This document shows positions 1 to 64,000 of a stretch of 64,000 nt of DNA, one piece after another; the first letter of the stretch is position 1, and each line of letters opens with the position of its first letter. The notes under the pieces were generated by a model that ran no database searches, was not told the origin of the DNA, and saw only the letters and a list, made by a program, of their open reading frames with translations. Source of the stretch: Mangrovibacterium lignilyticum (GTDB taxonomy: Bacteria > Bacteroidota > Bacteroidia > Bacteroidales > Prolixibacteraceae). The translations under genes were made by a program, and so were the position numbers. The DNA is taken from contig NZ_WKLH01000004.1 of NCBI RefSeq assembly GCF_010882175.1, forward strand, positions 11,425 through 75,424, given 5' to 3'.

Positions 1-2
1 CA

Positions 3-1688
3 GGAGCATGTCCGCAGGAATACAGTGTGACCCGTACGTGGACAGCCACCGATTGTGTAGGCAATTCAAGCAGTTGCAGCAAAACTATCGACGTTGTTGA
101 TACTACTGCACCAGTGATTACCTGTCCGACAGTTGTATCACCGGTTGAGTGTCCGAATACACCAGTCTTTGGAGATGCAACGGCAGTTGATGCCTGTGAT
201 GACTCTCCGACGATTACGTATGAAGATGTAACCACACCAGGAGCATGTCCGCAGGAATACAGTGTGACCCGTACGTGGACAGCCACCGACTGTGTAGGTA
301 ATTCAAGCAGTTGCAGCAAAACGATCGATGTTGTTGATACTACTGCACCAGTGATTACCTGTCCAACAGTTGTTACACCGGTTGAGTGTCCGAATACACC
401 CGTCTTTGGTGATGCAACGGTAGTTGATGCCTGTGATGACTCTCCAACGATTACGTATGAAGATGTAACCACACCAGGAGCATGTCCGCAGGAATACAGT
501 GTGACCCGTACGTGGACAGCCACCGACTGTGTAGGTAATTCAAGCAGTTGCAGCAAAACGATCGACGTTGTTGATACAACACCGCCATCAATCACATGTC
601 CTGGAGACAAAACACTTGAATGTGGCGAATCACCCGGAATTACCTTGCCAACAGCAGGTGATGCATGTGACAACGATGTATTAGTTACTGCCAGTCGTTC
701 GGATGGTAAGACGCTGAATGAGCCTGTTGAGGCAGATGATTCACCGGTTACCGTAACACTGACTGCTACCGATGACTGTGGAAATAGTGCAACTTGTACA
801 TTTATGTTGTACTCAGTGCCGTGTGACCACATTTTCCCGACACAGACCACTTGTTGTCACTACCGGACGGAATCGGCTACCCAATTGTATAATATTTGTT
901 ACACGCCAAGTAACAAAGGTGGTGGTTCTGTAGGTAATGCAGTACCGGGGGTATTCTTCTATTACACTTATGTTGAAGCTCCATCAAGTTCCTTTACAAT
1001 AAGAGTTGAGCAGGGAAATGATGGCAAGTTGAGTAAGTTGTTTAGTGTTGCTCAGTTGGATATCAAACTGTTTGATGAAAATTGTGACAAACTGAATACC
1101 GTCGAAGTTTCGGTGGATGGCATTGACAATAGTGTCGCTCATATGAAGGTAAGCGGTGCGAATACGGGAACAGTTTATGTTCTCGGTGTGAAATACGATA
1201 CGAAGTCAATTATTGGAGCGACCTATACAAAACCTGCTCCGATTAGTTCATATTGGTTTAAAACTTACGTTAATAATACCTACGAGGTTGGTAGTACCGG
1301 TATGATCGATGCAGTACCAGGTTGTTCAGATGATACGCCGTTGCCAGGTAATTGTAGTTTGCCACAAGTTGCTTCAACGTTTGAATCAACTCAGACTTTG
1401 ACTACGTTGAGTATGAAATCTGCAACAACGATTACGGCTTATCCGAATCCGTTCTCTCATGAGTTAACCTTTGAGTTTACAGCTAACCAGGATGGAAAGG
1501 CTACCATCGAACTGTTCAATATGTTTGGACAGAAAGTAGCTACCGTACTGAAACAACTGGTAACAGAAGGTGAATATGTTAAAACGACGTACAATCCGGA
1601 AGGACTTGTCTCAGGAACTTATATCTATCGATTTATTCTGGGAGACACCGTTCTGAACGGAGAGTTGATCTATCAGCAACAAAAATGA
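3..1688 (+). CDS. Giant repeat protein with T9SS sorting domain (3' part only)
   Basis: The frame is already open at base 3, so the gene starts outside the window and only its C-terminal ~560 residues are visible. First come near-identical 79-residue (237 bp) repeats resembling HYR/Ig-like adhesin modules, each with several cysteines and a DTTAPVITCP-type edge. A more diverged repeat follows (about 588-800), then a unique globular region. The end is a T9SS type A sorting domain: an AYPNPF box, a FNMFGQKV strand and a final G-YIYRF strand. Known family role: proteins with this ending cross the outer membrane by T9SS and are trimmed by PorU, encoded near the other end of this window. Inference: a cell-surface or released adhesin-like protein. 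The ligand cannot be told from sequence. Confidence 0.85.
   Translation, partial: GACPQEYSVTRTWTATDCVGNSSSCSKTIDVVDTTAPVITCPTVVSPVECPNTPVFGDATAVDACDDSPTITYEDVTTPGACPQEYSVTRTWTATDCVGNSSSCSKTIDVVDTTAPVITCPTVVTPVECPNTPVFGDATVVDACDDSPTITYEDVTTPGACPQEYSVTRTWTATDCVGNSSSCSKTIDVVDTTPPSITCPGDKTLECGESPGITLPTAGDACDNDVLVTASRSDGKTLNEPVEADDSPVTVTLTATDDCGNSATCTFMLYSVPCDHIFPTQTTCCHYRTESATQLYNICYTPSNKGGGSVGNAVPGVFFYYTYVEAPSSSFTIRVEQGNDGKLSKLFSVAQLDIKLFDENCDKLNTVEVSVDGIDNSVAHMKVSGANTGTVYVLGVKYDTKSIIGATYTKPAPISSYWFKTYVNNTYEVGSTGMIDAVPGCSDDTPLPGNCSLPQVASTFESTQTLTTLSMKSATTITAYPNPFSHELTFEFTANQDGKATIELFNMFGQKVATVLKQLVTEGEYVKTTYNPEGLVSGTYIYRFILGDTVLNGELIYQQQK
4..588 (+). repeat. 237-bp coding tandem repeats
   Basis: The same phrase beginning GAGCATGTCCGCAGG recurs at 4, 241 and 478, giving an exact 237-bp period (79 codons). 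About two and a half copies are visible and the array enters from outside the window. Copies differ at only a few bases, so they are recently duplicated or homogenised; copy number may vary between strains. Confidence 0.9.
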
Positions 1689-1777
1689 CAGACCAAATAA
1701 ATAAAGGAAAGCCATTTTTGATACGAGACTACTTTAATACGAGGTAGAGAGTAGTATTTCTGGAATCACAATGGGAG

Positions 1778-1804
1778 GCCGGGCAAGAGTGCCCGGCTTC
1801 TTTG
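1778..1804 (+). terminator. Hairpin after the repeat protein gene
   Basis: GCCGGGCA (1778-1785) pairs with TGCCCGGC (1790-1797) across a 4-nt loop, followed by a short T-rich tract. It is the first of two successive hairpins downstream of the stop at 1688. Confidence 0.6.
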
Positions 1805-1828
1805 AGTTCGACTATAGATTGTGAAGAC

Positions 1829-1862
1829 GGGGAGCTGGATGTATTCGGCTCCCTGTTTTTTT
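1829..1862 (+). terminator. Rho-independent terminator
   Basis: GGGAGC (1830-1835) pairs with GCTCCC (1848-1853) and is followed by a run of seven T. Together with the hairpin at 1778 it closes the transcript of the large repeat protein. Confidence 0.65.
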
Positions 1863-1941
1863 AGCACAAACTAAAATTTATGGGGTGAGGTTGATAAAAA
1901 AAAAGGGAACAGATTTTCATCTATTCCCTTTTTATTTTCTG

Positions 1942-2015
1942 TAGCGAGAGGCGGGCATGATCCGCCGACCTCATGATTATGAATCATGCGCTCTAACCAG
2001 CTGAGCTACCTCGCC
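1942..2015 (-). tRNA. tRNA-Met (CAT), elongator type
   Basis: The minus strand folds as a 74-nt cloverleaf: acceptor GGCGAGG, D arm GCTC/GAGC with GGTTA loop, anticodon stem CATGA/TCATG enclosing loop TTCATAA (anticodon CAT), and T stem GGCGG/CCGCC. Discriminator is A and CCA is not encoded. The acceptor has G-T wobbles at both ends. The T loop reads ATCATGC instead of the usual TTCRANN form. CAT could also mark a lysidine tRNA-Ile2, but the D-arm and anticodon stem look like Bacteroidota elongator tRNA-Met. Confidence 0.93.
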
Positions 2016-2079
2016 ATTTTTTGTTTAGAACTCTCGATAAATGGCCCTATTTGTTGACCCGTTATCCAAAATTGCGGTG

Positions 2080-2112
2080 CAAATATAGCATTTAATTTTT
2101 AGCATTTGCAAG
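2080..2112 (-). promoter_or_regulatory. Promoter of the tRNA-Met gene
   Basis: Read on the minus strand, a -33-like CTTG (2109-2112) is followed after 21 nt by TATATTTG (2080-2087), a perfect TAnnTTTG -7 box of the Bacteroidota primary sigma factor. Transcription would start about 55-60 nt before the mature tRNA end. Confidence 0.65.
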
Positions 2113-2196
2113 AATTTTTTTAGAAAATATTTTCACAATTTTAGGGCCATTGGTTAATTAGCCGATAATACCTATATTGCGATAAAGATTACAACC

Positions 2197-2580
2197 ATGA
2201 CCGCGAAATCGAAAATTCAATTAGAGTTCCCAATAAAATGTTCTCCCAGTGTTTTGTATAATCGGCTGAGTACGGCTTCCGGCTTGACTGAGTGGTTTGC
2301 CGATGATGTAAACGTGAAAGGAAAGCGATACATATTTATTTGGGATGGTTCAGAACAAGTGGCTGAAATGATTCAGAGTAAGGACAGTCGTTTGGTGCGG
2401 TTCAAATGGGAGGATGATGACGATGATGATACTTACTTCGAGTTTTTGATTGCCAAAGATGAGTTGACAGGCGATGTTACGCTATTGATAACAGACTTTG
2501 CCGATCCAGGTGAAGAAGAAGAAACGACAGAGCTCTGGAATAGCCAGATAACAGATTTGAGACGGGTGCTTGGTTGTTAA
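2197..2580 (+). CDS. START-like domain protein (SRPBCC/AHSA1 superfamily)
   Basis: A 127-residue soluble protein without signal peptide or membrane segment. The opening resembles START-like/AHSA1 folds: hydrophobic first strand, then a P-S-x-LYNRLSTASGLTEWFADDV helix-loop typical of the Bacteroidota START-like family. A run of seven aspartates lies near the middle, and the end is rich in acidic residues. Such folds usually bind a hydrophobic ligand or partner protein, but no substrate is known for this family to my knowledge. It stands alone between the tRNA and the lptF-like operon, which has its own promoter 25 bp downstream. Confidence 0.75.
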   Translation: MTAKSKIQLEFPIKCSPSVLYNRLSTASGLTEWFADDVNVKGKRYIFIWDGSEQVAEMIQSKDSRLVRFKWEDDDDDDTYFEFLIAKDELTGDVTLLITDFADPGEEEETTELWNSQITDLRRVLGC

Positions 2581-2614
2581 TCTCAATTTAACTTTAAATT
2601 TCTCCAAAATAGCT

Positions 2615-2622
2615 TAGTTTTG
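2615..2622 (+). promoter_or_regulatory. -7 box before the lptF-like operon
   Basis: TAGTTTTG fits TAnnTTTG exactly and lies 23 bp upstream of the ATG at 2645, predicting a short leader of roughly 15 nt. No convincing -33 box was found at the usual distance. Confidence 0.55.
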
Positions 2623-2644
2623 TATCGTTTCCCAAAGGAATAAA

Positions 2645-4153
2645 ATGAAACGATTACACCAATATGTGCTAAAGAGCTTTCTGGGCCCTTTCTTTATGAC
2701 ATTTTTTATCTGTGTTTTCATCCTGCTGATGCAGTTTTTATGGAAATACATTGATGATATGGTCGGGAAGGGATTGGAATGGGGCATTGTTGCAGAACTA
2801 TTGCTTTATGCATCAATGGGCTTGATCCCAATGGCTTTCCCTTTGGCAACGCTTCTGGCTTCAATCATGACTTTTGGTAGTCTGGGCGAAAACTATGAGC
2901 TGGTTGCCATGAAAGCTTCCGGCATATCGCTATTCCGAATCATGAAACCCTTGGTTTTTGTTGCTATTGGCTTATCGCTTTTTGCTTTTTACTTTTCCAA
3001 TAATATTCTTCCACAAACCAACCTGAAGTTTGGCGCTTTAATGTCCAGCATTAAGAAACAAAAGCCGGAGATGGTTATTACAGAAGGAATATTCACGAAT
3101 GACATCGATGGTTATAGTATCAAAGTCGACCGGAAAAGCAAAAAGACCAACATGCTTTATAAGATTCTGATTTACGACCACAGAGACAATCATGGAAATA
3201 CCTCGGTGACTGTAGCCGATTCAGGATTTATGAAAATTTCGGAAGATAAGAAGTTCATGATTATGACGCTGTTCGCCGGCGAAAATGCGAAAGATGAAGA
3301 TCCTACGCAGAACAAGCGAACGAAGCGATACACCTTTCGACGAACGCATTTCCAGAAACAAGTTGTGACAGTTCCTTTGCGCGGATTCGATTTCAAACGA
3401 ACCGACGAGGACAATCTCCGGAATATGTATCGCATGTTGACTTTAAATCAGCTGGAACATGTCGAGGATTCCCTGTATAAAGATTATAATTATCGGGTGA
3501 GGCGCTTTGCGATTAATATGCGCTACAATCAAAAGTTGAACAAATCGGTTGTCGACCTCTCAAATGTCGAAGATTCACTTCGTAGTTATACCCCGATCGT
3601 AGTTGATCGTGAATTGAATTACGATTCGTTGGTGTCGAATCTTGATCCGATGCAGCGAGATGAGTTGTACTCGACGGCTGTGAACCAAGCCCGAATGAAT
3701 AAACAAACCATTGATCAGAATATTTTCGAACTCTATAATATCAAAAAGAACCTGAATAAATACACGATGGAGAAACATCGGAAGTTTACCTGGTCGGTCG
3801 CTTGCCTCATCTTCTTTTTTATTGGTGCGCCGCTTGGCGCGATCATCCGAAAAGGAGGGTTGGGGATGCCAACTGTGGTATCAATATTCATGTTTATTCT
3901 GTATTATATGGTCTCGATTTCAGGCGAAAAAGCAGCTCGGGAGGATGTTTGGACAATGACTGAAGGAATGTGGCTGGCTTCAATAATTTTCTTTCCGTTA
4001 GGATTTTTTCTCACATACAAGGCCGCTACCGATTCGGGCTTGATGAATGTTGAAACCTATCAATATAAATTAAAGAAATTCATAAATTTTATTCTGAGAA
4101 AAAAGAATCAACCTGAAAATTCAGAACATGCGAATTCTGCAGCTAACCAATAA
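2645..4153 (+). CDS. LptF/LptG family permease (lipopolysaccharide export)
   Basis: A 502-residue inner-membrane protein of the YjgP/YjgQ family. It has two transmembrane helices near the start (about 15-40 and 55-85), a third around 100-120, a long periplasmic region with many charged residues (about 130-370), and a final helix cluster at about 380-460. In the known system, LptF and LptG with the LptB ATPase pull LPS out of the inner membrane toward the LptC-A-D bridge. Bacteroidota copies usually carry an enlarged periplasmic insert, as here. The stop overlaps the start of the glycosyltransferase gene by 26 bp, so the envelope genes are probably translationally coupled. Whether this copy is LptF or LptG cannot be decided. 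Confidence 0.88.
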   Translation: MKRLHQYVLKSFLGPFFMTFFICVFILLMQFLWKYIDDMVGKGLEWGIVAELLLYASMGLIPMAFPLATLLASIMTFGSLGENYELVAMKASGISLFRIMKPLVFVAIGLSLFAFYFSNNILPQTNLKFGALMSSIKKQKPEMVITEGIFTNDIDGYSIKVDRKSKKTNMLYKILIYDHRDNHGNTSVTVADSGFMKISEDKKFMIMTLFAGENAKDEDPTQNKRTKRYTFRRTHFQKQVVTVPLRGFDFKRTDEDNLRNMYRMLTLNQLEHVEDSLYKDYNYRVRRFAINMRYNQKLNKSVVDLSNVEDSLRSYTPIVVDRELNYDSLVSNLDPMQRDELYSTAVNQARMNKQTIDQNIFELYNIKKNLNKYTMEKHRKFTWSVACLIFFFIGAPLGAIIRKGGLGMPTVVSIFMFILYYMVSISGEKAAREDVWTMTEGMWLASIIFFPLGFFLTYKAATDSGLMNVETYQYKLKKFINFILRKKNQPENSEHANSAANQ

Positions 4154-5333
4154 AAATCCGTGGCCGCCAACCGATGGTGGTGCTATTGCGACCCTCACAT
4201 TATCCAAAGGTTTCTTTCTTTTGGGTAACCAGGTGACCATTTTGGCGATGAATACGGCGAAGCATTATACTTTGTTAGAAGAAATTCCGGAACATTTGGC
4301 CGCTCAGATCGATTTTAAACTGGTTGATGTACCGGCAAAAATAACATTTACGGGTGCTGTGAATAATTTGCTGTTTTCCGATTTACCCTACATTGCAGCC
4401 CGTTTTATCAGCGAAGATTATAGCCTGGCTTTAATTCGGTTGTTGCAGGAACAGGAATTTGATGTGATCCAGCTGGAAGGGCTTTATTTGTGTCCTTACA
4501 TTCCATTAATCCGCAAGCACAGCAAGGCTTTAGTGGCATATCGAGCTCATAATATTGAGCACGAAATTTGGGATCGGTCCCGCAAATTGTCGGTCGGATT
4601 CCGGAGACTCTATCTGGCCATGTTGACCCGTCGGATAAAAAAGTTTGGGATGAGTTACCTGAACGAATATGATGTTTTGGTTTCCATTACCGAGCGCGAT
4701 GGCGAATTTCTGGATAAGCTGGGGAATATAAAACCACGAATCACTTCCCAAACCGGGATTGACTTATCATCGCTGGTTCCGACTGCAAAGGACCTTGAAT
4801 TTCCTTCGCTCTTCCATATTGGTTCATTGGAGTGGGGGCCAAACCAGGAAGGTTTATTGTGGTTTTTGAATGAATGCTGGCCGCTGATCTACCGCAAGTA
4901 TCCGGAACTCAAATTCTACGTTGCCGGGAGAAATGCGCCACACTGGCTCGAAACGAAATTGAAAATGGCCAATGTGGTTTTCCTTGGAGAGATAGAAGAT
5001 GCCTACCAATTTATGAATTCAAAAGCCGTCATGATGGTTCCGCTGCGTTCCGGATCAGGTATGCGAATCAAAATTGTAGAGGGACTCGCCTTAGGGAAAG
5101 CAATTGTGTCGACTAAAATTGGGGTTGAAGGGATTGCCGCGAATGATCACGAACACATTCTCATTGCCAATGAACCGCATGAATTTCTTGATGCAGTAAG
5201 CGAGCTGATCGAAAATAAAGAGCTTTACAAAAAACTGTGTAAGAATGCCGTTCAATTTATTCGTGAAAAATTTGATAACCTCGCGATCGTTTCGTCCCTC
5301 ATTGACTTTTACAAGAAACAACTAGATGATTGA
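4128..5333 (+). CDS. Glycosyltransferase family 4 (GT-B fold)
   Basis: A 401-residue protein beginning MRILQLTNKNPWPPTDGGA, the N-terminal Rossmann start of GT4 enzymes with a glycine-rich acceptor loop. The C-terminal half carries the donor-binding region: an FHIGSLEW strand, VPLRSGSGMRIKIVEGLALGKAIVST, and the conserved glutamate of the E-x7-E motif. It should transfer a sugar from a nucleotide sugar to a lipid or glycan acceptor at the cytoplasmic face. The start overlaps the upstream permease by 26 bp and the stop overlaps the GT2 gene by 8 bp, which places it in an envelope polysaccharide or glycolipid operon. Donor and acceptor are unknown. Confidence 0.87.
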   Translation: MRILQLTNKNPWPPTDGGAIATLTLSKGFFLLGNQVTILAMNTAKHYTLLEEIPEHLAAQIDFKLVDVPAKITFTGAVNNLLFSDLPYIAARFISEDYSLALIRLLQEQEFDVIQLEGLYLCPYIPLIRKHSKALVAYRAHNIEHEIWDRSRKLSVGFRRLYLAMLTRRIKKFGMSYLNEYDVLVSITERDGEFLDKLGNIKPRITSQTGIDLSSLVPTAKDLEFPSLFHIGSLEWGPNQEGLLWFLNECWPLIYRKYPELKFYVAGRNAPHWLETKLKMANVVFLGEIEDAYQFMNSKAVMMVPLRSGSGMRIKIVEGLALGKAIVSTKIGVEGIAANDHEHILIANEPHEFLDAVSELIENKELYKKLCKNAVQFIREKFDNLAIVSSLIDFYKKQLDD

Positions 5334-6507
5334 GTGGCTGTTTTGGATAGCAGTGCTGGTTGTCGGCTATACTTTTGCCGGTTATGCGTTTCTATTAGCA
5401 ATTCTTGTTCATCTCAAACGACTATTTTTTAAACGGACAAATGCTCCGGAACAGGAAGAATATCCAGAGGTTTGCTTGTTTGTTACCGCTTATAACGAGG
5501 CCGATTCGGTTGCGGCTAAAGTTGAAAACTCCTTTCAACTTAAATACCCGAAAGAAAATCTGAAATTTTTGTGGATTACAGATGGTTCTACTGATGGAAC
5601 GCCCGAATTGCTTCGAAAATATTCACAAATTAAAGTTGAACATTTACCGGAAAGACGCGGGAAGGTTCATGCGATGAATCGCGGGATGCAGTTTGTCGAT
5701 TCTCCTATTGTTGTTTTTACGGATAGCAATACCTTGTTATCACCTGACTCGATATTAAAAATGGTTCGTCATTTTCAGCATCAAAAGGTGGGCTGTGTGG
5801 CCGGCGAAAAGCGGGTGTTGAAAGGTGATGAAACGAATATGGCTGCGGCTGGTGAAAACTTGTACTGGAACCTGGAATCGCTCGTTAAGCAACTGGAATC
5901 TGACCTGAGTTCCGTTGTTGGTGCTGCAGGTGAGCTTTTTGCCATTCGGCGTAAGCTGTTCCGCCCTTTAGCCGATGACTGTTTGTTGGACGACTTTCAA
6001 ATTTCGATGCAACTGGCAGCTGAGGGGTATCAGCTGGTTTACGAACCGGAGGCGGTGGCTTGGGAAGATGGATCGATGAATGTGAAGGAAGAGTTGAAAC
6101 GTAAAAGCCGTATTGCTGCAGGAGGCTTACAGGCGATGGTTCAATTGCCTGTTTTGCTTAACCCGTTTCGGATGGGCTGGTTGAGTTTCCAATATTTTTC
6201 ACACAAAATTCTTCGGTGGACGCTCGCTCCCTGGGCGCTGGTGATTACTTTCTTCTGTAATATTTATCTTGCTTTCGGCACAGGCAACAATTCTTTAGAA
6301 TTAATTTACATCTCGATAATAGCAATACAAACGATCTGGTATTTGTTTGCGTTTGTGGGTTTTATGCGTGAGGGCGTCAGCTCAGGCAACAAGTTGTTTT
6401 ATATTCCGTACTATTTTACTGCCATCAATTATGCCGCAGTGAAAGGGCTTTTTCGCTTCGTTAGTGGTCGCCAGTCAGTAACTTGGGAGAAGGCACAGCG
6501 AGCTTAA
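5326..6507 (+). CDS. Membrane glycosyltransferase family 2
   Basis: A 393-residue protein with an N-terminal transmembrane helix (about 3-28), a GT-A domain and three to four C-terminal helices (about 285-365). Catalytic landmarks are TAYNEADSV at the nucleotide-binding loop, ITDGSTDGT, the DXD-like FTDSNT, and the acceptor/base region LLDDFQIS. The overall layout is that of processive GT2 enzymes such as NdvC/IcaA-like synthases, although it lacks a clear QxxRW box; RKSRIAAGG occupies that region. It overlaps the GT4 gene by 8 bp and ends the operon. A polymer or glycolipid product at the membrane is likely; the sugar is unknown. Confidence 0.86.
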   Translation: MIEWLFWIAVLVVGYTFAGYAFLLAILVHLKRLFFKRTNAPEQEEYPEVCLFVTAYNEADSVAAKVENSFQLKYPKENLKFLWITDGSTDGTPELLRKYSQIKVEHLPERRGKVHAMNRGMQFVDSPIVVFTDSNTLLSPDSILKMVRHFQHQKVGCVAGEKRVLKGDETNMAAAGENLYWNLESLVKQLESDLSSVVGAAGELFAIRRKLFRPLADDCLLDDFQISMQLAAEGYQLVYEPEAVAWEDGSMNVKEELKRKSRIAAGGLQAMVQLPVLLNPFRMGWLSFQYFSHKILRWTLAPWALVITFFCNIYLAFGTGNNSLELIYISIIAIQTIWYLFAFVGFMREGVSSGNKLFYIPYYFTAINYAAVKGLFRFVSGRQSVTWEKAQRA

Positions 6508-6521
6508 CAGGGCGAAAGTCA

Positions 6522-6551
6522 TTTGTAAATCGATAATTTTCCTTAGTTTTG
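6522..6551 (+). promoter_or_regulatory. Promoter of ribBA
   Basis: TTTG (6522-6525), an 18-nt spacer and TAGTTTTG (6544-6551) form a textbook Bacteroidota promoter. The transcription start would fall near 6557. That rules out the TTG at 6549 as the gene start and supports the ATG at 6582. I saw no FMN riboswitch in the short leader. Confidence 0.75.
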
Positions 6552-6581
6552 CAGCGGCATTTTGAAAACCAACGAATTATA

Positions 6582-7805
6582 ATGACCGAGTTCAAATTAA
6601 ATACGATACCAGAAGCGATTGCCGCCATTAAAAATGGTGACTTGGTGATCGTTGTCGACGATGAAGATCGCGAAAATGAAGGTGACTTTATTGCCGCCGC
6701 AGAATTAATGACTCCCGAAAAGGTGAATTTTATGGCCACTCATGGTCGCGGACTGATTTGCGTTCCGTTGACTGAAAGTCGTTGTGAAGAACTGGAACTG
6801 GATTTGATGGTGGGGAAAAACACTTCCTCGCACGAAACACCATTTACTGTTTCTGTTGATTTAATCGGCTATGGCTGTACAACAGGGATTTCAGCAAGTG
6901 ACCGATCGCAGACGATTCGCGCTTTGGTCAACTCAGAAACAAAGCCTGAAGAATTGGGACGTCCGGGGCACATTTTCCCGCTGAAAGCTAAAGATCGCGG
7001 TGTTTTGCGCCGTGCAGGTCATACCGAAGCAGCAGTTGATTTGGCACGTTTGGCCGGATTGCAACCAGCTGGTGTCTTAATCGAAATCATGAATGAGGAT
7101 GGGACAATGGCTCGTCTTCCTCAGTTGATGGAAGTAGCTGGCCGTTTCGACCTGAAAATTGTGTCAATCAAGGATTTGATTGCCTATCTGCTTGACAAGG
7201 AAAGCCTAATCGATCGTGGCGAGGAAGTTCCGATGCCGACACGATATGGCGATTTCAATATTATTCCATTCCGTCAAAAATCAAACGGTGCAGAGCATGT
7301 TGCGTTGATCAAAGGAACTTGGGACGAAAATGAAGAAATACTGGTTCGGATGCACTCATCTTGTATGACCGGCGATATTTTTGGATCAATGCGTTGTGAG
7401 TGTGGCGACCAACTGCACAAATCAATGGACCTGATTGAAAAGGCTGGTAAAGGTGTTGTTGTATATATGATGCAGGAAGGACGCGGAATAGGCCTGATGA
7501 ACAAGATTGCAGCCTATAAACTGCAGGATGAAGGTATGGATACCATCGAAGCGAATATTCACCTGGGATTTCAGGCTGATGAACGTGACTATGGTGTTGG
7601 AGCACAAATCCTGTGTAGTCTGGGTGTGAAAAAAATGAGACTGATGACCAACAATCCGGTGAAACGCGTTGGTATTGAAGGTTACGGATTGGAAGTAACT
7701 GAAATCGTTCCGTTGGAAGTTGCACCGAACGAGTTCAACCAACGTTACCTGAAAACCAAGCGTGATCGCATGGGCCACTTCCTTCAAAAATTCAAATACG
7801 ATTAA
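6582..7805 (+). CDS. ribBA: Bifunctional RibBA (DHBP synthase / GTP cyclohydrolase II)
   Basis: A 407-residue enzyme for the two entry reactions of riboflavin synthesis. The N-terminal half is DHBP synthase (ribulose 5-phosphate to 3,4-dihydroxy-2-butanone 4-phosphate), with the acidic [10 protein letters not shown] loop and [10 protein letters not shown]. The C-terminal half is GTP cyclohydrolase II, with zinc ligands C261-x10-C272-x-C274 and the QEGRGIG motif. Full length for the fused family. The start at 6582 is chosen because the promoter overlaps the only upstream alternative. The DUF5522 gene follows after 5 bp, so the two are probably co-transcribed. Confidence 0.95.
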
Positions 7806-7810
7806 TTGCG

Positions 7811-8026
7811 ATGGGAATGTTTGATCACATGTTCAGCGATGGATATGACGATTTTGTTGAAGGAGTTGATTTTTATCTGAGCAAAGAAGGTTACCGGGTC
7901 ATGACAGAAAGTTATTTGGTGAAACGGGGCTATTGCTGCTCAAATGGATGTATGCATTGTCCGTATGATCCGAAGGCTCAAAAAGGAAATCGAAAATTAA
8001 GGCCCGATGTGGCTAAAAAATATTAA
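7811..8026 (+). CDS. Small cysteine-rich DUF5522 protein
   Basis: A 71-residue protein whose C-terminal half matches the DUF5522 type: a GYCCSNGCMHCPYDP cluster with four cysteines, probably a small metal site, followed by a basic tail. It starts 5 bp after ribBA. Function is unknown; zinc or an Fe-S cluster binding is an inference from the cysteine spacing only. Confidence 0.75.
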   Translation: MGMFDHMFSDGYDDFVEGVDFYLSKEGYRVMTESYLVKRGYCCSNGCMHCPYDPKAQKGNRKLRPDVAKKY

Positions 8027-8034
8027 TACCAAGC

Positions 8035-8064
8035 AAAGGCTGTCCGAATGGATGGCCTTTTTTA
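8035..8064 (+). terminator. Terminator after ribBA-DUF5522
   Basis: AAAGGC (8035-8040) pairs with GCCTTT (8055-8060), with TCC/GGA pairing inside the stem, and is followed by a T run. Confidence 0.7.
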
Positions 8065-8169
8065 TTGCCCGCCCCAAAGACCAGCGCATCTAAATACAAA
8101 GTGCGACGAATTCTATTGAAGTCTCGCGCAAACATTTTTCGCTTTTCTCCCTTATATAGAAAGTATTGT

Positions 8170-8202
8170 TTTGTTTTTATTGCGGAATAATGCGTAAACT
8201 TG
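8170..8202 (+). promoter_or_regulatory. Promoter of the lar operon
   Basis: TTTG near 8170, a spacer of about 21 nt, and TAAACTTG near 8195-8202 (one mismatch to TAnnTTTG). It ends just before the inverted repeat at 8211, which would therefore lie at the 5' end of the transcript. Positions are good to about 1 bp. Confidence 0.5.
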
Positions 8203-8210
8203 TTTTAACG

Positions 8211-8238
8211 GTAACACCCGCTCGAAGAAAGGTGTTAC
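8211..8238. promoter_or_regulatory. Inverted repeat upstream of larE (operator or leader hairpin)
   Basis: GTAACACC and GGTGTTAC form a perfect 8-bp inverted repeat separated by 12 nt, 28 bp in all, between the predicted promoter and larE. It could be a repressor operator at +1 or a hairpin in the leader RNA. No regulator gene is adjacent. Confidence 0.5.
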
Positions 8239-8254
8239 GATTTTAAATGAAAGA

Positions 8255-9094
8255 ATGATGAGTGACATGCAAAATCAAAATAAACTCGACCAGCTCGAAG
8301 AATGGTTTAAAGACCGAAAAGGCTCAATCGTTGCTTTTTCCGGAGGAATCGACTCAACCCTGGTGCTTTTTCTGGCTCGTAAGTTTCAGGGAAAGGACAA
8401 TGCTATTGGGGTGATTTCGAATTCGGAGAGTTTAAAAGCGAAGGATTTCGAGTTAGCCCAGAACTTCTGCCGTGATTTCGACATCAAACTGGAAGTGATT
8501 AAGACCGAAGAGCTGGTTGACGAACGTTACAACCAAAATCCGGAGAACAGGTGCTATTTCTGCAAAGAACACTTGTTTCACTATCTGCAGCAGATCAAGG
8601 AAAAGTATCCCGATTTTGATGTGTTAAGCGGAACCAATCATGATGATTTGGGCGATTATCGCCCGGGCTTGCAGGCAGCTGCTCAGTACAAGGTTTTGGC
8701 CCCAATGGCCCAATGTCAGTTAACCAAAGAAGAGATTCGCGATATTGCCCGTAGTTTCGATTTGCCAAACTGGGATAAACCGGCAAGCCCGTGTCTGAGT
8801 TCCCGGATTCCTTATAATCATCATATCACCCGTGAAAAATTGCAGCAGGTGGAAGCAGCGGAGAATTTTCTAAACGAGTTGGGCTTTGTCGATGTTCGGG
8901 TACGCCATTACGGTTCTTACGGTCAGGTTGAAGTACAACAAACAGAAATAGAGCGTTTGTTTGCCATGGAAAATCAAGTGGTGAGCCAAATCAAAAACCT
9001 CGGTTTTCAGGATGTAAAGATCGATCGGGAAGGCTTGGTGTCCGGAAAGCTAAACCGGGTTATCAAGGGCATAAATCAAACAGAAACGAAATAA
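8255..9094 (+). CDS. larE: LarE, sulfur transferase for the nickel-pincer nucleotide
   Basis: A 279-residue PP-loop ATP pyrophosphatase: SGGIDST at 29-35 activates the pyridinium bis-carboxylate for sulfur insertion. Cysteines C100 and C103 (NRCYFCKE) and C180 (SPCLSSRIP) are present. In the family, C180 corresponds to the sacrificial cysteine of Lactobacillus LarE, whereas copies with all three cysteines are known to hold a [4Fe-4S] cluster and can work catalytically. This copy therefore fits the cluster type. The stop overlaps the larC start (ATGA), and the order larE-larC-larB gives all three cofactor-building enzymes in one operon. Confidence 0.92.
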   Translation: MMSDMQNQNKLDQLEEWFKDRKGSIVAFSGGIDSTLVLFLARKFQGKDNAIGVISNSESLKAKDFELAQNFCRDFDIKLEVIKTEELVDERYNQNPENRCYFCKEHLFHYLQQIKEKYPDFDVLSGTNHDDLGDYRPGLQAAAQYKVLAPMAQCQLTKEEIRDIARSFDLPNWDKPASPCLSSRIPYNHHITREKLQQVEAAENFLNELGFVDVRVRHYGSYGQVEVQQTEIERLFAMENQVVSQIKNLGFQDVKIDREGLVSGKLNRVIKGINQTETK

Positions 9095-10269
9095 TGAAAA
9101 TATTATACTACGATTGTTTTGCCGGCATCAGCGGCGACATGAACCTCGGCGCTCTCGTTGATTTGGGCGTGGATGCCGAATATTTGAAACAAGAATTAGC
9201 GAAATTGAATATTGAAGGTTTTCATCTTGAAATCAAACAAGATCAGCGTCGTGGAATTACCGGAACAAAAGCGGATGTAATCGTCGAAAATCCGGATAAC
9301 GAAAAGCACCGCCATTTGCGACATGTCGAAGAAATTGTGAATGGCAGTACGCTGTCGGGTACCGTGAAATCCAATTCGCTTAAAATCTTTCGGCTGATTG
9401 CAGAAGCAGAAGCCAAGGTGCATAATATCGATATTCAGAAAGTCCATTTTCATGAAGTGGGAGCCTTGGACTCCATTGCCGATATTGTTGGTGCGGCCAT
9501 TTGTTTCGACTACCTAAAGGTTGACAAAGTGATGGCTTCACCGATCCAGTTGGGCGGAGGAACCGTAAAATGTGCTCATGGCATAATGCCTGTTCCGGCT
9601 CCGGCCACAGCCTTAATTGTTGAAGGGCTGCCGGTAAAAACCGGGTTGGTCAACCACGAAGCGACTACACCGACTGGTGCGGCTATTTTGGCTGCCATGG
9701 TTGATGAGTTTTCAAGCCAGCTTGAATTGCCGATCGTAAAGACCGCATACGGTATCGGGAATCGCGATGCTGAAGTGGCCAACGTACTTCGGGTATATTT
9801 GCTGGAAGATCAGGCAGCGCCAACGGATGTGGAAACCGTTGAAGCCGTTATGCTCGAAAGCAATATTGATGATATGAACCCCGAGCATTATGACTTTATT
9901 TTAAACGAGCTGTTTGAGGCAGGAGCTAGCGATGCCTGGCTGACACCGGTTATCATGAAAAAATCGCGGCCGGCGGTGACACTGTCGGTGCTATGTCAGC
10001 CTGGATTGGTAGAAGCCATGAAAACCATCATTTTTATGCACAGTACTTCGTTGGGTATTCGCGAGAGTCGTGTGAAAAAGCACATGTTGTTCCGCAAGGA
10101 GATTGAAGTGGAAATCAGTTTAGGGACGGTTCGTGTGAAGCAAAGTTATTACCAGGGAAGATTGTTGAAGTCGAAACCGGAAACCGATGATTGTAAGCGT
10201 TTGGCCCGCGAAAACGGGATGACCATGCGCGAAGTAGAGAGAATGGTCATTAATCAGTTGGAAGGATGA
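9094..10269 (+). CDS. larC: LarC, nickel insertion enzyme for the pincer cofactor
   Basis: A 391-residue protein with the family start YYDCFAGISGDMNLGAL, the histidine-containing VHFHEVGALDSIADI segment, and the C-terminal cyclometallase region (SNIDDMNPEHYD). LarC uses CTP to insert Ni into the bis-thiocarboxylated nucleotide. In Lactobacillus plantarum the two halves need a programmed frameshift; here they are one uninterrupted frame. It overlaps larE by 1 bp and larB by 4 bp, so the operon is tightly coupled. Confidence 0.94.
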   Translation: MKILYYDCFAGISGDMNLGALVDLGVDAEYLKQELAKLNIEGFHLEIKQDQRRGITGTKADVIVENPDNEKHRHLRHVEEIVNGSTLSGTVKSNSLKIFRLIAEAEAKVHNIDIQKVHFHEVGALDSIADIVGAAICFDYLKVDKVMASPIQLGGGTVKCAHGIMPVPAPATALIVEGLPVKTGLVNHEATTPTGAAILAAMVDEFSSQLELPIVKTAYGIGNRDAEVANVLRVYLLEDQAAPTDVETVEAVMLESNIDDMNPEHYDFILNELFEAGASDAWLTPVIMKKSRPAVTLSVLCQPGLVEAMKTIIFMHSTSLGIRESRVKKHMLFRKEIEVEISLGTVRVKQSYYQGRLLKSKPETDDCKRLARENGMTMREVERMVINQLEG

Positions 10270-11003
10270 GCCCGAGAGAAATTTTAGAACGTTATAAGGA
10301 CGGTGAAATTACCTTGACCGAAGCGTTGGAGCATTTGCCCAAGCACGGAATTGAAGAGATGGGATTTGCCACCATCGATACGGATCGGGAGCAACGCACC
10401 GGTTTACCCGAAGTAATTTACGCATCGGGGAAGACGGCTGAGCAGGTGGCACAAATCGCCGAACGCATGCACCAAAAGGGCATTGATGTACTGGCTACCC
10501 GTGCCACTCCCGATATGTTTGAGGCGGTAAAACAAGTAATTCCGGGAGCGACCTACAACGAACTGGCGAAGACCATTGTGTATCGGCACAGCGACCGGGA
10601 AAACAGCAACGGTTATATTGCTGTGGTAGCTGCCGGAACCTCTGATATGCCGGTGGCTGAAGAAGCCGTTGAAACTGCCCGCTTTTTGGGCAACAAAGTC
10701 GAGTCGGTTTACGATGTGGGTGTGGCAGGCATTCATCGCCTGTTTAATAAGCTCGAACTAATCCGCAATGCACGGGTGATTATCGTGGTTGCGGGGATGG
10801 AAGGCGCTTTGACCAGTGTGGTTGGTGGCCTGGTTGATAAGCCTGTAATTGGTGTGCCCACCAGTGTCGGATATGGAGCCAATTTCGAGGGACTTTCGGC
10901 TTTGCTGGCGATGCTGAATAGCTGTGCCAGCGGTGTGAGTGTTGTCAATATTAATAACGGTTTTGGAGCTGCTTGTCAGGCTTCGCTGATTAATAAATTA
11001 TAA
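10266..11003 (+). CDS. larB: LarB, pyridinium carboxylase/hydrolase
   Basis: A 245-residue protein with an N-terminal helical stretch and a C-terminal AIR-carboxylase-like (PurE) domain: VAAGTSDMPVAEEA, GVAGIHRL, VVAGMEGALTSVVGG and GVPTSVGYG. LarB carboxylates nicotinic acid adenine dinucleotide and releases AMP, the first step of pincer cofactor synthesis. It overlaps larC by 4 bp. The membrane protein gene follows after 1 bp. Confidence 0.94.
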   Translation: MSPREILERYKDGEITLTEALEHLPKHGIEEMGFATIDTDREQRTGLPEVIYASGKTAEQVAQIAERMHQKGIDVLATRATPDMFEAVKQVIPGATYNELAKTIVYRHSDRENSNGYIAVVAAGTSDMPVAEEAVETARFLGNKVESVYDVGVAGIHRLFNKLELIRNARVIIVVAGMEGALTSVVGGLVDKPVIGVPTSVGYGANFEGLSALLAMLNSCASGVSVVNINNGFGAACQASLINKL

Positions 11004-11004
11004 G

Positions 11005-11703
11005 ATGAACGAATTGTATTTATTGGCGATATCAGCGTTGTCGCTGGGCTTTATCCATACCTTGTTGGGCCCCGACCACTACCTGCCATTTATTGTCATT
11101 AGCAAAGCGCGGAATTGGTCGACGGCAAAAACCATGCGGATTACCTTTGTTTCGGGTATCGGGCATGTGGGAAGTTCGGTACTCATCGGGATGATCGGTA
11201 TTGCACTCGGCAGCAGCCTCAGCAAACTGGAAGGTATTGAGACTTTTCGAGGCGAACTCGTAGGCTGGCTGCTTTTTGCTTTTGGTCTGGCCTATACGTT
11301 TTTCGGTATTTATAAGTACATGACCAGTTCGCACCACGCGCATTTACCGGCTTTCCTGATGCCAAAGAACGTCCGCGAGAATCATCATTTGCCAACCAAT
11401 GAGGAAGATGCGGAGAAAGTGAATATTACTCCATGGATTATTTTCCTGATTTTTGTATTTGGTCCTTGCGAAGTGCTGATTCCCTTACTCATCTTTCCGG
11501 CGTACTCGCATAGTGCGGGAGGGATGGCGTTGATCTCATCGTTGTTTGCCGTTGCAACAATTACGACCATGATGACCATTGTTTTCCTGGGACATAAGGG
11601 GGTGTCACGCATCAATTTTAAGAAGCAGGAACGTTATGTGCATTTGCTGGCTGGTGTTGTCATTTTGATCAGCGGAGCCGGAATGGTTTTCCTGGGCTGG
11701 TAG
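11005..11703 (+). CDS. Membrane protein, putative nickel transporter of the lar operon
   Basis: A 232-residue protein with about six predicted membrane helices. Near the N-terminus it has H18-x5-D24-H25 (IHTLLGPDHYLPF), close to the Hx4DH signature of NiCoT/NicO nickel transporters but one residue longer. A second motif SGIGHVGSS (histidine in a helix) and a His-rich cytoplasmic loop (SSHHAHLP) follow. It begins 1 bp after larB, so it is almost certainly co-expressed with the cofactor genes. Nickel uptake or export for LarC is the simplest role. It also resembles UreH/TauE-like families, so the metal is inferred from context. Confidence 0.7.
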   Translation: MNELYLLAISALSLGFIHTLLGPDHYLPFIVISKARNWSTAKTMRITFVSGIGHVGSSVLIGMIGIALGSSLSKLEGIETFRGELVGWLLFAFGLAYTFFGIYKYMTSSHHAHLPAFLMPKNVRENHHLPTNEEDAEKVNITPWIIFLIFVFGPCEVLIPLLIFPAYSHSAGGMALISSLFAVATITTMMTIVFLGHKGVSRINFKKQERYVHLLAGVVILISGAGMVFLGW

Positions 11704-11808
11704 TTTGAACGATATTTTTTGTGGAAAGCTCCCTGGATTGGGCCATCGATAACGGCTAAATTGGGTGTTTGATGATTGGGGTTTAATTTTTTAAATCGGA
11801 GGCCGTAA

Positions 11809-14457
11809 TTACAACGAAAACCAATACGAAAATTTTACCAGAAACACATTGTGTGGTTCAATTTGGAAGAGCTCGCGCATATCGCGCCCGTAATCGAACG
11901 AACCATCCGAAACGGATCCGGTTCGGCCCTGCGACCAAACCAGAAAAAGTGTCGATCCGGGTTTATATTCCCAACGCACCACAAAATTGGATCGGAACTG
12001 TCGGAAATTAAAGTCGGGATTATCGACTGTGTAATCACTTGATCCGTCACCGTTTTCATCAAAGGCATAACTGTTTTCCTCCGCATTATAACTAATTTTC
12101 TCCGACTGATAAATTCGGTATCGGTCGGCAAAACGATCGGCGTTAGTATTGGTCGTTCGCTTGTATTCACTGTATTTCCCGGCTGATATAAACGGTTGTC
12201 CATAGTATTCGAGCGATAGTTCCGGACTGAACGTGTAGTTTAGCCGGAAGGTGAAAATGGCCGTTTTCTGGTCGAGCGTGGCAAACAGGTAACGCGGATC
12301 GTCATTCATGTCGGTAGTTTCCACATACTGCATTTTGTTGTTCCCGATTCCATAGCTTGGTTCAAACGAAACAGAAAGAGCATTGGTTGGTCGAGCTTCA
12401 ATTCCCGCCCAGTATTCCCGGTAGCGGTAGCTATTTACATCACCTAATCCGAGGTAGGAGCCCAGGTAAAAAGCCAGTTTTTTCGAATGGTCGGTTGATA
12501 TATTCAGGTTCATTTCGCTGGAGCCGGGCACGGTAAATGATGGTCCTCCCCGCAACAAGCTAGTCGAAATATTCTCGCTAACCCAAGTGAAATTTCCATT
12601 CAGGCGCCATTTATTTTTGAACTGGGTATTGAAGTTTGTGTTGGCGAAGGTCGCTAATCGTTTCCCCGAAAAGTTCCAATACATCCAATAATTAGTGTTT
12701 AGGTAGAAATCGCGGAAGATGGCGAAAGGTTCGCGCAGGTAGTAAGCCACCCAAGAGCCGTGGTGAATGATATCGGAATAGCGCATGTAGCCAATATCGT
12801 TGAACTCGAGTCCCGGCGAACGAACCGTGAAGCTGGTTTCGAACTGAATGCGCTTTTTGCTCGTCCGCCCGAATCGAACTGTGCCTCCGTAGCCGGAAAG
12901 TGATGTTCGGGTTGAGTCGACCGACACATAGTCGGCATCAGGGCGTTGGTAGTAACGGGCCGAAGATTGCTGAAGTTCCAGCATGGCTTCCTCATCTCCT
13001 TTCACATGACTGAATTCAACGTTTCCTTTCACATACCAGGTCCGTTCGTTCCAGCTGTGGCTGAAATCAAGTCCGCCGGTGTAGGCAGCGGTTGGCAGAA
13101 AATCCATCGTGGGGTTATCGATGTCGCGGTTCACGGCTGTAACAATGCCGCCGAGAGTGGTTTCTCCTTTCTTAAAATCCTGTTGTACCCGGCCAACAAA
13201 ATAGTTCGTCAGTGGCTCAACCGATTCTTTTCTTCTCGCTCCGTTGTAATCAATTGTCGCTTTTTCGTTGGCTGTCAGACTTTCCAGGATGCCAATTGAA
13301 AGTCCGTTTTTCGTTTTTCCCGACAGTTTCATGGCGCCCAATATCGTTGTGGCTTCGGGCAGATCGGCATACTCGTTATCATTCAAATCAGGGGAGTAAT
13401 GAGGAAATCGCCCGATTCTTCTCGAATAAAAGAGATTGTCAGCGCCCATATTATGAATAACAATGGTGTTTGATGGCTGAAACTGGTAGATGTTTTTACC
13501 CTCCACAAAAAATGGCCGCCGTTCCGAAAAATACGATTCAAATGCCGACAGGTTTACTTCGGAAGGGTCGGCTTCGACCTGTCCAAAGTCCGGGTTAATG
13601 GTAAAATCGAGCGTGAGGTCGTTGGTGATGGCCGCTTTGCCGTCGAGACCGGCTGTGAAACTGCTTTTTTTACCGTCGAGGAATGGGTCGTCTTCATCTT
13701 TTTGAAAACGTTCAATTTTAGCCAGCGTGTATGGCAGCAACTCAATTTGCCTCTTCGGTTTGATGCCTTTAATACCATGCAGCTCGCCAAACAAGTGTAC
13801 CATACCCGGCGACCCTTTAGGAATCATCTGCCAGGTTGAGCGTTCTTCAAGCCTAAAAATGTGGCGCATCACCTGGATTCCCCAAACGTGAACGTCTTTT
13901 GTTCCGAAGCGTAACTGGCTGAAAGGAATGCGCATTTCGGCACACCAGCCCTCATCATCGATCGAGGTCTTCAGGTACCAGACCGGATTCCAACTTGAGT
14001 CCCAGTTGTTGCCATCCTTGGTAACGGCTTCCTCACCTTTAGCGCCCGAGGCCATGGCCGTAAATGAAAAAGCGGTTTGCTGATCGTAATAGCTGTCAAT
14101 ATTAATTTCAACCATGTCGCCGTCAAAGTTATCGCGGCGGGAAATGCGGCGGCTAATTTTGTCGGGCTCGGTATCGTAGGCTCGAATAAACACATACAAA
14201 TTGTTGTCGTCGTAAAGTATTTTGAAAGCTGTTTGCTGCGAGGGTGGTTTATTTTCGTAAGGCTGACTTTGAATGAAATCACCACCCCATTCCACCTGGT
14301 TCCAGCACGAATCATTTAAGAGGGCATCAATTCTCGGGGGAGAATCGGTCGATGCAGTTTGATAACTTTTTTTAGCAATTGCTTGTTCCTGTCCCGGAGA
14401 AAGGAAATATCCGAAGAGCAGGAATAAGAATGTGACACACTGGATTAACTGTTTCAT
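11809..14457 (-). CDS. DUF5916 outer-membrane protein with CBM9-like domain
   Basis: An 882-residue secreted protein. A signal peptide covers about 1-22, followed by a CBM9-like beta-sandwich (about 35-240; PPRIDALLNDSCW, LYVFIRAYDTEPDKI) and a long C-terminal region with alternating aromatic strands ending in W-F-S-L, as expected for an outer-membrane beta-barrel. This is the common Bacteroidota DUF5916 architecture; ligands are unknown. The gene stands alone and converges on the lar operon with 105 bp between stops, where I see no clear terminator. Confidence 0.85.
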   Translation of the reverse strand: MKQLIQCVTFLFLLFGYFLSPGQEQAIAKKSYQTASTDSPPRIDALLNDSCWNQVEWGGDFIQSQPYENKPPSQQTAFKILYDDNNLYVFIRAYDTEPDKISRRISRRDNFDGDMVEINIDSYYDQQTAFSFTAMASGAKGEEAVTKDGNNWDSSWNPVWYLKTSIDDEGWCAEMRIPFSQLRFGTKDVHVWGIQVMRHIFRLEERSTWQMIPKGSPGMVHLFGELHGIKGIKPKRQIELLPYTLAKIERFQKDEDDPFLDGKKSSFTAGLDGKAAITNDLTLDFTINPDFGQVEADPSEVNLSAFESYFSERRPFFVEGKNIYQFQPSNTIVIHNMGADNLFYSRRIGRFPHYSPDLNDNEYADLPEATTILGAMKLSGKTKNGLSIGILESLTANEKATIDYNGARRKESVEPLTNYFVGRVQQDFKKGETTLGGIVTAVNRDIDNPTMDFLPTAAYTGGLDFSHSWNERTWYVKGNVEFSHVKGDEEAMLELQQSSARYYQRPDADYVSVDSTRTSLSGYGGTVRFGRTSKKRIQFETSFTVRSPGLEFNDIGYMRYSDIIHHGSWVAYYLREPFAIFRDFYLNTNYWMYWNFSGKRLATFANTNFNTQFKNKWRLNGNFTWVSENISTSLLRGGPSFTVPGSSEMNLNISTDHSKKLAFYLGSYLGLGDVNSYRYREYWAGIEARPTNALSVSFEPSYGIGNNKMQYVETTDMNDDPRYLFATLDQKTAIFTFRLNYTFSPELSLEYYGQPFISAGKYSEYKRTTNTNADRFADRYRIYQSEKISYNAEENSYAFDENGDGSSDYTVDNPDFNFRQFRSNFVVRWEYKPGSTLFLVWSQGRTGSVSDGSFDYGRDMRELFQIEPHNVFLVKFSYWFSL

Positions 14458-14726
14458 CTCAGGTTGTTGTTCTTTGGTCAGTGAAACGGTATTATTTGGA
14501 AAGACTTTATTTTGTCGACTTTGTTACATCAATTTCAGCCGTTTTTAATAAAGATGTTGAAAAACAGCGGATTGTGATTGGTGGGAATGTGCTTGTCCGC
14601 TCAGAGAGTATACATTTTGCTAAAGTTGATATAACTCAATTGAATGAGAATGTGGTTTTGAGAGCTATTCAAGATCAATTCAAAATAGTAGTTTCGTGAC
14701 GCGTAAATGAAAAGAAACAGCTGCTG
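14458..14726. other. Intergenic region between DUF5916 and methyltransferase genes
   Basis: A 269-bp spacer between divergent genes. It contains an imperfect -7-like box (TATTTTG) near 14508 and a 72-codon open frame from a GTG at 14481 that lacks family resemblance or a ribosome site. I treat it as regulatory spacer. Confidence 0.4.
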
Positions 14727-15356
14727 ATGGGAAACTTCGATCGTAAAAAGCATTGGGATAATATCTATCAAACAAAAGATCTTCACGAAGTGAGTTGGTT
14801 TCAGCCTAATCCGGAAACTTCACTCAACTTTGTTCACCAGTTTAAGGTGCCATACTCCGCCAAAATAATTGATATTGGAGGTGGCGACAGTCTTTTTGTG
14901 GATTACTTACTAGATGAAGGCTACAGCGATATTACCGTTCTGGATATTTCTGAATCGGCCATCGAACGGGCGAAAATTCGTCTGGGAGAAAGGGCTGGTT
15001 TGGTAAAATGGCTTGTAGCTGACGCTGCCAACTTTAGCCCATCTGAAAAGTATGACTTTTGGCACGACCGGGCAGCATTTCATTTTTTGACCGATGAGAA
15101 AGAGATTTCAAATTACCTGGAAACAGCTCAGAAGAGTATCAACCCGGTGGGAGTTCTGATAATCGGGACTTTTTCAGAACAAGGTCCCCAAAAGTGTAGC
15201 GGCATTGAAATTCGGCAGTATTCCGAAAATTCGATGACCGAGAGATTACAGCACTTTTTTGAGAAAGTAAAATGCATTAAAGTGGATCATAAAACTCCCT
15301 CCGAAACTATTCAGAATTTTGTGTTTTGTAGCTTCAAAAAAATAGAGCGTGTGTGA
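14727..15356 (+). CDS. Class I SAM-dependent methyltransferase
   Basis: A 209-residue protein with an N-terminal KKHWDNIYQTKD-EVSWFQ segment, SAM motif I IIDIGGGDSLFVDYLL (about 48-63), acidic motif II VLDISESAIERAK and a post-motif region WLVADAANF, then HDRAAFHFLTD. This layout is shared with small-molecule methyltransferases found widely in Bacteria. Substrate is not predictable. It is monocistronic and ends at a strong bidirectional terminator shared with the malic enzyme gene. Confidence 0.85.
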   Translation: MGNFDRKKHWDNIYQTKDLHEVSWFQPNPETSLNFVHQFKVPYSAKIIDIGGGDSLFVDYLLDEGYSDITVLDISESAIERAKIRLGERAGLVKWLVADAANFSPSEKYDFWHDRAAFHFLTDEKEISNYLETAQKSINPVGVLIIGTFSEQGPQKCSGIEIRQYSENSMTERLQHFFEKVKCIKVDHKTPSETIQNFVFCSFKKIERV

Positions 15357-15387
15357 GTGATGTGCACTGTCGGACTTTCGGAAATAG

Positions 15388-15427
15388 AAAAAGCCTGAAC
15401 ATGTGATAACATATTCAGGCTTTTTTA
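15388..15427. terminator. Bidirectional terminator
   Basis: AAAAAGCCTGAA (15388-15399) pairs with TTCAGGCTTTTT (15414-15425). The A and T tracts on both sides suit both the methyltransferase gene and the convergent malic enzyme gene. Confidence 0.85.
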
Positions 15428-15452
15428 AGCTGTTTGCCGTTTTAGACGTACG

Positions 15453-17750
15453 TTAGTCGTTCATTTTGTTCTTGTCCGATTCGTTGGTGAAAATTGCATC
15501 CAGAGCGGCAATTGTTGCCATGTTCACAATCTCACGAACGGTACTTTCCATCGGTAAAACGTGTACCGGTTTATCAATTCCCAGTAGGATCGGGCCAATG
15601 ATCTCGTAACCCGAAAGCTCGTGCAGCAACTTATGAGTGATGTTGGCTGTTTCGTGGCTTGGGAAAATCAAGGTATTCACACTTTTATCACCCCATTTGG
15701 CAAAAGGGAATTTCTCCATCCGCAGTTTCTTGTTCAGGGCGAAGTTGGCTTGAATCTCGCCATCAACGATGATGTCAGGGTTTTCCTCATGCAACAATTC
15801 AACGGCTTTCCGCGGGGTGGCAGGATCACCTTGTTCAACTGATCCGAAGTTCGAGTGCGAAAGCAGGGCGATTACTGGTTCAATGTTAAAGCGGCTTACA
15901 GTTCGGTTAACCAGTAAGGTGATTGCTTTCAAGGCTTCGGCATCAGGGTTCGAATTGATAATGGTGGTGTCGGCAAGGAAAATCGGGCCGCGTTTGGCCA
16001 TCACCATGTACATTCCCGCGATGTGTTTGCCCGGGTTGTTGGTGCCAATAATTTGTTTGATCGGGCGGACGGTATCTGAATATTTGGTGGCATAACCTGA
16101 CACAAAGGCATCGGCATCGCCCATTTCAACCATCATGATTCCGAAATATTCATTGGCATACATCATCCGGTTGGCTTCCTGTAAGGTAACTCCTTTGCGT
16201 TTGCGCTTTTCGAATAAGGCCTGTGCGTAAGATTCGCGTTGAGCAGCTCCTTCTTGTCCGTAAAACTCAAGAATGGTTGCACCGTCAATATCCAATTTGT
16301 TTTCCTTGGCCAGCTGAAGAATTCTACTGCGGTTACCCAACAGTATCGGAATACAAATACCTTCCTGAATCATGGCTTGCGCTGCCTGCAACACATTTAA
16401 ACGGCTGCCTTCAGCCAGCACAATGCGCTTTCCTGAATTTTTTATCCGATCGCGGATGGTGCGGATGAGTGAGTTGTCATGTCCCAGGCGGCGATCCAGT
16501 TCGTCACTGTATGCATCCCAGTCAACTTTTGTTTTTCGGGCAACACCTGACTCAATTGCGGCCTTGGCCACAGCGGTTGAAATCGTTGAAATCAGTCGGG
16601 GATCAAGTGGCTTTGGAATCAGGTAATCACGTCCAAAGCTGATTGTATTTTGGTTGTATGCTGTTGAAACAATTTCAGGAACTGGCTCCTTGGCCAAAGA
16701 GGCAAGTGCTCTCACGGCAGCTATCTTCATTTCCTCGTTAATGGCTTTGGCACGAACGTCCAATGCACCGCGGAAAATATAAGGGAATCCCAGTACGTTG
16801 TTCACTTGGTTGGGATGGTCACTTCGTCCGGTACCGAAAATAATGTCGGGACGGGCAGCGATTGCTTTTTCGTAGGCAATTTCCGGATTGGGATTAGCCA
16901 GTGCGAAAACGATGGGGGTGTCATTCATCGTGCGAATCATATCTTCAGTTAAGATATCGGCGACCGACAAACCGAGGAACATATCAGCGCCTTTCAGCGC
17001 ATCTTCGAGCGTATGTACGTCACGACTGGTCGCAAATTCGGTTTTCATGTGGTTCAGGTCGGTCCGCGAACGATGGATGACACCTTTCGAATCGCACATG
17101 ACCAGGTTCTCGCGTTTCACCCCAAGCGAGAAATATAACTTCGAGCAAGCCATTGCCGATGCTCCGGCACCATTCACCACAACTTTAACTTCTTCAATTT
17201 TCTTTCCTGCAACTTCCAGAGCATTCAAAAATGCTGCAGAAGAGATGATCGCTGTTCCGTGCTGGTCATCATGCATCACCGGAATATCCAATTCGGCTTT
17301 CAGGCGCTCCTCAATCTCGAAACACTCCGGTGCTTTAATGTCTTCCAGGTTAATTCCCCCGAAGGTCGGAGCGATAATCTTTACCGTTTGAATGAACTTC
17401 TCAATGTCCATGGTATCCAGTTCGATATCGAATACGTCGATGTCGGCAAAGGTTTTAAACAGAAGACCTTTTCCCTCCATAACCGGTTTTCCGGCTAAGG
17501 CACCAATGTTTCCAAGGCCAAGAACCGCAGTTCCGTTGGAGATAACACCAACTAAGTTGCCTTTGGCAGTGTAGTTGTAGGCATCTTCCGGATTTTTTTC
17601 GATTTCGAGGCATGGAACCGCCACGCCAGGGCTATATGCTAAAGAAAGGTCTTTTTGGGTACTGTAAGGTTTAGTCGGAACGACTTCAATCTTTCCAGGT
17701 CTGCCTTGCGAATGATATAGCAAAGCGTCCTCTTTGAGTTGTTTTGACAT
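15453..17750 (-). CDS. maeB: NADP-dependent malic enzyme, MaeB type with PTA-like domain
   Basis: A 765-residue two-part enzyme. The first ~410 residues form malic enzyme (decarboxylation of malate to pyruvate, making NADPH): N-domain with [12 protein letters not shown], the metal/acid region, and the NAD(P) domain around [14 protein letters not shown]. Residues about 430-760 form a phosphate acetyltransferase-like domain that is catalytically inactive in characterised MaeB proteins and senses acetyl-CoA. Length matches the family. The gene is monocistronic. The leader on the minus side begins near 17751 with an A/T-rich tract. Confidence 0.94.
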
Positions 17751-17978
17751 TTTTTTTTGATTTTATTGGAACTCTAAATTTAAGGTTTTCGCAAGAATAA
17801 TTAGTTGATGCTAATTCTAAATAAAAAACGATCTTGTTGTGAGTCAAATGATAAGAGAGATTGTAGGGTTCCACAATATTTAAATCTTAATAATAGGCTA
17901 ATTTTGACCATCGTTTCCTACCGATTTGTAGGTGATTCGGACATCGAAAGTACAGGATGCGGTAAAAAAGGAATTGTT

Positions 17979-17986
17979 TATTTTTG
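17979..17986 (+). promoter_or_regulatory. -7 box before gph
   Basis: TATTTTTG matches TAnnTTTG and lies 41 bp upstream of the ATG at 18028. No good -33 box was seen. The rest of the 277-bp space between maeB and this gene shows no other clear element. Confidence 0.45.
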
Positions 17987-18027
17987 TTTGAAACGAGTGC
18001 ATTCCGAAACAACAAAGACAATTAGAA

Positions 18028-18681
18028 ATGGTATATAAAGGCGTAATTTTCGATTTAGACGGTACTTTACTGGACACCCTGGACGATTTAACGGATGCGG
18101 TGAATGCGGTGATGAAAAAACAAGCTTATCCGCTCCACGATAAGCAGGCAATCCGATCTTTTGTCGGATCCGGACTTCGCTCATTAATGCAGCGGGCAAT
18201 TCCGGAGAAGGAACGATCGGAGGAAATGATTGGCCAATGTTTTGGGGAGATGATGACCGTTTATCGTGAAAATTATAAAGATAAGACTGCACCTTATTCC
18301 GGCATCGCAGGTTTGCTGGATTGGATGGTCGGACAGAATATCCCGATGGCTGTGTTTTCCAATAAAGCCGACGAGTTGACGAAAGGTTTGGTTGCCGAGA
18401 AATTGCCCTTCAGCTTTCAGGCGGTGAAGGGCATGACGACAGAAGAACTGAAGAAACCCAATCCGACAGTCGCTTTGGAATTAGCTGCGGTAATGGATCT
18501 GAAACCGGAAGAATGTCTGTATGTAGGCGACAGCGATACGGATATGATTACGGCGAATAATGCCGGGATGTATGCTGTTGGAGTGACCTGGGGCTTTCGC
18601 GACCGGGAAGATTTGATTAGTTCAGGTGCCCGCCAACTGATAGAAGAGCCGACGGAATTGATGTCGCTTTTTGGAGCCTGA
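18028..18681 (+). CDS. gph: HAD-family phosphoglycolate phosphatase
   Basis: A 217-residue HAD hydrolase: FDLDGTLLDTL (motif I with both aspartates), a helical cap (about 18-85), AVFSNKAD (motif II), lysine in KKPNPT (motif III) and YVGDSDTDM (motif IV). The length and cap fit Gph, which removes the phosphate of 2-phosphoglycolate arising from DNA repair. Related HAD phosphatases act on other sugar phosphates, so the symbol is a best guess. Confidence 0.8.
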   Translation: MVYKGVIFDLDGTLLDTLDDLTDAVNAVMKKQAYPLHDKQAIRSFVGSGLRSLMQRAIPEKERSEEMIGQCFGEMMTVYRENYKDKTAPYSGIAGLLDWMVGQNIPMAVFSNKADELTKGLVAEKLPFSFQAVKGMTTEELKKPNPTVALELAAVMDLKPEECLYVGDSDTDMITANNAGMYAVGVTWGFRDREDLISSGARQLIEEPTELMSLFGA

Positions 18682-18780
18682 CCGGTGTTGCGGTGAATTT
18701 GTTTTTTGAGCTGAAAAAACAAATAACTTTTGGTGATGGAGCGAAGTATAAATGCAATGAAAACCAAAACTAACCACATG

Positions 18781-19569
18781 AAAAAGTCTATTTCAACCAT
18801 CGTTTTGATGGTCTCGCTCATATTGACCGCCAATTCAACCTTTGCGCAGTTCAGCACTTCGACCATTTCAGGTACTTGGCTTCGGATGGGGCACGATGGC
18901 CCGGTTCGCCTTCATTTTACAGCGGATAACGAGGTTGAAGTGGATTTTGGCAATGACCAGTTTGTTGATGTTGTTTCAAGTTATGAGCTGTCGAATGATA
19001 CCATTTCCTTTCGTGATCAGGAAGGAGCAACCTGTCCTCAACCAGGGACTTATAAGATTTACCGAACAGATGACTATCTCGCTTTTGATCTGATTGATGA
19101 CAACTGCGGAGGTCGCCTTAAAATGACCATGGGGTTTTGGGTGAAGCCGGATTTTCAGGAGCGGCTGAAATCATTAAGTGCCGAAATTGAGAACACGGGT
19201 AATCCGGAATTACGCCTAAACCGTGGTCGGATGTATATGGCCTTGGGGAGGTCTGCTGACGCCAAAGCCGACTTTGATTTTTATTTAACGAAACGGGAAC
19301 CCGATGCTCGAGTGCTGGTTAATCGTGCCGGAACGCGCTTTCCCTCCGATATGGATGGTGTGATTGTTGATTGCACAGCGGCCCTGAAACTTGATTCGGT
19401 TAATAAAAATGCCTGGTTTCTGCGAGGGCTGGCTTTGTACGAAACGGGTAGGGCAGAGGAGGCCTGCAGTGATTTTTACCGGGCTATTGAGTTGGGATTT
19501 GCAGTGCTGAAAGAAGCCGAAAGAGAAAAATGTGCTGAGTACTGGAAAGCGATGACCGAGCTTGAATAG
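18781..19569 (+). CDS. Secreted protein with lipocalin-like and TPR-like regions
   Basis: About 262 residues from the ATG at 18781, where a clean signal peptide (MKKSISTIVLMVSLILTANS, cut after FA) begins; in-frame ATGs at 18736 and 18757 are alternatives. The first half is a beta-rich lipocalin-like module (SGTWLRMG, VEVDFGNDQF). The second half has tetratricopeptide-like helices (NRGRMYMALGRSADAKADFDFYL and WFLRGLALYETGRAEEA). The role is unknown; a periplasmic binding or scaffolding function is inferred. It is convergent with the oxidoreductase gene across a hairpin. Confidence 0.65.
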   Translation, partial: KKSISTIVLMVSLILTANSTFAQFSTSTISGTWLRMGHDGPVRLHFTADNEVEVDFGNDQFVDVVSSYELSNDTISFRDQEGATCPQPGTYKIYRTDDYLAFDLIDDNCGGRLKMTMGFWVKPDFQERLKSLSAEIENTGNPELRLNRGRMYMALGRSADAKADFDFYLTKREPDARVLVNRAGTRFPSDMDGVIVDCTAALKLDSVNKNAWFLRGLALYETGRAEEACSDFYRAIELGFAVLKEAEREKCAEYWKAMTELE

Positions 19570-19665
19570 AAAAGTGGAGAGGACTGCGGAATTTGGTTTT
19601 TATTAAGCTTCCCCGAAAGGTAATTTCATCGAAATTGATTCTGAGTTATGGGAGCACTGGTGTTC

Positions 19666-19702
19666 TTAAAAAAATCCCTCTTGCGAGATGGCAAAAGGGA
19701 TT
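19666..19702 (-). terminator. Terminator of the oxidoreductase gene
   Basis: AATCCCTCTTGC (19673-19684) pairs, with one mismatch, with GCAAAAGGGATT (19691-19702). The A run at 19666-19672 is the T tract of the minus-strand transcript. Confidence 0.7.
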
Positions 19703-19733
19703 GATATTAAATATAAGTGTGTTTGCTATGGAC

Positions 19734-20246
19734 TTAAGCTAAAATGGCGCTACTGTATTCTTTGGCGTTGGCTTTTACAGCTTCTTCTTCCAATCCGTGG
19801 CTGGCACCGTAAATACGGTGTGTTGGCAACACTTCGCAACCGCAAAACTTGAAACTAATCGTCATTGGTTTTAACAAATCATCTAACGATACGCCACCTT
19901 CATAAGCTGCTTTGTCGCCACCGGTAGAAGCCGCTAAACGGATTTTCTTACCTTTCATGTTTTCTCCGCCCGGGCCAAAAGCCCAACCGTAAGCCAAAAC
20001 CTCATCAATGTATTTTTTGAGGGCATAAGGAACGTTGAACCAGTGAATCGGGAATTGAAAAATGATCTCGTCGTATTGCGACAAAAGTTCTTGCTCAGCT
20101 TGAATGTCGAATTTCAAATCGGGGTACTTTTCGTACAGCGAATGAACTTTAACGACCTCGCCCAGATTTGCTAATTCTTCAATCCATAAACGGTTGACTA
20201 GTGATTGGTTCAGGTTAGGATGGGTTACAACAACTAACTTTGGCAT
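19734..20246 (-). CDS. NAD(P)H oxidoreductase, flavodoxin-like fold
   Basis: A 170-residue flavoprotein of the NQO1/KefF/MdaB type (Flavodoxin_2). The start KLVVVTHPNLNQSLVNRLW is the FMN/FAD phosphate loop; the FQFPIHWFNVPYALKKYIDEVL motif and a GPGGENMKGKKIRLAASTGG segment are typical. It would reduce quinones or electrophiles with two electrons. It lies 78 bp downstream of the AraC-type regulator on the same strand, suggesting that the regulator controls it. Confidence 0.86.
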   Translation of the reverse strand: MPKLVVVTHPNLNQSLVNRLWIEELANLGEVVKVHSLYEKYPDLKFDIQAEQELLSQYDEIIFQFPIHWFNVPYALKKYIDEVLAYGWAFGPGGENMKGKKIRLAASTGGDKAAYEGGVSLDDLLKPMTISFKFCGCEVLPTHRIYGASHGLEEEAVKANAKEYSSAILA

Positions 20247-20324
20247 AAATTTAAAATTTAGATTTTCAATGCAAAGTTAGTTTCGGAGATTTGTTTTCGT
20301 CTTATCAATTTGCACGGATGATTA

Positions 20325-21185
20325 TCAATCGCCGAATTGAGCGCGGTAAGTTGCGGGCGTGAACCCGGTGTGGGTTTTAAAAAAGCGTGTGAAGTTGGAC
20401 GGAGCTGAAAAATTGTACTTATAGCTAATCTCAGCAACCGTCATCGGGCTACTTAGCAAATCGGTTTTGCAGGCTTGCAGCAGTTCGTCGCGAATAAGTA
20501 AGTGGGCTTGTTTGGCAAAAACCTTCACGCAAAGCTCATTCATTTTATTGCGGGGCATTCCCATCATCTCGGCATATGCCTGTACTGTTTGAGTATTGTG
20601 TATGTGTTGTTTTAATAGCGTTCTGAATTGAATGATCTCCGAATTTCTATTCAAATTCGGATCCAGCTCGTGGTAACCGGTATAAAACCGGTTGAAGTGC
20701 AGTAGTAGTTGGTAAAGGTACGACTGCAACAAGTATAGGTTGTCGGGGCGGTGTTGCTCCAATTCGCTTCTCAAAGCCAAGATCAATGGACTAATTGCCT
20801 GTTTTTGATTTTCGCTTAATGGTAAAACGGGTACCCTTAAACTACAGCTGAAAAAATGAAGTCGGTGTAAAAATGCGGAGTCCTTTAAAAAAGATTCCAT
20901 GAACTCGCCTTCAAAAAACACCAGATACGATTCATCATCAAATTGAATATCCCACTGCCGCGCTGTTAACGGCGGAAAAAGTACAGCTGTGGGACCTTTT
21001 AGTGGTAGTTTTTCCCCCTCGACGATCAGTGTTCCTTCAACCTGGTTGAAAAAGAACAGCTCGTAGAAAGTCGTTGTATGCAACTCGTCCATCGAAGGAG
21101 AATAGCTATTTAAATCCCTCACGCGATGGCTGTCAACCAAGAGGTCGTTCCCATTTCCTGATCTTTTAAAATAGATGGTGTGCAT
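20325..21185 (-). CDS. AraC-family transcriptional regulator
   Basis: A 286-residue protein. The N-terminal cupin-like sensor domain (about 20-130) has a hydrophobic ATAVLFPPLTA-type core. The C-terminal ~100 residues are a double HTH domain: the first helix pair around AYAEMMGMPRNKMNELCVKVF and the second with AEISYKYNFSAPSNFTRFFKTHTGFTPATYR, which is the conserved family signature. It faces away from the TolC operon with 285 bp between starts, so it could act on either side. The downstream oxidoreductase is the more likely target, because of its orientation and short spacing. Confidence 0.88.
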   Translation of the reverse strand: MHTIYFKRSGNGNDLLVDSHRVRDLNSYSPSMDELHTTTFYELFFFNQVEGTLIVEGEKLPLKGPTAVLFPPLTARQWDIQFDDESYLVFFEGEFMESFLKDSAFLHRLHFFSCSLRVPVLPLSENQKQAISPLILALRSELEQHRPDNLYLLQSYLYQLLLHFNRFYTGYHELDPNLNRNSEIIQFRTLLKQHIHNTQTVQAYAEMMGMPRNKMNELCVKVFAKQAHLLIRDELLQACKTDLLSSPMTVAEISYKYNFSAPSNFTRFFKTHTGFTPATYRAQFGD

Positions 21186-21342
21186 CGTTTTCGGGTTAAA
21201 CCCGGTTTTGTATTTGTTGAATTACAAAGATTGAATTTTTGATTTAAATACGGACGGTTTTTCGCTCTAATCTCAACTCTCGAAGTGTCGAAAATTTGCC
21301 CTGATTCGACTCATTCAAACGGACTTCTACAGGTTATTTGTC

Positions 21343-21404
21343 AAAATCAGTCCAATTGGATTTCTTAAAATCGACCCAAACGTCGGTGAAATCCGCCCAA
21401 ACTT
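21343..21404 (+). promoter_or_regulatory. Direct repeats upstream of the efflux operon (candidate LytTR sites)
   Basis: Three imperfect direct repeats, each AAAATCN-then-CCAA-like: CAGTCCAATTGG (C at 21352), CGACCCAAACGT (C at 21375) and CCGCCCAAACTT (C at 21396). Core spacing is about 23 and exactly 21 bp. They end just before the expected -33 position of the promoter at 21437. LytTR-domain regulators are known to bind pairs of about 9-bp direct repeats about 21 bp apart, and a LytTR gene closes this operon. Confidence 0.5.
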
Positions 21405-21436
21405 CGATTGCTTTTTTAATAGCGCAGCACTCCCGG

Positions 21437-21444
21437 TACATTTG
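21437..21444 (+). promoter_or_regulatory. -7 box of the efflux operon
   Basis: TACATTTG matches TAnnTTTG exactly. The expected start near 21451 favours the ATG at 21471 for the TolC gene. There is no good -33 TTTG at the proper distance, as expected for an activated promoter. Confidence 0.6.
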
Positions 21445-21470
21445 GAGTCAAATCATCAATGTACAGAAAA

Positions 21471-22808
21471 ATGAATCGAAAAAAATTAGTAATAGTGAGT
21501 ATCCTGTGGATCGGTTCCCTTGTTGGGGTACAAGCCCAAACGCAGACATGGTCACTGGACGACTGCATTGACTACGCGATCAGCAAAAATGTTGATGTGG
21601 TGAAGGCGCAGTTGTCGAATCGGGATAGCGAGCTTGATGTGGAACAAAGCAAAGCGAACCAGCTACCCTCATTCAGCGGGTCTGCAAGTACCAATTACAG
21701 TTGGAGTAAAGAGGTTTATACCGAATCGGATAACTTCGGCGACAGAAGCCGTTCAAATACCACAAACTTTTCAGTCAATGCAAGTATGACCTTGTTTAAC
21801 GGGTTCAAATTGAAGAACCAGGTTGAGCAGTCAAAACTCGATTTACAAAGCAGTCAGTACTATTCCGAAGCCGTAAAGGAGTCGTTGGAATTGAATATTC
21901 TGAATGCATACCTGCAGGTTTTATATGCGCAGGAGACATTGAATAATTCGTTGGAACAAATCGCCGCTACCCAGGAGGAATTGAATCTGGCTGAAGAGCG
22001 AATGAATGTTGGGGTAATTTCTAAATCAGATTACCTGCAAATTAAATCCGAGTTATCGACCGAACGCCTGACAGCAGCCAATGCGCAAAGCACGCTGTCG
22101 ATTGCCAAGTTGGATTTGATGCAGCTGATGGAACTACCGGTTACAACAGACTTCAGTGTTGAGTCACCGGATTTGACGGTTCTGCTGGCCAACCAAGAGA
22201 TTCCCAACGCTGCTGATGTTTACGCGCAATCGCTTGGAATAAGACCTCAGATTAAGCAGGTAGAAACAGAATTGGAGAGTGTGAAATTGAATGAACAGAT
22301 TGCCAAAGCATCGTTGATGCCCAGCTTGTCGCTAAACTCAGGTTTGTCAACCGGTTGGTCGGATAATATTACCGGGTTTGATTATAGCGAACAGTTGAAA
22401 AATCAGTTTACACCAACCGTTGGATTGAGTTTGTCTATTCCGATTTTTCAGAATAAACAAGGGACGATCAGTGTGAAGAAAGCGAAGATTGCGACCACGG
22501 AGGCTGAGGTTGATCAAATGAATACCAAAAACGAATTGCGCAAAAATGTTGAACAAGCTTGTTTGGATGTGATGACCGCGCAAACGCAGTACGAAGCCAG
22601 CATGGAGCAATATGAATCAGCAACTGAATCGTATGACGTAGCTTCGGAAAAATACACCGAAGGGTTGGTGAATTCAGTTGACTTTTTGACCGTGAAAACC
22701 ACCATGATCACTTCAGAAAGTGACTTTACACAAGCAAAATATAACCTGGTTTTTAGTAGTAAAATACTTGATTTCTATAAAGGATTACCCATTCATTTGA
22801 CAAATTAA
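21471..22808 (+). CDS. TolC-family outer-membrane efflux protein
   Basis: A 445-residue protein with a signal peptide (MNRKKLVIVSILWIGSLVG, cleaved after QA), then two OEP repeats of long amphipathic helices with short beta strands (about 30-220 and 235-440). Motifs include WSLDDCIDYAISKN at the start and the alanine/glutamine-rich helices typical of the periplasmic tunnel. It should be the outer-membrane exit duct for the adaptor and ABC pump encoded next, 10 bp downstream. ATG 21459 is also in frame, but lies only about 8 nt past the predicted transcription start. Confidence 0.9.
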   Translation: MNRKKLVIVSILWIGSLVGVQAQTQTWSLDDCIDYAISKNVDVVKAQLSNRDSELDVEQSKANQLPSFSGSASTNYSWSKEVYTESDNFGDRSRSNTTNFSVNASMTLFNGFKLKNQVEQSKLDLQSSQYYSEAVKESLELNILNAYLQVLYAQETLNNSLEQIAATQEELNLAEERMNVGVISKSDYLQIKSELSTERLTAANAQSTLSIAKLDLMQLMELPVTTDFSVESPDLTVLLANQEIPNAADVYAQSLGIRPQIKQVETELESVKLNEQIAKASLMPSLSLNSGLSTGWSDNITGFDYSEQLKNQFTPTVGLSLSIPIFQNKQGTISVKKAKIATTEAEVDQMNTKNELRKNVEQACLDVMTAQTQYEASMEQYESATESYDVASEKYTEGLVNSVDFLTVKTTMITSESDFTQAKYNLVFSSKILDFYKGLPIHLTN

Positions 22809-22818
22809 AATCTCAGCC

Positions 22819-24024
22819 ATGAATAAAAAATTGATATACACGATTATTGGGGCAGCCATTATTGCCGGTGGTTCATTCGCCTTCAAAATGTTTGGCGGCA
22901 ATGCGCAGACGATCGCTGTGAAAACCGAAAAAGTCGGGCGTGCAACGATTAGCAATGTGGTGACTGCTACCGGAACAATTGAAGCAACTGTAACCGTTGA
23001 GGTTGGTACGCAGGTTTCCGGACGAATAAACAAGATTTACGTCGATTACAACTCGGACGTTAAAAAGGGGCAGCTGCTTGCAGTGCTGGATACCCAGTCT
23101 TTGACATCGACTTTACAATCGAGTGAAGCGTCGCTGAATAAAGCCAAAGCCGAATTCGAGTACCAGGAGGCTAATTACGAACGCTATAAGCGATTGATCG
23201 AAAAGAAACTGATTGCTCAGTCGGATTTCGATGAAGTGGTTTACAATTACCAATCAGCCAAAGCGTCACTTAAGTCGGCCGAAGCACAGTACAATACCAA
23301 TAAAACGAATTTGGGTTATGCTTACATTTATTCACCGATTGATGGAATTGTGCTGGAACGCGATGTGGAAGAAGGTGAAACTGTTGCTGCCAGTTATTCA
23401 ACTCCGACCTTGTTTACCATTGCCAACGACTTGACTCAGATGGAGATTGAGGCAGATGTGGATGAAGCAGATATCGGTCAGGTGAAATTACACCAACGGG
23501 TTGAATTTACAGTTGATGCTTTCCCGGACCGCATATTTCAGGGTTCAGTGAAGGACATTCACCTAAACCCAACGGGAGACGAGTCGGTCGTGACCTACAC
23601 CGTTGTGATTGATGCTCCGAACCCTGAAAAGATCTTGATGCCGGGGATGACCGCCAATGCTGAGTTTTATGTGACCGAGAAAAAAGACATTGCTGTGATT
23701 CCGAATTTGGCTGTTGAATTTCATCCCGATCCCCAACTATTGATGCAATACCAGGAAGCCCATCCAGACGTTCAGGTTCAGATGCCGAACCCGGGTGATG
23801 AGCAAGAAGGAAATACCGTTTGGGTGAAAGCGGCTAATAAGATTTATCAGGAAAAAGTGTCAGTCGGAGAAACCGATGAGATTAATTACGAGCTGATTTC
23901 CGGTCCGAAAGAGGGAACCGAGTTGATCGTCTCTATGACTTCACAAAACGGCGAAGTGGCACAGGCCGACGAAGCGGCAAGAAGTCCATTTATGCCAACG
24001 CCTCCGGGAGGCAATAAAAAATAA
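22819..24024 (+). CDS. MacA-like periplasmic adaptor (HlyD/RND family)
   Basis: A 401-residue membrane-fusion protein. An N-terminal helix (about 4-22) anchors it; a lipoyl/biotinyl-like half domain (GTQVSGRINKIYVDYNSDVKKGQLLAVLD) is followed by a helical hairpin (about 95-165), the second lipoyl half (GYAYIYSPIDGIVLERDVEEGETV) and a beta-barrel domain. The C-terminus is proline-rich. It would join the inner-membrane ABC permease to TolC. Position between TolC and the ABC genes, and sequence style, fit MacA rather than an RND adaptor. Confidence 0.9.
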   Translation: MNKKLIYTIIGAAIIAGGSFAFKMFGGNAQTIAVKTEKVGRATISNVVTATGTIEATVTVEVGTQVSGRINKIYVDYNSDVKKGQLLAVLDTQSLTSTLQSSEASLNKAKAEFEYQEANYERYKRLIEKKLIAQSDFDEVVYNYQSAKASLKSAEAQYNTNKTNLGYAYIYSPIDGIVLERDVEEGETVAASYSTPTLFTIANDLTQMEIEADVDEADIGQVKLHQRVEFTVDAFPDRIFQGSVKDIHLNPTGDESVVTYTVVIDAPNPEKILMPGMTANAEFYVTEKKDIAVIPNLAVEFHPDPQLLMQYQEAHPDVQVQMPNPGDEQEGNTVWVKAANKIYQEKVSVGETDEINYELISGPKEGTELIVSMTSQNGEVAQADEAARSPFMPTPPGGNKK

Positions 24025-24029
24025 GCGTT

Positions 24030-24779
24030 ATGAGCAAAAAGATTATACAAGTTCAGGAATTGAAGAAAGACTTCCATGTGGGTGATATTACAGTGCATGC
24101 ACTGAAAGGAATCAACCTGGAAATTGAAGAAGGAGAGTTCGTTGCCATTATGGGAACCAGTGGTTCCGGAAAATCGACCATGCTGAATATTCTGGGATGT
24201 TTGGATAAGCCGACTTCCGGCACTTACTCCCTAGATGGGGTAAGCATGGGAGGACTTAACAAGAACGAGCTGGCCGGATTGCGGAACAATAAGTTGGGGT
24301 TTGTTTTCCAGTCTTACAACCTGCTTCCGCGTACGACCGCCCTGGAAAATGTCGAGCTGCCTTTGTATTACAACACCCGCATTCGTGCGAAAGAACGTCG
24401 CGAACGGGCGCTGGAAGCGTTGGAAGCCGTGGGCCTTGCAGATCGGATGCATCACATGCCCAATCAAATGTCGGGTGGGCAGCAACAACGGGTAGCCATT
24501 GCGCGCTCACTGGTTAATGATCCCCGCGTGATTTTAGCCGATGAAGCAACCGGTAACCTCGATACCCGCACCTCATACGAAATTATGACCTTGCTTCAGG
24601 AACTGAATGATCAGGGGAAAACCATCATTTTCGTGACACATGAGAGCGATATCGCCCGCTTTATGAAACGCAATGTGGTTTTTAAAGACGGTCGCATTGT
24701 GAAAGAAGAATGGGTTAAAGACCGGTTTAATGCCAAACAAATGCTGGCCGATCTACCAGTCGATCAGGACGTCATTTAA
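24030..24779 (+). CDS. ABC transporter ATPase (MacB/LolD type)
   Basis: A 249-residue nucleotide-binding protein: Walker [10 protein letters not shown] at 42-50, Q-loop VFQSYNLLP, signature [14 protein letters not shown] at 147-160, Walker [13 protein letters not shown], and the switch histidine in FVTHE. Here ATPase and permease are separate genes, unlike E. coli MacB where they are fused. It should energise the mechanotransmission-type pump with the next gene. It begins 5 bp after the adaptor and ends 12 bp before the permease. Confidence 0.93.
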
Positions 24780-24791
24780 ACGTGAAAAAAC

Positions 24792-26012
24792 ATGAATTAC
24801 ACAAACTCAATAAAAATAGCGGTTAACGCCATCAGACGAAACAAGTTTCGGGCTTTCCTGACCATGTTGGGAATCATTATTGGTGTGGCTTCGGTTATTG
24901 CCATGCTGGCCATTGGACAGGGATCGAAGAAAAGCATCCAGGATGAAATGTCGTCGATGGGAACCAACATGATTTTTGTGATGCCGGGAACGGATCAACG
25001 CGGAGGTGTTCGGATGAGCGCCAGTGAAATGCAGACCCTAAAACTGGATGATGTTGAAGCTATTCGTCAAAGCTGCCCGGCTATTTCTGCGGTATCTCCC
25101 GTAGTGAGCTCGTCCGGACAGGCGGTAGTTGGCAACAACAACTGGCCAACTACAGTTTACGGAGTCAATGATGAGTACCTGGGAATTCGGAAATATGAAG
25201 TTGAAACGGGCCGAAACTTTTCGGATCGCGAAGTACAGACGTATGCCAAAGTCTGTTTGGTTGGTCAGACAATTGTTGAGAACCTTTTCCCGGATGGTGA
25301 AAATCCGATTGGACAGTCGGTCCGTATTGGAACGATTCCATTCAAAATTATCGGCATTCTGTCTGAAAAAGGAGAAAATGGCATGGGACAGGATCAGGAT
25401 GATTTGATCATGGCGCCATACACCACTGTTCAAAAGAGGATGCTGGCGATTACTTACATTCAGAATATTTTCGCTTCGGCAGCTTCCGAGGGCCAAAACG
25501 ATGAGGCAATTGAGCAGCTCTCTGAAACGTTGCGCAGAACACACAAAATAAAGGCTGCTGATGCAGATGATTTTAATGTTCGTTCACAGGCTGAAATGGT
25601 GCAAACATTTTCGTCAATCAGTGACGTGATGACCGGCTTGCTCGGTGCTATTGCCGGAATTTCACTCTTGGTTGGTGGTATTGGTATCATGAATATCATG
25701 TATGTGTCGGTAACCGAGCGAACCCGTGAAATCGGCTTACGCCTTTCGGTCGGTGGACGCGGTAATGACATTATGACTCAGTTTCTGATCGAGTCCATTT
25801 TGTTGAGCGTCAGTGGCGGTATTATTGGTATTTTACTTGGTCTTGGTGCCTCAGCCGGTGTTTCTGCTTTTATGAACTGGCCAACCGTTATTATGCCGAT
25901 GTCGGTGATTTATGCTTTTGCGGTTTGTTCGCTGATTGGTGTGTTCTTTGGCTGGTATCCGGCTCGCAAAGCGGCAGCTTTAAACCCAATTGATGCACTT
26001 CGTTATGAATAA
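24792..26012 (+). CDS. MacB-like ABC transporter permease
   Basis: A 406-residue inner-membrane protein: helix 1 (about 20-42, FLTMLGIIIGVASVIAML), a large periplasmic MacB-PCD domain (about 45-270), then three helices in the FtsX domain (about 285-400), with the coupling region VTERTREIGLRLSVGG. The architecture is that of type VII (MacB) exporters, which push periplasmic substrates through TolC by conformational change. Substrate could be a peptide, siderophore or antibiotic; sequence does not say. Confidence 0.93.
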   Translation: MNYTNSIKIAVNAIRRNKFRAFLTMLGIIIGVASVIAMLAIGQGSKKSIQDEMSSMGTNMIFVMPGTDQRGGVRMSASEMQTLKLDDVEAIRQSCPAISAVSPVVSSSGQAVVGNNNWPTTVYGVNDEYLGIRKYEVETGRNFSDREVQTYAKVCLVGQTIVENLFPDGENPIGQSVRIGTIPFKIIGILSEKGENGMGQDQDDLIMAPYTTVQKRMLAITYIQNIFASAASEGQNDEAIEQLSETLRRTHKIKAADADDFNVRSQAEMVQTFSSISDVMTGLLGAIAGISLLVGGIGIMNIMYVSVTERTREIGLRLSVGGRGNDIMTQFLIESILLSVSGGIIGILLGLGASAGVSAFMNWPTVIMPMSVIYAFAVCSLIGVFFGWYPARKAAALNPIDALRYE

Positions 26013-26032
26013 TTAATCAAAGGATTAGAACT

Positions 26033-26704
26033 ATGAATTGGATCAAAAGTAATTGGAATTGGATGCTTGTCGTTATCATTGGGTTTTTACCGCTGACCGG
26101 CATCCTCGCGATGATTAACCTGGATTTTTCTTCATCGGCGGACTCCTGGATATCGATGGATTCATTAACTGTTCCAGGCAGGAATCCGGGTGACGCTCCA
26201 CGTATAATCTCAGGAGCTCATATGGCAGTGAAGGAAACCGGCGAATGGGCAATTCGCTGGTTAGTCGCTATTCTTAGCTTAAGTCCGATTGCTATTCTCA
26301 CCGGTATCAAATCCCGCTTATATGTGAGACAAACGATGGGAATAACAGCATTTGTTTATGCCGCGCTGCATTTCCTGTTTTTTTGCATCGATAAAAGCTG
26401 GGTGGAGACGTTTAAGGAATTTGGATTTGTGTTGGGATTGCTTGCAACGCTTGTTATGCTGGTTTTGGCCATCACCTCAAACCGCAAATCCATGAGATAC
26501 CTCCGAAAAAAATGGAAGAAACTGCACCGGATGGCGTACCTCGCCGGTTTTCTGGCAGTGTTGCACGTTGTTTTATTAGAGCACGGAAGTTGGGCTCCTT
26601 ACCTGGCTATTTTGGTAGTCGGCTTCATTTTGCGGACCACCTTTGTGAAAAGCAAGATCTCCCGGTTAAGAACAAAGAAGACCGTCGAATATGTTACAGC
26701 TTAA
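26033..26704 (+). CDS. MsrQ-like ferric-reductase transmembrane protein
   Basis: A 223-residue protein with about six membrane helices of the ferric-reductase-like family (MsrQ/YedZ). Histidines likely to bind haem sit in TMs at ISGAHMAVKETGEW, ALHFLFF and the KLHRMAYLAGFLAVLHVV stretch. MsrQ passes quinone electrons to periplasmic MsrP; no msrP-like gene is beside it. It is 20 bp after the permease and 101 bp before the kinase, so it is in the same operon. That placement in an efflux/LytTR operon is unusual. Its electron acceptor is unknown. Confidence 0.75.
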   Translation: MNWIKSNWNWMLVVIIGFLPLTGILAMINLDFSSSADSWISMDSLTVPGRNPGDAPRIISGAHMAVKETGEWAIRWLVAILSLSPIAILTGIKSRLYVRQTMGITAFVYAALHFLFFCIDKSWVETFKEFGFVLGLLATLVMLVLAITSNRKSMRYLRKKWKKLHRMAYLAGFLAVLHVVLLEHGSWAPYLAILVVGFILRTTFVKSKISRLRTKKTVEYVTA

Positions 26705-26805
26705 TTTCACGGGAAGCGAAGTGGAACTTCTATTCAGGGGAGATCGCAACATCTCCTTCCTTTTTCGAGCAAATAATTATCTTTGGTTAAAATGAATCAT
26801 TCTTG

Positions 26806-27888
26806 ATGCAATTTACTTTACACTCCAATAATCGTCTGACTATTTTGCTCCATGCCTTGGGCTGGTGCATTATCCTGTTCATTCCCCGTTATTTGATAAC
26901 AACTTACGGTGGAAGTCAGGGAAGTCATTTCCTGCACCAGTTTTATTTCAATGCGGCAGTGTACGGTACGATTTTCTATTTGAACTACCTGTGGCTGGTG
27001 CCGAAATATTTCATAGAAGATAAGAAAATCGCCTATTTCCTATTAGCTGCTATTGTCGTAGTTGGGTTGTATTTCCTGATGCATTATGTGAATGAATTTA
27101 TTTTTCATGAGCCGGAGCACGAAGCAAAAATGGCCAGATTGATGGCTGAGCTGAATCAGGAGAAAGGTGAGTCCCGCCCGCCAATCGAGCAGTTTAAGAT
27201 TTACAATTATTTCTCAACTGCCGCTTTGATAACCGGTTTTTCATTAGGATTAGGTGTCATACAGCAATTGTCGAAGAATGAGCAAAAGCGAAAAGAACTG
27301 GAGAAGGAAAAACTGAACTCCGAGTTGGCCTTCCTGAAAAGCCAGGTTAGCCCGCATTTCTTCTTCAATACACTGAATAATATTTATTCACTCATCGAAA
27401 TTGACACCGAGGAGGCACAGGCTGCTGTCCTGAGATTGTCGAAGTTAATGCGCTATTTGCTGTATGATTCGGACAACGGGAATTCAAAGTTGATTGAGGA
27501 AATCAACTTCATGAACAATTATATCGACCTGATGAAATTGCGTGTTAGCAATAAGGTTGACCTTGTTGTGAACATGCCCGAGCAAGTTCCCGATATCAGC
27601 ATTCCCCCTTTGCTGTTTGTCGCGTTTATTGAAAATGCGTTTAAGCACGGGGTTAGTTACCGGGAGCATTCGTTCATTCATATCAATATGACTATTGATG
27701 ACAATGTGCTCCGGTTTGAGACTCAAAATAGTCTTGGTAAAAGCGGAGGTGAAGGAGAATCAAAGCATTCCGGAATCGGTCTGGAGAACGTGAAGAAACG
27801 ACTGACCCTGCTGTATCCCGATAAGCATGATCTGCGGATTAGTCGGACCAATGATACCTTTAAAGTGAAACTGGAAATTGAGATTTAA
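26806..27888 (+). CDS. LytS-type sensor histidine kinase
   Basis: A 360-residue membrane kinase. Four helices are predicted (about 11-32, 47-68, 76-96 and 135-153), followed by a coiled coil and the His_kinase domain: SQVSPHFFFNTLNN with phosphoacceptor H184 and the NLIEE/ENAFKHG N-box at about 270, then SGIGLENVKKRL as the G box. There is no large extracellular sensor, so it may sense membrane state or the pump itself. It forms a pair with the LytTR regulator 11 bp downstream. ATG 26806 is preferred to the adjacent TTG at 26803. Confidence 0.9.
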   Translation: MQFTLHSNNRLTILLHALGWCIILFIPRYLITTYGGSQGSHFLHQFYFNAAVYGTIFYLNYLWLVPKYFIEDKKIAYFLLAAIVVVGLYFLMHYVNEFIFHEPEHEAKMARLMAELNQEKGESRPPIEQFKIYNYFSTAALITGFSLGLGVIQQLSKNEQKRKELEKEKLNSELAFLKSQVSPHFFFNTLNNIYSLIEIDTEEAQAAVLRLSKLMRYLLYDSDNGNSKLIEEINFMNNYIDLMKLRVSNKVDLVVNMPEQVPDISIPPLLFVAFIENAFKHGVSYREHSFIHINMTIDDNVLRFETQNSLGKSGGEGESKHSGIGLENVKKRLTLLYPDKHDLRISRTNDTFKVKLEIEI

Positions 27889-27899
27889 AAAGGCTGACT

Positions 27900-28616
27900 A
27901 TGAAAATCCGCACAATAGCGATCGACGATGAGCCGCTGGCTCTAACCCTTTTATCCGGCTACGTGGAGAAAACACCTTTCCTTGAACTGGCAGGTTCGTT
28001 TGACAATCCGCTGGATGCCATGGAATTTTTGTCGGAGAATGAGGTCGATTTGATTATTCTCGATATTCAGATGCCTGATTTAACCGGAATTGAATTTGCC
28101 CGGGTTCAGGAGACAAAGGCTAAACTAATTTTCACCACAGCCTACGAGAAGTACGCCTTGGAAGGCTTTAAGCTGAATGCAATCGACTATTTGTTGAAAC
28201 CATACAGCTACCAGGAATTCCTAACGGCCGTTAACAAAGCAAAAAAACAGCTCGATTTGGAGCAGGGTGCTGCCACCACGATGGAAGCCAATAACCAGTT
28301 CCTTTTCCTGAAATCGGAGTATAAAATTCGCCGGATTAACTTCAACGACATTTTATACATCGAGGGAATGAAGGACTATGTGAAAGTTTACCTGCTTCAC
28401 GAAGAAAAGCCGGTTCTTTCAATCAGTTCGGTCAAGGCAATCGAAGAAAAGTTGCCGGCCGGTAATTTTATGCGGGTACACCGTTCGTTTATCGTCAACC
28501 TCGATAAAATTGAAGTGATTGAGCGCAGCCGGATCGTGTTTGGAAAAACCTATATTCCGGTTAGCGAGCAATACAAGGAGAAGTTCCAGAATTACCTGAA
28601 CCGGAATTTTTTGTGA
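27900..28616 (+). CDS. LytTR-family response regulator
   Basis: A 238-residue regulator: receiver domain 1-120 with acidic pocket D9/D10 and phosphoacceptor D55 (LIILDIQMPDLTG), then a linker, and a LytTR DNA-binding domain from about 138 (FLFLKSEYKIRRINFNDILYIEG, VHRSFIVNLDKIEVIE). LytTR domains bind direct repeats on one face of the DNA. Two sets of repeats with about 21-bp spacing flank this operon, at its promoter (21343) and directly after this gene (28658), making it the prime candidate binder. Confidence 0.93.
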   Translation: MKIRTIAIDDEPLALTLLSGYVEKTPFLELAGSFDNPLDAMEFLSENEVDLIILDIQMPDLTGIEFARVQETKAKLIFTTAYEKYALEGFKLNAIDYLLKPYSYQEFLTAVNKAKKQLDLEQGAATTMEANNQFLFLKSEYKIRRINFNDILYIEGMKDYVKVYLLHEEKPVLSISSVKAIEEKLPAGNFMRVHRSFIVNLDKIEVIERSRIVFGKTYIPVSEQYKEKFQNYLNRNFL

Positions 28617-28657
28617 TGGCGCGGGGCCGAAGCCTCCAATACACGGCTACCAGCCAA

Positions 28658-28945
28658 TCGCCCGCCGGGGATAGTCAATTTCCCCGATGTACTTAAGCCA
28701 ATCCCGCGGGGGATAATCAATTTCCCCAATGTACTTAAGACGATCCCTTTGGGGATAGCCTATTTCCCCCATGTACGCGGCTTGTTCCCCAAGGGGATTG
28801 TGGCTTTCCCCCATGTACTTTTCATTTTCCCCGATGTACCCGACTATTTCCCCAAGGGGATAATCACCGTCCCCAATGGACCAGGCATTCTCCCCGGGAG
28901 GATTGTTGTTCTCCCTCGGGGGTTTGCCGCTATCCCCGATGTTTG
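28658..28945 (+). repeat. Array of fourteen 21-bp units between the LytTR gene and fmt
   Basis: A C-run core begins at 28661, 28682, 28703, 28724, 28745, 28766, 28787, 28808, 28829, 28850, 28871, 28892, 28913 and 28934: exactly 21 bp apart every time, with no indel over 273 bp. Two unit classes roughly alternate: A units read TTTCCCCNATGTAC, B units read TTCCCCAAGGGGAT and are palindromic. Spacer bases between the cores vary freely. The period equals two helical turns, so all cores face one side of the DNA. The last units overlap the fmt promoter. A frame in phase with the LytTR gene stays open across the array, but lacks a start and a stop of its own. Confidence 0.9.
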
Positions 28946-28956
28946 TACTATCTTTG
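28923..28956 (+). promoter_or_regulatory. Promoter of fmt
   Basis: TTTG (28923-28926), a 22-nt spacer and TATCTTTG (28949-28956), a perfect -7 box. The start would be near 28963, 18 nt before the ATG at 28981. The final array unit lies between the two boxes, so a protein bound there could affect fmt. Confidence 0.65.
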
Positions 28957-28980
28957 CACCAAAATTATTCAACAGACGTT

Positions 28981-29943
28981 ATGACCGGAAAAGATTTACG
29001 GATTGTATTTATGGGAACGCCCGATTTTGCCGTGGCCAGTTTGAAAGCATTGGTTGATGGCGGTTATACGATTGCAGGTGTCATTACCGCACCCGATAAA
29101 CCCGCTGGCCGGGGGCGCCAGTTGCAACAATCGGCAGTGAAACAATATGCCGTTGAGCAAGGGCTTCATGTGATGCAACCCGAAAAGTTGAAAAATCCGG
29201 AATTTATCAGCGAATTGGAAGCGTTGAAAGCCGATTTGCAGGTGATTGTTGCCTTCCGAATGTTGCCCGAAGTGGTTTGGCGCATGCCTCGTTTGGGCAC
29301 CTTCAACCTACACGGATCGTTGTTGCCGCAGTATCGCGGAGCTGCCCCCTTGAACTGGGCGGTGATGAACGGCGACAAAGAAACAGGTGTCACAACTTTC
29401 CTGCTTTCGCACGAAATTGATACCGGAGCCATTCTTTTTCGCGAGAAAATTACCATTGGCGACGACGATAATGTGGGTGACATTCATGACCGGCTGATGG
29501 AAATTGGCGCCACGCTTGTTGTTAAAACGGTTGACGCTTTAGCCGCCGGAAACTTTCAGGCAATTGAGCAGGATGACATGGGAGCTGAAACTTTGAAGCC
29601 GGCTCCGAAAATATTTAAAGACGATTGTAAAATTGACTGGACAAAACCGGCTGTTGCAGTTCGGAACCAGATTCGGGGATTGTCTCCGTATCCGGCAGCC
29701 TGGACCGAACTGATCGACGGGAAAGGGAAGGCGTTGGGATTGAAAATCTTTAAGGCTGAAATAGAACCCTTGAATGGAGCCGCACCGGGAACACTGGAGA
29801 CCGATGGTAAAACGTATCTCAAAATTGCGGCTTCGGATGGCTGGCTTGCGATTTCGGATTTGCAACTGTCGGGTAAAAAGCGGATGGCAACAGCCGATTT
29901 TCTTCGTGGCGTTCAGGATCCCGGTCAATTTAAAGTGCAATAA
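28981..29943 (+). CDS. fmt: Methionyl-tRNA formyltransferase
   Basis: A 320-residue enzyme that formylates initiator Met-tRNA using 10-formyl-tetrahydrofolate. The N-terminal domain starts LRIVFMGTPDFAVASL and carries HGSLLPQYRGAAPLNWAV with the catalytic His and, further on, VTTFLLSHEIDTGAI. The C-terminal OB-like domain (about 205-320) contains IRGLSPYPAAWTEL. The length is normal. Start 28981 is fixed by the promoter; the frame is open further upstream only because the array has no stops in it. No def gene is adjacent. Confidence 0.95.
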   Translation: MTGKDLRIVFMGTPDFAVASLKALVDGGYTIAGVITAPDKPAGRGRQLQQSAVKQYAVEQGLHVMQPEKLKNPEFISELEALKADLQVIVAFRMLPEVVWRMPRLGTFNLHGSLLPQYRGAAPLNWAVMNGDKETGVTTFLLSHEIDTGAILFREKITIGDDDNVGDIHDRLMEIGATLVVKTVDALAAGNFQAIEQDDMGAETLKPAPKIFKDDCKIDWTKPAVAVRNQIRGLSPYPAAWTELIDGKGKALGLKIFKAEIEPLNGAAPGTLETDGKTYLKIAASDGWLAISDLQLSGKKRMATADFLRGVQDPGQFKVQ

Positions 29944-29965
29944 GAATTTATCGAAATAGCGGAAC

Positions 29966-30004
29966 AAAAAAAGCTGACAGTCCACAAAGGATGTCAGCTT
30001 TTTC
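29966..30004. terminator. Bidirectional terminator after fmt
   Basis: AAAAAGCTGACA pairs with TGTCAGCTTTTT across a 12-nt loop (29968-29979 and 29992-30003). It can serve fmt and the convergent glucosaminidase gene. Confidence 0.85.
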
Positions 30005-30039
30005 AATTCTTAAAGTTATGCTTAAGGTCGATTTACTCG

Positions 30040-30996
30040 CTATCTGGGTTTTTTGTCTCTGAGATAAATGACGGTTCCGGCAACCGGCCGTTCACCATAT
30101 CTCATCCGGTTTAACCGATACAGTTTTTTAAGGCGAATGCCATACCGTTGCGACAGGTAGTGCATCGTATCGTCCGATTGGAAGACATGTGTTTTGAAAC
30201 TTCTTAGTGCTTTGTTTCTTTTGGGAACGATGTAGAGGATTTCGTTCACTTTGATGCGGTGCTCCTCCGGCAGGTCATTGTATTTATACAATTCCCACAT
30301 TTTCATATCAAATTCGTTAACAATACTCTGAGGAGTATCGCCCGATTTGACCACAATTGATTTTAAGCCGTTGCGGAATACAACTTTGCGGGTTTGATAA
30401 GGATTGATCAGATTTTTTGCTGGCTGTTTGGGACTGCTGTCTGTTGAAATCATGTCAATTTGCTGCCCGTCGACAACATGGTCGTAAACATACAATTTGT
30501 AGTCTTCAATGATTTTGATCAACGATTCGGCGTAGTGCGGAGCAGTGGCATAGCCCGCTTTTTTTAACCCGCGTGCCCAGCCTTTGTAGTCGGTAATTTC
30601 CAGTTGAAAGAGCCCACTGTAACGGGGGTTTGCAATCAGAAAATTACTGTGGTCGATAAATGACTCTTCCACCGAGTTGTAATGGCGGAAACACTCATTA
30701 CGCATGTCATCATCGTGAAAAACGCGCTTTCCTGTCCAGTTACTTTTACATTTTATCCCGAAGTGGTTATTTGATTTTTGGCTCAGTTCGCTGTTCCCGT
30801 TGCCCGATTCGAGGCAGGCTTGTGCTAATTTAATGCTTGCCGGGATGCCGCAGCGTTGCATTTCGTGTACGGCGAGAGTCCGGTATTTTTGAATGTATTC
30901 CTCCCTGGTCAGCACACGCTGGGAAAAACTTACTAACGCAAGAGCGCATAGGGAAATAAGTAAACCAATTTTCCTGATCATAGTTCTTGTTTTCAA
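30040..30996 (-). CDS. Exported glucosaminidase with two LysM domains
   Basis: A 318-residue peptidoglycan hydrolase (GH73-like). A signal peptide (about 1-25, or from the second Met at base 30981) precedes a glucosaminidase domain (about 28-175) with the catalytic glutamate in ACLESGNGNS and the NNHFGIKC motif. Two LysM modules follow: VVKSGDTPQSIVNEF and HVFQSDDTMHYLSQRYG. It should cut between GlcNAc and MurNAc in the periplasm or at the surface, with LysM holding it to the wall. FlgJ-like roles are unlikely because there are no flagellar genes. Confidence 0.9.
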   Translation of the reverse strand: MKTRTMIRKIGLLISLCALALVSFSQRVLTREEYIQKYRTLAVHEMQRCGIPASIKLAQACLESGNGNSELSQKSNNHFGIKCKSNWTGKRVFHDDDMRNECFRHYNSVEESFIDHSNFLIANPRYSGLFQLEITDYKGWARGLKKAGYATAPHYAESLIKIIEDYKLYVYDHVVDGQQIDMISTDSSPKQPAKNLINPYQTRKVVFRNGLKSIVVKSGDTPQSIVNEFDMKMWELYKYNDLPEEHRIKVNEILYIVPKRNKALRSFKTHVFQSDDTMHYLSQRYGIRLKKLYRLNRMRYGERPVAGTVIYLRDKKPR

Positions 30997-31077
30997 CTTA
31001 TAATAAATGCCAGCCCGTCCCGTTCGTGCACAAATACAATTTAAAAGATGTATTTTTGAAAAAAAGGCTTCCAGAAT

Positions 31078-31569
31078 ATGCGAACAAAAGAAATCAAAAT
31101 ATTGGTAACCGAATGTAAAAATTTGGAAGAGTTAATAACAACCGATCGTGAATTAGTTTTAGCAGCCAGACGGATTGCGGAAACCGCTTATGCACCCTAC
31201 TCGATGTTCAAGGTTGGGGCGGCACTGCTATTAGAAGACGGGAAGGTGGTTACCGGCAGTAACCAGGAAAACGCCGCAACACCGGTGGGCGTTTGTGCCG
31301 AACGGTCGGCCTTGTTTTGGGCCAATTCCAACTACCCCGAATCAGCTGTGACCGCGATTGCTGTGAGCGCGATTGATCAGTCAGGGCAACAAGCATTGCG
31401 TTTAAGTCCTTGTGGGATCTGCCGTCAGGCGTTATTGGAAAGCCAGCACCGTTTTAAGAAGTCCATCCGGGTGATTCTTGACAGTCGAAATAAAATAGAA
31501 ATACTGAATAGTATCGAGAGTTTGTTGCCTCTCAGCTTTAACGGCGATGCGTTGAATAGTGTTGAATAA
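31078..31569 (+). CDS. cdd: Cytidine deaminase
   Basis: A 163-residue homotetrameric-type cytidine deaminase (cytidine to uridine). Zinc site: C73-x-E75 in GVCAERSALF, with C112 and C115 in SPCGICRQ. The usual YAPYS-FKVGAAL substrate loop is present. In some Bacteroidota cdd lies next to porU/porV; here it is about 29 kb away, divergent from the glucosaminidase gene. The ATG at 31078 is preferred; it is slightly longer at the N-terminus than compact Bacillus Cdd. Confidence 0.93.
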   Translation: MRTKEIKILVTECKNLEELITTDRELVLAARRIAETAYAPYSMFKVGAALLLEDGKVVTGSNQENAATPVGVCAERSALFWANSNYPESAVTAIAVSAIDQSGQQALRLSPCGICRQALLESQHRFKKSIRVILDSRNKIEILNSIESLLPLSFNGDALNSVE

Positions 31570-31598
31570 GCACCTTCGTCGATATGTTTGAAGCAAAT

Positions 31599-31632
31599 AA
31601 AAAGCTCCGTCAGGTTTGGCGGAGCTTTTTTA
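31599..31632. terminator. Bidirectional terminator after cdd
   Basis: AAAAAGCTCCG (31599-31609) pairs with CGGAGCTTTTT (31620-31630). It lies between cdd and the convergent pseudouridine synthase gene. Confidence 0.85.
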
Positions 31633-31639
31633 TAGCGAT

Positions 31640-32332
31640 TTATTCTTTTAAATCTTTGATCAGAATCAATTCATCCCAAATGGCATCGCCTTTGGGTGGA
31701 CGGGCAACAATTTTAATTGGTACCTTTTTTATCGGATGAATAAACTCTAGTTTCCGGGCGTGCAGGTGAATACCACCATTGGTGTTACTGCGATCCGATC
31801 CGTACTTTAAATCTCCTTTGATGTGACACCCAATGGCATGCAGCTGAGCCCTGATCTGATGGTGACGGCCTGTCTGCAAATCAACAACCAGCAAATGGTA
31901 GCGATTCAATGTGGCTTTGTGCACATAGCTTAAGCTACAAAGCTTCGAGCCTTTTTTCTGTTTCTTTGAAGCAAAACTTTTATTCTTGGTTTCGTCCTTC
32001 CACAGGTAATGTTCCAGTGTTGCTTCCTCTTCTTCCGGCAATTCGGCAACAACGGCCCAATAGGTTTTTTTGATCGCTTCTTTGTCCTGAAACATTTCGT
32101 TTAAACGAGTCAGGGCTTTACTGGTCCTGGCAAAAAGAACAATTCCACTGGTTGGCCGGTCCAGCCGATGGGGAGATCCCAAATAGACATCGCCGGGTTT
32201 ATTGTATTTCTCTTTGATGTAAGCTTTAACCTGGTCAATTAAAGTCTCATCACCGGTTTTGTCACCTTGTACGATTTCGCCGCAAGCCTTGTTGACAGCA
32301 ATCAGGTGATTATCTTCGTATATAACTTGCAT
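31640..32332 (-). CDS. RluA-family pseudouridine synthase
   Basis: About 230 residues from the ATG at 32332 (MQVIYEDNHLIAVNK); the frame runs further upstream through low-complexity sequence, but this is the natural start of the catalytic domain. The motif HRLDRPTSGIVLFARTSKAL holds the catalytic aspartate of the RluA/RluC/RluD group. There is no S4 domain, so it resembles the short RluA-type/YqcB enzymes that modify rRNA or tRNA. The target base is not predictable. It follows panB on the same strand. Confidence 0.88.
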   Translation of the reverse strand: MQVIYEDNHLIAVNKACGEIVQGDKTGDETLIDQVKAYIKEKYNKPGDVYLGSPHRLDRPTSGIVLFARTSKALTRLNEMFQDKEAIKKTYWAVVAELPEEEEATLEHYLWKDETKNKSFASKKQKKGSKLCSLSYVHKATLNRYHLLVVDLQTGRHHQIRAQLHAIGCHIKGDLKYGSDRSNTNGGIHLHARKLEFIHPIKKVPIKIVARPPKGDAIWDELILIKDLKE

Positions 32333-32344
32333 TTTAACAAGAGG

Positions 32345-32400
32345 TTTTAAGTTTAAAGTTTGAAGTTCAAAGCTGGTCAACTCAAAACTTTAAACTCGCA
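32345..32400. repeat. AT-rich hairpin between panB and the pseudouridine synthase
   Basis: AGTTTAAAGTTT (about 32349-32360) and AAACTTTAAACT (about 32386-32397) form a 12-bp inverted repeat around a loop of about 25 nt. It could attenuate or stabilise the transcript. Similar short low-complexity hairpins are often intergenic filler in this phylum. Confidence 0.5.
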
Positions 32401-32412
32401 ACTGGTAACTGA

Positions 32413-33228
32413 TTAATATTGTTCGAGATCGTTCGGGAAATCTTTCGATTTGACATCCGATACGTAATGTGCCACTGCACCTTTGATTTCGTCGGCCAGG
32501 TTGAGGTAGCGACGAAGGAAACGCGGAGAAAACTCCTGTGTGATACCCAACATGTCGTGAATGACCAAAACTTGCCCGTCAACGCCATTACCGGCTCCGA
32601 TACCGATAACCGGGATATGGAGCATTTCAGCAACCTTTTTTCCTAATGAGGCCGGGATTTTTTCCAAAACGACTGAAAAGCAACCTGCTTCTTCCAGTAA
32701 CCGGGCATCTTCAATCAGTTTATTCGCTTCTTCTTCTTCTTTGGCGCGAACCGAATAAGTTCCGTAACGATTAATTGATTGTGGCATCAATCCTAAGTGT
32801 CCCATGACAGGAATACCGGCAGTCAGAATCCGATCGACAGACTCGATAATTTCTTTTCCACCTTCCAGTTTCACCGCATCAGCGGCTGTTTCTTTCATAA
32901 TGCGAATGGCAGAGTGCAAAGCTTCTTTACTATTACCCTGGTATGTTCCAAAAGGAAGGTCGACAACAACTAATGCACGGTTGACAGCTTTACGCACTGA
33001 GGCTCCGTGATAAATCATGTTGTCCAGTGTCATCGGAAGGGTTGTTTCATTTCCGGCCATCACATTTGAGGCAGAGTCGCCTACCAAAATGACATCGCAA
33101 CCGGCCTGATCAACCAGTTTAGCCATACTGTAATCGTAGCTTGTTAACATGGAAATTTTTTCACCTCTCAGTTTCATTGCTGACAAAACGTGAGTGGTTA
33201 CCCGCTTAACTTCTTTATGTACTGACAT
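32413..33228 (-). CDS. panB: 3-methyl-2-oxobutanoate hydroxymethyltransferase
   Basis: A 271-residue TIM-barrel enzyme making ketopantoate from alpha-ketoisovalerate and methylene-tetrahydrofolate, first step of pantothenate synthesis. Signature segments: [33 protein letters not shown] (metal ligand aspartate), [11 protein letters not shown] and [21 protein letters not shown]. Full length. It is not linked to other pan genes here; a pseudouridine synthase gene follows after a hairpin. Confidence 0.95.
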
Positions 33229-33479
33229 CTTTTAAAACTTTATTTCAGATTGCAAAGTAAGTAACTTTTATCGAATCCGGCGGAATTCCCTGAACGATAA
33301 AATTACAGCCCGATTTTATGTCGTTTTGTCACCAATCCTGTCAGCATGAATTTCAGGAGACGCCGTATTGTGTCAATTTTTCACTTCAGACGACTGTTTT
33401 TTCCTTGGCATAAGGTTTGAATAAAACTGAGCGTGTTCAATTAATTCAAATTGCTAATAAATTAAAAACTATAGATAAG

Positions 33480-35396
33480 ATGGGAAAAATTATTGGAATC
33501 GACTTAGGAACAACAAACTCATGTGTTGCCGTAATGGAAGGTAACGAGCCTGTTGTAATTCCTAACAGCGAAGGGAAAAGAACCACTCCGTCAATTGTTG
33601 CTTTTATTGAAAATGGAGAACGGAAGATTGGAGATCCTGCCAAACGTCAGGCTATTACCAACCCGCAAAAAACGATCTCTTCGATCAAACGTTTTATGGG
33701 TGAAGGTTTTTCAAATGTAAGTAAAGAAGTTGGCCGTGTACCTTATACTGTTGTAAAAGGTGACAACAATACACCTCGTGTACAAATCGACGATCGCAAA
33801 TATTCACCACAAGAGATTTCTGCAATGATTCTTCAAAAAATGAAGAAAACTGCTGAAGATTACTTGGGACAAGAAGTTACTGAAGCTGTTATTACAGTTC
33901 CTGCATACTTTAACGACGCGCAACGCCAGGCAACCAAAGAAGCCGGTGAAATTGCCGGTCTGACAGTTCGTCGGATTATTAACGAGCCTACTGCTGCATC
34001 ATTGGCCTACGGTTTGGACAAAATGCATCGGGATATGAAAGTTGCCGTATTCGACTTGGGTGGTGGTACTTTCGATATCTCTGTTTTGGAGTTGGGTGAT
34101 GGCGTATTCGAAGTAAAATCAACCGATGGTGATACGCACCTTGGTGGTGATGACTTTGACCAGGTAGTTATTGACTGGTTGGCTCAGGAATTCCAAAACG
34201 AAGAAGGCATTGACTTGCGTAAAGATCCAATGGCTTTGCAACGTTTAAAAGAAGCTGCAGAAAAAGCAAAAATCGAATTGTCAAGTTCTACATCAACTGA
34301 GATCAACTTGCCGTATATTATGCCGGTAAATGGTATCCCAAAACACTTGGTGAAAACATTAAGCCGTGCCAAATTCGAGCAATTGGCTGACTCGCTGATC
34401 AATGCAACGATTGAGCCTTGTCGCAAAGCATTGCAAAATGCCGGCATGACTTCAGCAGACATTGACGAAGTAATTTTGGTTGGTGGTTCAACCCGTATTC
34501 CTGCTATTCAGGAAAAAGTACAACAGTTCTTCGGTAAAGCTCCTTCAAAAGGTGTAAACCCGGATGAGGTTGTTGCTGTAGGTGCTGCAATCCAAGGTGG
34601 TGTGTTAACCGGTGAAGTAAAGGATGTATTGTTGTTGGATGTTACTCCGCTTTCATTGGGTATTGAAACCATGGGTGGTGTAATGACAAAATTGATTGAA
34701 GCCAACACCACTATTCCAACTAAAAAGTCGGAAACATTTACAACTGCTGCCGATAACCAACCTTCAGTTGAGATTCACGTGTTGCAGGGTGAACGCCCAA
34801 TGGCAAACGGTAACAAAACAATCGGACGTTTCCACCTGGACGGAATTCCACCAGCACGTCGTGGAGTGCCTCAGGTAGAAGTTACTTTCGATATTGATGC
34901 CAACGGTATTTTGCATGTAAGTGCGAAAGACAAAGCCACCGGTAAATCACAATCAATCCGTATCGAAGCTTCATCTGGTTTGAGCGATGACGAAATCAAA
35001 CGGATGCGTGAAGAAGCAGCAGCAAATGCTGACGCTGATAAAGCTGCCCGCGAAAAAGTTGATAAACTGAACCAGGCTGACAGTTTGATTTTCCAAACTG
35101 AAAAACAAATGACTGAGTTCGGAGATAAACTTCCAGCAGATAAAAAAGCGCCTATCGAGGCTGCATTGAATAAGCTGAAAGAAGCACATAAAAATCAGGA
35201 TGTTGATGCTATTGATGCTGCAACTGCTGAGCTGAACCAAGTGTTTCAGGCTGCTTCGCAAGATATGTACAATGCTCAAGGTCAACCAAACGGACAGCCC
35301 GGACCAGACGGCGGTGCCCAACCTGGACCTGATGCTGGTGCTAAATCGTCGCAGGACGGTGAAGTAACCGATGTGGACTTTGAAGAAGTAAAATAA
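33480..35396 (+). CDS. dnaK: Chaperone DnaK (Hsp70)
   Basis: A 638-residue Hsp70. The ATPase domain (1-385) starts [21 protein letters not shown] and has [22 protein letters not shown] and [14 protein letters not shown]; the interdomain linker is [13 protein letters not shown]; the substrate-binding domain and helical lid follow. The C-terminus ends in a Gly/Pro/Gln-rich tail and DVDFEEVK, the usual EEVD-like end. A TTG at 33417 would add 21 residues without homology, so 33480 is chosen. No grpE or dnaJ is adjacent and no CIRCE repeat was seen upstream. Confidence 0.97.
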
Positions 35397-35418
35397 AAAA
35401 CCACGCGATTATATTGGA

Positions 35419-35450
35419 GCCCTGACAGTTTCGCTGTCAGGGCTTTTTTT
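35419..35450 (+). terminator. Terminator after dnaK
   Basis: GCCCTGACAG (35419-35428) pairs with CTGTCAGGGC (35434-35443) around TTTCG, followed by seven T. It overlaps the stop codon of the convergent oxyR gene by a few bases. Confidence 0.9.
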
Positions 35451-36396
35451 ATAGTCTAATTTTTGTATCCAGTGGAAGATGTGCTGGCTTTTCCTTCATC
35501 CTTGCGGGAATGTTATCACTCATCACGTCCAGAAAAACCTGGGCTGTTTTTTTCAGCCCGGTTGTTTTCAGGTAAGCAGCGCTGATTTCCCTTGTAGGAA
35601 TTGGTGACGCGATGTCTTTGATCATGCTTTCATATTCAGCGGGGATATTACTTGTTGCCAATTCCGGTATAAATGTCAGCCCTCCCTGGTTTTCTACAAT
35701 CCGTTTCAACGATTCGATAGAATTTGACATGTAGTTGAACGGGAGTTCATCTTTGTCCTGATTACTCATTTGACAAACTGAATTTACTTGATTTTGAAAG
35801 CAATTCCCTTCGTGTAAGTACCACAGTTCGTCCATATTCAAGTCTTTCAGATCAATCTCATCTGCCACGTATAAAGGATGCTTTTCGGATATATACAGAT
35901 AAAAACGTTCGTAGAACAAGGGAATAAAACCGATATTTTTAGCTTTTACCGGAGTTGAAATAATACCTAAATCGATCTCATTGTGTGTTAGTTGAGACAT
36001 AATATCTTCTGTCTTTAGTTCTACAATATTGATTTTCAAGCCCGGGTATTTTTCCTTCAGCCTGTCGATAAATAGCGGTGCTAGATAAGGAGATAGCGTT
36101 GGGATGATTCCAACTCGGAGCGTTCCTTCTACTTTATTTTCCATGTCCAGACTTAGTTGATCTAAATCGTCAACCAACTGTACAATTTGCAGCGCTTTCT
36201 CGTAGAATATTTCTCCTTCTTCTGTCAGGGACAATGGTTTCTTGGTTCGATCGATTAGTGTGAAGTCGTATTCTTCTTCCAATTTCTGAATTTGAAGGCT
36301 CAACGCCGGCTGGGTAATATCCAATACTTTGGCAGACTCAGTAAAGCTTTTGTGACGAACTAATTCAATGAAATACCTTAATTGGTTGAAATTCAT
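35449..36396 (-). CDS. oxyR: OxyR, peroxide-sensing LysR-type regulator
   Basis: A 315-residue LysR-type protein: N-terminal winged HTH (FIELVRHKSFTESAKVL and ITQPALSLQIQKLE) and a periplasmic-binding-like sensor domain. The sensor carries C199 and C208 in GNCFQNQVNSVCQ, the same numbers and 8-residue spacing as the redox cysteines of E. coli OxyR. It should form a disulfide on H2O2 and activate target genes. It is divergent from dps, a known OxyR target in many bacteria, with 107 bp between starts that hold two dyads. Confidence 0.9.
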   Translation of the reverse strand: MNFNQLRYFIELVRHKSFTESAKVLDITQPALSLQIQKLEEEYDFTLIDRTKKPLSLTEEGEIFYEKALQIVQLVDDLDQLSLDMENKVEGTLRVGIIPTLSPYLAPLFIDRLKEKYPGLKINIVELKTEDIMSQLTHNEIDLGIISTPVKAKNIGFIPLFYERFYLYISEKHPLYVADEIDLKDLNMDELWYLHEGNCFQNQVNSVCQMSNQDKDELPFNYMSNSIESLKRIVENQGGLTFIPELATSNIPAEYESMIKDIASPIPTREISAAYLKTTGLKKTAQVFLDVMSDNIPARMKEKPAHLPLDTKIRL

Positions 36397-36399
36397 ATA

Positions 36400-36456
36400 C
36401 TATAAATTTAATTAATAGGTGCATAAAAATAGTAAATATTGCTTATGGTATATTTG
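36400..36456. promoter_or_regulatory. oxyR-dps intergenic promoter and candidate OxyR sites
   Basis: The dps -7 box is TATATTTG (36449-36456), 48 bp before its ATG. Two A/T-rich dyads lie upstream: CTAT-N11-ATAG at 36400-36418 next to the oxyR start, and ATA-N12-TAT at 36429-36446 abutting the -7 box. Such spaced ATA/TAT dyads suit LysR-type tetramers. No -33 TTTG is present, as in many activated promoters. Confidence 0.5.
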
Positions 36457-36503
36457 TAGTAACAAAAAAATAAAGACAGATAAATAATTAAAAGATAGTA
36501 ACT

Positions 36504-36968
36504 ATGAAAACAGAAGTAAAAAACAACACAGTAGATGTTTTATTGGTCAATGAGTTAAATCAATTTGTGGCAGACTTGCAAATTCACTATCAAAACCTGC
36601 GTGCATTTCATTGGAATGTAAAAGGAAATATGTTCTTTGTCCTTCACGCTAAGTTCGAAGAATATTATACCGAGACAGCAGAAGTAATTGATGAGGTGGC
36701 AGAACGGATACTAATGGTTGGAGGTCAGCCGTTGCACGCTTTCTCTGATTATTTGGCGAATGCCAGTTTGGATGAAATTAGAAATGTAACTGATGGTATA
36801 ACAGCTGTCAAGTATGTGATCGCTCAATCGGAGCTTCTTCTGGAGCAGATGAATAAAATTCAGGCTGATGCTGCTGACAGAGCTGATGAAGGAACCAATG
36901 CGTTGTTTAGCGGTTTGATCAGCAATACCGAGAAAAGAGTGTGGATGTTGCGTACATTCCTGGCTTAA
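36504..36968 (+). CDS. dps: Dps/ferritin-like DNA-protection protein
   Basis: A 154-residue Dps-type ferritin. The ferroxidase motif is split as in the family: NLRAFHWNVKGNMFFVLHAKFEEYYTETAEVIDEVAERIL, with histidine, glutamate and aspartate ligands at the subunit interface. It should store iron using H2O2 as oxidant and protect DNA. It is divergent from oxyR and ends at a strong bidirectional terminator. Confidence 0.94.
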   Translation: MKTEVKNNTVDVLLVNELNQFVADLQIHYQNLRAFHWNVKGNMFFVLHAKFEEYYTETAEVIDEVAERILMVGGQPLHAFSDYLANASLDEIRNVTDGITAVKYVIAQSELLLEQMNKIQADAADRADEGTNALFSGLISNTEKRVWMLRTFLA

Positions 36969-36985
36969 TAATACATACAAGAGAA

Positions 36986-37021
36986 TACAAAAAAGGGATC
37001 TTAGCAGATCCCTTTTTTGTA
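36986..37021. terminator. Bidirectional terminator after dps
   Basis: TACAAAAAAGGGATC (36986-37000) pairs perfectly with GATCCCTTTTTTGTA (37007-37021) around a 6-nt loop; it serves dps and the convergent GH15 gene. Confidence 0.92.
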
Positions 37022-37041
37022 TATGAAAATACAGCGTTTGC

Positions 37042-38850
37042 TCAATGAATGTAATCCATGATTTCTTCTTCGTCGGTTATTTCGCTGTTCGAAATTGTGA
37101 TAGCCGTTTCGATTAAAGCCAGATGAGAATAGGCTTGCGGAAAGTTCCCAAGCATTCTTTTTGTTTCAAAATCCAAATCTTCGCTAAACAGTCCCAGGTG
37201 ATTGGAATAAGTCAACAGTTTTTTATACTTCTGGATAGCTTCTTTCTTTCGGCCAATTTTATAGAGGGCGTTGATCAGCCAAAATGAACAAATGGTGAAG
37301 GCTGATCTTGGCGTTCCGAAATCATCTTTATTCCGATAGCGGAACATCAACCCGTTATATTCCAGGTCTTTTTGTATCGCGAAAACCGTATCAACATAGC
37401 GCTGATCGGTGGCTGAAATAAAACCATAGGTTTCCATGAGTAATACCGATGCATCCAGATCTTCGGAGCCATAGGCCTGAGCGAATGCATTTTTCTTTTC
37501 GGACCAGGCATTTTTATGGATGTCTGCCGATATCCTGTCGCGGAGGATAGTCCATTTGTCAATATATCGTTCGCGTTTGAGTAGTGCCGCAATTTTGACT
37601 GCCCGGTCAACGGCAGTCCAGCAAAGCACCTTGCTGAAGGTAAAATGTTTATTTTCACTTCTGATTTCCCAGATACCGCGATCCGGTTTTTGCCAATTGT
37701 CTTTGACAACTTTGATGATGTTTCGGACAATCGTCCAAAGTTCCTCGCTATGTTCCAGGCTATTGGTGTATAACTCGAAATGCTGATAAATTACATCGAG
37801 TAAAATGCCGTAAATATCGTTTTGTTTTTGTTTGTAGGCGGCGTTCCCAACCCGAACCGGGTACGAATTTTCATAGCCGGAAAGATGCCCGAGTGTTTGT
37901 TCTGTTAATTTCTTCTCACCGCGAATGCCATACATGATTTGCATTTTTTCATCTTTTTCGGGCAAAATGTCGATGATGAAGTTCAGGTAGTGGCGTGCCA
38001 TTTTGAAGTGGCCTAGCGAGGTCATGATTTTCACGACCATTGATGCGTCGCGAATCCAGCAGAAGCGGTAATCCCAGTTGCGTTCCTCCCCAATAGTCTC
38101 TGGTAACGAAGTTGTTAAGGCAGCTAAAATAGCACCACTTTTGTCGAAGCTCAACATCTTAAGGGTGAGTGCACTGCGGATAATCTCTTCCTGGAAAACC
38201 TTGAAAAAAGTTGTTCTTTCAGACCAATTCAGCCAATACACCTTTGTTCGCTCCAGTTTTAGTTTTGATCGTCTGACATTTTGATGCAGTAATTTTTGGT
38301 TGTAGCTGATCAGGCAGAATTCATCCTTGGTCAGTTTTGCTGTTTTTGACCCGTCGAAAACAGTTAAATCGATGCTGGAATAGAAATAAAGCGAATCGTA
38401 AGGACCTTTGGTTGTGGATGATTTGATGTAATCCTGCTCAATCTCATTTTTAGTTTCGTGGATACCATATTCGAGTTGCGGCTGATAATGAAATACAATT
38501 TCCGGATCGCCCACGATATGTTTGATGTAGCGGACCAAATCGGGTGGAGTATAGTAAGCATCATTATTATCGATTCGGTACCGAGGCATGAAATCATGAA
38601 TTTCAAAAACGCCATCCAAACAATGAAATCTGGTTACCAGAATGTTGGTTCGTTCGACATAGTGTTGTGTCGTGTTTTCAAGGTATTTTGGGGTGACAGA
38701 AAAGATACCTCCCTTTTGCTTATCCAAAATCGATGCAAAAACCGATGAGGAGTTGAATTGGGGCAAACAGAGCCATTCAACAGATCCTGTTTTTGAAATT
38801 AAAGCGGCACTCCTGCAATTGCCAACTATTCCGTAATCTAAGTTCTCCAT
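37042..38850 (-). CDS. GH15-family hydrolase (glucoamylase/trehalase-like)
   Basis: A 602-residue cytoplasmic protein without signal peptide. An N-terminal beta domain (about 1-230; GIVGNCRSAALISKTGSVEWLCLPQF) is followed by an (alpha/alpha)6 barrel with NWDYRFCWIRDASMVV, the GH15 acid-residue region, and a second acidic region near QAYGSEDLDAS. GH15 members include glucoamylases and the trehalases of actinobacteria and archaea. It is divergent from otsAB with 291 bp between, so trehalose hydrolysis is the likely role; glucan hydrolysis remains possible. Confidence 0.85.
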   Translation of the reverse strand: MENLDYGIVGNCRSAALISKTGSVEWLCLPQFNSSSVFASILDKQKGGIFSVTPKYLENTTQHYVERTNILVTRFHCLDGVFEIHDFMPRYRIDNNDAYYTPPDLVRYIKHIVGDPEIVFHYQPQLEYGIHETKNEIEQDYIKSSTTKGPYDSLYFYSSIDLTVFDGSKTAKLTKDEFCLISYNQKLLHQNVRRSKLKLERTKVYWLNWSERTTFFKVFQEEIIRSALTLKMLSFDKSGAILAALTTSLPETIGEERNWDYRFCWIRDASMVVKIMTSLGHFKMARHYLNFIIDILPEKDEKMQIMYGIRGEKKLTEQTLGHLSGYENSYPVRVGNAAYKQKQNDIYGILLDVIYQHFELYTNSLEHSEELWTIVRNIIKVVKDNWQKPDRGIWEIRSENKHFTFSKVLCWTAVDRAVKIAALLKRERYIDKWTILRDRISADIHKNAWSEKKNAFAQAYGSEDLDASVLLMETYGFISATDQRYVDTVFAIQKDLEYNGLMFRYRNKDDFGTPRSAFTICSFWLINALYKIGRKKEAIQKYKKLLTYSNHLGLFSEDLDFETKRMLGNFPQAYSHLALIETAITISNSEITDEEEIMDYIH

Positions 38851-38896
38851 ATGTAAATATTATAAGGCTAGTCAAAGATTCTATACTGTTAAATAT

Positions 38897-38927
38897 TTTG
38901 TTAACTAAGGAAAAATGACTATATTCG
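38897..38927 (+). promoter_or_regulatory. Promoter of otsAB
   Basis: TTTG (38897-38900), a 19-nt spacer and TATATTCG (38920-38927; TAnnTTCG variant). The start would be near 38935, giving a leader of about 205 nt before the ATG at 39142. The leader has modest local pairing but no riboswitch I can name. Confidence 0.55.
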
Positions 38928-39141
38928 TAGCTCTTAATCAGAATGTCTGTTTATTGATGAGCCTTACTTTTAGCTCTTCATCCTAATTCTCAAACTTAGG
39001 CATTCTGTTCCGAAGCACCTGTATGAGGTGATATACCGGAAATGCCACATAAGCTATCCAACATTTTGCAGGCGAATATGTTGATACTACTGAACGTGGT
39101 TTTAGAAACAAATGATTTAAGATTAAAATAAAATACAGACT

Positions 39142-41349
39142 ATGAACAAGATTCATATCGTTTCAAATCGATTACCTTTAAGTATTAACCAAGTAAAAGA
39201 CGAATTTACCTTTACTCCCAGCGTTGGTGGCCTGGCTACCGGTATGCGCTCTATTTACAAAGATTTTGGAGGCCAATGGATTGGTTGGTCAGGTATTCCT
39301 TCAGAGGATTTAACCCAAGAACAATTAAACGGAATTGATGAAAAATTAGTTGATGAAAACTGTAAAGCCGTTCATTTGTCGAGCGAAGAGATTAATCTCT
39401 ACTATGAAGGTTTCAGTAATAATGTCATATGGCCATTATTTCACTATTTCGCACAATACATAGAATACAATGTTGACTACTGGGAGGCTTATAAAAAGGT
39501 TAACCAGCGTTTTGCCGACAAAGTTGTGGCGGTTGCCGAAGAAGGTGACACTATTTGGGTGCATGATTACCAGCTGCTGCTTGTTCCGCAAATGATTCGC
39601 GAAAAGCTGCCGGATGTTACGATCGGTTTTTTTCTGCATATTCCTTTCCCTTCATTCGAGGTATTCCGAATATTACCTTGGCGGAAAGAGCTTATTTCAG
39701 GCATGTTGGGAGCCGATGTAATTGGATTTCATACCTACGATTACGAACGACATTTTTTCAGTTCCGTTCGTCGCCTGCTCGGTTATGAAGTTTCTTTCAA
39801 TCAAATTCACATGGAAGACCGGATAATTTTGGGAGATGCATTCCCGATGGGGATTGACTACGAGAAATTCAGGTCGAATGCCGATTTGGTCTTCCGGAAA
39901 TCCTTACCTGAGAAATCAGATCTGCACAAAGAGCTAGAGAAGTATTTTCTGATGGCGCCCGATCGGAAATTGATTCTTTCCATCGACCGATTAGACTATA
40001 CAAAGGGGATTCCAAACCGGATACGGGCCTTTGAATATTTTCTGGAGCATTATCCGGAGTTTCGCAACCGCGTTACCTTAATCATGCTGGTGGTACCTTC
40101 GCGTGCCGAAGTGGAACAATACAAGCTTTTGAAGAGTGAAATTGATGAGTTGGTCGGTCGGATCAACGGGCGTTTTGGCGGAATTAATTATACTCCAATC
40201 TGGTATTTTTACCGGGCATTGCCATTCGAAAATTTAATTGAATTGTATAGTTCCTCTGATGTTGCCTTGGTAACACCAGTCCGTGACGGGATGAACCTGG
40301 TAGCAAAAGAATACATTGCGTCCCGGGTGAATCAAACCGGAGTCATGGTGATTAGTGAAATGGCCGGCGTAGCGAAAGAGTTGGGCGAAGCTATTATTAT
40401 CAACCCAAATAACGAACCTGAAATTGCTGAAGCTATTTATCAGGCTCTGACGATGCCGCTGGAAGAACAGCGAGAGCGCATGGCGGTGCTTCAACAACGA
40501 ATCAGTCGGTACGATGTCTTTAAATGGGCATCCGAATTTGTCGATTCAATGAAGAAAGTACAGACTCTGCAGCAAAACTTTTTGGCCAAAAAGATTACTG
40601 CCAATATTCGGAAAGAGTTGGTTACCCACATTCGGACAGCCAAGAAACGAGCTATTTTTCTGGATTATGACGGAACTTTGGTTGGTTTTAAAAACGATCC
40701 GCAGGCAGCCAAACCAGATCAGGAGTTGCATGATATTTTAACGGCACTGGAAAGTGATCCGGACAACATGGTTACCATCATTAGTGGACGTGATCGCGAA
40801 ACTCTGGAACGTTGGCTGGGAGATCACAAAGTAAACCTGATAACAGAGCACGGAGTGTGGTTGCGGCGCATTGGAGAACAGTGGGAAATGATCGAAAACC
40901 TGAGTAGCAGTTGGAAACCGTTAATTCGCCCGTTGCTCGAGTCCTATGTCGACCGGACGCCGGGAACTTTTATTGAGGAGAAAAATTACTCGCTCGTTTG
41001 GCATTTTCGGAAAGCAGAACCGGAGCAAGGAGAGATGCGCGGCAATGAGTTGAAAGATGAATTGCATAATATGATTTCTAATCATAACCTCGAAATCATG
41101 GAAGGTAACAAAGTTATCGAGGTGAAAGCCGGAGGTATCAATAAAGGTGTGGCGGCTATGCGCTTTCTGGCTAATAAACAAGTGGATTGTATTTTGGCTC
41201 TGGGTGACGATTGGACGGATGAATACATGTTCCGCGAATTGCCGGAGTCTGCGATTACCGTGAAGGTTGGTTTAAAAAATACTGCTGCTTCATATAAAGT
41301 TGAATCGGTTAATTCGGTTCGCCAGCTACTGAAAGCATTGATTGAATAA
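39142..41349 (+). CDS. otsAB: Bifunctional trehalose-6-phosphate synthase/phosphatase
   Basis: A 735-residue fusion. Residues 1-465 are a GT20 trehalose-6-phosphate synthase: LPLSI-N-terminal loop, SVGGLATGM, HDYQLLLVP, and the donor-binding DRLDYTKGIPNRIRA and VAKEYIA region. Residues about 490-735 form a HAD phosphatase with nucleophile D508 in FLDYDGTLVGF and the GDDWTDEYMF motif. It turns UDP-glucose and glucose 6-phosphate into trehalose. Such fusions are common in Bacteroidota. It is divergent from a likely trehalase, giving both directions of the pathway. Confidence 0.95.
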   Translation: MNKIHIVSNRLPLSINQVKDEFTFTPSVGGLATGMRSIYKDFGGQWIGWSGIPSEDLTQEQLNGIDEKLVDENCKAVHLSSEEINLYYEGFSNNVIWPLFHYFAQYIEYNVDYWEAYKKVNQRFADKVVAVAEEGDTIWVHDYQLLLVPQMIREKLPDVTIGFFLHIPFPSFEVFRILPWRKELISGMLGADVIGFHTYDYERHFFSSVRRLLGYEVSFNQIHMEDRIILGDAFPMGIDYEKFRSNADLVFRKSLPEKSDLHKELEKYFLMAPDRKLILSIDRLDYTKGIPNRIRAFEYFLEHYPEFRNRVTLIMLVVPSRAEVEQYKLLKSEIDELVGRINGRFGGINYTPIWYFYRALPFENLIELYSSSDVALVTPVRDGMNLVAKEYIASRVNQTGVMVISEMAGVAKELGEAIIINPNNEPEIAEAIYQALTMPLEEQRERMAVLQQRISRYDVFKWASEFVDSMKKVQTLQQNFLAKKITANIRKELVTHIRTAKKRAIFLDYDGTLVGFKNDPQAAKPDQELHDILTALESDPDNMVTIISGRDRETLERWLGDHKVNLITEHGVWLRRIGEQWEMIENLSSSWKPLIRPLLESYVDRTPGTFIEEKNYSLVWHFRKAEPEQGEMRGNELKDELHNMISNHNLEIMEGNKVIEVKAGGINKGVAAMRFLANKQVDCILALGDDWTDEYMFRELPESAITVKVGLKNTAASYKVESVNSVRQLLKALIE

Positions 41350-41373
41350 GCTGTAGATATCAAAATACGACCT

Positions 41374-41406
41374 AAAGCGGCGTCTGTTTCAGACTCCGCT
41401 TTTTTC
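41374..41406 (+). terminator. Terminator after otsAB
   Basis: AAAGCGG (41374-41380) pairs with CCGCTTT (41396-41402); inside the stem GTCT pairs with AGAC. A T run of about six follows. Confidence 0.8.
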
Positions 41407-41459
41407 ATTAGTTTTGGTGGTGGAAGGCTTTTGAAAGAGTTTAATAAAAATAAAATCGG

Positions 41460-42272
41460 ATGAGAATGAAAGCAGTAATAACGTCAATTTTACTCGTTTT
41501 AATTTGTGTTGGGTCGGTGGTGGCCCAGGATGCTTTGAACCAGATGGATGCTGCAGGACTGAAGCAAGGGCATTGGGAGAAGAAACAAAGTAACGGGAAA
41601 CTGATGTACAGTGGCGATTTTGAAGATGACTATCCCGTTGGGGAGTGGAAACGCTACCATCAAAATGGGGTCGTGAAGGCACTGATTAACTATCCGGAGA
41701 ATTCAGACACAGCTTCTGTTACGCTATTTGACGACTACGGGAATAAGGTGGCCGAAGGATTTTATGTGGGACAAGAAAAGGCTGGTCATTGGGAATACTT
41801 TGAAAAAGGACGGAAGGTTTCGGAAGAAAATCAGGCCAACGGCAAAAAGAATGGTACCGCCAAAACTTATTATCCAACGGGTGAGCTTTTTGTTGAAACG
41901 ACCTATGTTGATGGATTGGAAGAAGGAGTTTACAGAGCATATTATAAATCGGGAGAATTGTATTTCGAATGCCAAATGAAGGCCGATAAGCGAGACGGTT
42001 TTTGCCAGATTTTCTTTTCGAATGGGGAAATGGAAACCGATGCTTTTTACCTAAAAGGTGTTCGACAGAATGAATGGAAGTATTTTGATGAAACAGGGAA
42101 ATACAGCTATTCGTTGATCTACGACAAGGGAGTTGTTGTGAACCCTGAGGTGCAGGATAGCATTGAGCAAATTCGGTATCAAAAACTGGATGATAATCGC
42201 AATAAAATCGTGGATCCGGAGCAATTTATGAGCGATCCGGTTGAGTACATGATGAAAGAAGGGATACACTAA
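41460..42272 (+). CDS. Secreted MORN-repeat protein (YwqK-like)
   Basis: A 270-residue protein with a signal peptide (about 1-22, cut after VVAQ) and a series of about seven beta-hairpin repeats of 20-25 residues with the core YY-NG-L-E/KG: GEWKRYHQNG, TYYPTGELFVETTYVDG, AYYKSGELYFEC and FFSNGEMETDAFY. These MORN variants are labelled YwqK antitoxins in some databases, but without a partner toxin here that label has no weight. A periplasmic or surface scaffold is the likeliest role. The S8 protease gene follows 5 bp later, so the two may act together. Confidence 0.75.
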   Translation: MRMKAVITSILLVLICVGSVVAQDALNQMDAAGLKQGHWEKKQSNGKLMYSGDFEDDYPVGEWKRYHQNGVVKALINYPENSDTASVTLFDDYGNKVAEGFYVGQEKAGHWEYFEKGRKVSEENQANGKKNGTAKTYYPTGELFVETTYVDGLEEGVYRAYYKSGELYFECQMKADKRDGFCQIFFSNGEMETDAFYLKGVRQNEWKYFDETGKYSYSLIYDKGVVVNPEVQDSIEQIRYQKLDDNRNKIVDPEQFMSDPVEYMMKEGIH

Positions 42273-42277
42273 ATTTT

Positions 42278-43915
42278 ATGCGTTCGACTCCAAACATATT
42301 GATTTTGGTTTGTATTTGCTTTAGTTCAACATTATCGTGGGCACAAAGCAGTCAAAATTATTATTGGGTAGCTTTTAACGATAAATCAGGCACAAATTAT
42401 TCCATTGATCGGCCCGGAGAGTTCCTGTCGGCCCGAGCTATTAACCGGCGCGAAAAACAGGGAATCTCAATTGATCAGTCTGATCTTCCGGTTTCGCAAG
42501 TTTATATCGACAGCATCAGAACATTTGAGAGCCAGATAATTCAGCAATCCAAATGGCTGAATGGTTGCACTATTCTGGCTGCTTCGGACGTAGCGGGACA
42601 GATCGAAGGATTAGGCTTTGTTACTGAAGTGCAACTAACCAAGCCGGCTGTTTTAGCGAAAGGCATGAGACAAAAATGGGCTGATGAGCAATTTTATAGC
42701 CAGATAGACACAGCGTTTTATGCCGCTTCGGTCGATCAGGTTAGCCAGTTAAACGGGCAATATTTACACAATCAAAATTATACCGGGAGCGGACTGCAAA
42801 TTGCCGTGTTTGATGCCGGTTTTTATAAGGTCGATGAATTTGACGCGTTTGCACAATTGTTGACTGACGGTCGCTTATTGGGCACCCGTGATTTTGTATC
42901 TCCCGTCAATGATGTTTTTGCTGAGCATACGCATGGTTTAAGTGTTTTATCGACGATGGGCGCTTATTTGCCGGAGCAATTAATTGGTACGGCTCCCGAT
43001 GCTTCCTACTACTTATTTCGAACCGAAGATTCGTCTTCTGAGTTTTTGATAGAAGAAGACAATTGGATTGCTGCTGCCGAGTATGCCGACTCGCTTGGTG
43101 TCGACCTGATCAATTCTTCTTTGGGATATTACGAGTTTGATGATCCTGCAATGAATCACAGCTATGCCGATATGGATGGTGCAAGTACCCGGATAACGCT
43201 GGCTGCAGAGATGGCTGTTCAAAAAGGCATGTTAGTTTTTGCCAGTGCGGGTAACGAAGCGAACGATCCGTGGCGCTACCTCATCGCTCCTTCCGATGGT
43301 GATTTGGTTGTGGGAGTAGGTGCGGTAAATAAAGAGGGCATTTGGGCACCATTCAGTTCGTTGGGGCCTTCCGCCGATGGTAAAGTGAAACCAAATGTCG
43401 CGGCGATGGGCTGGGGCACAGCGTTGATTACGTCTGGCGGTACCGTCGGTTTTTCCAGTGGTACCTCTTTTTCTTCTCCGGTTTTATGCGGAATGGCTGC
43501 TTGTTTGTGGCAGTCCAATCCGGATGCTGGTGCAGTACAAATCAAGCAGGCGATTGAGCGAAGCTCAAGTCAATATGCAAACCCGGACTCATTGTTAGGC
43601 TATGGCATTCCCGACTTCGAATTGGCAGATCAGTACCTGAAATCAATTTTGTCCGAATCAGAGCTCGATTGGAAGGCTTATCCAAATCCTTTTTACCAGG
43701 ATTTGTATTTGTATAAGTTTGGAGACATTCAGTCTGAATGGGTTGAGATTAGCGTTGTCAACCTGAATGGGATGGTCGTTTACAAGGAAAAAATTGCCGC
43801 AGCCAAGCAGCTATTCCTGTCGAATTTGGCTAACTTACCGCGGGGTTTGTACTTGGCGCGTATTCGTTCGGGATCAGCGCAAACAACCTTGAAATTGGTG
43901 AAGGTTGATCGTTAA
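42278..43915 (+). CDS. S8 subtilisin-like protease with T9SS sorting domain
   Basis: A 545-residue secreted serine protease. Signal peptide (about 1-22), a propeptide-like segment, then the catalytic triad: D179 in IAVFDAG, H219 in EHTHG, S397 in SGTSFSSP, with oxyanion N326 in SAGNE. The end (about 460-545) is a T9SS type A sorting domain: AYPNPFYQDLYLY, NLNGMVVYKEKI and PRGLYLARI. It should be carried out by T9SS and anchored or released. It lies 5 bp after the MORN gene and 42 bp before xseA. Substrate unknown. Confidence 0.93.
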   Translation: MRSTPNILILVCICFSSTLSWAQSSQNYYWVAFNDKSGTNYSIDRPGEFLSARAINRREKQGISIDQSDLPVSQVYIDSIRTFESQIIQQSKWLNGCTILAASDVAGQIEGLGFVTEVQLTKPAVLAKGMRQKWADEQFYSQIDTAFYAASVDQVSQLNGQYLHNQNYTGSGLQIAVFDAGFYKVDEFDAFAQLLTDGRLLGTRDFVSPVNDVFAEHTHGLSVLSTMGAYLPEQLIGTAPDASYYLFRTEDSSSEFLIEEDNWIAAAEYADSLGVDLINSSLGYYEFDDPAMNHSYADMDGASTRITLAAEMAVQKGMLVFASAGNEANDPWRYLIAPSDGDLVVGVGAVNKEGIWAPFSSLGPSADGKVKPNVAAMGWGTALITSGGTVGFSSGTSFSSPVLCGMAACLWQSNPDAGAVQIKQAIERSSSQYANPDSLLGYGIPDFELADQYLKSILSESELDWKAYPNPFYQDLYLYKFGDIQSEWVEISVVNLNGMVVYKEKIAAAKQLFLSNLANLPRGLYLARIRSGSAQTTLKLVKVDR

Positions 43916-43957
43916 TTCGAGCCTGTCAATTTGAAAAATAAAAAGGCAATTCTGTTT

Positions 43958-45400
43958 ATGAGTAAGATACAACTTTCTTTGTTGGAATTGAACCAACAAA
44001 TTAAAGGCACACTGGATGATGCATTCGCAACATTGGTTTGGGTGAAGGCCGAAATCAGTGAAATAACGGTCAACAGGACCGGGCATTGTTACCTCGAGCT
44101 GGTTGACATGGATCCGTCAGGCAAGGAGGTGTTAGCGCGTGCACGGGCAACAATTTGGTCGTACAGTTTTCGCATGTTGAAACCTTATTTTGAAACAACC
44201 ACCGGTCAGGCGTTCACCCAGGGAATTAAAATTTTGGTTAGTGCCAAAGTCGAGTTTCACCCGGTGTATGGCATGAGCTTGAACATCCGCGATATTGATC
44301 CCAGTTATACCATGGGGGACATGGCTCGAAAGAGACGGGAGATAATTCTGCAATTGCAGGAAGATGGTGTGTTCGACATGAATCGCGAACTGGAGTTGCC
44401 ATTTGTGCCGCAGCGTATAGCGATTATTTCGTCGCCAACAGCAGCGGGCTTGCAGGATTTTATGAACCAATTGGAGAACAACGAGCGTAATATCCGTTTT
44501 TATACGAAATTGTTTCCGGCTGTTATGCAGGGAAATGAAACCGCCGATTCAGTTATAAACGCGTTGGAGCAGGTTTATCAGTATGAAGATTTTTTCGACG
44601 TAGTTGCCATTATTCGGGGAGGAGGTGCGCAACTCGATCTGGCTAGTTTCGATCATTATGAGTTGGCCTATCATGTTGCTCAGTTCCCCATTCCGGTGAT
44701 TACGGGTATTGGTCATGATAAGGACGAGACGGTGATCGATTTGGTAGCGCATACCAAAATGAAGACTCCAACAGCTGTTGCCGAATTTCTGATTAATGGA
44801 GCTGAGAATTTCGAACAACTTTTGTTGGATCTTGAAACTCGCTTTGTTGACTTGGTACAGGTGCATTTGCAGGAAGAAAAATCGTACCTGGAACAAGTCG
44901 TTCAGCAATTGAAGCAGGGAGTCAAACAGCTGGTTACGGAAGAAGAACACCGATTCAATATAAACAGCCTGCAACTGAAAAACAGTATTCCGCAATATTT
45001 GAGAAAGCATAAAGACCGAATTCGCAACTATTCGCAGGAGTTGTCGGTCTCGGGACGAAGTTTATTGAAAGATCAGATGCATGAACTACAAAATAAAACC
45101 GGGAATATCACTTATTTTACGCAGCGAATGATGCGTGCAGGAGAGACCAAGCTGAATGAAAGTCGGCATGTGCTGAAAATAAGAATGACGGACGGCTTTC
45201 GGCTGCAACAAAATAGACTGGAAGCTTTTGATGTTAAAAACAGGTTGGTCGATCCGGTTCGTGTATTAAGAAGAGGCTACAGCCTGGTCTACAAAAATGG
45301 CAAAATCATAAAGTCGGTTGCTGATTTGCAGGAAGGAGACGAACTGCAAACCAGACTGTCTGATGGTAAAGTAACAAGCAAAATCATAAAAAAATCATAG
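43958..45400 (+). CDS. xseA: Exodeoxyribonuclease VII large subunit
   Basis: A 480-residue subunit of the nuclease that cuts single-stranded DNA to oligonucleotides from both ends. The N-terminal OB fold (WVKAEISEITVNRTGHCYLEL) is followed by the catalytic region with IAIISSPTAAGLQDF, IIRGGGAQLDL-SFDHYELA and the PTAVAEF motif, then a long coiled-coil region that winds around XseB. The ATG at 43958 is preferred to a TTG at 43931. It is 1 bp from xseB. Confidence 0.94.
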   Translation: MSKIQLSLLELNQQIKGTLDDAFATLVWVKAEISEITVNRTGHCYLELVDMDPSGKEVLARARATIWSYSFRMLKPYFETTTGQAFTQGIKILVSAKVEFHPVYGMSLNIRDIDPSYTMGDMARKRREIILQLQEDGVFDMNRELELPFVPQRIAIISSPTAAGLQDFMNQLENNERNIRFYTKLFPAVMQGNETADSVINALEQVYQYEDFFDVVAIIRGGGAQLDLASFDHYELAYHVAQFPIPVITGIGHDKDETVIDLVAHTKMKTPTAVAEFLINGAENFEQLLLDLETRFVDLVQVHLQEEKSYLEQVVQQLKQGVKQLVTEEEHRFNINSLQLKNSIPQYLRKHKDRIRNYSQELSVSGRSLLKDQMHELQNKTGNITYFTQRMMRAGETKLNESRHVLKIRMTDGFRLQQNRLEAFDVKNRLVDPVRVLRRGYSLVYKNGKIIKSVADLQEGDELQTRLSDGKVTSKIIKKS

Positions 45401-45401
45401 C

Positions 45402-45602
45402 ATGGCACCCAAAAAAGTAAGCTACAAAGAAGCCGTTGAGGAAATTGATGAGATTCTCGAGAAAATTGAGAATGAAGAATTGGATGTTGATGAGCTTTCA
45501 GATAAAGTAAAACGTGTATCGGTCCTCATCAAATTTTGCAAAGAGAAATTACACAAAACACAAAGCGAAGTAGAGAACATTTTGAAGGAAATGGAAGAAT
45601 AA
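45402..45602 (+). CDS. xseB: Exodeoxyribonuclease VII small subunit
   Basis: A 66-residue helical protein with the family pattern SYKEAVEEIDEILEKIEN-EELDVDEL and a second charged helix, length typical of XseB. It binds the XseA stalk in several copies. The start is 1 bp after the xseA stop, so the two are coupled. Confidence 0.92.
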   Translation: MAPKKVSYKEAVEEIDEILEKIENEELDVDELSDKVKRVSVLIKFCKEKLHKTQSEVENILKEMEE

Positions 45603-45861
45603 GTTTTGACTACCGATGAAACTTCAAACGGCAATGAATCTCATTGTTGAACGAGCATATCTAAAATAAACGTTAATACTATTCTGTTTCAGAGCGGAAC
45701 GAGGGCCTTAATTCAGTCATCTTAGGTTTGTAAGAAAATTAGATTACCTTTGCGGCTCAATTTTCTGCATCGATGGCAAGGGGATATTTTGCAAAGTAAG
45801 TTTTTTGTCATCAGTGCTATTTGGACCGGAAGGGCGGTTAGCTCTTCAACTTAAATATACG
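45603..45861 (+). promoter_or_regulatory. Intergenic region and leader of the DEAD-box helicase gene
   Basis: It holds TACCTTTG (45745-45752), a perfect -7 box, with a TTTG 14 nt upstream (shorter than usual). A start near 45759 leaves a leader of about 100 nt; long leaders are common for cold-responsive RNA helicases, though I see no named thermosensor. Confidence 0.5.
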
Positions 45862-47580
45862 ATGATGACATTTGAACAAACGGGTTTAAAACCCGAATTA
45901 CTGAGCGCCATTTCAGAAATGGGCTTTGAACAACCGACTCCTATCCAGGAAAAAACGATCCCTCACCTCTTAGACAACGACAACGACCTGATAGCTTTAG
46001 CTCAAACAGGAACAGGTAAGACTGCAGCTTTTGGACTACCTTTGTTGCATAATGTTGACTTAAACAGTAAAGCTGTTCAGGCTTTGGTGTTGTGTCCAAC
46101 CCGTGAATTGTGTTTGCAGATTACTCGCGATTTAGAAGCTTTCTCGAAAAACCTGAGAGGTTTTAAAAATATTGCTGTTTATGGTGGTGCCGATATCGGT
46201 AAGCAAATCCGCGAACTGAGAAGTGGTGGACAAATTGTGGTTGGAACACCGGGACGTGTACACGACCTGATCCGTCGCAATGTGTTAAACGTGAGCGAGA
46301 TTCGCTGGTTGGTGCTTGATGAGGCTGACGAGATGTTGACGATGGGTTTCAAAGAAGAGATGGACGCAATTTTGGCAAATACACCTGCCATTAAGCAGAC
46401 TCTGCTCTTTTCTGCAACCATGCCGGCCGAAATTACGAACATGTCGAAAAAGTATCTGAATAACCCCGAAGAGCTTTCTGTTGGCCGCCGTAACCAAGGA
46501 TCAGACAACGTGCAGCACCATTATTATGTGGTGCAGGCCCGCGATAAATACGCTACTTTGAAGCGGATTGCCGATAATTACCCGAACTGTTATGCCATTG
46601 TTTTCTGCCGTACACGGATGGAAACGCGTGAAGTAGCTGAGCGGTTAATGGAGGACGGCTACAACGCCGATGCATTGCATGGTGATCTGTCGCAGGCACA
46701 ACGCGACCAGGTAATGGGGCGTTTCCGGAGCAAAAACCTGCAAATGTTGGTAGCAACTGACGTGGCAGCCCGTGGATTAGATGTGACTGAATTGACTCAT
46801 GTAATTAACTACAGCTTACCGGACGATCCGGAAGTATATATTCACCGTAGTGGTCGTACCGGACGTGCCGGTAAAAAAGGTATTTCGGTTTCTATTCTGC
46901 ACATGCGTGAAACCGGTAAAATGCGCCAGATTGAAAAAGTATCGAATAAAAAATTCGATCGGAAAATGGTACCGGGAGGTGAAGAGATTTGTGAAGTTCA
47001 GCTGATGCATTTAGTTGATAAAGTTGTTCAGACCGAGGTTGATAACAAGCGTATCGATCCTTATTTGGACGCCATTAAAGAGAAGTTCGAAGGCTTAAAT
47101 AGCGACGAAATATTGAAACGCTTCGTTTCTGTTGAGTTTAATCGTTTCTTGGAATATTACAAGAATGCTCCGGATTTGAATGTACACGAGAGAGAGTCTC
47201 GTGGACGTGATCGCGGTGAAAGAGGAGAAAGAGGTGGACGTGGCGGAGATCGTGTGAACTTCTCTCGTTTGTTCATCAATGCCGGTAAAAAGCAAAACCT
47301 CAATGCTTCACGCTTATTAGGTGTGATCAACGAAAACCTGAAAAAGAAAAATATTGAAATCGGCAAAATCGATATTCAGCGTAAATTTTCATTCTTCGAA
47401 ATTGACAGTCGTTACGAGTCTGATTTGATCAATGCCATGAGTAATGCGTCAATGGACGGACATACTTTGAAAGTTGATAAAGTTAGCGGTAATGCTCCAG
47501 CAGGTGGTTTCCAAAGCCCAAGAGGAAAGAAAAGAGATTTTTCCGGCTCGGGTAATAATAGCCGTAGAAGGCAACGTTAA
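45862..47580 (+). CDS. DEAD-box RNA helicase with DbpA-like RNA-binding domain
   Basis: About 572 residues. The helicase core has Q motif TPIQEKT, Walker A AQTGTGKT, motif Ia PTRELC, motif II LDEADEML, SAT in FSATMP, and motif VI HRSGRTGRAGK. A basic arginine/glycine stretch (RESRGRDRGERGERGGRG) links to a C-terminal DbpA RNA-binding fold (VNFSRLFINAGKKQNL, about 465-540) and a basic tail. It resembles CsdA/DeaD proteins acting on ribosome assembly and mRNA in the cold. Two ATGs at 45862 and 45865 are possible starts; the longer frame from 45805 is inside the promoter-leader zone. Confidence 0.93.
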   Translation: MMTFEQTGLKPELLSAISEMGFEQPTPIQEKTIPHLLDNDNDLIALAQTGTGKTAAFGLPLLHNVDLNSKAVQALVLCPTRELCLQITRDLEAFSKNLRGFKNIAVYGGADIGKQIRELRSGGQIVVGTPGRVHDLIRRNVLNVSEIRWLVLDEADEMLTMGFKEEMDAILANTPAIKQTLLFSATMPAEITNMSKKYLNNPEELSVGRRNQGSDNVQHHYYVVQARDKYATLKRIADNYPNCYAIVFCRTRMETREVAERLMEDGYNADALHGDLSQAQRDQVMGRFRSKNLQMLVATDVAARGLDVTELTHVINYSLPDDPEVYIHRSGRTGRAGKKGISVSILHMRETGKMRQIEKVSNKKFDRKMVPGGEEICEVQLMHLVDKVVQTEVDNKRIDPYLDAIKEKFEGLNSDEILKRFVSVEFNRFLEYYKNAPDLNVHERESRGRDRGERGERGGRGGDRVNFSRLFINAGKKQNLNASRLLGVINENLKKKNIEIGKIDIQRKFSFFEIDSRYESDLINAMSNASMDGHTLKVDKVSGNAPAGGFQSPRGKKRDFSGSGNNSRRRQR

Positions 47581-47608
47581 GACCAAATTAAACAAAACAT
47601 AAAGTCAG

Positions 47609-47652
47609 CGGCTGCAACAGGGTTTTAAAACCGGGTTGCAGCCGTTTTATTT
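47609..47652 (+). terminator. Terminator after the helicase gene
   Basis: CGGCTGCAAC (47609-47618) pairs with GTTGCAGCCG (47635-47644); the loop itself folds as GGTTTTAAAACC. A T-rich tail follows. Confidence 0.88.
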
Positions 47653-47734
47653 TTACGCAGTTCCCAAAAATAAAGAGGACCATCAGCATTACTAATGGTC
47701 CCCGAACAAAAACTAAAAAAATTGAAATTTCGAA

Positions 47735-47986
47735 TTAATGTACATTAGTGAGAAGTTGTTCTGCTCGCTCTAATATCTGTGTGTCGTCTAATAAAACGAT
47801 TCCTCCATTGGGCCCTGGTTCGACGTGAATTCCAACTGATCTTCCCCGATCATAATTAGCCCCTCCAAAATAATTCCTGACGGTTTCAACTTCCAGGTTA
47901 AACTCATTGGCTAACTGGTGAATTGTACCCTCAGGTAAACTGTCTTTGATTTTACGAAGCTCGTTGAAGGTGATTTTTCTCTCCAT
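47735..47986 (-). CDS. Small HTH-like protein
   Basis: An 83-residue protein whose N-terminal ~45 residues look like a helix-turn-helix (FNELRKIKDSLPEGTIHQLANEFNLEVETVRNYFG), followed by a short Gly-rich segment and an amphipathic C-terminal helix (DDTQILERAEQLL). I recognise it as a type of small DNA-binding protein common in Bacteroidia, without a known target. It is monocistronic and highly expressed sequence style (no rare codons visible). Regulator or nucleoid role is inferred. Confidence 0.65.
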   Translation of the reverse strand: MERKITFNELRKIKDSLPEGTIHQLANEFNLEVETVRNYFGGANYDRGRSVGIHVEPGPNGGIVLLDDTQILERAEQLLTNVH

Positions 47987-48226
47987 GGCGGTAAAATTTT
48001 ATGTGGTTTAAAAATCCATGTTAACTACCCTAAAGTTAGAATTAATAATTTAATAATGTAATAAGGCAGAAGTCTGAGTCAGGAGGAGAACATGGATTTT
48101 GGAAAAGTAAAGACAAGTGTAACCTTTTTTGCCTTTCGAAATACCCATCTAATGGGAGGTTGGGAGAATATAACTACTTGAAAAAGATCGAGATGTTAAA
48201 AAACATTTTAACAATTTTTAATAATC

Positions 48227-51181
48227 TCAAATTCCTCGGAACAGGGCGTCGTAAACGACTTGGTGCATGGCGGGACGAATGTTCAGGCGGCTGAGTTTGT
48301 TATTATTGCGGGTTGGATAAACCCTGTTGGAAAGAAAGATGAAAAGGATGTTGTATTTAGGGTCCATCCATACAAAAGTCCCGGTAAAACCGGTATGCCC
48401 AAAGCTCTCAGGGCTGGCGTCCACCGCAGGGAATGCATTCTCCAGGGTATTTTTGTAATTGTCGATGTAGGGCTTGTCAAATCCCAATCCGCGGCGGTTG
48501 TCATTTTTCGGATATTGTACTCTAGTAAATTCCGCGATACTAGTTGAGTCCAGGTATCTAATCCCGCCATAATGACCAAACTGCAGATACATTTCCATTA
48601 GTTTTGCTAAGTCGTTTGCATTGCTGAAAATACCGGCGTTGCCGGACACTCCGCCAAGCATGCTGGCCCCTTCATCGTGAACGTATCCCTGAAGCAGTTC
48701 GTGACGGAAGGAATCATCCTGTTCCGTTGGGACGATCCGTTTTTGTGGGAAATGCTTATATGCATTGTAAGTAATATTTGAAGCGCCCAATGGAAGGTAA
48801 AAGTTTTGTGCTAAATAGCTTTCATAATCCTGATTTGCCAATTCCTGAATAATTTTAGGGAATATCAAAAATCCGAGATCTGAGTAAGTGTATTTAGATC
48901 GGGATAATAGCGGAGAATCCTTTATTTCATTGTACATCCGGTTGATGTTGTGATGGTCCATGTACAGATGAGAACTGACACGAATATTGAAATCGTTATC
49001 AGGTGTTTCGCGAAAAACAGCCGATCTCAGGTTGCCGTTATTTTTCAGTTCGTTTTGCCAAAAGGGAATCCATGGTTTTAAACGCGCTTGGTGAGACAGA
49101 ATCTGCCTCGAAGTCATTTTCTCTTTATCTGTTCCTCTGAAAGGAGGCCAATAAAATGAAAATGGCATATCGAGCTTAAATTTTTTTTCGTCGTAAAGTT
49201 TTATCAGGGCTGGGGTCGGGCCTGTAATTTTGGTTATTGAGGCAATATCGTACACATCACTTTCAAGAACCGGTTCTTGATCATCATAGGTATGATATCC
49301 ATAGGCTTTATTCAAAATAACTTTACCATCGACTGCAATAAGTACCTGGCACCCAGGGTAGGCTTGCCGTTCGATGCCCAGCATGACAACACTATCAATT
49401 CGATGTTCCAGGTAAGTTGACGATATCTTCACTTCCTCGGGAATGGTATATTTCAGTCGGTCTATCTTTTTTAAATTAAGGCCATCGTTTAGCCGAAAAT
49501 AAGCATTAACATTTACCGGAAGCTTTCCGTTTGCTTTAATCGATCCGAAAATGGCTTGGGCTGACAGCTCTTCGGTGATGCTGTTTTCCTGGTAGCTCAA
49601 CAATAGTCCGTCTGCTGTTTCGATGTTTTTGATCTTATCCAAAGCATATGGGTTCCCAAAAACAGAAAGTATAAGTTTTTTATCCTTCAGTTTTTGAATG
49701 AGTTCACTCATCCCGGTTGTTGTGCCGTAATTCTTTATCGGTGATAAATTGAGATTGTGAATACCGCATATAACGAGGTTGTAAGGTTTTAGCTGATTGA
49801 TTAGTTGATTAATCTCGTCAGCAGAGGCTTCCTTGCGAAGGTTGAATAAATCCACTGTCATGTATCGGGCTGCCATTTTTTGAAAAGCGGTTGTTGATGT
49901 CTTTCCAAATGAAACGACGGCTACTTGCAGTGTGTCAAGTTTTTGAAGTGGCATCATGTTATCCCGGTTTATCAACACGGTCATGGATTGTTCGTGCAGC
50001 AACCGACGGGTTAATTCGTAGCCTGGTTTGTTCAGGTCTTCCTGAATATTAACAGGATCAACTGTTTTTAGACTGTCCAGCTCCATCCATTTTTTTAGGG
50101 CTAATATTTTCCGGCAATGCAGATCAATCGCTTTTTCGCTGATCTGATTTTTACGAACAGCTTTGGTAACCTCTAAAATTGCCTCGCTCAGGTCGGGAAC
50201 AATTTCCAGCATGTCATTCCCTGCTTTCAACGCTAAAACAGCGGCTTCTCCGGGGCTGTGCAGTTTAGTAACTCCCTGCATGTTCATGGCATCGGTGAAT
50301 ACGATTCCCCCAAATCCAAATTCGTTGATCAGTTTTTTTTGAATAATGGCAGGCGATAGTGAGGCCGGAAGTTTCGGGTCTGGCTCCAATGCCGGAACTT
50401 GAATGTGGGCTGTCATAACTCCGCCAATACCTTCCTGAATAAGTTCCTTGAATGGATACATTTCGACTTGATCTAAGCGTGATTTATCATGCTTAATAAC
50501 CGGAAGGCCGATATGTGAGTCAACGTTGGTGTCGCCATGTCCCGGAAAATGTTTGGCTACCGCGAGTAGTCCGACATCTTGCATTCCTTTGGCGTATAGC
50601 CACGCTTTTTTTGCTACGTTTTCCGGGTTTTCGCCAAAGCTTCGGTAGTTGATCACAGGGTTGTTGGGGTTATTGTTGACATCGCTGACCGGCGCAAAAT
50701 TGATGTGGACACCCATTCTTCTGAATTGTGTTCCAATCTCACGCCCCATTTGGTAAATCAGGCTATCTTCCTGGATAGCTCCCAATGCCATTTGAACGGG
50801 ATAGCGTGGTGTGTCTTTTAGCCGGAATGCCGGCCCCCATTCGCCATCAATCGCGATTAGTAATGGGATTTTGCTTGCTTCCTGAAATTGATTCGTCAAT
50901 TCAACCTGCCGAGGTGCTGTTCCTTGCATAAAAATTATACCACCAACCTGGTGATTTCGAATATCAGCTAAAACCGCATCAGCTGTTTTCCCTTCCGTGC
51001 TGTATGCCTGAACAATAAACAACTGCCCGATTTTTTCATCCAGACTCATGTGATCAATCAAACTGTCGACCCAAGCGTCATGCAAATGGTCGAGAAATTT
51101 GGGCTTTGTTTGTGCGGTGGAATATGAGGTTGAAAGGCAAAAAATCACTACTACAACTAGTGCTCTGCTAAGGTATTTCAT
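48227..51181 (-). CDS. NagZ-type GH3 glucosaminidase fused to AmiE-like serine hydrolase
   Basis: A 984-residue exported fusion. Signal peptide 1-23. The GH3 domain (about 35-390) has the NagZ loop K210-HFPGHGDTNVDS-H223 and nucleophile D297 in FTDAMN; a GH3 C-terminal-like domain spans about 395-575. From about 585 to 984 there is a class C beta-lactamase-like fold with S648-I-T-K651, a YSD motif and HTGFTG as the KTG-like box. In Bacillus subtilis NagZ and AmiE are neighbouring proteins that remove GlcNAc and split the MurNAc-peptide amide. AmiE is of this beta-lactamase family. The fusion and the divergent NamZ gene suggest peptidoglycan recycling. Esterase activity of the second domain is an alternative. 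Confidence 0.85.
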   Translation of the reverse strand: MKYLSRALVVVVIFCLSTSYSTAQTKPKFLDHLHDAWVDSLIDHMSLDEKIGQLFIVQAYSTEGKTADAVLADIRNHQVGGIIFMQGTAPRQVELTNQFQEASKIPLLIAIDGEWGPAFRLKDTPRYPVQMALGAIQEDSLIYQMGREIGTQFRRMGVHINFAPVSDVNNNPNNPVINYRSFGENPENVAKKAWLYAKGMQDVGLLAVAKHFPGHGDTNVDSHIGLPVIKHDKSRLDQVEMYPFKELIQEGIGGVMTAHIQVPALEPDPKLPASLSPAIIQKKLINEFGFGGIVFTDAMNMQGVTKLHSPGEAAVLALKAGNDMLEIVPDLSEAILEVTKAVRKNQISEKAIDLHCRKILALKKWMELDSLKTVDPVNIQEDLNKPGYELTRRLLHEQSMTVLINRDNMMPLQKLDTLQVAVVSFGKTSTTAFQKMAARYMTVDLFNLRKEASADEINQLINQLKPYNLVICGIHNLNLSPIKNYGTTTGMSELIQKLKDKKLILSVFGNPYALDKIKNIETADGLLLSYQENSITEELSAQAIFGSIKANGKLPVNVNAYFRLNDGLNLKKIDRLKYTIPEEVKISSTYLEHRIDSVVMLGIERQAYPGCQVLIAVDGKVILNKAYGYHTYDDQEPVLESDVYDIASITKITGPTPALIKLYDEKKFKLDMPFSFYWPPFRGTDKEKMTSRQILSHQARLKPWIPFWQNELKNNGNLRSAVFRETPDNDFNIRVSSHLYMDHHNINRMYNEIKDSPLLSRSKYTYSDLGFLIFPKIIQELANQDYESYLAQNFYLPLGASNITYNAYKHFPQKRIVPTEQDDSFRHELLQGYVHDEGASMLGGVSGNAGIFSNANDLAKLMEMYLQFGHYGGIRYLDSTSIAEFTRVQYPKNDNRRGLGFDKPYIDNYKNTLENAFPAVDASPESFGHTGFTGTFVWMDPKYNILFIFLSNRVYPTRNNNKLSRLNIRPAMHQVVYDALFRGI

Positions 51182-51286
51182 AGTTCTCTGTTTTCACTGT
51201 CAAATTTAATAAAGAATAATTGAATGGGGAAAATCCGAAGCTTTTATACACGAATTATTACATTCGTAGAAAACAAACGAATTGAT

Positions 51287-52450
51287 ATGAAGTTGCTATT
51301 ATTAAGTCTTTTATTTTTTGCGGCCTCGTGCACGGTTGATGCTCAAGCGATCTTATGTGGAGCTGACCAGCCCAGTGAATATTTGGGCTTGTTAGAAGGG
51401 AAAAAAGTTGGCCTTGTTGTGAATCAAAGTTCGCAAGTTGGCGATCAGCATTTGCTCGATTTTTTACTTGATAATGGGGTGGCTGTTCAATCGATATTTT
51501 GCCCGGAACATGGTTTTCGAGGCGATGCTGATGCTGGAGAAGAAGTTGGTGATCAGAAGGATGAGAAAACGGGCTTGCCGGTCATCTCTCTTTACGGCAA
51601 AAATAGAAAGCCGACATTAGCGCAATTGGCTGGTTTGGATGTGTTGGTGTTCGATATTCAGGATGTTGGTGTTCGGTTCTATACATATCTCAGCACATTG
51701 AATTATGTGATGGAAGCCTGCGCCGAAGAAGATTTGTCTTTGTTAGTTCTGGATCGGCCCAATCCCAATGGTGATTATGTTGCCGGACCAATATTGAAGC
51801 CTGAGTTTAAATCATTTGTGGGCATGCATCCGATTCCTGTCGTTCATGGTTGTACTTTGGGAGAACTGGCACGCATGATCAATGGCGAAGGATGGTTGGA
51901 AAATAGTGTTGCCTGTCGTTTGACGGTTATCCCGGTTCAAAATTATACCCATCAAGCAGCCTATTCTTTGCCCATAAAACCGTCCCCGAATTTGCCCAAC
52001 GATCTATCTATTCGGTTGTATCCGTCACTTTGCTTTTTCGAGGCAACAAACATGAGTATCGGGCGTGGTACTTACTTTCCTTTTCAGGTCATCGGTTATC
52101 CGGATCCGAAAATGGGAGAATTTCAGTTTACTCCGGAGAGTATTGCGGGCATGGCCAAGAATCCCAAACAGGAAGGGAAGATCTGCTATGGTGTGGACTT
52201 ACGGGATGCAAGTTTATCTCATCGGTTTAGTCTTGAATATTTTTTGAGGTATTACCATCAATTCAATAATGAAGCCGATTTTCTGAGTTCTGCTAAGTGG
52301 TTCAACTTGCTGGCTGGAACCGATGAACTGTTAAAAATGATTCGTTCCGGTGCCGATTGGCCCGAAATTGAAGCCTCATGGGAAGGGGAGCTGGACTCAT
52401 ACAAGAGCATGCGGAAAAAATATTTGCTGTACTCTGATGTTGTCGATTAA
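51287..52450 (+). CDS. namZ: NamZ (DUF1343) exo-beta-N-acetylmuramidase
   Basis: About 387 residues from the ATG at 51287, chosen because it gives a signal peptide with lipobox-like FAASC and because a TAnnTTCG -7 box lies just upstream (51259-51266). The DUF1343 domain has GKKVGLVVNQSSQ, FCPEHGFRGDADAGE, VFDIQDVGVRFYTY, LDRPNPNG and the LPNDLSIRLYPSLCFFEATNMSIGRGT motif. NamZ removes terminal MurNAc from peptidoglycan fragments. It is divergent from the NagZ-AmiE fusion, which completes an exo-acting set: MurNAc removal, GlcNAc removal and amide cleavage. An upstream ATG at 51224 lies before the -7 box. Confidence 0.9.
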   Translation: MKLLLLSLLFFAASCTVDAQAILCGADQPSEYLGLLEGKKVGLVVNQSSQVGDQHLLDFLLDNGVAVQSIFCPEHGFRGDADAGEEVGDQKDEKTGLPVISLYGKNRKPTLAQLAGLDVLVFDIQDVGVRFYTYLSTLNYVMEACAEEDLSLLVLDRPNPNGDYVAGPILKPEFKSFVGMHPIPVVHGCTLGELARMINGEGWLENSVACRLTVIPVQNYTHQAAYSLPIKPSPNLPNDLSIRLYPSLCFFEATNMSIGRGTYFPFQVIGYPDPKMGEFQFTPESIAGMAKNPKQEGKICYGVDLRDASLSHRFSLEYFLRYYHQFNNEADFLSSAKWFNLLAGTDELLKMIRSGADWPEIEASWEGELDSYKSMRKKYLLYSDVVD

Positions 52451-52609
52451 CGTCGAGGTCTTTCTTTGTATCGACTGCTGATATTAAATTAAAGGTAAAT
52501 TGATTACGGAATTCTTTGGATTAAACAAAACTGTTAAAAAATGTGAAAATCATTTTGTACTTTAGCATACTACCGACAGGGAAAATCTCGTTAAACCTAA
52601 AAGAGTTGT

Positions 52610-54055
52610 TTGAGAAAAATCGCCTACATATGCCTTGTTATCTTTTCGTTGGGTTACCTGGTTTCCTGCGAAGATGAAAAGTACCTGTCTGCAACCGATG
52701 CAAAGTTGATTTTTTCAGTCGACACAGTTATGTTTGATACTATTTTTACCACTGTCGGATCTACTACACAGCATCTCAAGATTTACAATCCCTATGATCA
52801 GGCCATATTAATTTCGAGCATTCGTTTACACGGGAACGGCGATTCAAAATTTCGGTTGAACATCAATGGCATTTCATCGGACGAATTGTTTGATGTGGAA
52901 CTTCCGCCCAAAGACAGCATTTATGTGTTTGTTGAGGTTACAATCGATCCGATGGGAGATGATCAGCCAATAATCGTTAAAGATTCAATCGAATTTATTA
53001 CCAATACGAATTTGCAGCACGTTAACCTGGTAGCCTGGGGGCAAGATATTGAACTTGTAAAAGATCCGATTTTGCAATCCACAACCTGGACGGGTGAAAA
53101 GCCTTACGTCGTATATGAGAATATCAGTGTTGAGGAAGAAGCCACTTTGACCGTCGATCCTGGTGCTCGTGTCTATTTTCATCAGGGGACGGGTTTATAT
53201 GTGAAAGGTAAGCTCCTGGTGAACGGTACGCTCGAAAAGCCGGTTGTTTTCCAAGCTGATCGGTTGGAAGATGTCTACAAGGATGTACCGGATCAATGGA
53301 ACGGCATTTTGCTGTATTCCGGTAGTCATGACAATGTGTTGAGTTACGCTGAAATTAAGAATGCCAACATTGGCCTTCAAGTCGGGAATATTGAAAATGA
53401 TGGATCTGCTTCTGTGAGCATTCAAAATACAAAAATATACAACCATGCTTACGCCGGTATTTTTGCTCTCAAATCGAAAATTACAGCTTATAATTCTGTG
53501 ATTTACAATTGTGGCTTTTATGCTGCTGCATTATTGATTGGAGGCGAGTACGAATTTTACCATACAACGATTGCGAATTACTGGGGGGGCTATTCCACGC
53601 GCACCCGCACAACTTCTTCATTGATGATTTCTGATCATGTCGTCGTGGAACAGGCGAACGGCAGTAATGTGACTTTTTCCGGCGATCTAACGAAAGCTTA
53701 CTTTGCCAATAGTATTGTTGCCGGAAATATTATCACCGGAAATGAATTAGAACTCGCAAGTTTAGGAGAACTGGAATTCAATTATCACTTTGATCATTGC
53801 TTGCTGCAACTGGCCGATACATTTAGTGTCGAAAATCCCACTTATTACAGTGATGTTCTAAAGAATGCGCTGCCCAGGTTCAAAGATCCGTATGTTAAAA
53901 TGAATTTTGAACTCGATACCCTTAGCGATGCTAAAGACGCTGGTCTTTCTGAAATCGGTCGACTCTTTCCTCATGACATTCTCAATCAAAACAGAACCTT
54001 GGATGCGGCTCCCGATCTTGGTGCTTACGAAAGAGTGGAAGAAAGTTCAAACTAG
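52610..54055 (+). CDS. Beta-helix lipoprotein
   Basis: A 481-residue lipoprotein. Signal and lipobox LVSC (about 16-20) require the TTG start at 52610; no ATG gives a signal. The middle region is rich in hydrophobic strands. From about 170 on, repeated segments such as VDPGARVYFHQGTGLYVKGKLLVNGTLEKPVVF and ILLYSGSHDNVLSYAEIKNANIGLQVG fit a right-handed parallel beta-helix. The function is unknown; such proteins often bind polysaccharide at the outer membrane. The next gene overlaps its end by 53 bp, so they are probably coupled. Confidence 0.8.
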   Translation: MRKIAYICLVIFSLGYLVSCEDEKYLSATDAKLIFSVDTVMFDTIFTTVGSTTQHLKIYNPYDQAILISSIRLHGNGDSKFRLNINGISSDELFDVELPPKDSIYVFVEVTIDPMGDDQPIIVKDSIEFITNTNLQHVNLVAWGQDIELVKDPILQSTTWTGEKPYVVYENISVEEEATLTVDPGARVYFHQGTGLYVKGKLLVNGTLEKPVVFQADRLEDVYKDVPDQWNGILLYSGSHDNVLSYAEIKNANIGLQVGNIENDGSASVSIQNTKIYNHAYAGIFALKSKITAYNSVIYNCGFYAAALLIGGEYEFYHTTIANYWGGYSTRTRTTSSLMISDHVVVEQANGSNVTFSGDLTKAYFANSIVAGNIITGNELELASLGELEFNYHFDHCLLQLADTFSVENPTYYSDVLKNALPRFKDPYVKMNFELDTLSDAKDAGLSEIGRLFPHDILNQNRTLDAAPDLGAYERVEESSN

Positions 54056-55070
54056 TATTTTCATTCTTATTATAGCGGGTTTTTTCGGTAGGAATTGCGT
54101 TGCCCAGAATTCTCCTCCGGATCGTTCCATTTCCGTTATGTTTTATAATGTTGAAAATCTTTTCGACGCGGAAAATGATCCTGTGACCGAAGACGATGAA
54201 TTTTGTCCGGGAGGAATGCGGAACTGGAATAATTATCGGCTGAAAGTAAAGCTGAACCAAATTTCGAAGGTAGTAATGGCGGCTAATGGTTTTGAACCTC
54301 CGGTTATAATTGGTTTGTGTGAGGTTGAGAATCGGCACGTATTGGAACGTTTACTTAGCCAAACTCCACTTGGGCGGTTCAATTATCGGATTGTCCATAA
54401 AAATTCACCCGATAAGCGCGGAATTGATGTTGCAATGTTGTACCGTGCTGATAAACTGGTGCCACTTCGGTACAAATATCATCCGTTGATTGATGGCGGC
54501 GGAGATACTTTGAGCTCCCGTGAAATACTTGAAAGCTCCTTTGGCACGGCCAACGATACGTTGCATGTTTTGGTGAATCATTGGCCATCGCGTTATCGGG
54601 GTCAAGCTGAAACAGAATCCGACCGGTTGTTGGCTGCAACACAATTGAGAAACGTGGTCGAGTCTATTTATAGAAAGGAACCCAAGGCTAAGATTATCAT
54701 TCTGGGGGATTTTAATGATCAGCCGGATAATGCCAGTTTAAAAAATGGACTGAACGCTGTTGTCACGGATCACCCCGAGCAAGAAGGTGAGCTGGTCAAT
54801 CTTTCTGCACAATGGAAGCCAAAGGGAACATTAAAGCATCAGCAAAGTTGGCAGATTTTTGACCAGATCATAGTTTCTGATTTTCTGCTTTCCGGGGAAA
54901 AATTGAGTTGTACTCCGGCTGACACACACATTGTTGAATTCCCCTTTTTATTCGAGGAAGATTCGCGCTGGGGTGGAAAACGTTTGTTTCGCACCTATCG
55001 CGGCTACCGGTATACCGGTGGCTTTTCCGACCATCTTCCGGTGGTGTTGCGAATTCACACAATAAATTAA
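54003..55070 (+). CDS. Secreted endonuclease/exonuclease/phosphatase-family protein
   Basis: About 355 residues from the ATG at 54003, which gives a signal peptide (SIFILIIAGFF, cut after CVAQ); GTG at 54021 is an alternative. The EEP fold has MFYNVENLFDAENDP, GLCEVENR (metal glutamate), VLVNHWPSRYRG, IILGDFNDQPDN and the catalytic GGFSDHLPVVL ending. Substrates in this family range from DNA to phosphoinositides and sugar phosphates. The long overlap with the lipoprotein gene implies translational coupling. Its stop overlaps the convergent cca stop by 4 bp. Confidence 0.85.
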   Translation: MRLPILVLTKEWKKVQTSIFILIIAGFFGRNCVAQNSPPDRSISVMFYNVENLFDAENDPVTEDDEFCPGGMRNWNNYRLKVKLNQISKVVMAANGFEPPVIIGLCEVENRHVLERLLSQTPLGRFNYRIVHKNSPDKRGIDVAMLYRADKLVPLRYKYHPLIDGGGDTLSSREILESSFGTANDTLHVLVNHWPSRYRGQAETESDRLLAATQLRNVVESIYRKEPKAKIIILGDFNDQPDNASLKNGLNAVVTDHPEQEGELVNLSAQWKPKGTLKHQQSWQIFDQIIVSDFLLSGEKLSCTPADTHIVEFPFLFEEDSRWGGKRLFRTYRGYRYTGGFSDHLPVVLRIHTIN

Positions 55071-56479
55071 GACTGAACAGGAGTTAATCCCATTTCGGAA
55101 GCGATCTTTAACATGAACGCAAACGCCTCATCGTGATTGTTGTGTATTTCTCCCTCCAGAATAGCTTCTTTGATGGCATTTTTGATTACACCGACTTCCC
55201 GACATGGTTGCAGTGCAAAGGTTTCCATGATTTCCTCGCCCGAGACAGGGGGCTGGAAATTGCGAACGTGATCCCGTTCTTCCAGGTCTTTCAGTTTCTC
55301 GCGAACCAGTTGAAAGTTTTTCATGTACCTTTTTACTTTCTCCGTATTTTTCGAGGTAATATCGGCTTCGCAAAGAGTCATGAGATCATCGATATCATCG
55401 CCGGCTTCAAAAAGTAATCGTCGAACAGCAGAGTCAGATACTTCTTCTTCCGACAATACAATCGGGCGCATGTGCAATGAAACCATTTTCTGAATGTATT
55501 TCATCTTTTCATTCATGGGCAGTTTCATCCGCCGAAATAAGCCGGGAATCATTTTCTCTCCAATGTGATTGTGGGCATGGAAAGTCCATCCAATTCCGGG
55601 AACGAATCGTTTCGTTCTTGGTTTGGCAATGTCGTGCAGCAAAGCCGACCAGCGTAACCACAGATTGTTGGTGTTGGGCACAATGCGATCCAGTACTTCC
55701 AGTGTATGGTAGAAATTATCTTTGTGTGCTATTCCGTTTCGTTGATCAATTCCCTTCATCTTATGGAGCTCAGGAAAGATCAAGGGGAGCAGGCCCGTTT
55801 TATCAAGCAGTTTAAACCCGATTGATGGCTTGTCCGAAAGAATAATCTTATTGAGTTCTTCGATGATTCTTTCCTTGGAGATGATTTCGATCCGTTCTTT
55901 AAAATCAGAAATAGCCTGAAGTGTTTCATCTTCAATTCTGAAATTTAGCTGGGTTGCAAATCGAATCGCCCGCATCATTCGCAGCGGATCATCAGAGAAT
56001 GTGATGCCCGGCTCAAGAGGAGTACGGATGATTTTCTTTTTCAGATCCCCTATGCCGTCGAATGGATCAATCAGGTTTCCAAAATTGTCCTTGTTCAGAC
56101 AAATGGCCAGTGCATTTATTGTGAAATCTCTACGTTGTTGATCATCTTCCAGGGTGCCGTCTTCAACAATTGGTTTTCTTGAATCCCGGTTGTATGATTC
56201 CTTTCGGGCTCCCACAAATTCAACTTCCCAATCGGCACTTTTTATCATAGCCGTTCCGAAATTTTTGAATACGCTCACTGGTGTTTTGGGCCCCAAACGT
56301 TTAGCAACACGTTTGGCTAATTCAATCCCGCTTCCCAGGGTTACAACGTCAATGTCTTTGGAATTTCGTTTGAGAATTAGATCTCTGACAAAACCACCGA
56401 TTACAAAACAAGCTTGTCCTAACTGGTCAGCTTCTTCTGAAATAACAGTAAATACAGGGTGTTTTAAATGCTCTCTCAT
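55067..56479 (-). CDS. cca: CCA tRNA nucleotidyltransferase (HD-type)
   Basis: A 470-residue class II nucleotidyltransferase. The head has FVIGGFVRDLIL and KDIDVVTLG (catalytic aspartates), RRDFTINALAIC, and the NTP-binding DPLRMMRAIRFATQ motif. An HD domain (about 245-360; LLHDIAKPRTKRF) follows. Class II enzymes add CCA or act as poly(A) polymerase; the tRNA-Met in this window lacks an encoded CCA, which makes a CCA-adding role sensible. Full length; the stop overlaps the convergent EEP gene by 4 bp. Confidence 0.92.
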   Translation of the reverse strand: MREHLKHPVFTVISEEADQLGQACFVIGGFVRDLILKRNSKDIDVVTLGSGIELAKRVAKRLGPKTPVSVFKNFGTAMIKSADWEVEFVGARKESYNRDSRKPIVEDGTLEDDQQRRDFTINALAICLNKDNFGNLIDPFDGIGDLKKKIIRTPLEPGITFSDDPLRMMRAIRFATQLNFRIEDETLQAISDFKERIEIISKERIIEELNKIILSDKPSIGFKLLDKTGLLPLIFPELHKMKGIDQRNGIAHKDNFYHTLEVLDRIVPNTNNLWLRWSALLHDIAKPRTKRFVPGIGWTFHAHNHIGEKMIPGLFRRMKLPMNEKMKYIQKMVSLHMRPIVLSEEEVSDSAVRRLLFEAGDDIDDLMTLCEADITSKNTEKVKRYMKNFQLVREKLKDLEERDHVRNFQPPVSGEEIMETFALQPCREVGVIKNAIKEAILEGEIHNNHDEAFAFMLKIASEMGLTPVQS

Positions 56480-56635
56480 GAATCAACAACTAGCTGTTTT
56501 AAACGATCATAAAGGATTAATATGTCATTTTGTTTAAAACCGTGACAAAATTACAATTATTTCCCTAGTATGAACTGGAAATAAAGTTTTAAATTTAATG
56601 GCATGACAATTGATATTTAGATATCTAAAAAAGTA

Positions 56636-56643
56636 TATATTTG
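56636..56643 (+). promoter_or_regulatory. -7 box of the thioredoxin gene
   Basis: TATATTTG matches TAnnTTTG; an ATTG 23 nt upstream could be the -33 box. The predicted start is about 15 nt before the ATG at 56665. Confidence 0.6.
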
Positions 56644-56664
56644 TATTCATTTAAAGTATGAGCT

Positions 56665-57033
56665 ATGTTAGAACATTTGACCAAAGAAACATTTAAAGAG
56701 AAAGTCTTCAATTTTGAACTCAATAAAGAATGGAAATACGAAGGTGATAAACCTTGTTTGATTGATTTTTACGCCGACTGGTGTGGACCATGTAAAATGG
56801 TTGCTCCTATTTTGGACGAGTTACAGAAAGAATATGGTGACAACCTACATATTTACAAAGTTGATACCGAAGATCAACAGGAATTAGCCGGAATGTTTGG
56901 TGTTCAAAGTATCCCATCGTTACTGTTTGTTCCGGTTGACGGACAACCACAGATGGCCCAGGGGGCACTTCCTAAAACAACTTTTGAACAAGCTATTTCG
57001 GAAGTTCTGAAGGTTGAAAAGCCGGTTTTATAA
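56665..57033 (+). CDS. trxA: Thioredoxin
   Basis: A 122-residue thioredoxin with active site C40-G-P-C43 in FYADWCGPCKMVAP, cis-proline in VQSIPSLLF, and the usual beta-alpha layout. The N-terminus is about 10 residues longer than E. coli thioredoxin but has no signal peptide, so it is cytoplasmic. It should reduce protein disulfides with electrons from thioredoxin reductase. Its stop is only 32 bp from the convergent murF stop, with no terminator between. Confidence 0.93.
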   Translation: MLEHLTKETFKEKVFNFELNKEWKYEGDKPCLIDFYADWCGPCKMVAPILDELQKEYGDNLHIYKVDTEDQQELAGMFGVQSIPSLLFVPVDGQPQMAQGALPKTTFEQAISEVLKVEKPVL

Positions 57034-57065
57034 GAAATTTAATTTAGTGAGTATTGGTCTCTGTA

Positions 57066-58358
57066 TTAAAGATGATCCAAAATCTTTTCGAGGTGAATAC
57101 CTCGGGACCCTTTAATCAGGATCAAGTTACTTTTCATTTGTTTTTGTTGAAATAGGTATTTTGCGAGAAGTTCGATTGATTCGAACTTCTTTGCTTTTGT
57201 AGCGGTTTCAACCTGGCAAAAACTGGGTCCCACCAGGTAGATGTCGTCAAAATCCTGTTCGGTTAAGAAGTCAGCAATTTTCTGATGTTCTTCCTTTGCA
57301 TATTCGCCCAATTCGAGCATGTCGCCCAAAATCACAGTTTTAGAGGAGTGATTGATTTTTTTGAAATTTTCCAACGCTGCCAACATGCTTGTCGGGTTGG
57401 CATTATAGGCATCCAATATGATGCGGGTGGCACCATGCTGAATGAATTGTGAACGGTTGTTGGTAGGAACGTATTTCTCAACCGACTTTTGAATGAGTAG
57501 GGGATCAATGTCGAAATACAAACCCACACGCGCAGCGGCCATGATGTTTTCAAAATTGTAGGAGCCGACTAATTTGGAACGAAAGTAAAGCCAGCCTTTC
57601 GGAAACAGAATCTTGGCTGTCAGAAAATAAGAGGATCCCTCGGATTCGCCTTTTAATTGTGCTTTGTCGCTTGTTCCGTAACTCAAGTGTTCCAGTCCTT
57701 CAGCTTGTTTAAGTAGTAACTCGTTATCAGCGTTAATGAAGCATTTCCCGTTGTTTGACCTTAGGAAATCGTACATCTCCGACTTTGTTTTGATCACTCC
57801 TTCAAACGATCCAAAACCTTCGAGGTGAGCTTTACCCATATTTGTCACCAGTCCGAAATTTGGTTCTGCGATTTTACAGAGTTCAGCAATTTCGCCCGGA
57901 TGATTGGCTCCCATTTCAATAACAGCGATCTGGGTTTCTTCGGTCATTCGGAGCAAGGTTAGCGGCACTCCAATGTGGTTGTTTAAATTCCCTTGGGTGA
58001 AAGTGACGCTGAATCGATTCTTCAGAACTGTTGCAATCAGTTCTTTGCTGGTCGTCTTACCATTTGTGCCGGTAATTGCCAGCACCGGTAATTTTAGCGT
58101 CCTCCTGTGTAGATTCGCTAAATCCTGCAAGGTAGATAAGACATCGTCAACCAATATTATTTTGGGATCATTGGCGTACTTCGGATTATCGACTACGGCA
58201 TATTCAGCACCTTTTTGAAGAGATTCAGCTGCAAATTGATTCCCGTCAAAATTATGACCTTTTAACGCGAAAAATATACTGTTCTCCAGAATATGGCGAC
58301 TGTCTGTTGAAATTGTTGGATATTTTTTGAAAAGTTCGTAGAGTTCTGATGTATTCAT
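57066..58358 (-). CDS. murF: UDP-N-acetylmuramoyl-tripeptide--D-alanyl-D-alanine ligase
   Basis: A 430-residue Mur ligase from the ATG at 58358 (MNTSELYELFKKYPTISTDSR). Domain 1 binds UDP; TGTNGKTTSKELI is the ATP loop; EMGANHPGEI and the NADNELL region are central; DAYNANPTSML and LGDMLELG mark the C-terminal domain. It adds D-Ala-D-Ala to the muramyl tripeptide in the cytoplasm. A terminator separates it from gldJ upstream on the same strand, although the open frame runs on to 58454. Confidence 0.94.
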   Translation of the reverse strand: MNTSELYELFKKYPTISTDSRHILENSIFFALKGHNFDGNQFAAESLQKGAEYAVVDNPKYANDPKIILVDDVLSTLQDLANLHRRTLKLPVLAITGTNGKTTSKELIATVLKNRFSVTFTQGNLNNHIGVPLTLLRMTEETQIAVIEMGANHPGEIAELCKIAEPNFGLVTNMGKAHLEGFGSFEGVIKTKSEMYDFLRSNNGKCFINADNELLLKQAEGLEHLSYGTSDKAQLKGESEGSSYFLTAKILFPKGWLYFRSKLVGSYNFENIMAAARVGLYFDIDPLLIQKSVEKYVPTNNRSQFIQHGATRIILDAYNANPTSMLAALENFKKINHSSKTVILGDMLELGEYAKEEHQKIADFLTEQDFDDIYLVGPSFCQVETATKAKKFESIELLAKYLFQQKQMKSNLILIKGSRGIHLEKILDHL

Positions 58359-58375
58359 AGGGGTATAAAAAAAAT

Positions 58376-58403
58376 AAAACCTCATTGCAAAAATGAGGTT
58401 TTT
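58376..58403 (-). terminator. Hairpin between gldJ-like gene and murF
   Basis: AAAACCTCAT (58376-58385) pairs with ATGAGGTTTT (58393-58402). It is positioned to end the gldJ-like transcript, with murF starting 18 bp further on. Confidence 0.75.
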
Positions 58404-58428
58404 ATCTGTTATATCAATTTGTTTCGAA

Positions 58429-59889
58429 TTAAAATCCTTGCGGGCTTCCGACACGGGTCATCGCACAGCGGAATCCAAGGTCGTTTGTCGATTCTGTTTG
58501 ATCTTTGTAACGACGTGTTCCCGGGACCATCCAATAAGGGCGATCTTTCCATGAACCACCTTTGTAAACACGTATCTTGTCGGTTATTAAAGATGTGAAT
58601 CCTCCGTCAGTACCGTCTGACTGGACATACATGTTTTCAGTATTCAGGTTGTCTTTTTCCATATTCCAGTCTTGGCCTTCAATAATTTGAGATTGATAAT
58701 CTCCATCCTGGAAATTGCGGAAGTCAGCGACTGTATCAACCAACAATTCACCAAACTCATCACGCATTAGGTTTCCGCTTTCATCCTGACGATATTTGGT
58801 GTAAACAGTTCCGCGGAATGGTTGGAACTCGTTTACTTCTTCCTGAGAAAGAGGACGGTAAACATCGGCGACCCACTCGTTAACGTTACCCGCCATACAA
58901 TACAAACCAAAGTCGTTTGGATTATATGAATTTACGGGAGCTGTAATATCTGCATTATCATTTAACGCACCCGCCATACCCATCATATCACCACGTCCAC
59001 GAACGAAGTTGGCATTCATTTGTCCACGTTCTCTGCGGCTATCGTCGCGTAAATAGCTTCCGTTCCAAGGATATAGTTTGCGTTCTGTCAACAATTCACC
59101 ATCTGTATTACCGATTAAGCCGTAAGCAGCGTATTCCCACTCAGCCTCCGTTGGAAGGCGATAGTCGGGAAGTAAAATACCATCTTCCCAACGTATTTTA
59201 CGAGCGTTTCCACTGGCATCTTCAATTGGTTTCTCGCCTTGAGTACCTTCGTACATTCCTGCGAGATAAGTTTCTGTTGTAAATACATTTTGACCGCCTT
59301 GGGTGGCATCGTGCGCTAAAACACCGCGATTAATCAATAGTTGTTCGTTTACACGATCGGTACGCCATTTGCAATAAGCAGTAGCTTGTTCCCAGTTTAC
59401 ACCAACTACCGGATACTTACTATATGCCGGGTGACGCAAGTAGTTATCAAGGTAGGGTTCGTTGTAGGCCAACTCTTCACGCCAAACCAGCGTGTCAGGC
59501 AGTGCCTGCAAATATCTTTCGCGACTTTCCGGGTAAACTCGTTGGATCCAGAATAGATATTCCCGGTAATCAACGTTTGCAACTTCAGTCTCATCCATAT
59601 AAAAAGAAGCAACAGTTACACGGCGGGGTATGTTGTTCCAATCGTACATAACATCTTGCTCTACACGTCCCATCGTGAAAGTACCGCCTTGAATGAATTT
59701 TAATCCAGGCCCGGCAAATTGTGCATAATCTGCATCGTTTTGAAAACCTCCGTTTTCAGGGTTATTATATTCCCAGCCAGTTGTGTTTGAAGAATTTTTA
59801 TTGCTAAATCCACCTCCATCTTTCTTAAACAGACTACAACTGGCGAAGAGCACGGTCAAACCCACGAATAATATGGCCTTAAATTTCAT
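58429..59889 (-). CDS. gldJ: GldJ-like lipoprotein (SUMF1/formylglycine-enzyme fold)
   Basis: A 486-residue lipoprotein: signal with lipobox FASC (about 15-18), a Ser/Asn-rich linker with NTTGWEYNNPENGGF, then a SUMF1-type domain (GGTFTMGRV, FYMDETEVANVDYREYL, YCMAGNVNEWVADVY, GGSWKDRPYWM). Catalytic cysteines of formylglycine enzymes are not evident. GldJ and the paralogue GldK/PorK share this fold; the neighbourhood of murF and porU-porV matches gldJ in other Bacteroidota. It supports T9SS and gliding machinery at the outer membrane. The -7 box TATATTTG lies at 59922-59929 on the minus strand. Confidence 0.75.
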   Translation of the reverse strand: MKFKAILFVGLTVLFASCSLFKKDGGGFSNKNSSNTTGWEYNNPENGGFQNDADYAQFAGPGLKFIQGGTFTMGRVEQDVMYDWNNIPRRVTVASFYMDETEVANVDYREYLFWIQRVYPESRERYLQALPDTLVWREELAYNEPYLDNYLRHPAYSKYPVVGVNWEQATAYCKWRTDRVNEQLLINRGVLAHDATQGGQNVFTTETYLAGMYEGTQGEKPIEDASGNARKIRWEDGILLPDYRLPTEAEWEYAAYGLIGNTDGELLTERKLYPWNGSYLRDDSRRERGQMNANFVRGRGDMMGMAGALNDNADITAPVNSYNPNDFGLYCMAGNVNEWVADVYRPLSQEEVNEFQPFRGTVYTKYRQDESGNLMRDEFGELLVDTVADFRNFQDGDYQSQIIEGQDWNMEKDNLNTENMYVQSDGTDGGFTSLITDKIRVYKGGSWKDRPYWMVPGTRRYKDQTESTNDLGFRCAMTRVGSPQGF

Positions 59890-60110
59890 CTTTCTGAATT
59901 TTCAGTTTGGTTTATTCTCGACAAATATAATTAAATAGTTCAAGTTGAATTGAACAGCTTTTAGAACTTTGATCTAACGCTGCAATGCTTATTCTTATTG
60001 TATGCTTGCTGTCTTTTGTCGTAAAAAGATTAAGGCATACGAAGATTTTAGCTTTCCTGAAATAAACACAGCACAAACTCGTTATTAGTCAGGAATTGTT
60101 AAATTGCCGC

Positions 60111-63100
60111 ATGAGAAAAACGCTCCTTCCGATAATATTATTGCTTCTGTGCATAAATCTTTTAGGAATCTGTCCTCTTTTTGGCAGTTTGCCTCAAGAT
60201 CGGGCAATGACAGGATTATCGCTTGCAGATCAAACGACTCCAGAGCGCTTTTCTGCAGCAGTCCAAACTAGAAATGGTATCGCGGATTGGGTTTCCTCGT
60301 CAGTATTGGCAAGTGGAAAATGGGTGAAAGTTAAAGCTGAAAAGCGGGGAATTTATAAAATCAGTTTCAATACGCTGCGAAGCTGGGGATTTAATGAACC
60401 GGCTTCTGTTTGTTTATACGGGAACGGTGGTTACATGCTTTCAAAGTTGAATAGTGATCCCACGATAGACGACCTGCAACAAAATCCGGTGTGGTACGGT
60501 AAAGATGCCAGCAATGCAGATTGTCTGTTTTTCTATTCGTCAGGAACTGTTGAATGGACGTATTACAAATCGGTTGATGCGTTCAAACACATTGGAAATG
60601 ATTATTCGGATGTCACCTATTTTTACTTGTCCGATCAGGGAACACCAATGGAAGTGCCGGAACTGCCGGAAGAAACTTCCAGTTATACAGATAATGTGAC
60701 GACCTTTTTGGATTATCAGCTTTATGAAGTTGATCAGGAGAACTTGATACAATCCGGGCGACGGTGGTTTGGAGACCGATTTCAAAACGGGCAATCACGG
60801 CAATACAGCTTTACCGTGAATAATCCCGTGACCAGTGAGCCATTCAATATATATACTGAAACCGCAGGTCGGTCTTCTCAGAGTTCGTCTTTTTCTGTTT
60901 ATTACAATGGCGCATTACGAGCCTCTGTGGGGATGGTTGCTGTTGATACCAGCGATCCGATCGGACAATATGCTAATGTTGGACAGGTTCGAACCTTAGT
61001 GTCCAATCCGGACGTTTCGAGTGTTTTGGGATTTGACTATGGGGCATCGAATAGTTCGGCTGTTGGTTGGTTGGATTATATTGAACTCAATGCATACAGA
61101 TACCTGGAGATGGATGGCTCGGTGCTAAATTTCAGGGTACCGCAAAGTGTTGGTGTTGGAAAAGTAAGTCGCTTCAATTTGAGTAATGCAAGTGATAATT
61201 TGCAAATCTGGGATGTGACTGACTATTTGAGTCCCAAAACGGTGTCATACACGAACCAGACGGCTTTGACACAATTCACCTTAATAACAGACTATTTGAG
61301 GGAGTTTGTTGCTTTTTATCCCAATGGAACGATTCCTGAAGCCGAAAAGGTTGAAGATATCTCAACTCAAAATCTGCATCAAATGGATATTCCGGATATG
61401 ATTATTATTAGTCATCCTGATTTTTTGAGCAGCGCTGAAGAACTGGCATCTTTTCACTTTGAAAAAGATCAGATGCAAATCGCGATTGTTGAACCGGAAC
61501 AGATTTACAATGAATTTTCATCGGGAATGCCAGATGTTGCAGGGATCCGCAATTTCTTGCGCTTCTGCTACAATAAATCAACTGATGAATCAGGGCGATT
61601 GAAATATGTGTTGTTTTTAGGTGATGGCTCATATGATAATAAAAATATATTGGGTGAGGGGTTGAATTTTATTCCCACCTATCAATCAGAGAATTCGTTA
61701 TTGCCGACAGCCTCATTCGTTTCGGACGATTTTTTTGTTTTGCTTGATCCGGAGGAAGGGGAGTACAACGGATTAATTGATTTGGGCGTTGGACGAATTC
61801 CCGCAAAAACAGAAGAGGAGGCGCAGGTTGTTATCAATAAGATAAAAAACTACGTTAGTTCTGCTGCCTTGGGTGAATGGCGAAATGTTATTTGTTTTAT
61901 TGCTGATGATGAGGATTCGAATGCGCATGTTTCGCAAGCAGATCGTTTAGCGACGATTGTCAATACTGATATGCAGGCTGTGGCAACGAGTAAAATTTAT
62001 TTTGATGCCTTTACCGAGCAATCAACACCGGCAGGAGATCAATATCCGGAAGTTACGACGGCAATTAACAGCAGGGTGAAAGATGGCGTATTGGTGCTGA
62101 ATTATACCGGACATGCCAACGAAACGGCTTTGGCTGCTGAGAAAGTGCTCGGAGTTCAGGATATTGACGAGTGGACCAACTACAATAAACTACCGGTTTT
62201 TGTGACCGCAACCTGCGAGTTTAGCCGATTCGATGGGGAGGAGCAGTCGGGAGGGGAGCACATTCTTTTTAATCCCAACGGTGGTGGCGTAGCGCTCTTT
62301 AGCACGACCCGAGTCGTGTATTCGAACCCGAATTTTGTATTAAACAGCGAGTTCTATAATCAGCTTTTTAAACGCGATGCAGATGGTAATTACTTGCGGA
62401 TGGGAGATGTGATGAAACAGACCAAGAATGCTGTGTCGACTGGGATAAACAAACGAAATTTCATGTTTTTGGGAGATCCGGCACTTCGGTTGGCAATACC
62501 AAAATACAATGTTGTTACGCGGACAATCAATGGTGTTGATCCTGCGATGCTGATTGAGCCGATTGGTGCGCTGTCGAAAGTAGTGGTTACCGGTGAGGTG
62601 GTTGATGGAGACGGAATTCTTATGAGCGATTTTAACGGTGAGCTGGTTCCGGTCGTCTATGACAAGGAAATGACTGCCGAAACATTGGGGAATGCAGGGC
62701 AAACACCTTTCGAATATAATGTTCGAAACAACAGGATTTACAGCGGTGTTTCCTCTGTGAAAAATGGTCAGTTTGAGTTTACATTCATTGTTCCAAAGGA
62801 TATTTCCTACGCCGTTGGAACAGGGAAGATTCTATATTATGCCAGCAACGATAGTATTGATGCGCATGGGGCGAACTCTGAGTTTATCATCGGGGGCAAT
62901 TCGGGGAACGAAGTCTCCGATATGGAGGGCCCGAAGATGGAACTTTATTTAAATAATCCAACTTTTCAATCCGGCGATCAGGTTGGTATAAATTCACTCT
63001 TATACCTGAACTTGACCGATGAAAGCGGCATTAATACTTTAGGGACGGGCATTGGGCACGATATAACAGCAGTGCTGGATGGTGATTATTCCAATGTGAT

Positions 63101-63575
63101 TGTTTTGAATGACTATTACCTGGCCGATCTGGATAGTTACACTTCGGGAACACTGGTTTATCCGATGAGTGGATTAACAGTTGGAGAGCATACCCTGACT
63201 ATAAAAGTTTGGGATGTGATGAATAACTCAACTGAAGTAACGGTTCATTTTGTTGTTAGTGAGGATTTACAGATTGACGATGTCATTTGTTATCCCAATC
63301 CAATGTCGGAATACACCCGGTTTAAAATTATTCACAACCGACCGGGAGAAGTTTTCGATGCCCAAATCGAATTTTTTGATTCGCGAGGAAGTATCATAGA
63401 TATTCTGAAAGAGAAGTTAATTTCGGAGGGAACAGAAACCGAGCCGGTCTTGTGGCAGCTTTCAGACAGACAGGTACTTGTTCGAAGTGGTTCGTGTTAT
63501 TACAGGGTTGTTATGACCGGTTCAGATGGCACTTCTTCCAGTAAATCTGGAGTCTTGATTATTTTGAGAAGATAA
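60111..63575 (+). CDS. porU: PorU, type IX secretion sortase
   Basis: About 1154 residues from the ATG at 60111 (MRKTLLPIILLLLCINLLG signal). The central C25 gingipain-like domain has catalytic H668 in YTGHANET and C702 in VTATCEFSRFDG. The C-terminal ~90 residues are themselves a T9SS-type domain (CYPNPMSEYTRFKI, FFDSRGSIIDIL). PorU sits at the outer membrane with PorV, cuts the sorting domain off arriving proteins and joins them to A-LPS. It should process the repeat protein and S8 protease of this window. porV follows 94 bp downstream with its own promoter. Confidence 0.95.
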   Translation: MRKTLLPIILLLLCINLLGICPLFGSLPQDRAMTGLSLADQTTPERFSAAVQTRNGIADWVSSSVLASGKWVKVKAEKRGIYKISFNTLRSWGFNEPASVCLYGNGGYMLSKLNSDPTIDDLQQNPVWYGKDASNADCLFFYSSGTVEWTYYKSVDAFKHIGNDYSDVTYFYLSDQGTPMEVPELPEETSSYTDNVTTFLDYQLYEVDQENLIQSGRRWFGDRFQNGQSRQYSFTVNNPVTSEPFNIYTETAGRSSQSSSFSVYYNGALRASVGMVAVDTSDPIGQYANVGQVRTLVSNPDVSSVLGFDYGASNSSAVGWLDYIELNAYRYLEMDGSVLNFRVPQSVGVGKVSRFNLSNASDNLQIWDVTDYLSPKTVSYTNQTALTQFTLITDYLREFVAFYPNGTIPEAEKVEDISTQNLHQMDIPDMIIISHPDFLSSAEELASFHFEKDQMQIAIVEPEQIYNEFSSGMPDVAGIRNFLRFCYNKSTDESGRLKYVLFLGDGSYDNKNILGEGLNFIPTYQSENSLLPTASFVSDDFFVLLDPEEGEYNGLIDLGVGRIPAKTEEEAQVVINKIKNYVSSAALGEWRNVICFIADDEDSNAHVSQADRLATIVNTDMQAVATSKIYFDAFTEQSTPAGDQYPEVTTAINSRVKDGVLVLNYTGHANETALAAEKVLGVQDIDEWTNYNKLPVFVTATCEFSRFDGEEQSGGEHILFNPNGGGVALFSTTRVVYSNPNFVLNSEFYNQLFKRDADGNYLRMGDVMKQTKNAVSTGINKRNFMFLGDPALRLAIPKYNVVTRTINGVDPAMLIEPIGALSKVVVTGEVVDGDGILMSDFNGELVPVVYDKEMTAETLGNAGQTPFEYNVRNNRIYSGVSSVKNGQFEFTFIVPKDISYAVGTGKILYYASNDSIDAHGANSEFIIGGNSGNEVSDMEGPKMELYLNNPTFQSGDQVGINSLLYLNLTDESGINTLGTGIGHDITAVLDGDYSNVIVLNDYYLADLDSYTSGTLVYPMSGLTVGEHTLTIKVWDVMNNSTEVTVHFVVSEDLQIDDVICYPNPMSEYTRFKIIHNRPGEVFDAQIEFFDSRGSIIDILKEKLISEGTETEPVLWQLSDRQVLVRSGSCYYRVVMTGSDGTSSSKSGVLIILRR

Positions 63576-63645
63576 GCGTTGAGATTATACTTTTTAGGGA
63601 CAAATTTCGTTTCATAAGTTAAAAGTCCGATTTAATTCAAAAATA

Positions 63646-63653
63646 TATCTTTG
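63646..63653 (+). promoter_or_regulatory. -7 box of porV
   Basis: TATCTTTG matches TAnnTTTG and lies 16 bp upstream of the porV ATG, so porV can be transcribed separately from porU. Confidence 0.6.
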
Positions 63654-63669
63654 CAGCACAATCTATAAA

Positions 63670-64000
63670 ATGAAAAAAATGAGAGGTCAATTGGTGTTGA
63701 CGATACTTGTGGTGGCCCTTTTGTTAGGTACCGGCAGGTCTTTCGCTCAAAGTTCTACATCAGGGTCGAATGTGGTTTCGACAGCTGTTCCGTTTTTAAC
63801 AATTGCTCCCGACTCCCGGGCCGGTGCAATGGGGGATGCAGGTGTTGCAACTTCACCCGATATGAATTCGCAGCACTGGAACCCCGCGAAATATGCATTT
63901 ATCGAAACAGATTTGGGAGTAGCCTTGTCATATTCTCCCTGGTTAAGAAACCTGGTCGACGATATTAATCTTGCTTATTTGTCTGCTTTTAAGCGCATTG
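63670..64000 (+). CDS. porV: PorV, T9SS outer-membrane shuttle protein (5' part)
   Basis: The first 110 residues are in the window; the gene continues beyond it. A signal peptide (about 1-27, cut after SFAQ) is followed by the PorV hallmark TAVPFLTIAPDSRAGAMGDAGVATSPD and HWNPAKYAF, the start of a FadL-like beta-barrel. PorV receives secreted proteins from the SprA translocon and carries them to PorU. Order porU-porV with gldJ nearby is conserved in Bacteroidota. Confidence 0.93.
   Translation, partial: MKKMRGQLVLTILVVALLLGTGRSFAQSSTSGSNVVSTAVPFLTIAPDSRAGAMGDAGVATSPDMNSQHWNPAKYAFIETDLGVALSYSPWLRNLVDDINLAYLSAFKRI

Follow-up and report, generated by a model that had tools for sequence, protein, structure and literature searches.

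A phased 21-bp repeat array between a LytTR regulator gene and fmt in Mangrovibacterium lignilyticum, and similar arrays behind a lineage-limited gene family

Results

The window analysed here is a 64-kb stretch (64,000 nucleotides) of one contig of the M. lignilyticum genome. Its forward strand encodes a sensor histidine kinase (26803..27888; Pfam His_kinase), a LytTR response regulator (27900..28616; Pfam LytTR, E 2.9e-20, and Response_reg, E 3.5e-18) and the methionyl-tRNA formyltransferase fmt (28981..29943; Pfam Formyl_trans_N and Formyl_trans_C). A sequence-only reading had placed a repeat array directly behind a LytTR regulator gene ending at 28616, and the Pfam matches bear this out. 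The array lies on the same strand at 28658..28951, where periodicity and the alignment of its units resolve 14 units at exact 21-bp steps without a single indel. Identity within the array is 0.447 at lag 21 and 0.615 at lag 42, and both values exceed 0.399, the highest value reached at any lag from 10 to 63 when 2000 first-order Markov sequences were simulated. The 14 phased, indel-free units described earlier are thus confirmed, although the array had been ended at 28945 and its last full unit runs to 28951. TRF reports a 42-bp unit at 28652-28776. This is the sole lag-21 array of the window at z >= 6.

The left half of the unit is C-rich in all 14 units, and CCC is invariant at unit columns 3-5 (14/14), as expected from the C-run cores that had been read at 28661 + 21n. 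TTTCCCC is exact in 6/14 units and TCCCC in 10/14. The right half defines two classes. In seven units it is mirror-like (class B; GGGGAT exact in 5): units 1 (28658..28678), 3 (28700..28720), 5 (28742..28762), 7 (28784..28804) and 10 (28847..28867), and the degenerate units 12 (28889..28909; GAGGAT) and 13 (28910..28930; GGGGTT). In the other seven it is TGTAC-like (class A; TGTAC exact in 5): units 2 (28679..28699), 4 (28721..28741), 6 (28763..28783), 8 (28805..28825) and 9 (28826..28846), and the degenerate units 11 (28868..28888; TGGAC) and 14 (28931..28951; TGTTTG). Exact half-site words are fewer than class assignments. Units 11-14 are degenerate, and the alternation given earlier (B A B A B A B A A B A B B A) is correct provided that these four units are assigned as they were then. 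A CRISPR array was considered and rejected; the match to CRISPR-DR57 is weak (19.2 bits against a gathering score of 39) and the flanking genes, by Pfam, are not cas genes.

An fmt promoter plausibly reaches into the last two units. The candidate, of Bacteroidota type, spans 28923..28956 on the forward strand, with TTTG at 28923-28926 and TATCTTTG at 28949-28956, the latter a TAnnTTTG box that we take to be the Bacteroidota promoter motif. TATCTTTG is also present upstream of fmt in two genomes of the same genus, G003 and G001. A sigma-70 consensus scan returned no promoter at this place.

A link between the array and the LytTR gene is not supported. In G003 and G001, whose LytTR orthologues are 90% and 86% identical, the gap before fmt is without an array. 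The corresponding gap of G025 does contain a 21-bp array, with words and core that differ from those of the window. Among 29 LytTR loci, from orthologues through homologues of ~45% identity and with the window's own locus excluded, a lag-21 array lies within 1 kb downstream in one (G025) and upstream in none; one of these loci, L028, has no downstream sequence. In G038 an array is found ~1.3 kb behind a LytTR gene, with another gene between. These data do not support the proposal that the array serves the LytTR gene before it as operator or by titration, and a LytTR link as a rule is rejected on the 29 loci. Across loci, arrays of this class are scattered without a link to LytTR genes, an outcome that the sequence-only reading had itself named as a refutation, and the one other array in the M. 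lignilyticum genome with the window's words likewise lies beside a different gene, described below. The window and G025 arrays, their words being unlike, may share the lytTR-fmt gap by coincidence. In G003 the same gap (L024 2205-2330) holds a 7-bp repeat, AAGTTTC and variants, in the place of the array; three such repeats make 21 bp.

Arrays with a 21-bp step form a wider class. When 1.69 Mb of sequence from 13 genomes was scanned for periodicity (lags 15-39, z >= 6), 23 lag-21 hits were obtained, 15 of which were without a covering frame of at least 150 codons. Counted in the same way, each other lag had at most 3 hits, so that outside long reading frames no period but 21 is clearly enriched. 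The scan is a non-random sample: the window, L053, L054 and L055 were chosen since an array was known there, so that three of the 15 hits (window, L053, L054) were preselected, and two more (L068, L216) are read as coding. At its z threshold, arrays that are short or diverged also escape detection, as do relatives with a 41-42-bp step that lie near some DUF6261 genes. The M. lignilyticum genome alone contributed 11 lag-21 hits in 0.469 Mb, nine read as intergenic arrays and two (L063, L068) lying in genes. No lag-21 hit was found in the 80-90 kb scanned from each of G003, G032, G014, G089, G093 and G298, and G062 and G117 gave one hit each (L205, within a 326-codon open frame, and L216), neither of which looks like an array.

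Cores are unlike between array families while the step is the same, and many cores are palindromic by profile. By eye, the geometry within the unit also varies from array to array as the 21-bp step stays constant. Some arrays share what ends or follows them. The palindrome GGTACTTCCGAAGTACC ends arrays in two genomes of different families (L053 3071-3087 and L058 7918-7934; 2/182 loci). A similar stretch, about CTGAAAGGCTTGTGGATAAAGGGATA, appears by eye behind arrays of different core in L112, L126, L113 and L101, and L126 and L169, although their arrays are unlike, share a stretch of 152 bases behind them at 97% identity. Arrays behind similar-looking lipoprotein genes in G038 and G401 had suggested that position is conserved independently of sequence; this was rejected, as homologues of the G401 lipoprotein (30 loci) had a lag-21 array at z >= 5 in 0/28 loci downstream and 0/30 upstream.

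The words of the window array led to a second array in the same genome. In a BLAST search of the genome at E < 1, the window array matched, besides itself, only two stretches (E 4.3e-4 and 0.034) of an array on another contig (G000:C8, about 686.9-687.1 kb). This array carries the two half-site words of the window in the same register, and it adjoins a gene for a 107-aa protein family, which we label A1. A motif search allowing up to one mismatch gave 22 matches, of which eight fall within the two arrays and 14 occur singly; a reversed-pattern control gave five. In profile comparisons, which leave out 12 named loci judged duplicates of genome-search loci, the A1-linked array was the nearest of 52 others to the window array (6.36; second best 5.14; all-pairs 99th percentile 12.07); by sequence profile the match is the nearest with a modest margin and is not extreme. 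There is no A1 gene beside the window array. In each of the three cases tried, the half-site words of an array pointed to other arrays of its genome.

A1 is lineage-limited. It is present in 22 of 120 genomes of the taxonomic family of M. lignilyticum and was found nowhere outside that family, the one positive among 296 phylum-wide genomes being the M. lignilyticum genome itself. A1 has no NCBIfam match at E <= 0.01, and a Pfam scan of three members gave one match, below the cut-off (E 0.033), and none to Y1_Tnp. The predicted structure consists of long helices (pLDDT 94) and has no PDB structural match at E <= 0.001.

A lag-21 array lies within 1 kb downstream of the A1 gene in 23/31 loci and upstream in none, and the same 31 loci gave no array at lags 16, 17, 19, 20, 22, 23, 25 and 26. 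In a set of 25 named loci from Sunxiuqinia, Draconibacterium, Maribellus, Mariniphaga and others, of which at least twelve are judged to come from the same genomes as the 120-genome search, 24 have an array, each downstream; the exception, L166, ends 45 bases past the match. The eight of 31 loci without an array within 1 kb are L107, L116, L119, L127, L129, L121, L122 and L123, of which L121 has only 39 bases downstream and L122 and L123 are partial matches. L116 is identical (100%) over 647 bases to L164, where a lag-21 array lies ~1.4 kb on, behind a second gene. This gene (L164 6361-7659), between the A1 gene and its array, encodes a 432-aa protein without a Pfam match, and DNA similarity suggests the same order of A1, 432-aa protein and array in L127 and L129. 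In many of the loci inspected a terminator-like stem with a T-run can be seen by eye between the A1 gene and the array; in L119 a transposase gene apparently stands right behind the terminator, also by eye.

A second gene family shows the opposite orientation. Lag-21 arrays lie upstream of DUF6261 genes in 10/27 loci and downstream in none, and the other lags tested gave one match only (lag 20, upstream). By eye, longer palindromes (TTGCCCAGNNTGGGCAA in L136) recur every 41-42 bp upstream of DUF6261 in L131, L136, L140 and L144.

Arrays of the A1 type are shared among related species and also have copies elsewhere in their own genomes. Cores are common to related species within an A1 subfamily (L106, L167 and L169; L100 and L102) and differ between subfamilies. 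Searches with two A1 arrays found copies in the array's own genome in both cases, two in G003 (80% and 79%) and two in G428 (88% and 71%). At E < 0.01 the only other genomes matched were G414 (E 5.3e-4) and G377 (E 3.1e-8), and the G377 match lies ~0.2 kb behind that genome's own A1 gene. The copies within a genome are intergenic and without an A1 gene in view; one in G003, for example, lies behind what looks by eye like a release factor 3 gene.

In orthologous A1 arrays, as distinct from the window's own, cores change less than spacers, significantly so in some pairs. With the core columns taken from a third array, the differences were 7/110 core against 21/121 spacer positions for L106/L167 (p 0.014), 15/90 against 44/99 for L124/L125 (p 4e-5) and 7/70 against 27/77 for L118/L126 (p 0.0004). 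Other orthologous pairs went in the same direction with p from 0.0017 to 0.52, depending on the pair and the columns chosen: L112/L126 gave p 0.036-0.11, and L112/L114 and L114/L126 gave p 0.48-0.52 under one definition of the columns. Three A1 subfamilies are represented, and some of the pairs are not independent of one another. Spacers change (0.14-0.45) to an extent comparable with third codon positions in the neighbouring A1 gene (0.16-0.55), and gap runs between orthologous arrays are 21 or 63. Two earlier versions of the comparison preceded this one. The first was biased, its columns coming from one of the compared arrays, and a version with three-way alignment (p 0.22, 0.039, 0.056, 0.4, 0.27 and 0.028), in which the L106 set looked misaligned, is superseded.

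Copies within a genome behave less uniformly, and cores were kept in one of four comparisons. In L115/L279 (G428) the differences were 2/90 core against 20/99 spacer positions, with columns from L115 itself and hence biased. Core retention was not seen in L100/L288 (15/130 core against 24/143 spacer), L115/L281 (31/90 against 30/99) and L100/L291 (47/126 against 63/142). Gap runs here include some that are not multiples of 21, namely 11 in L100/L288 and 2 and 5 in L100/L291. The sequence-only reading had held that conserved cores with free spacers point to a bound ligand and not to a plain minisatellite. Strict phase argues likewise. No orthologue of the window's own array was found, but the orthologous A1 arrays support this view: their cores change less than their spacers, although the difference reaches significance in only part of the pairs, and they differ by gap runs of 21 or 63.

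Discussion

We favour the view that the array is a helically phased DNA platform for a trans-acting DNA-binding dimer other than the neighbouring LytTR regulator, an explanation whose chances we put at about even. One dimer per unit would sit on each 21-bp site; a C-rich half-site with its mirror image would form a homodimer-like site, and one with TGTAC a hetero site. The hetero units (7/14 in the window array, 6/11 in L054) break self-complementarity but keep the half-site words. A step of 21 bp is two turns of B-DNA and would place all dimers on one face of the helix, where they could stack cooperatively into a filament. Because the geometry of the unit varies while the step is constant, the step seems to be set by stacking and not by the reading heads. 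At this site the filament would lie as a divider between the kinase-LytTR operon and fmt, whose promoter it could modulate by repression or insulation. The window array and the A1-linked array of the other contig would belong to one set, the former as a satellite, since the two half-site words and their register are common to both. A1 itself is unlikely to be the protein that reads the sequence, because it is well conserved (mean column identity 66%) while the cores differ between subfamilies.

That arrays with constant spacing and changing letters are scattered over genomes hints at a DNA-coating protein. They may represent a chromosomal element with an invariant 21-bp step and family-specific letters, consisting of a home copy behind the A1 operon and of intergenic satellites, the window array among them, and served by a co-evolving binder that could bridge or insulate loci. 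This wider picture is offered tentatively, as a possibility that falls short of probable. The home copy would be inherited with A1 among related species.

A REP-like origin is the likeliest of the alternatives. The array would then be a selfish or semi-domesticated palindrome, moved by an HUH (Y1) transposase and grown in 21-nt steps, without a host function. The REP/BIME definition is a 20-40-bp dispersed extragenic palindrome. Half of the window array's units (7/14) are palindromic in kind; one related array lies elsewhere in the M. lignilyticum genome, and copies of other arrays are dispersed within G003 and within G428. In one pair short flanks are copied as well: 39/60 positions on the left and 52/60 on the right are identical in L115/L279, with lower values (26/56 and 22/50) in L100/L288. 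Moreover, of 23 Y1_Tnp loci, 5 lie no more than about 1.5 kb from a lag-21 array, where 1.4 are expected by a rough estimate from the array density of the M. lignilyticum genome (P 0.011). The single Y1_Tnp match of that genome (L297) is one of the five, its lag-21 array lying at a distance of about 1.3 kb. In excerpts of PMC6006769, Y1 proteins of the Bacteroidetes subclass 2.6 are flanked by atypical structures with copies elsewhere. However, this one Y1_Tnp match faces nine arrays in 0.47 Mb. The two REP superfamilies are marked by GTAG or CGTC at a repeat end, according to excerpts of PMC3733652, whereas GTAG is absent from both strands of the 294-base window array and CGTC occurs once per strand. 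A REP-like origin also leaves the A1 linkage (23/31 and 24/25 loci) and the constrained cores unexplained. We regard it as rather unlikely by itself; it and the platform reading are not mutually exclusive.

That the LytTR regulator next to the array uses it, after all, as operator or for titration is improbable. Excerpts of PMC4847170 describe LytTR sites as two repeats of 9-11 nt with 11-13 nt between, so that the period, as had been claimed, is compatible with LytTR spacing. The G025 and G038 arrays described above can be counted in its favour, and at first look the genome has 63 LytTR-like candidates, so that another LytTR protein could bind. Against it stand the empty gaps of G003 and G001, the single array within 1 kb at 29 loci, the different words of the G025 array, and the recurrence of the window's words beside an A1 gene and not a LytTR gene. 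An RNA element, in which the transcript would form a string of hairpins, the half-sites making the stems and the spacers the loops, is quite improbable too. The region 28640-28960 does fold better than dinucleotide shuffles (z -3.6), and units 12-14 contain two terminator-like stems where 0.4 are expected, but palindromes lower the fold energy anyway, the second word does not pair with the C-rich half-site in half of the units, no Rfam family scored above its gathering score, and at many of the A1 loci inspected by eye a terminator-like stem and T-run precede the array. Since 21 bp is seven codons, a coding heptad repeat was also weighed. One forward frame (with xPxGI-like heptads) and one reverse frame are open across the window array, and an open frame spans 33/46 arrays, with the same 12 loci left out as in the profile comparison, a mild excess over the 27.5 (sd 2.3) seen after column shuffling. 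Yet 13/46 arrays are without an open frame, and once hits covered by frames of 150 codons are set aside, there are 15 hits for period 21 but 2, 3, 2 and 1 for periods 15, 18, 24 and 27, which leaves the coding explanation exceedingly unlikely. A neutral minisatellite phased by chance is scarcely more credible and very unlikely. Super-periods of 42 and 63 bp, with one of 105 bp by eye, point to segmental duplication, and some gap runs between same-genome copies (2, 5 and 11) are not multiples of 21; against this, 14 diverged units carry no indel, orthologous arrays differ by runs of 21 or 63 with cores constrained in several pairs, and the occurrence of the two half-site words in both orientations in L054 is hard to obtain by slippage alone.

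The proposed phased platform for a DNA-binding dimer has partial parallels among known systems. REP/BIME elements with Y1 (RAYT) proteins resemble it in being short extragenic palindromes with copies dispersed over the genome; they differ from it in that the arrays keep a strict 21-bp phase, the window array has no GTAG, and the home copy lies beside a gene family without a Y1_Tnp match in Pfam. LytTR operator sites, such as those of YpdB and HdrR, likewise have repeats about 21 bp apart (excerpts of PMC4847170 and PMC6193735). LytTR operators consist of two repeats upstream of a promoter, whereas the window has 14 units with palindromic or hetero cores, and the sister arrays lie mostly away from the LytTR genes tested. 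RemA is reported, in an excerpt of PMC8481266, to form an oligomeric ring on poorly conserved repetitive regions. It is alike in its repetitive DNA target; in the one regulatory region given there, it protects 7-bp regions that are 3 bp apart. BldC, in an excerpt of PMC5859096, binds direct repeats as cooperative multimers; the window array has palindromic half-sites. Judged by title and the opening of the abstract, none of the literature matches listed, from open-access literature exclusive of bioRxiv preprints, seemed to describe such arrays.

If the arrays keep their period and lose their letters, the conserved signal is the spacing and not the sequence. To our knowledge, this would be unusual for bacterial regulatory DNA. 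Such elements would then be hidden from ordinary motif or homology searches. The A1 family provides a handle, since its genes predict the place of an array, and in the three cases tried the half-site words of an array revealed more arrays in that genome. With this handle and the array words, the search for the binder becomes a direct matter of pull-down.

Two further observations concern the surroundings of the arrays. Some A1-array loci (L172, L159, L169, L181 and L167) lie beside restriction, Cas9 or other defence genes, and six of nine A1-neighbour proteins match PADLOC models; the nine were picked by eye and without a control set, and no claim of a defence island is made. In the window itself, a 237-bp tandem repeat of 2.4 copies (96% matches) occupies positions 1-577, from the start of the window.
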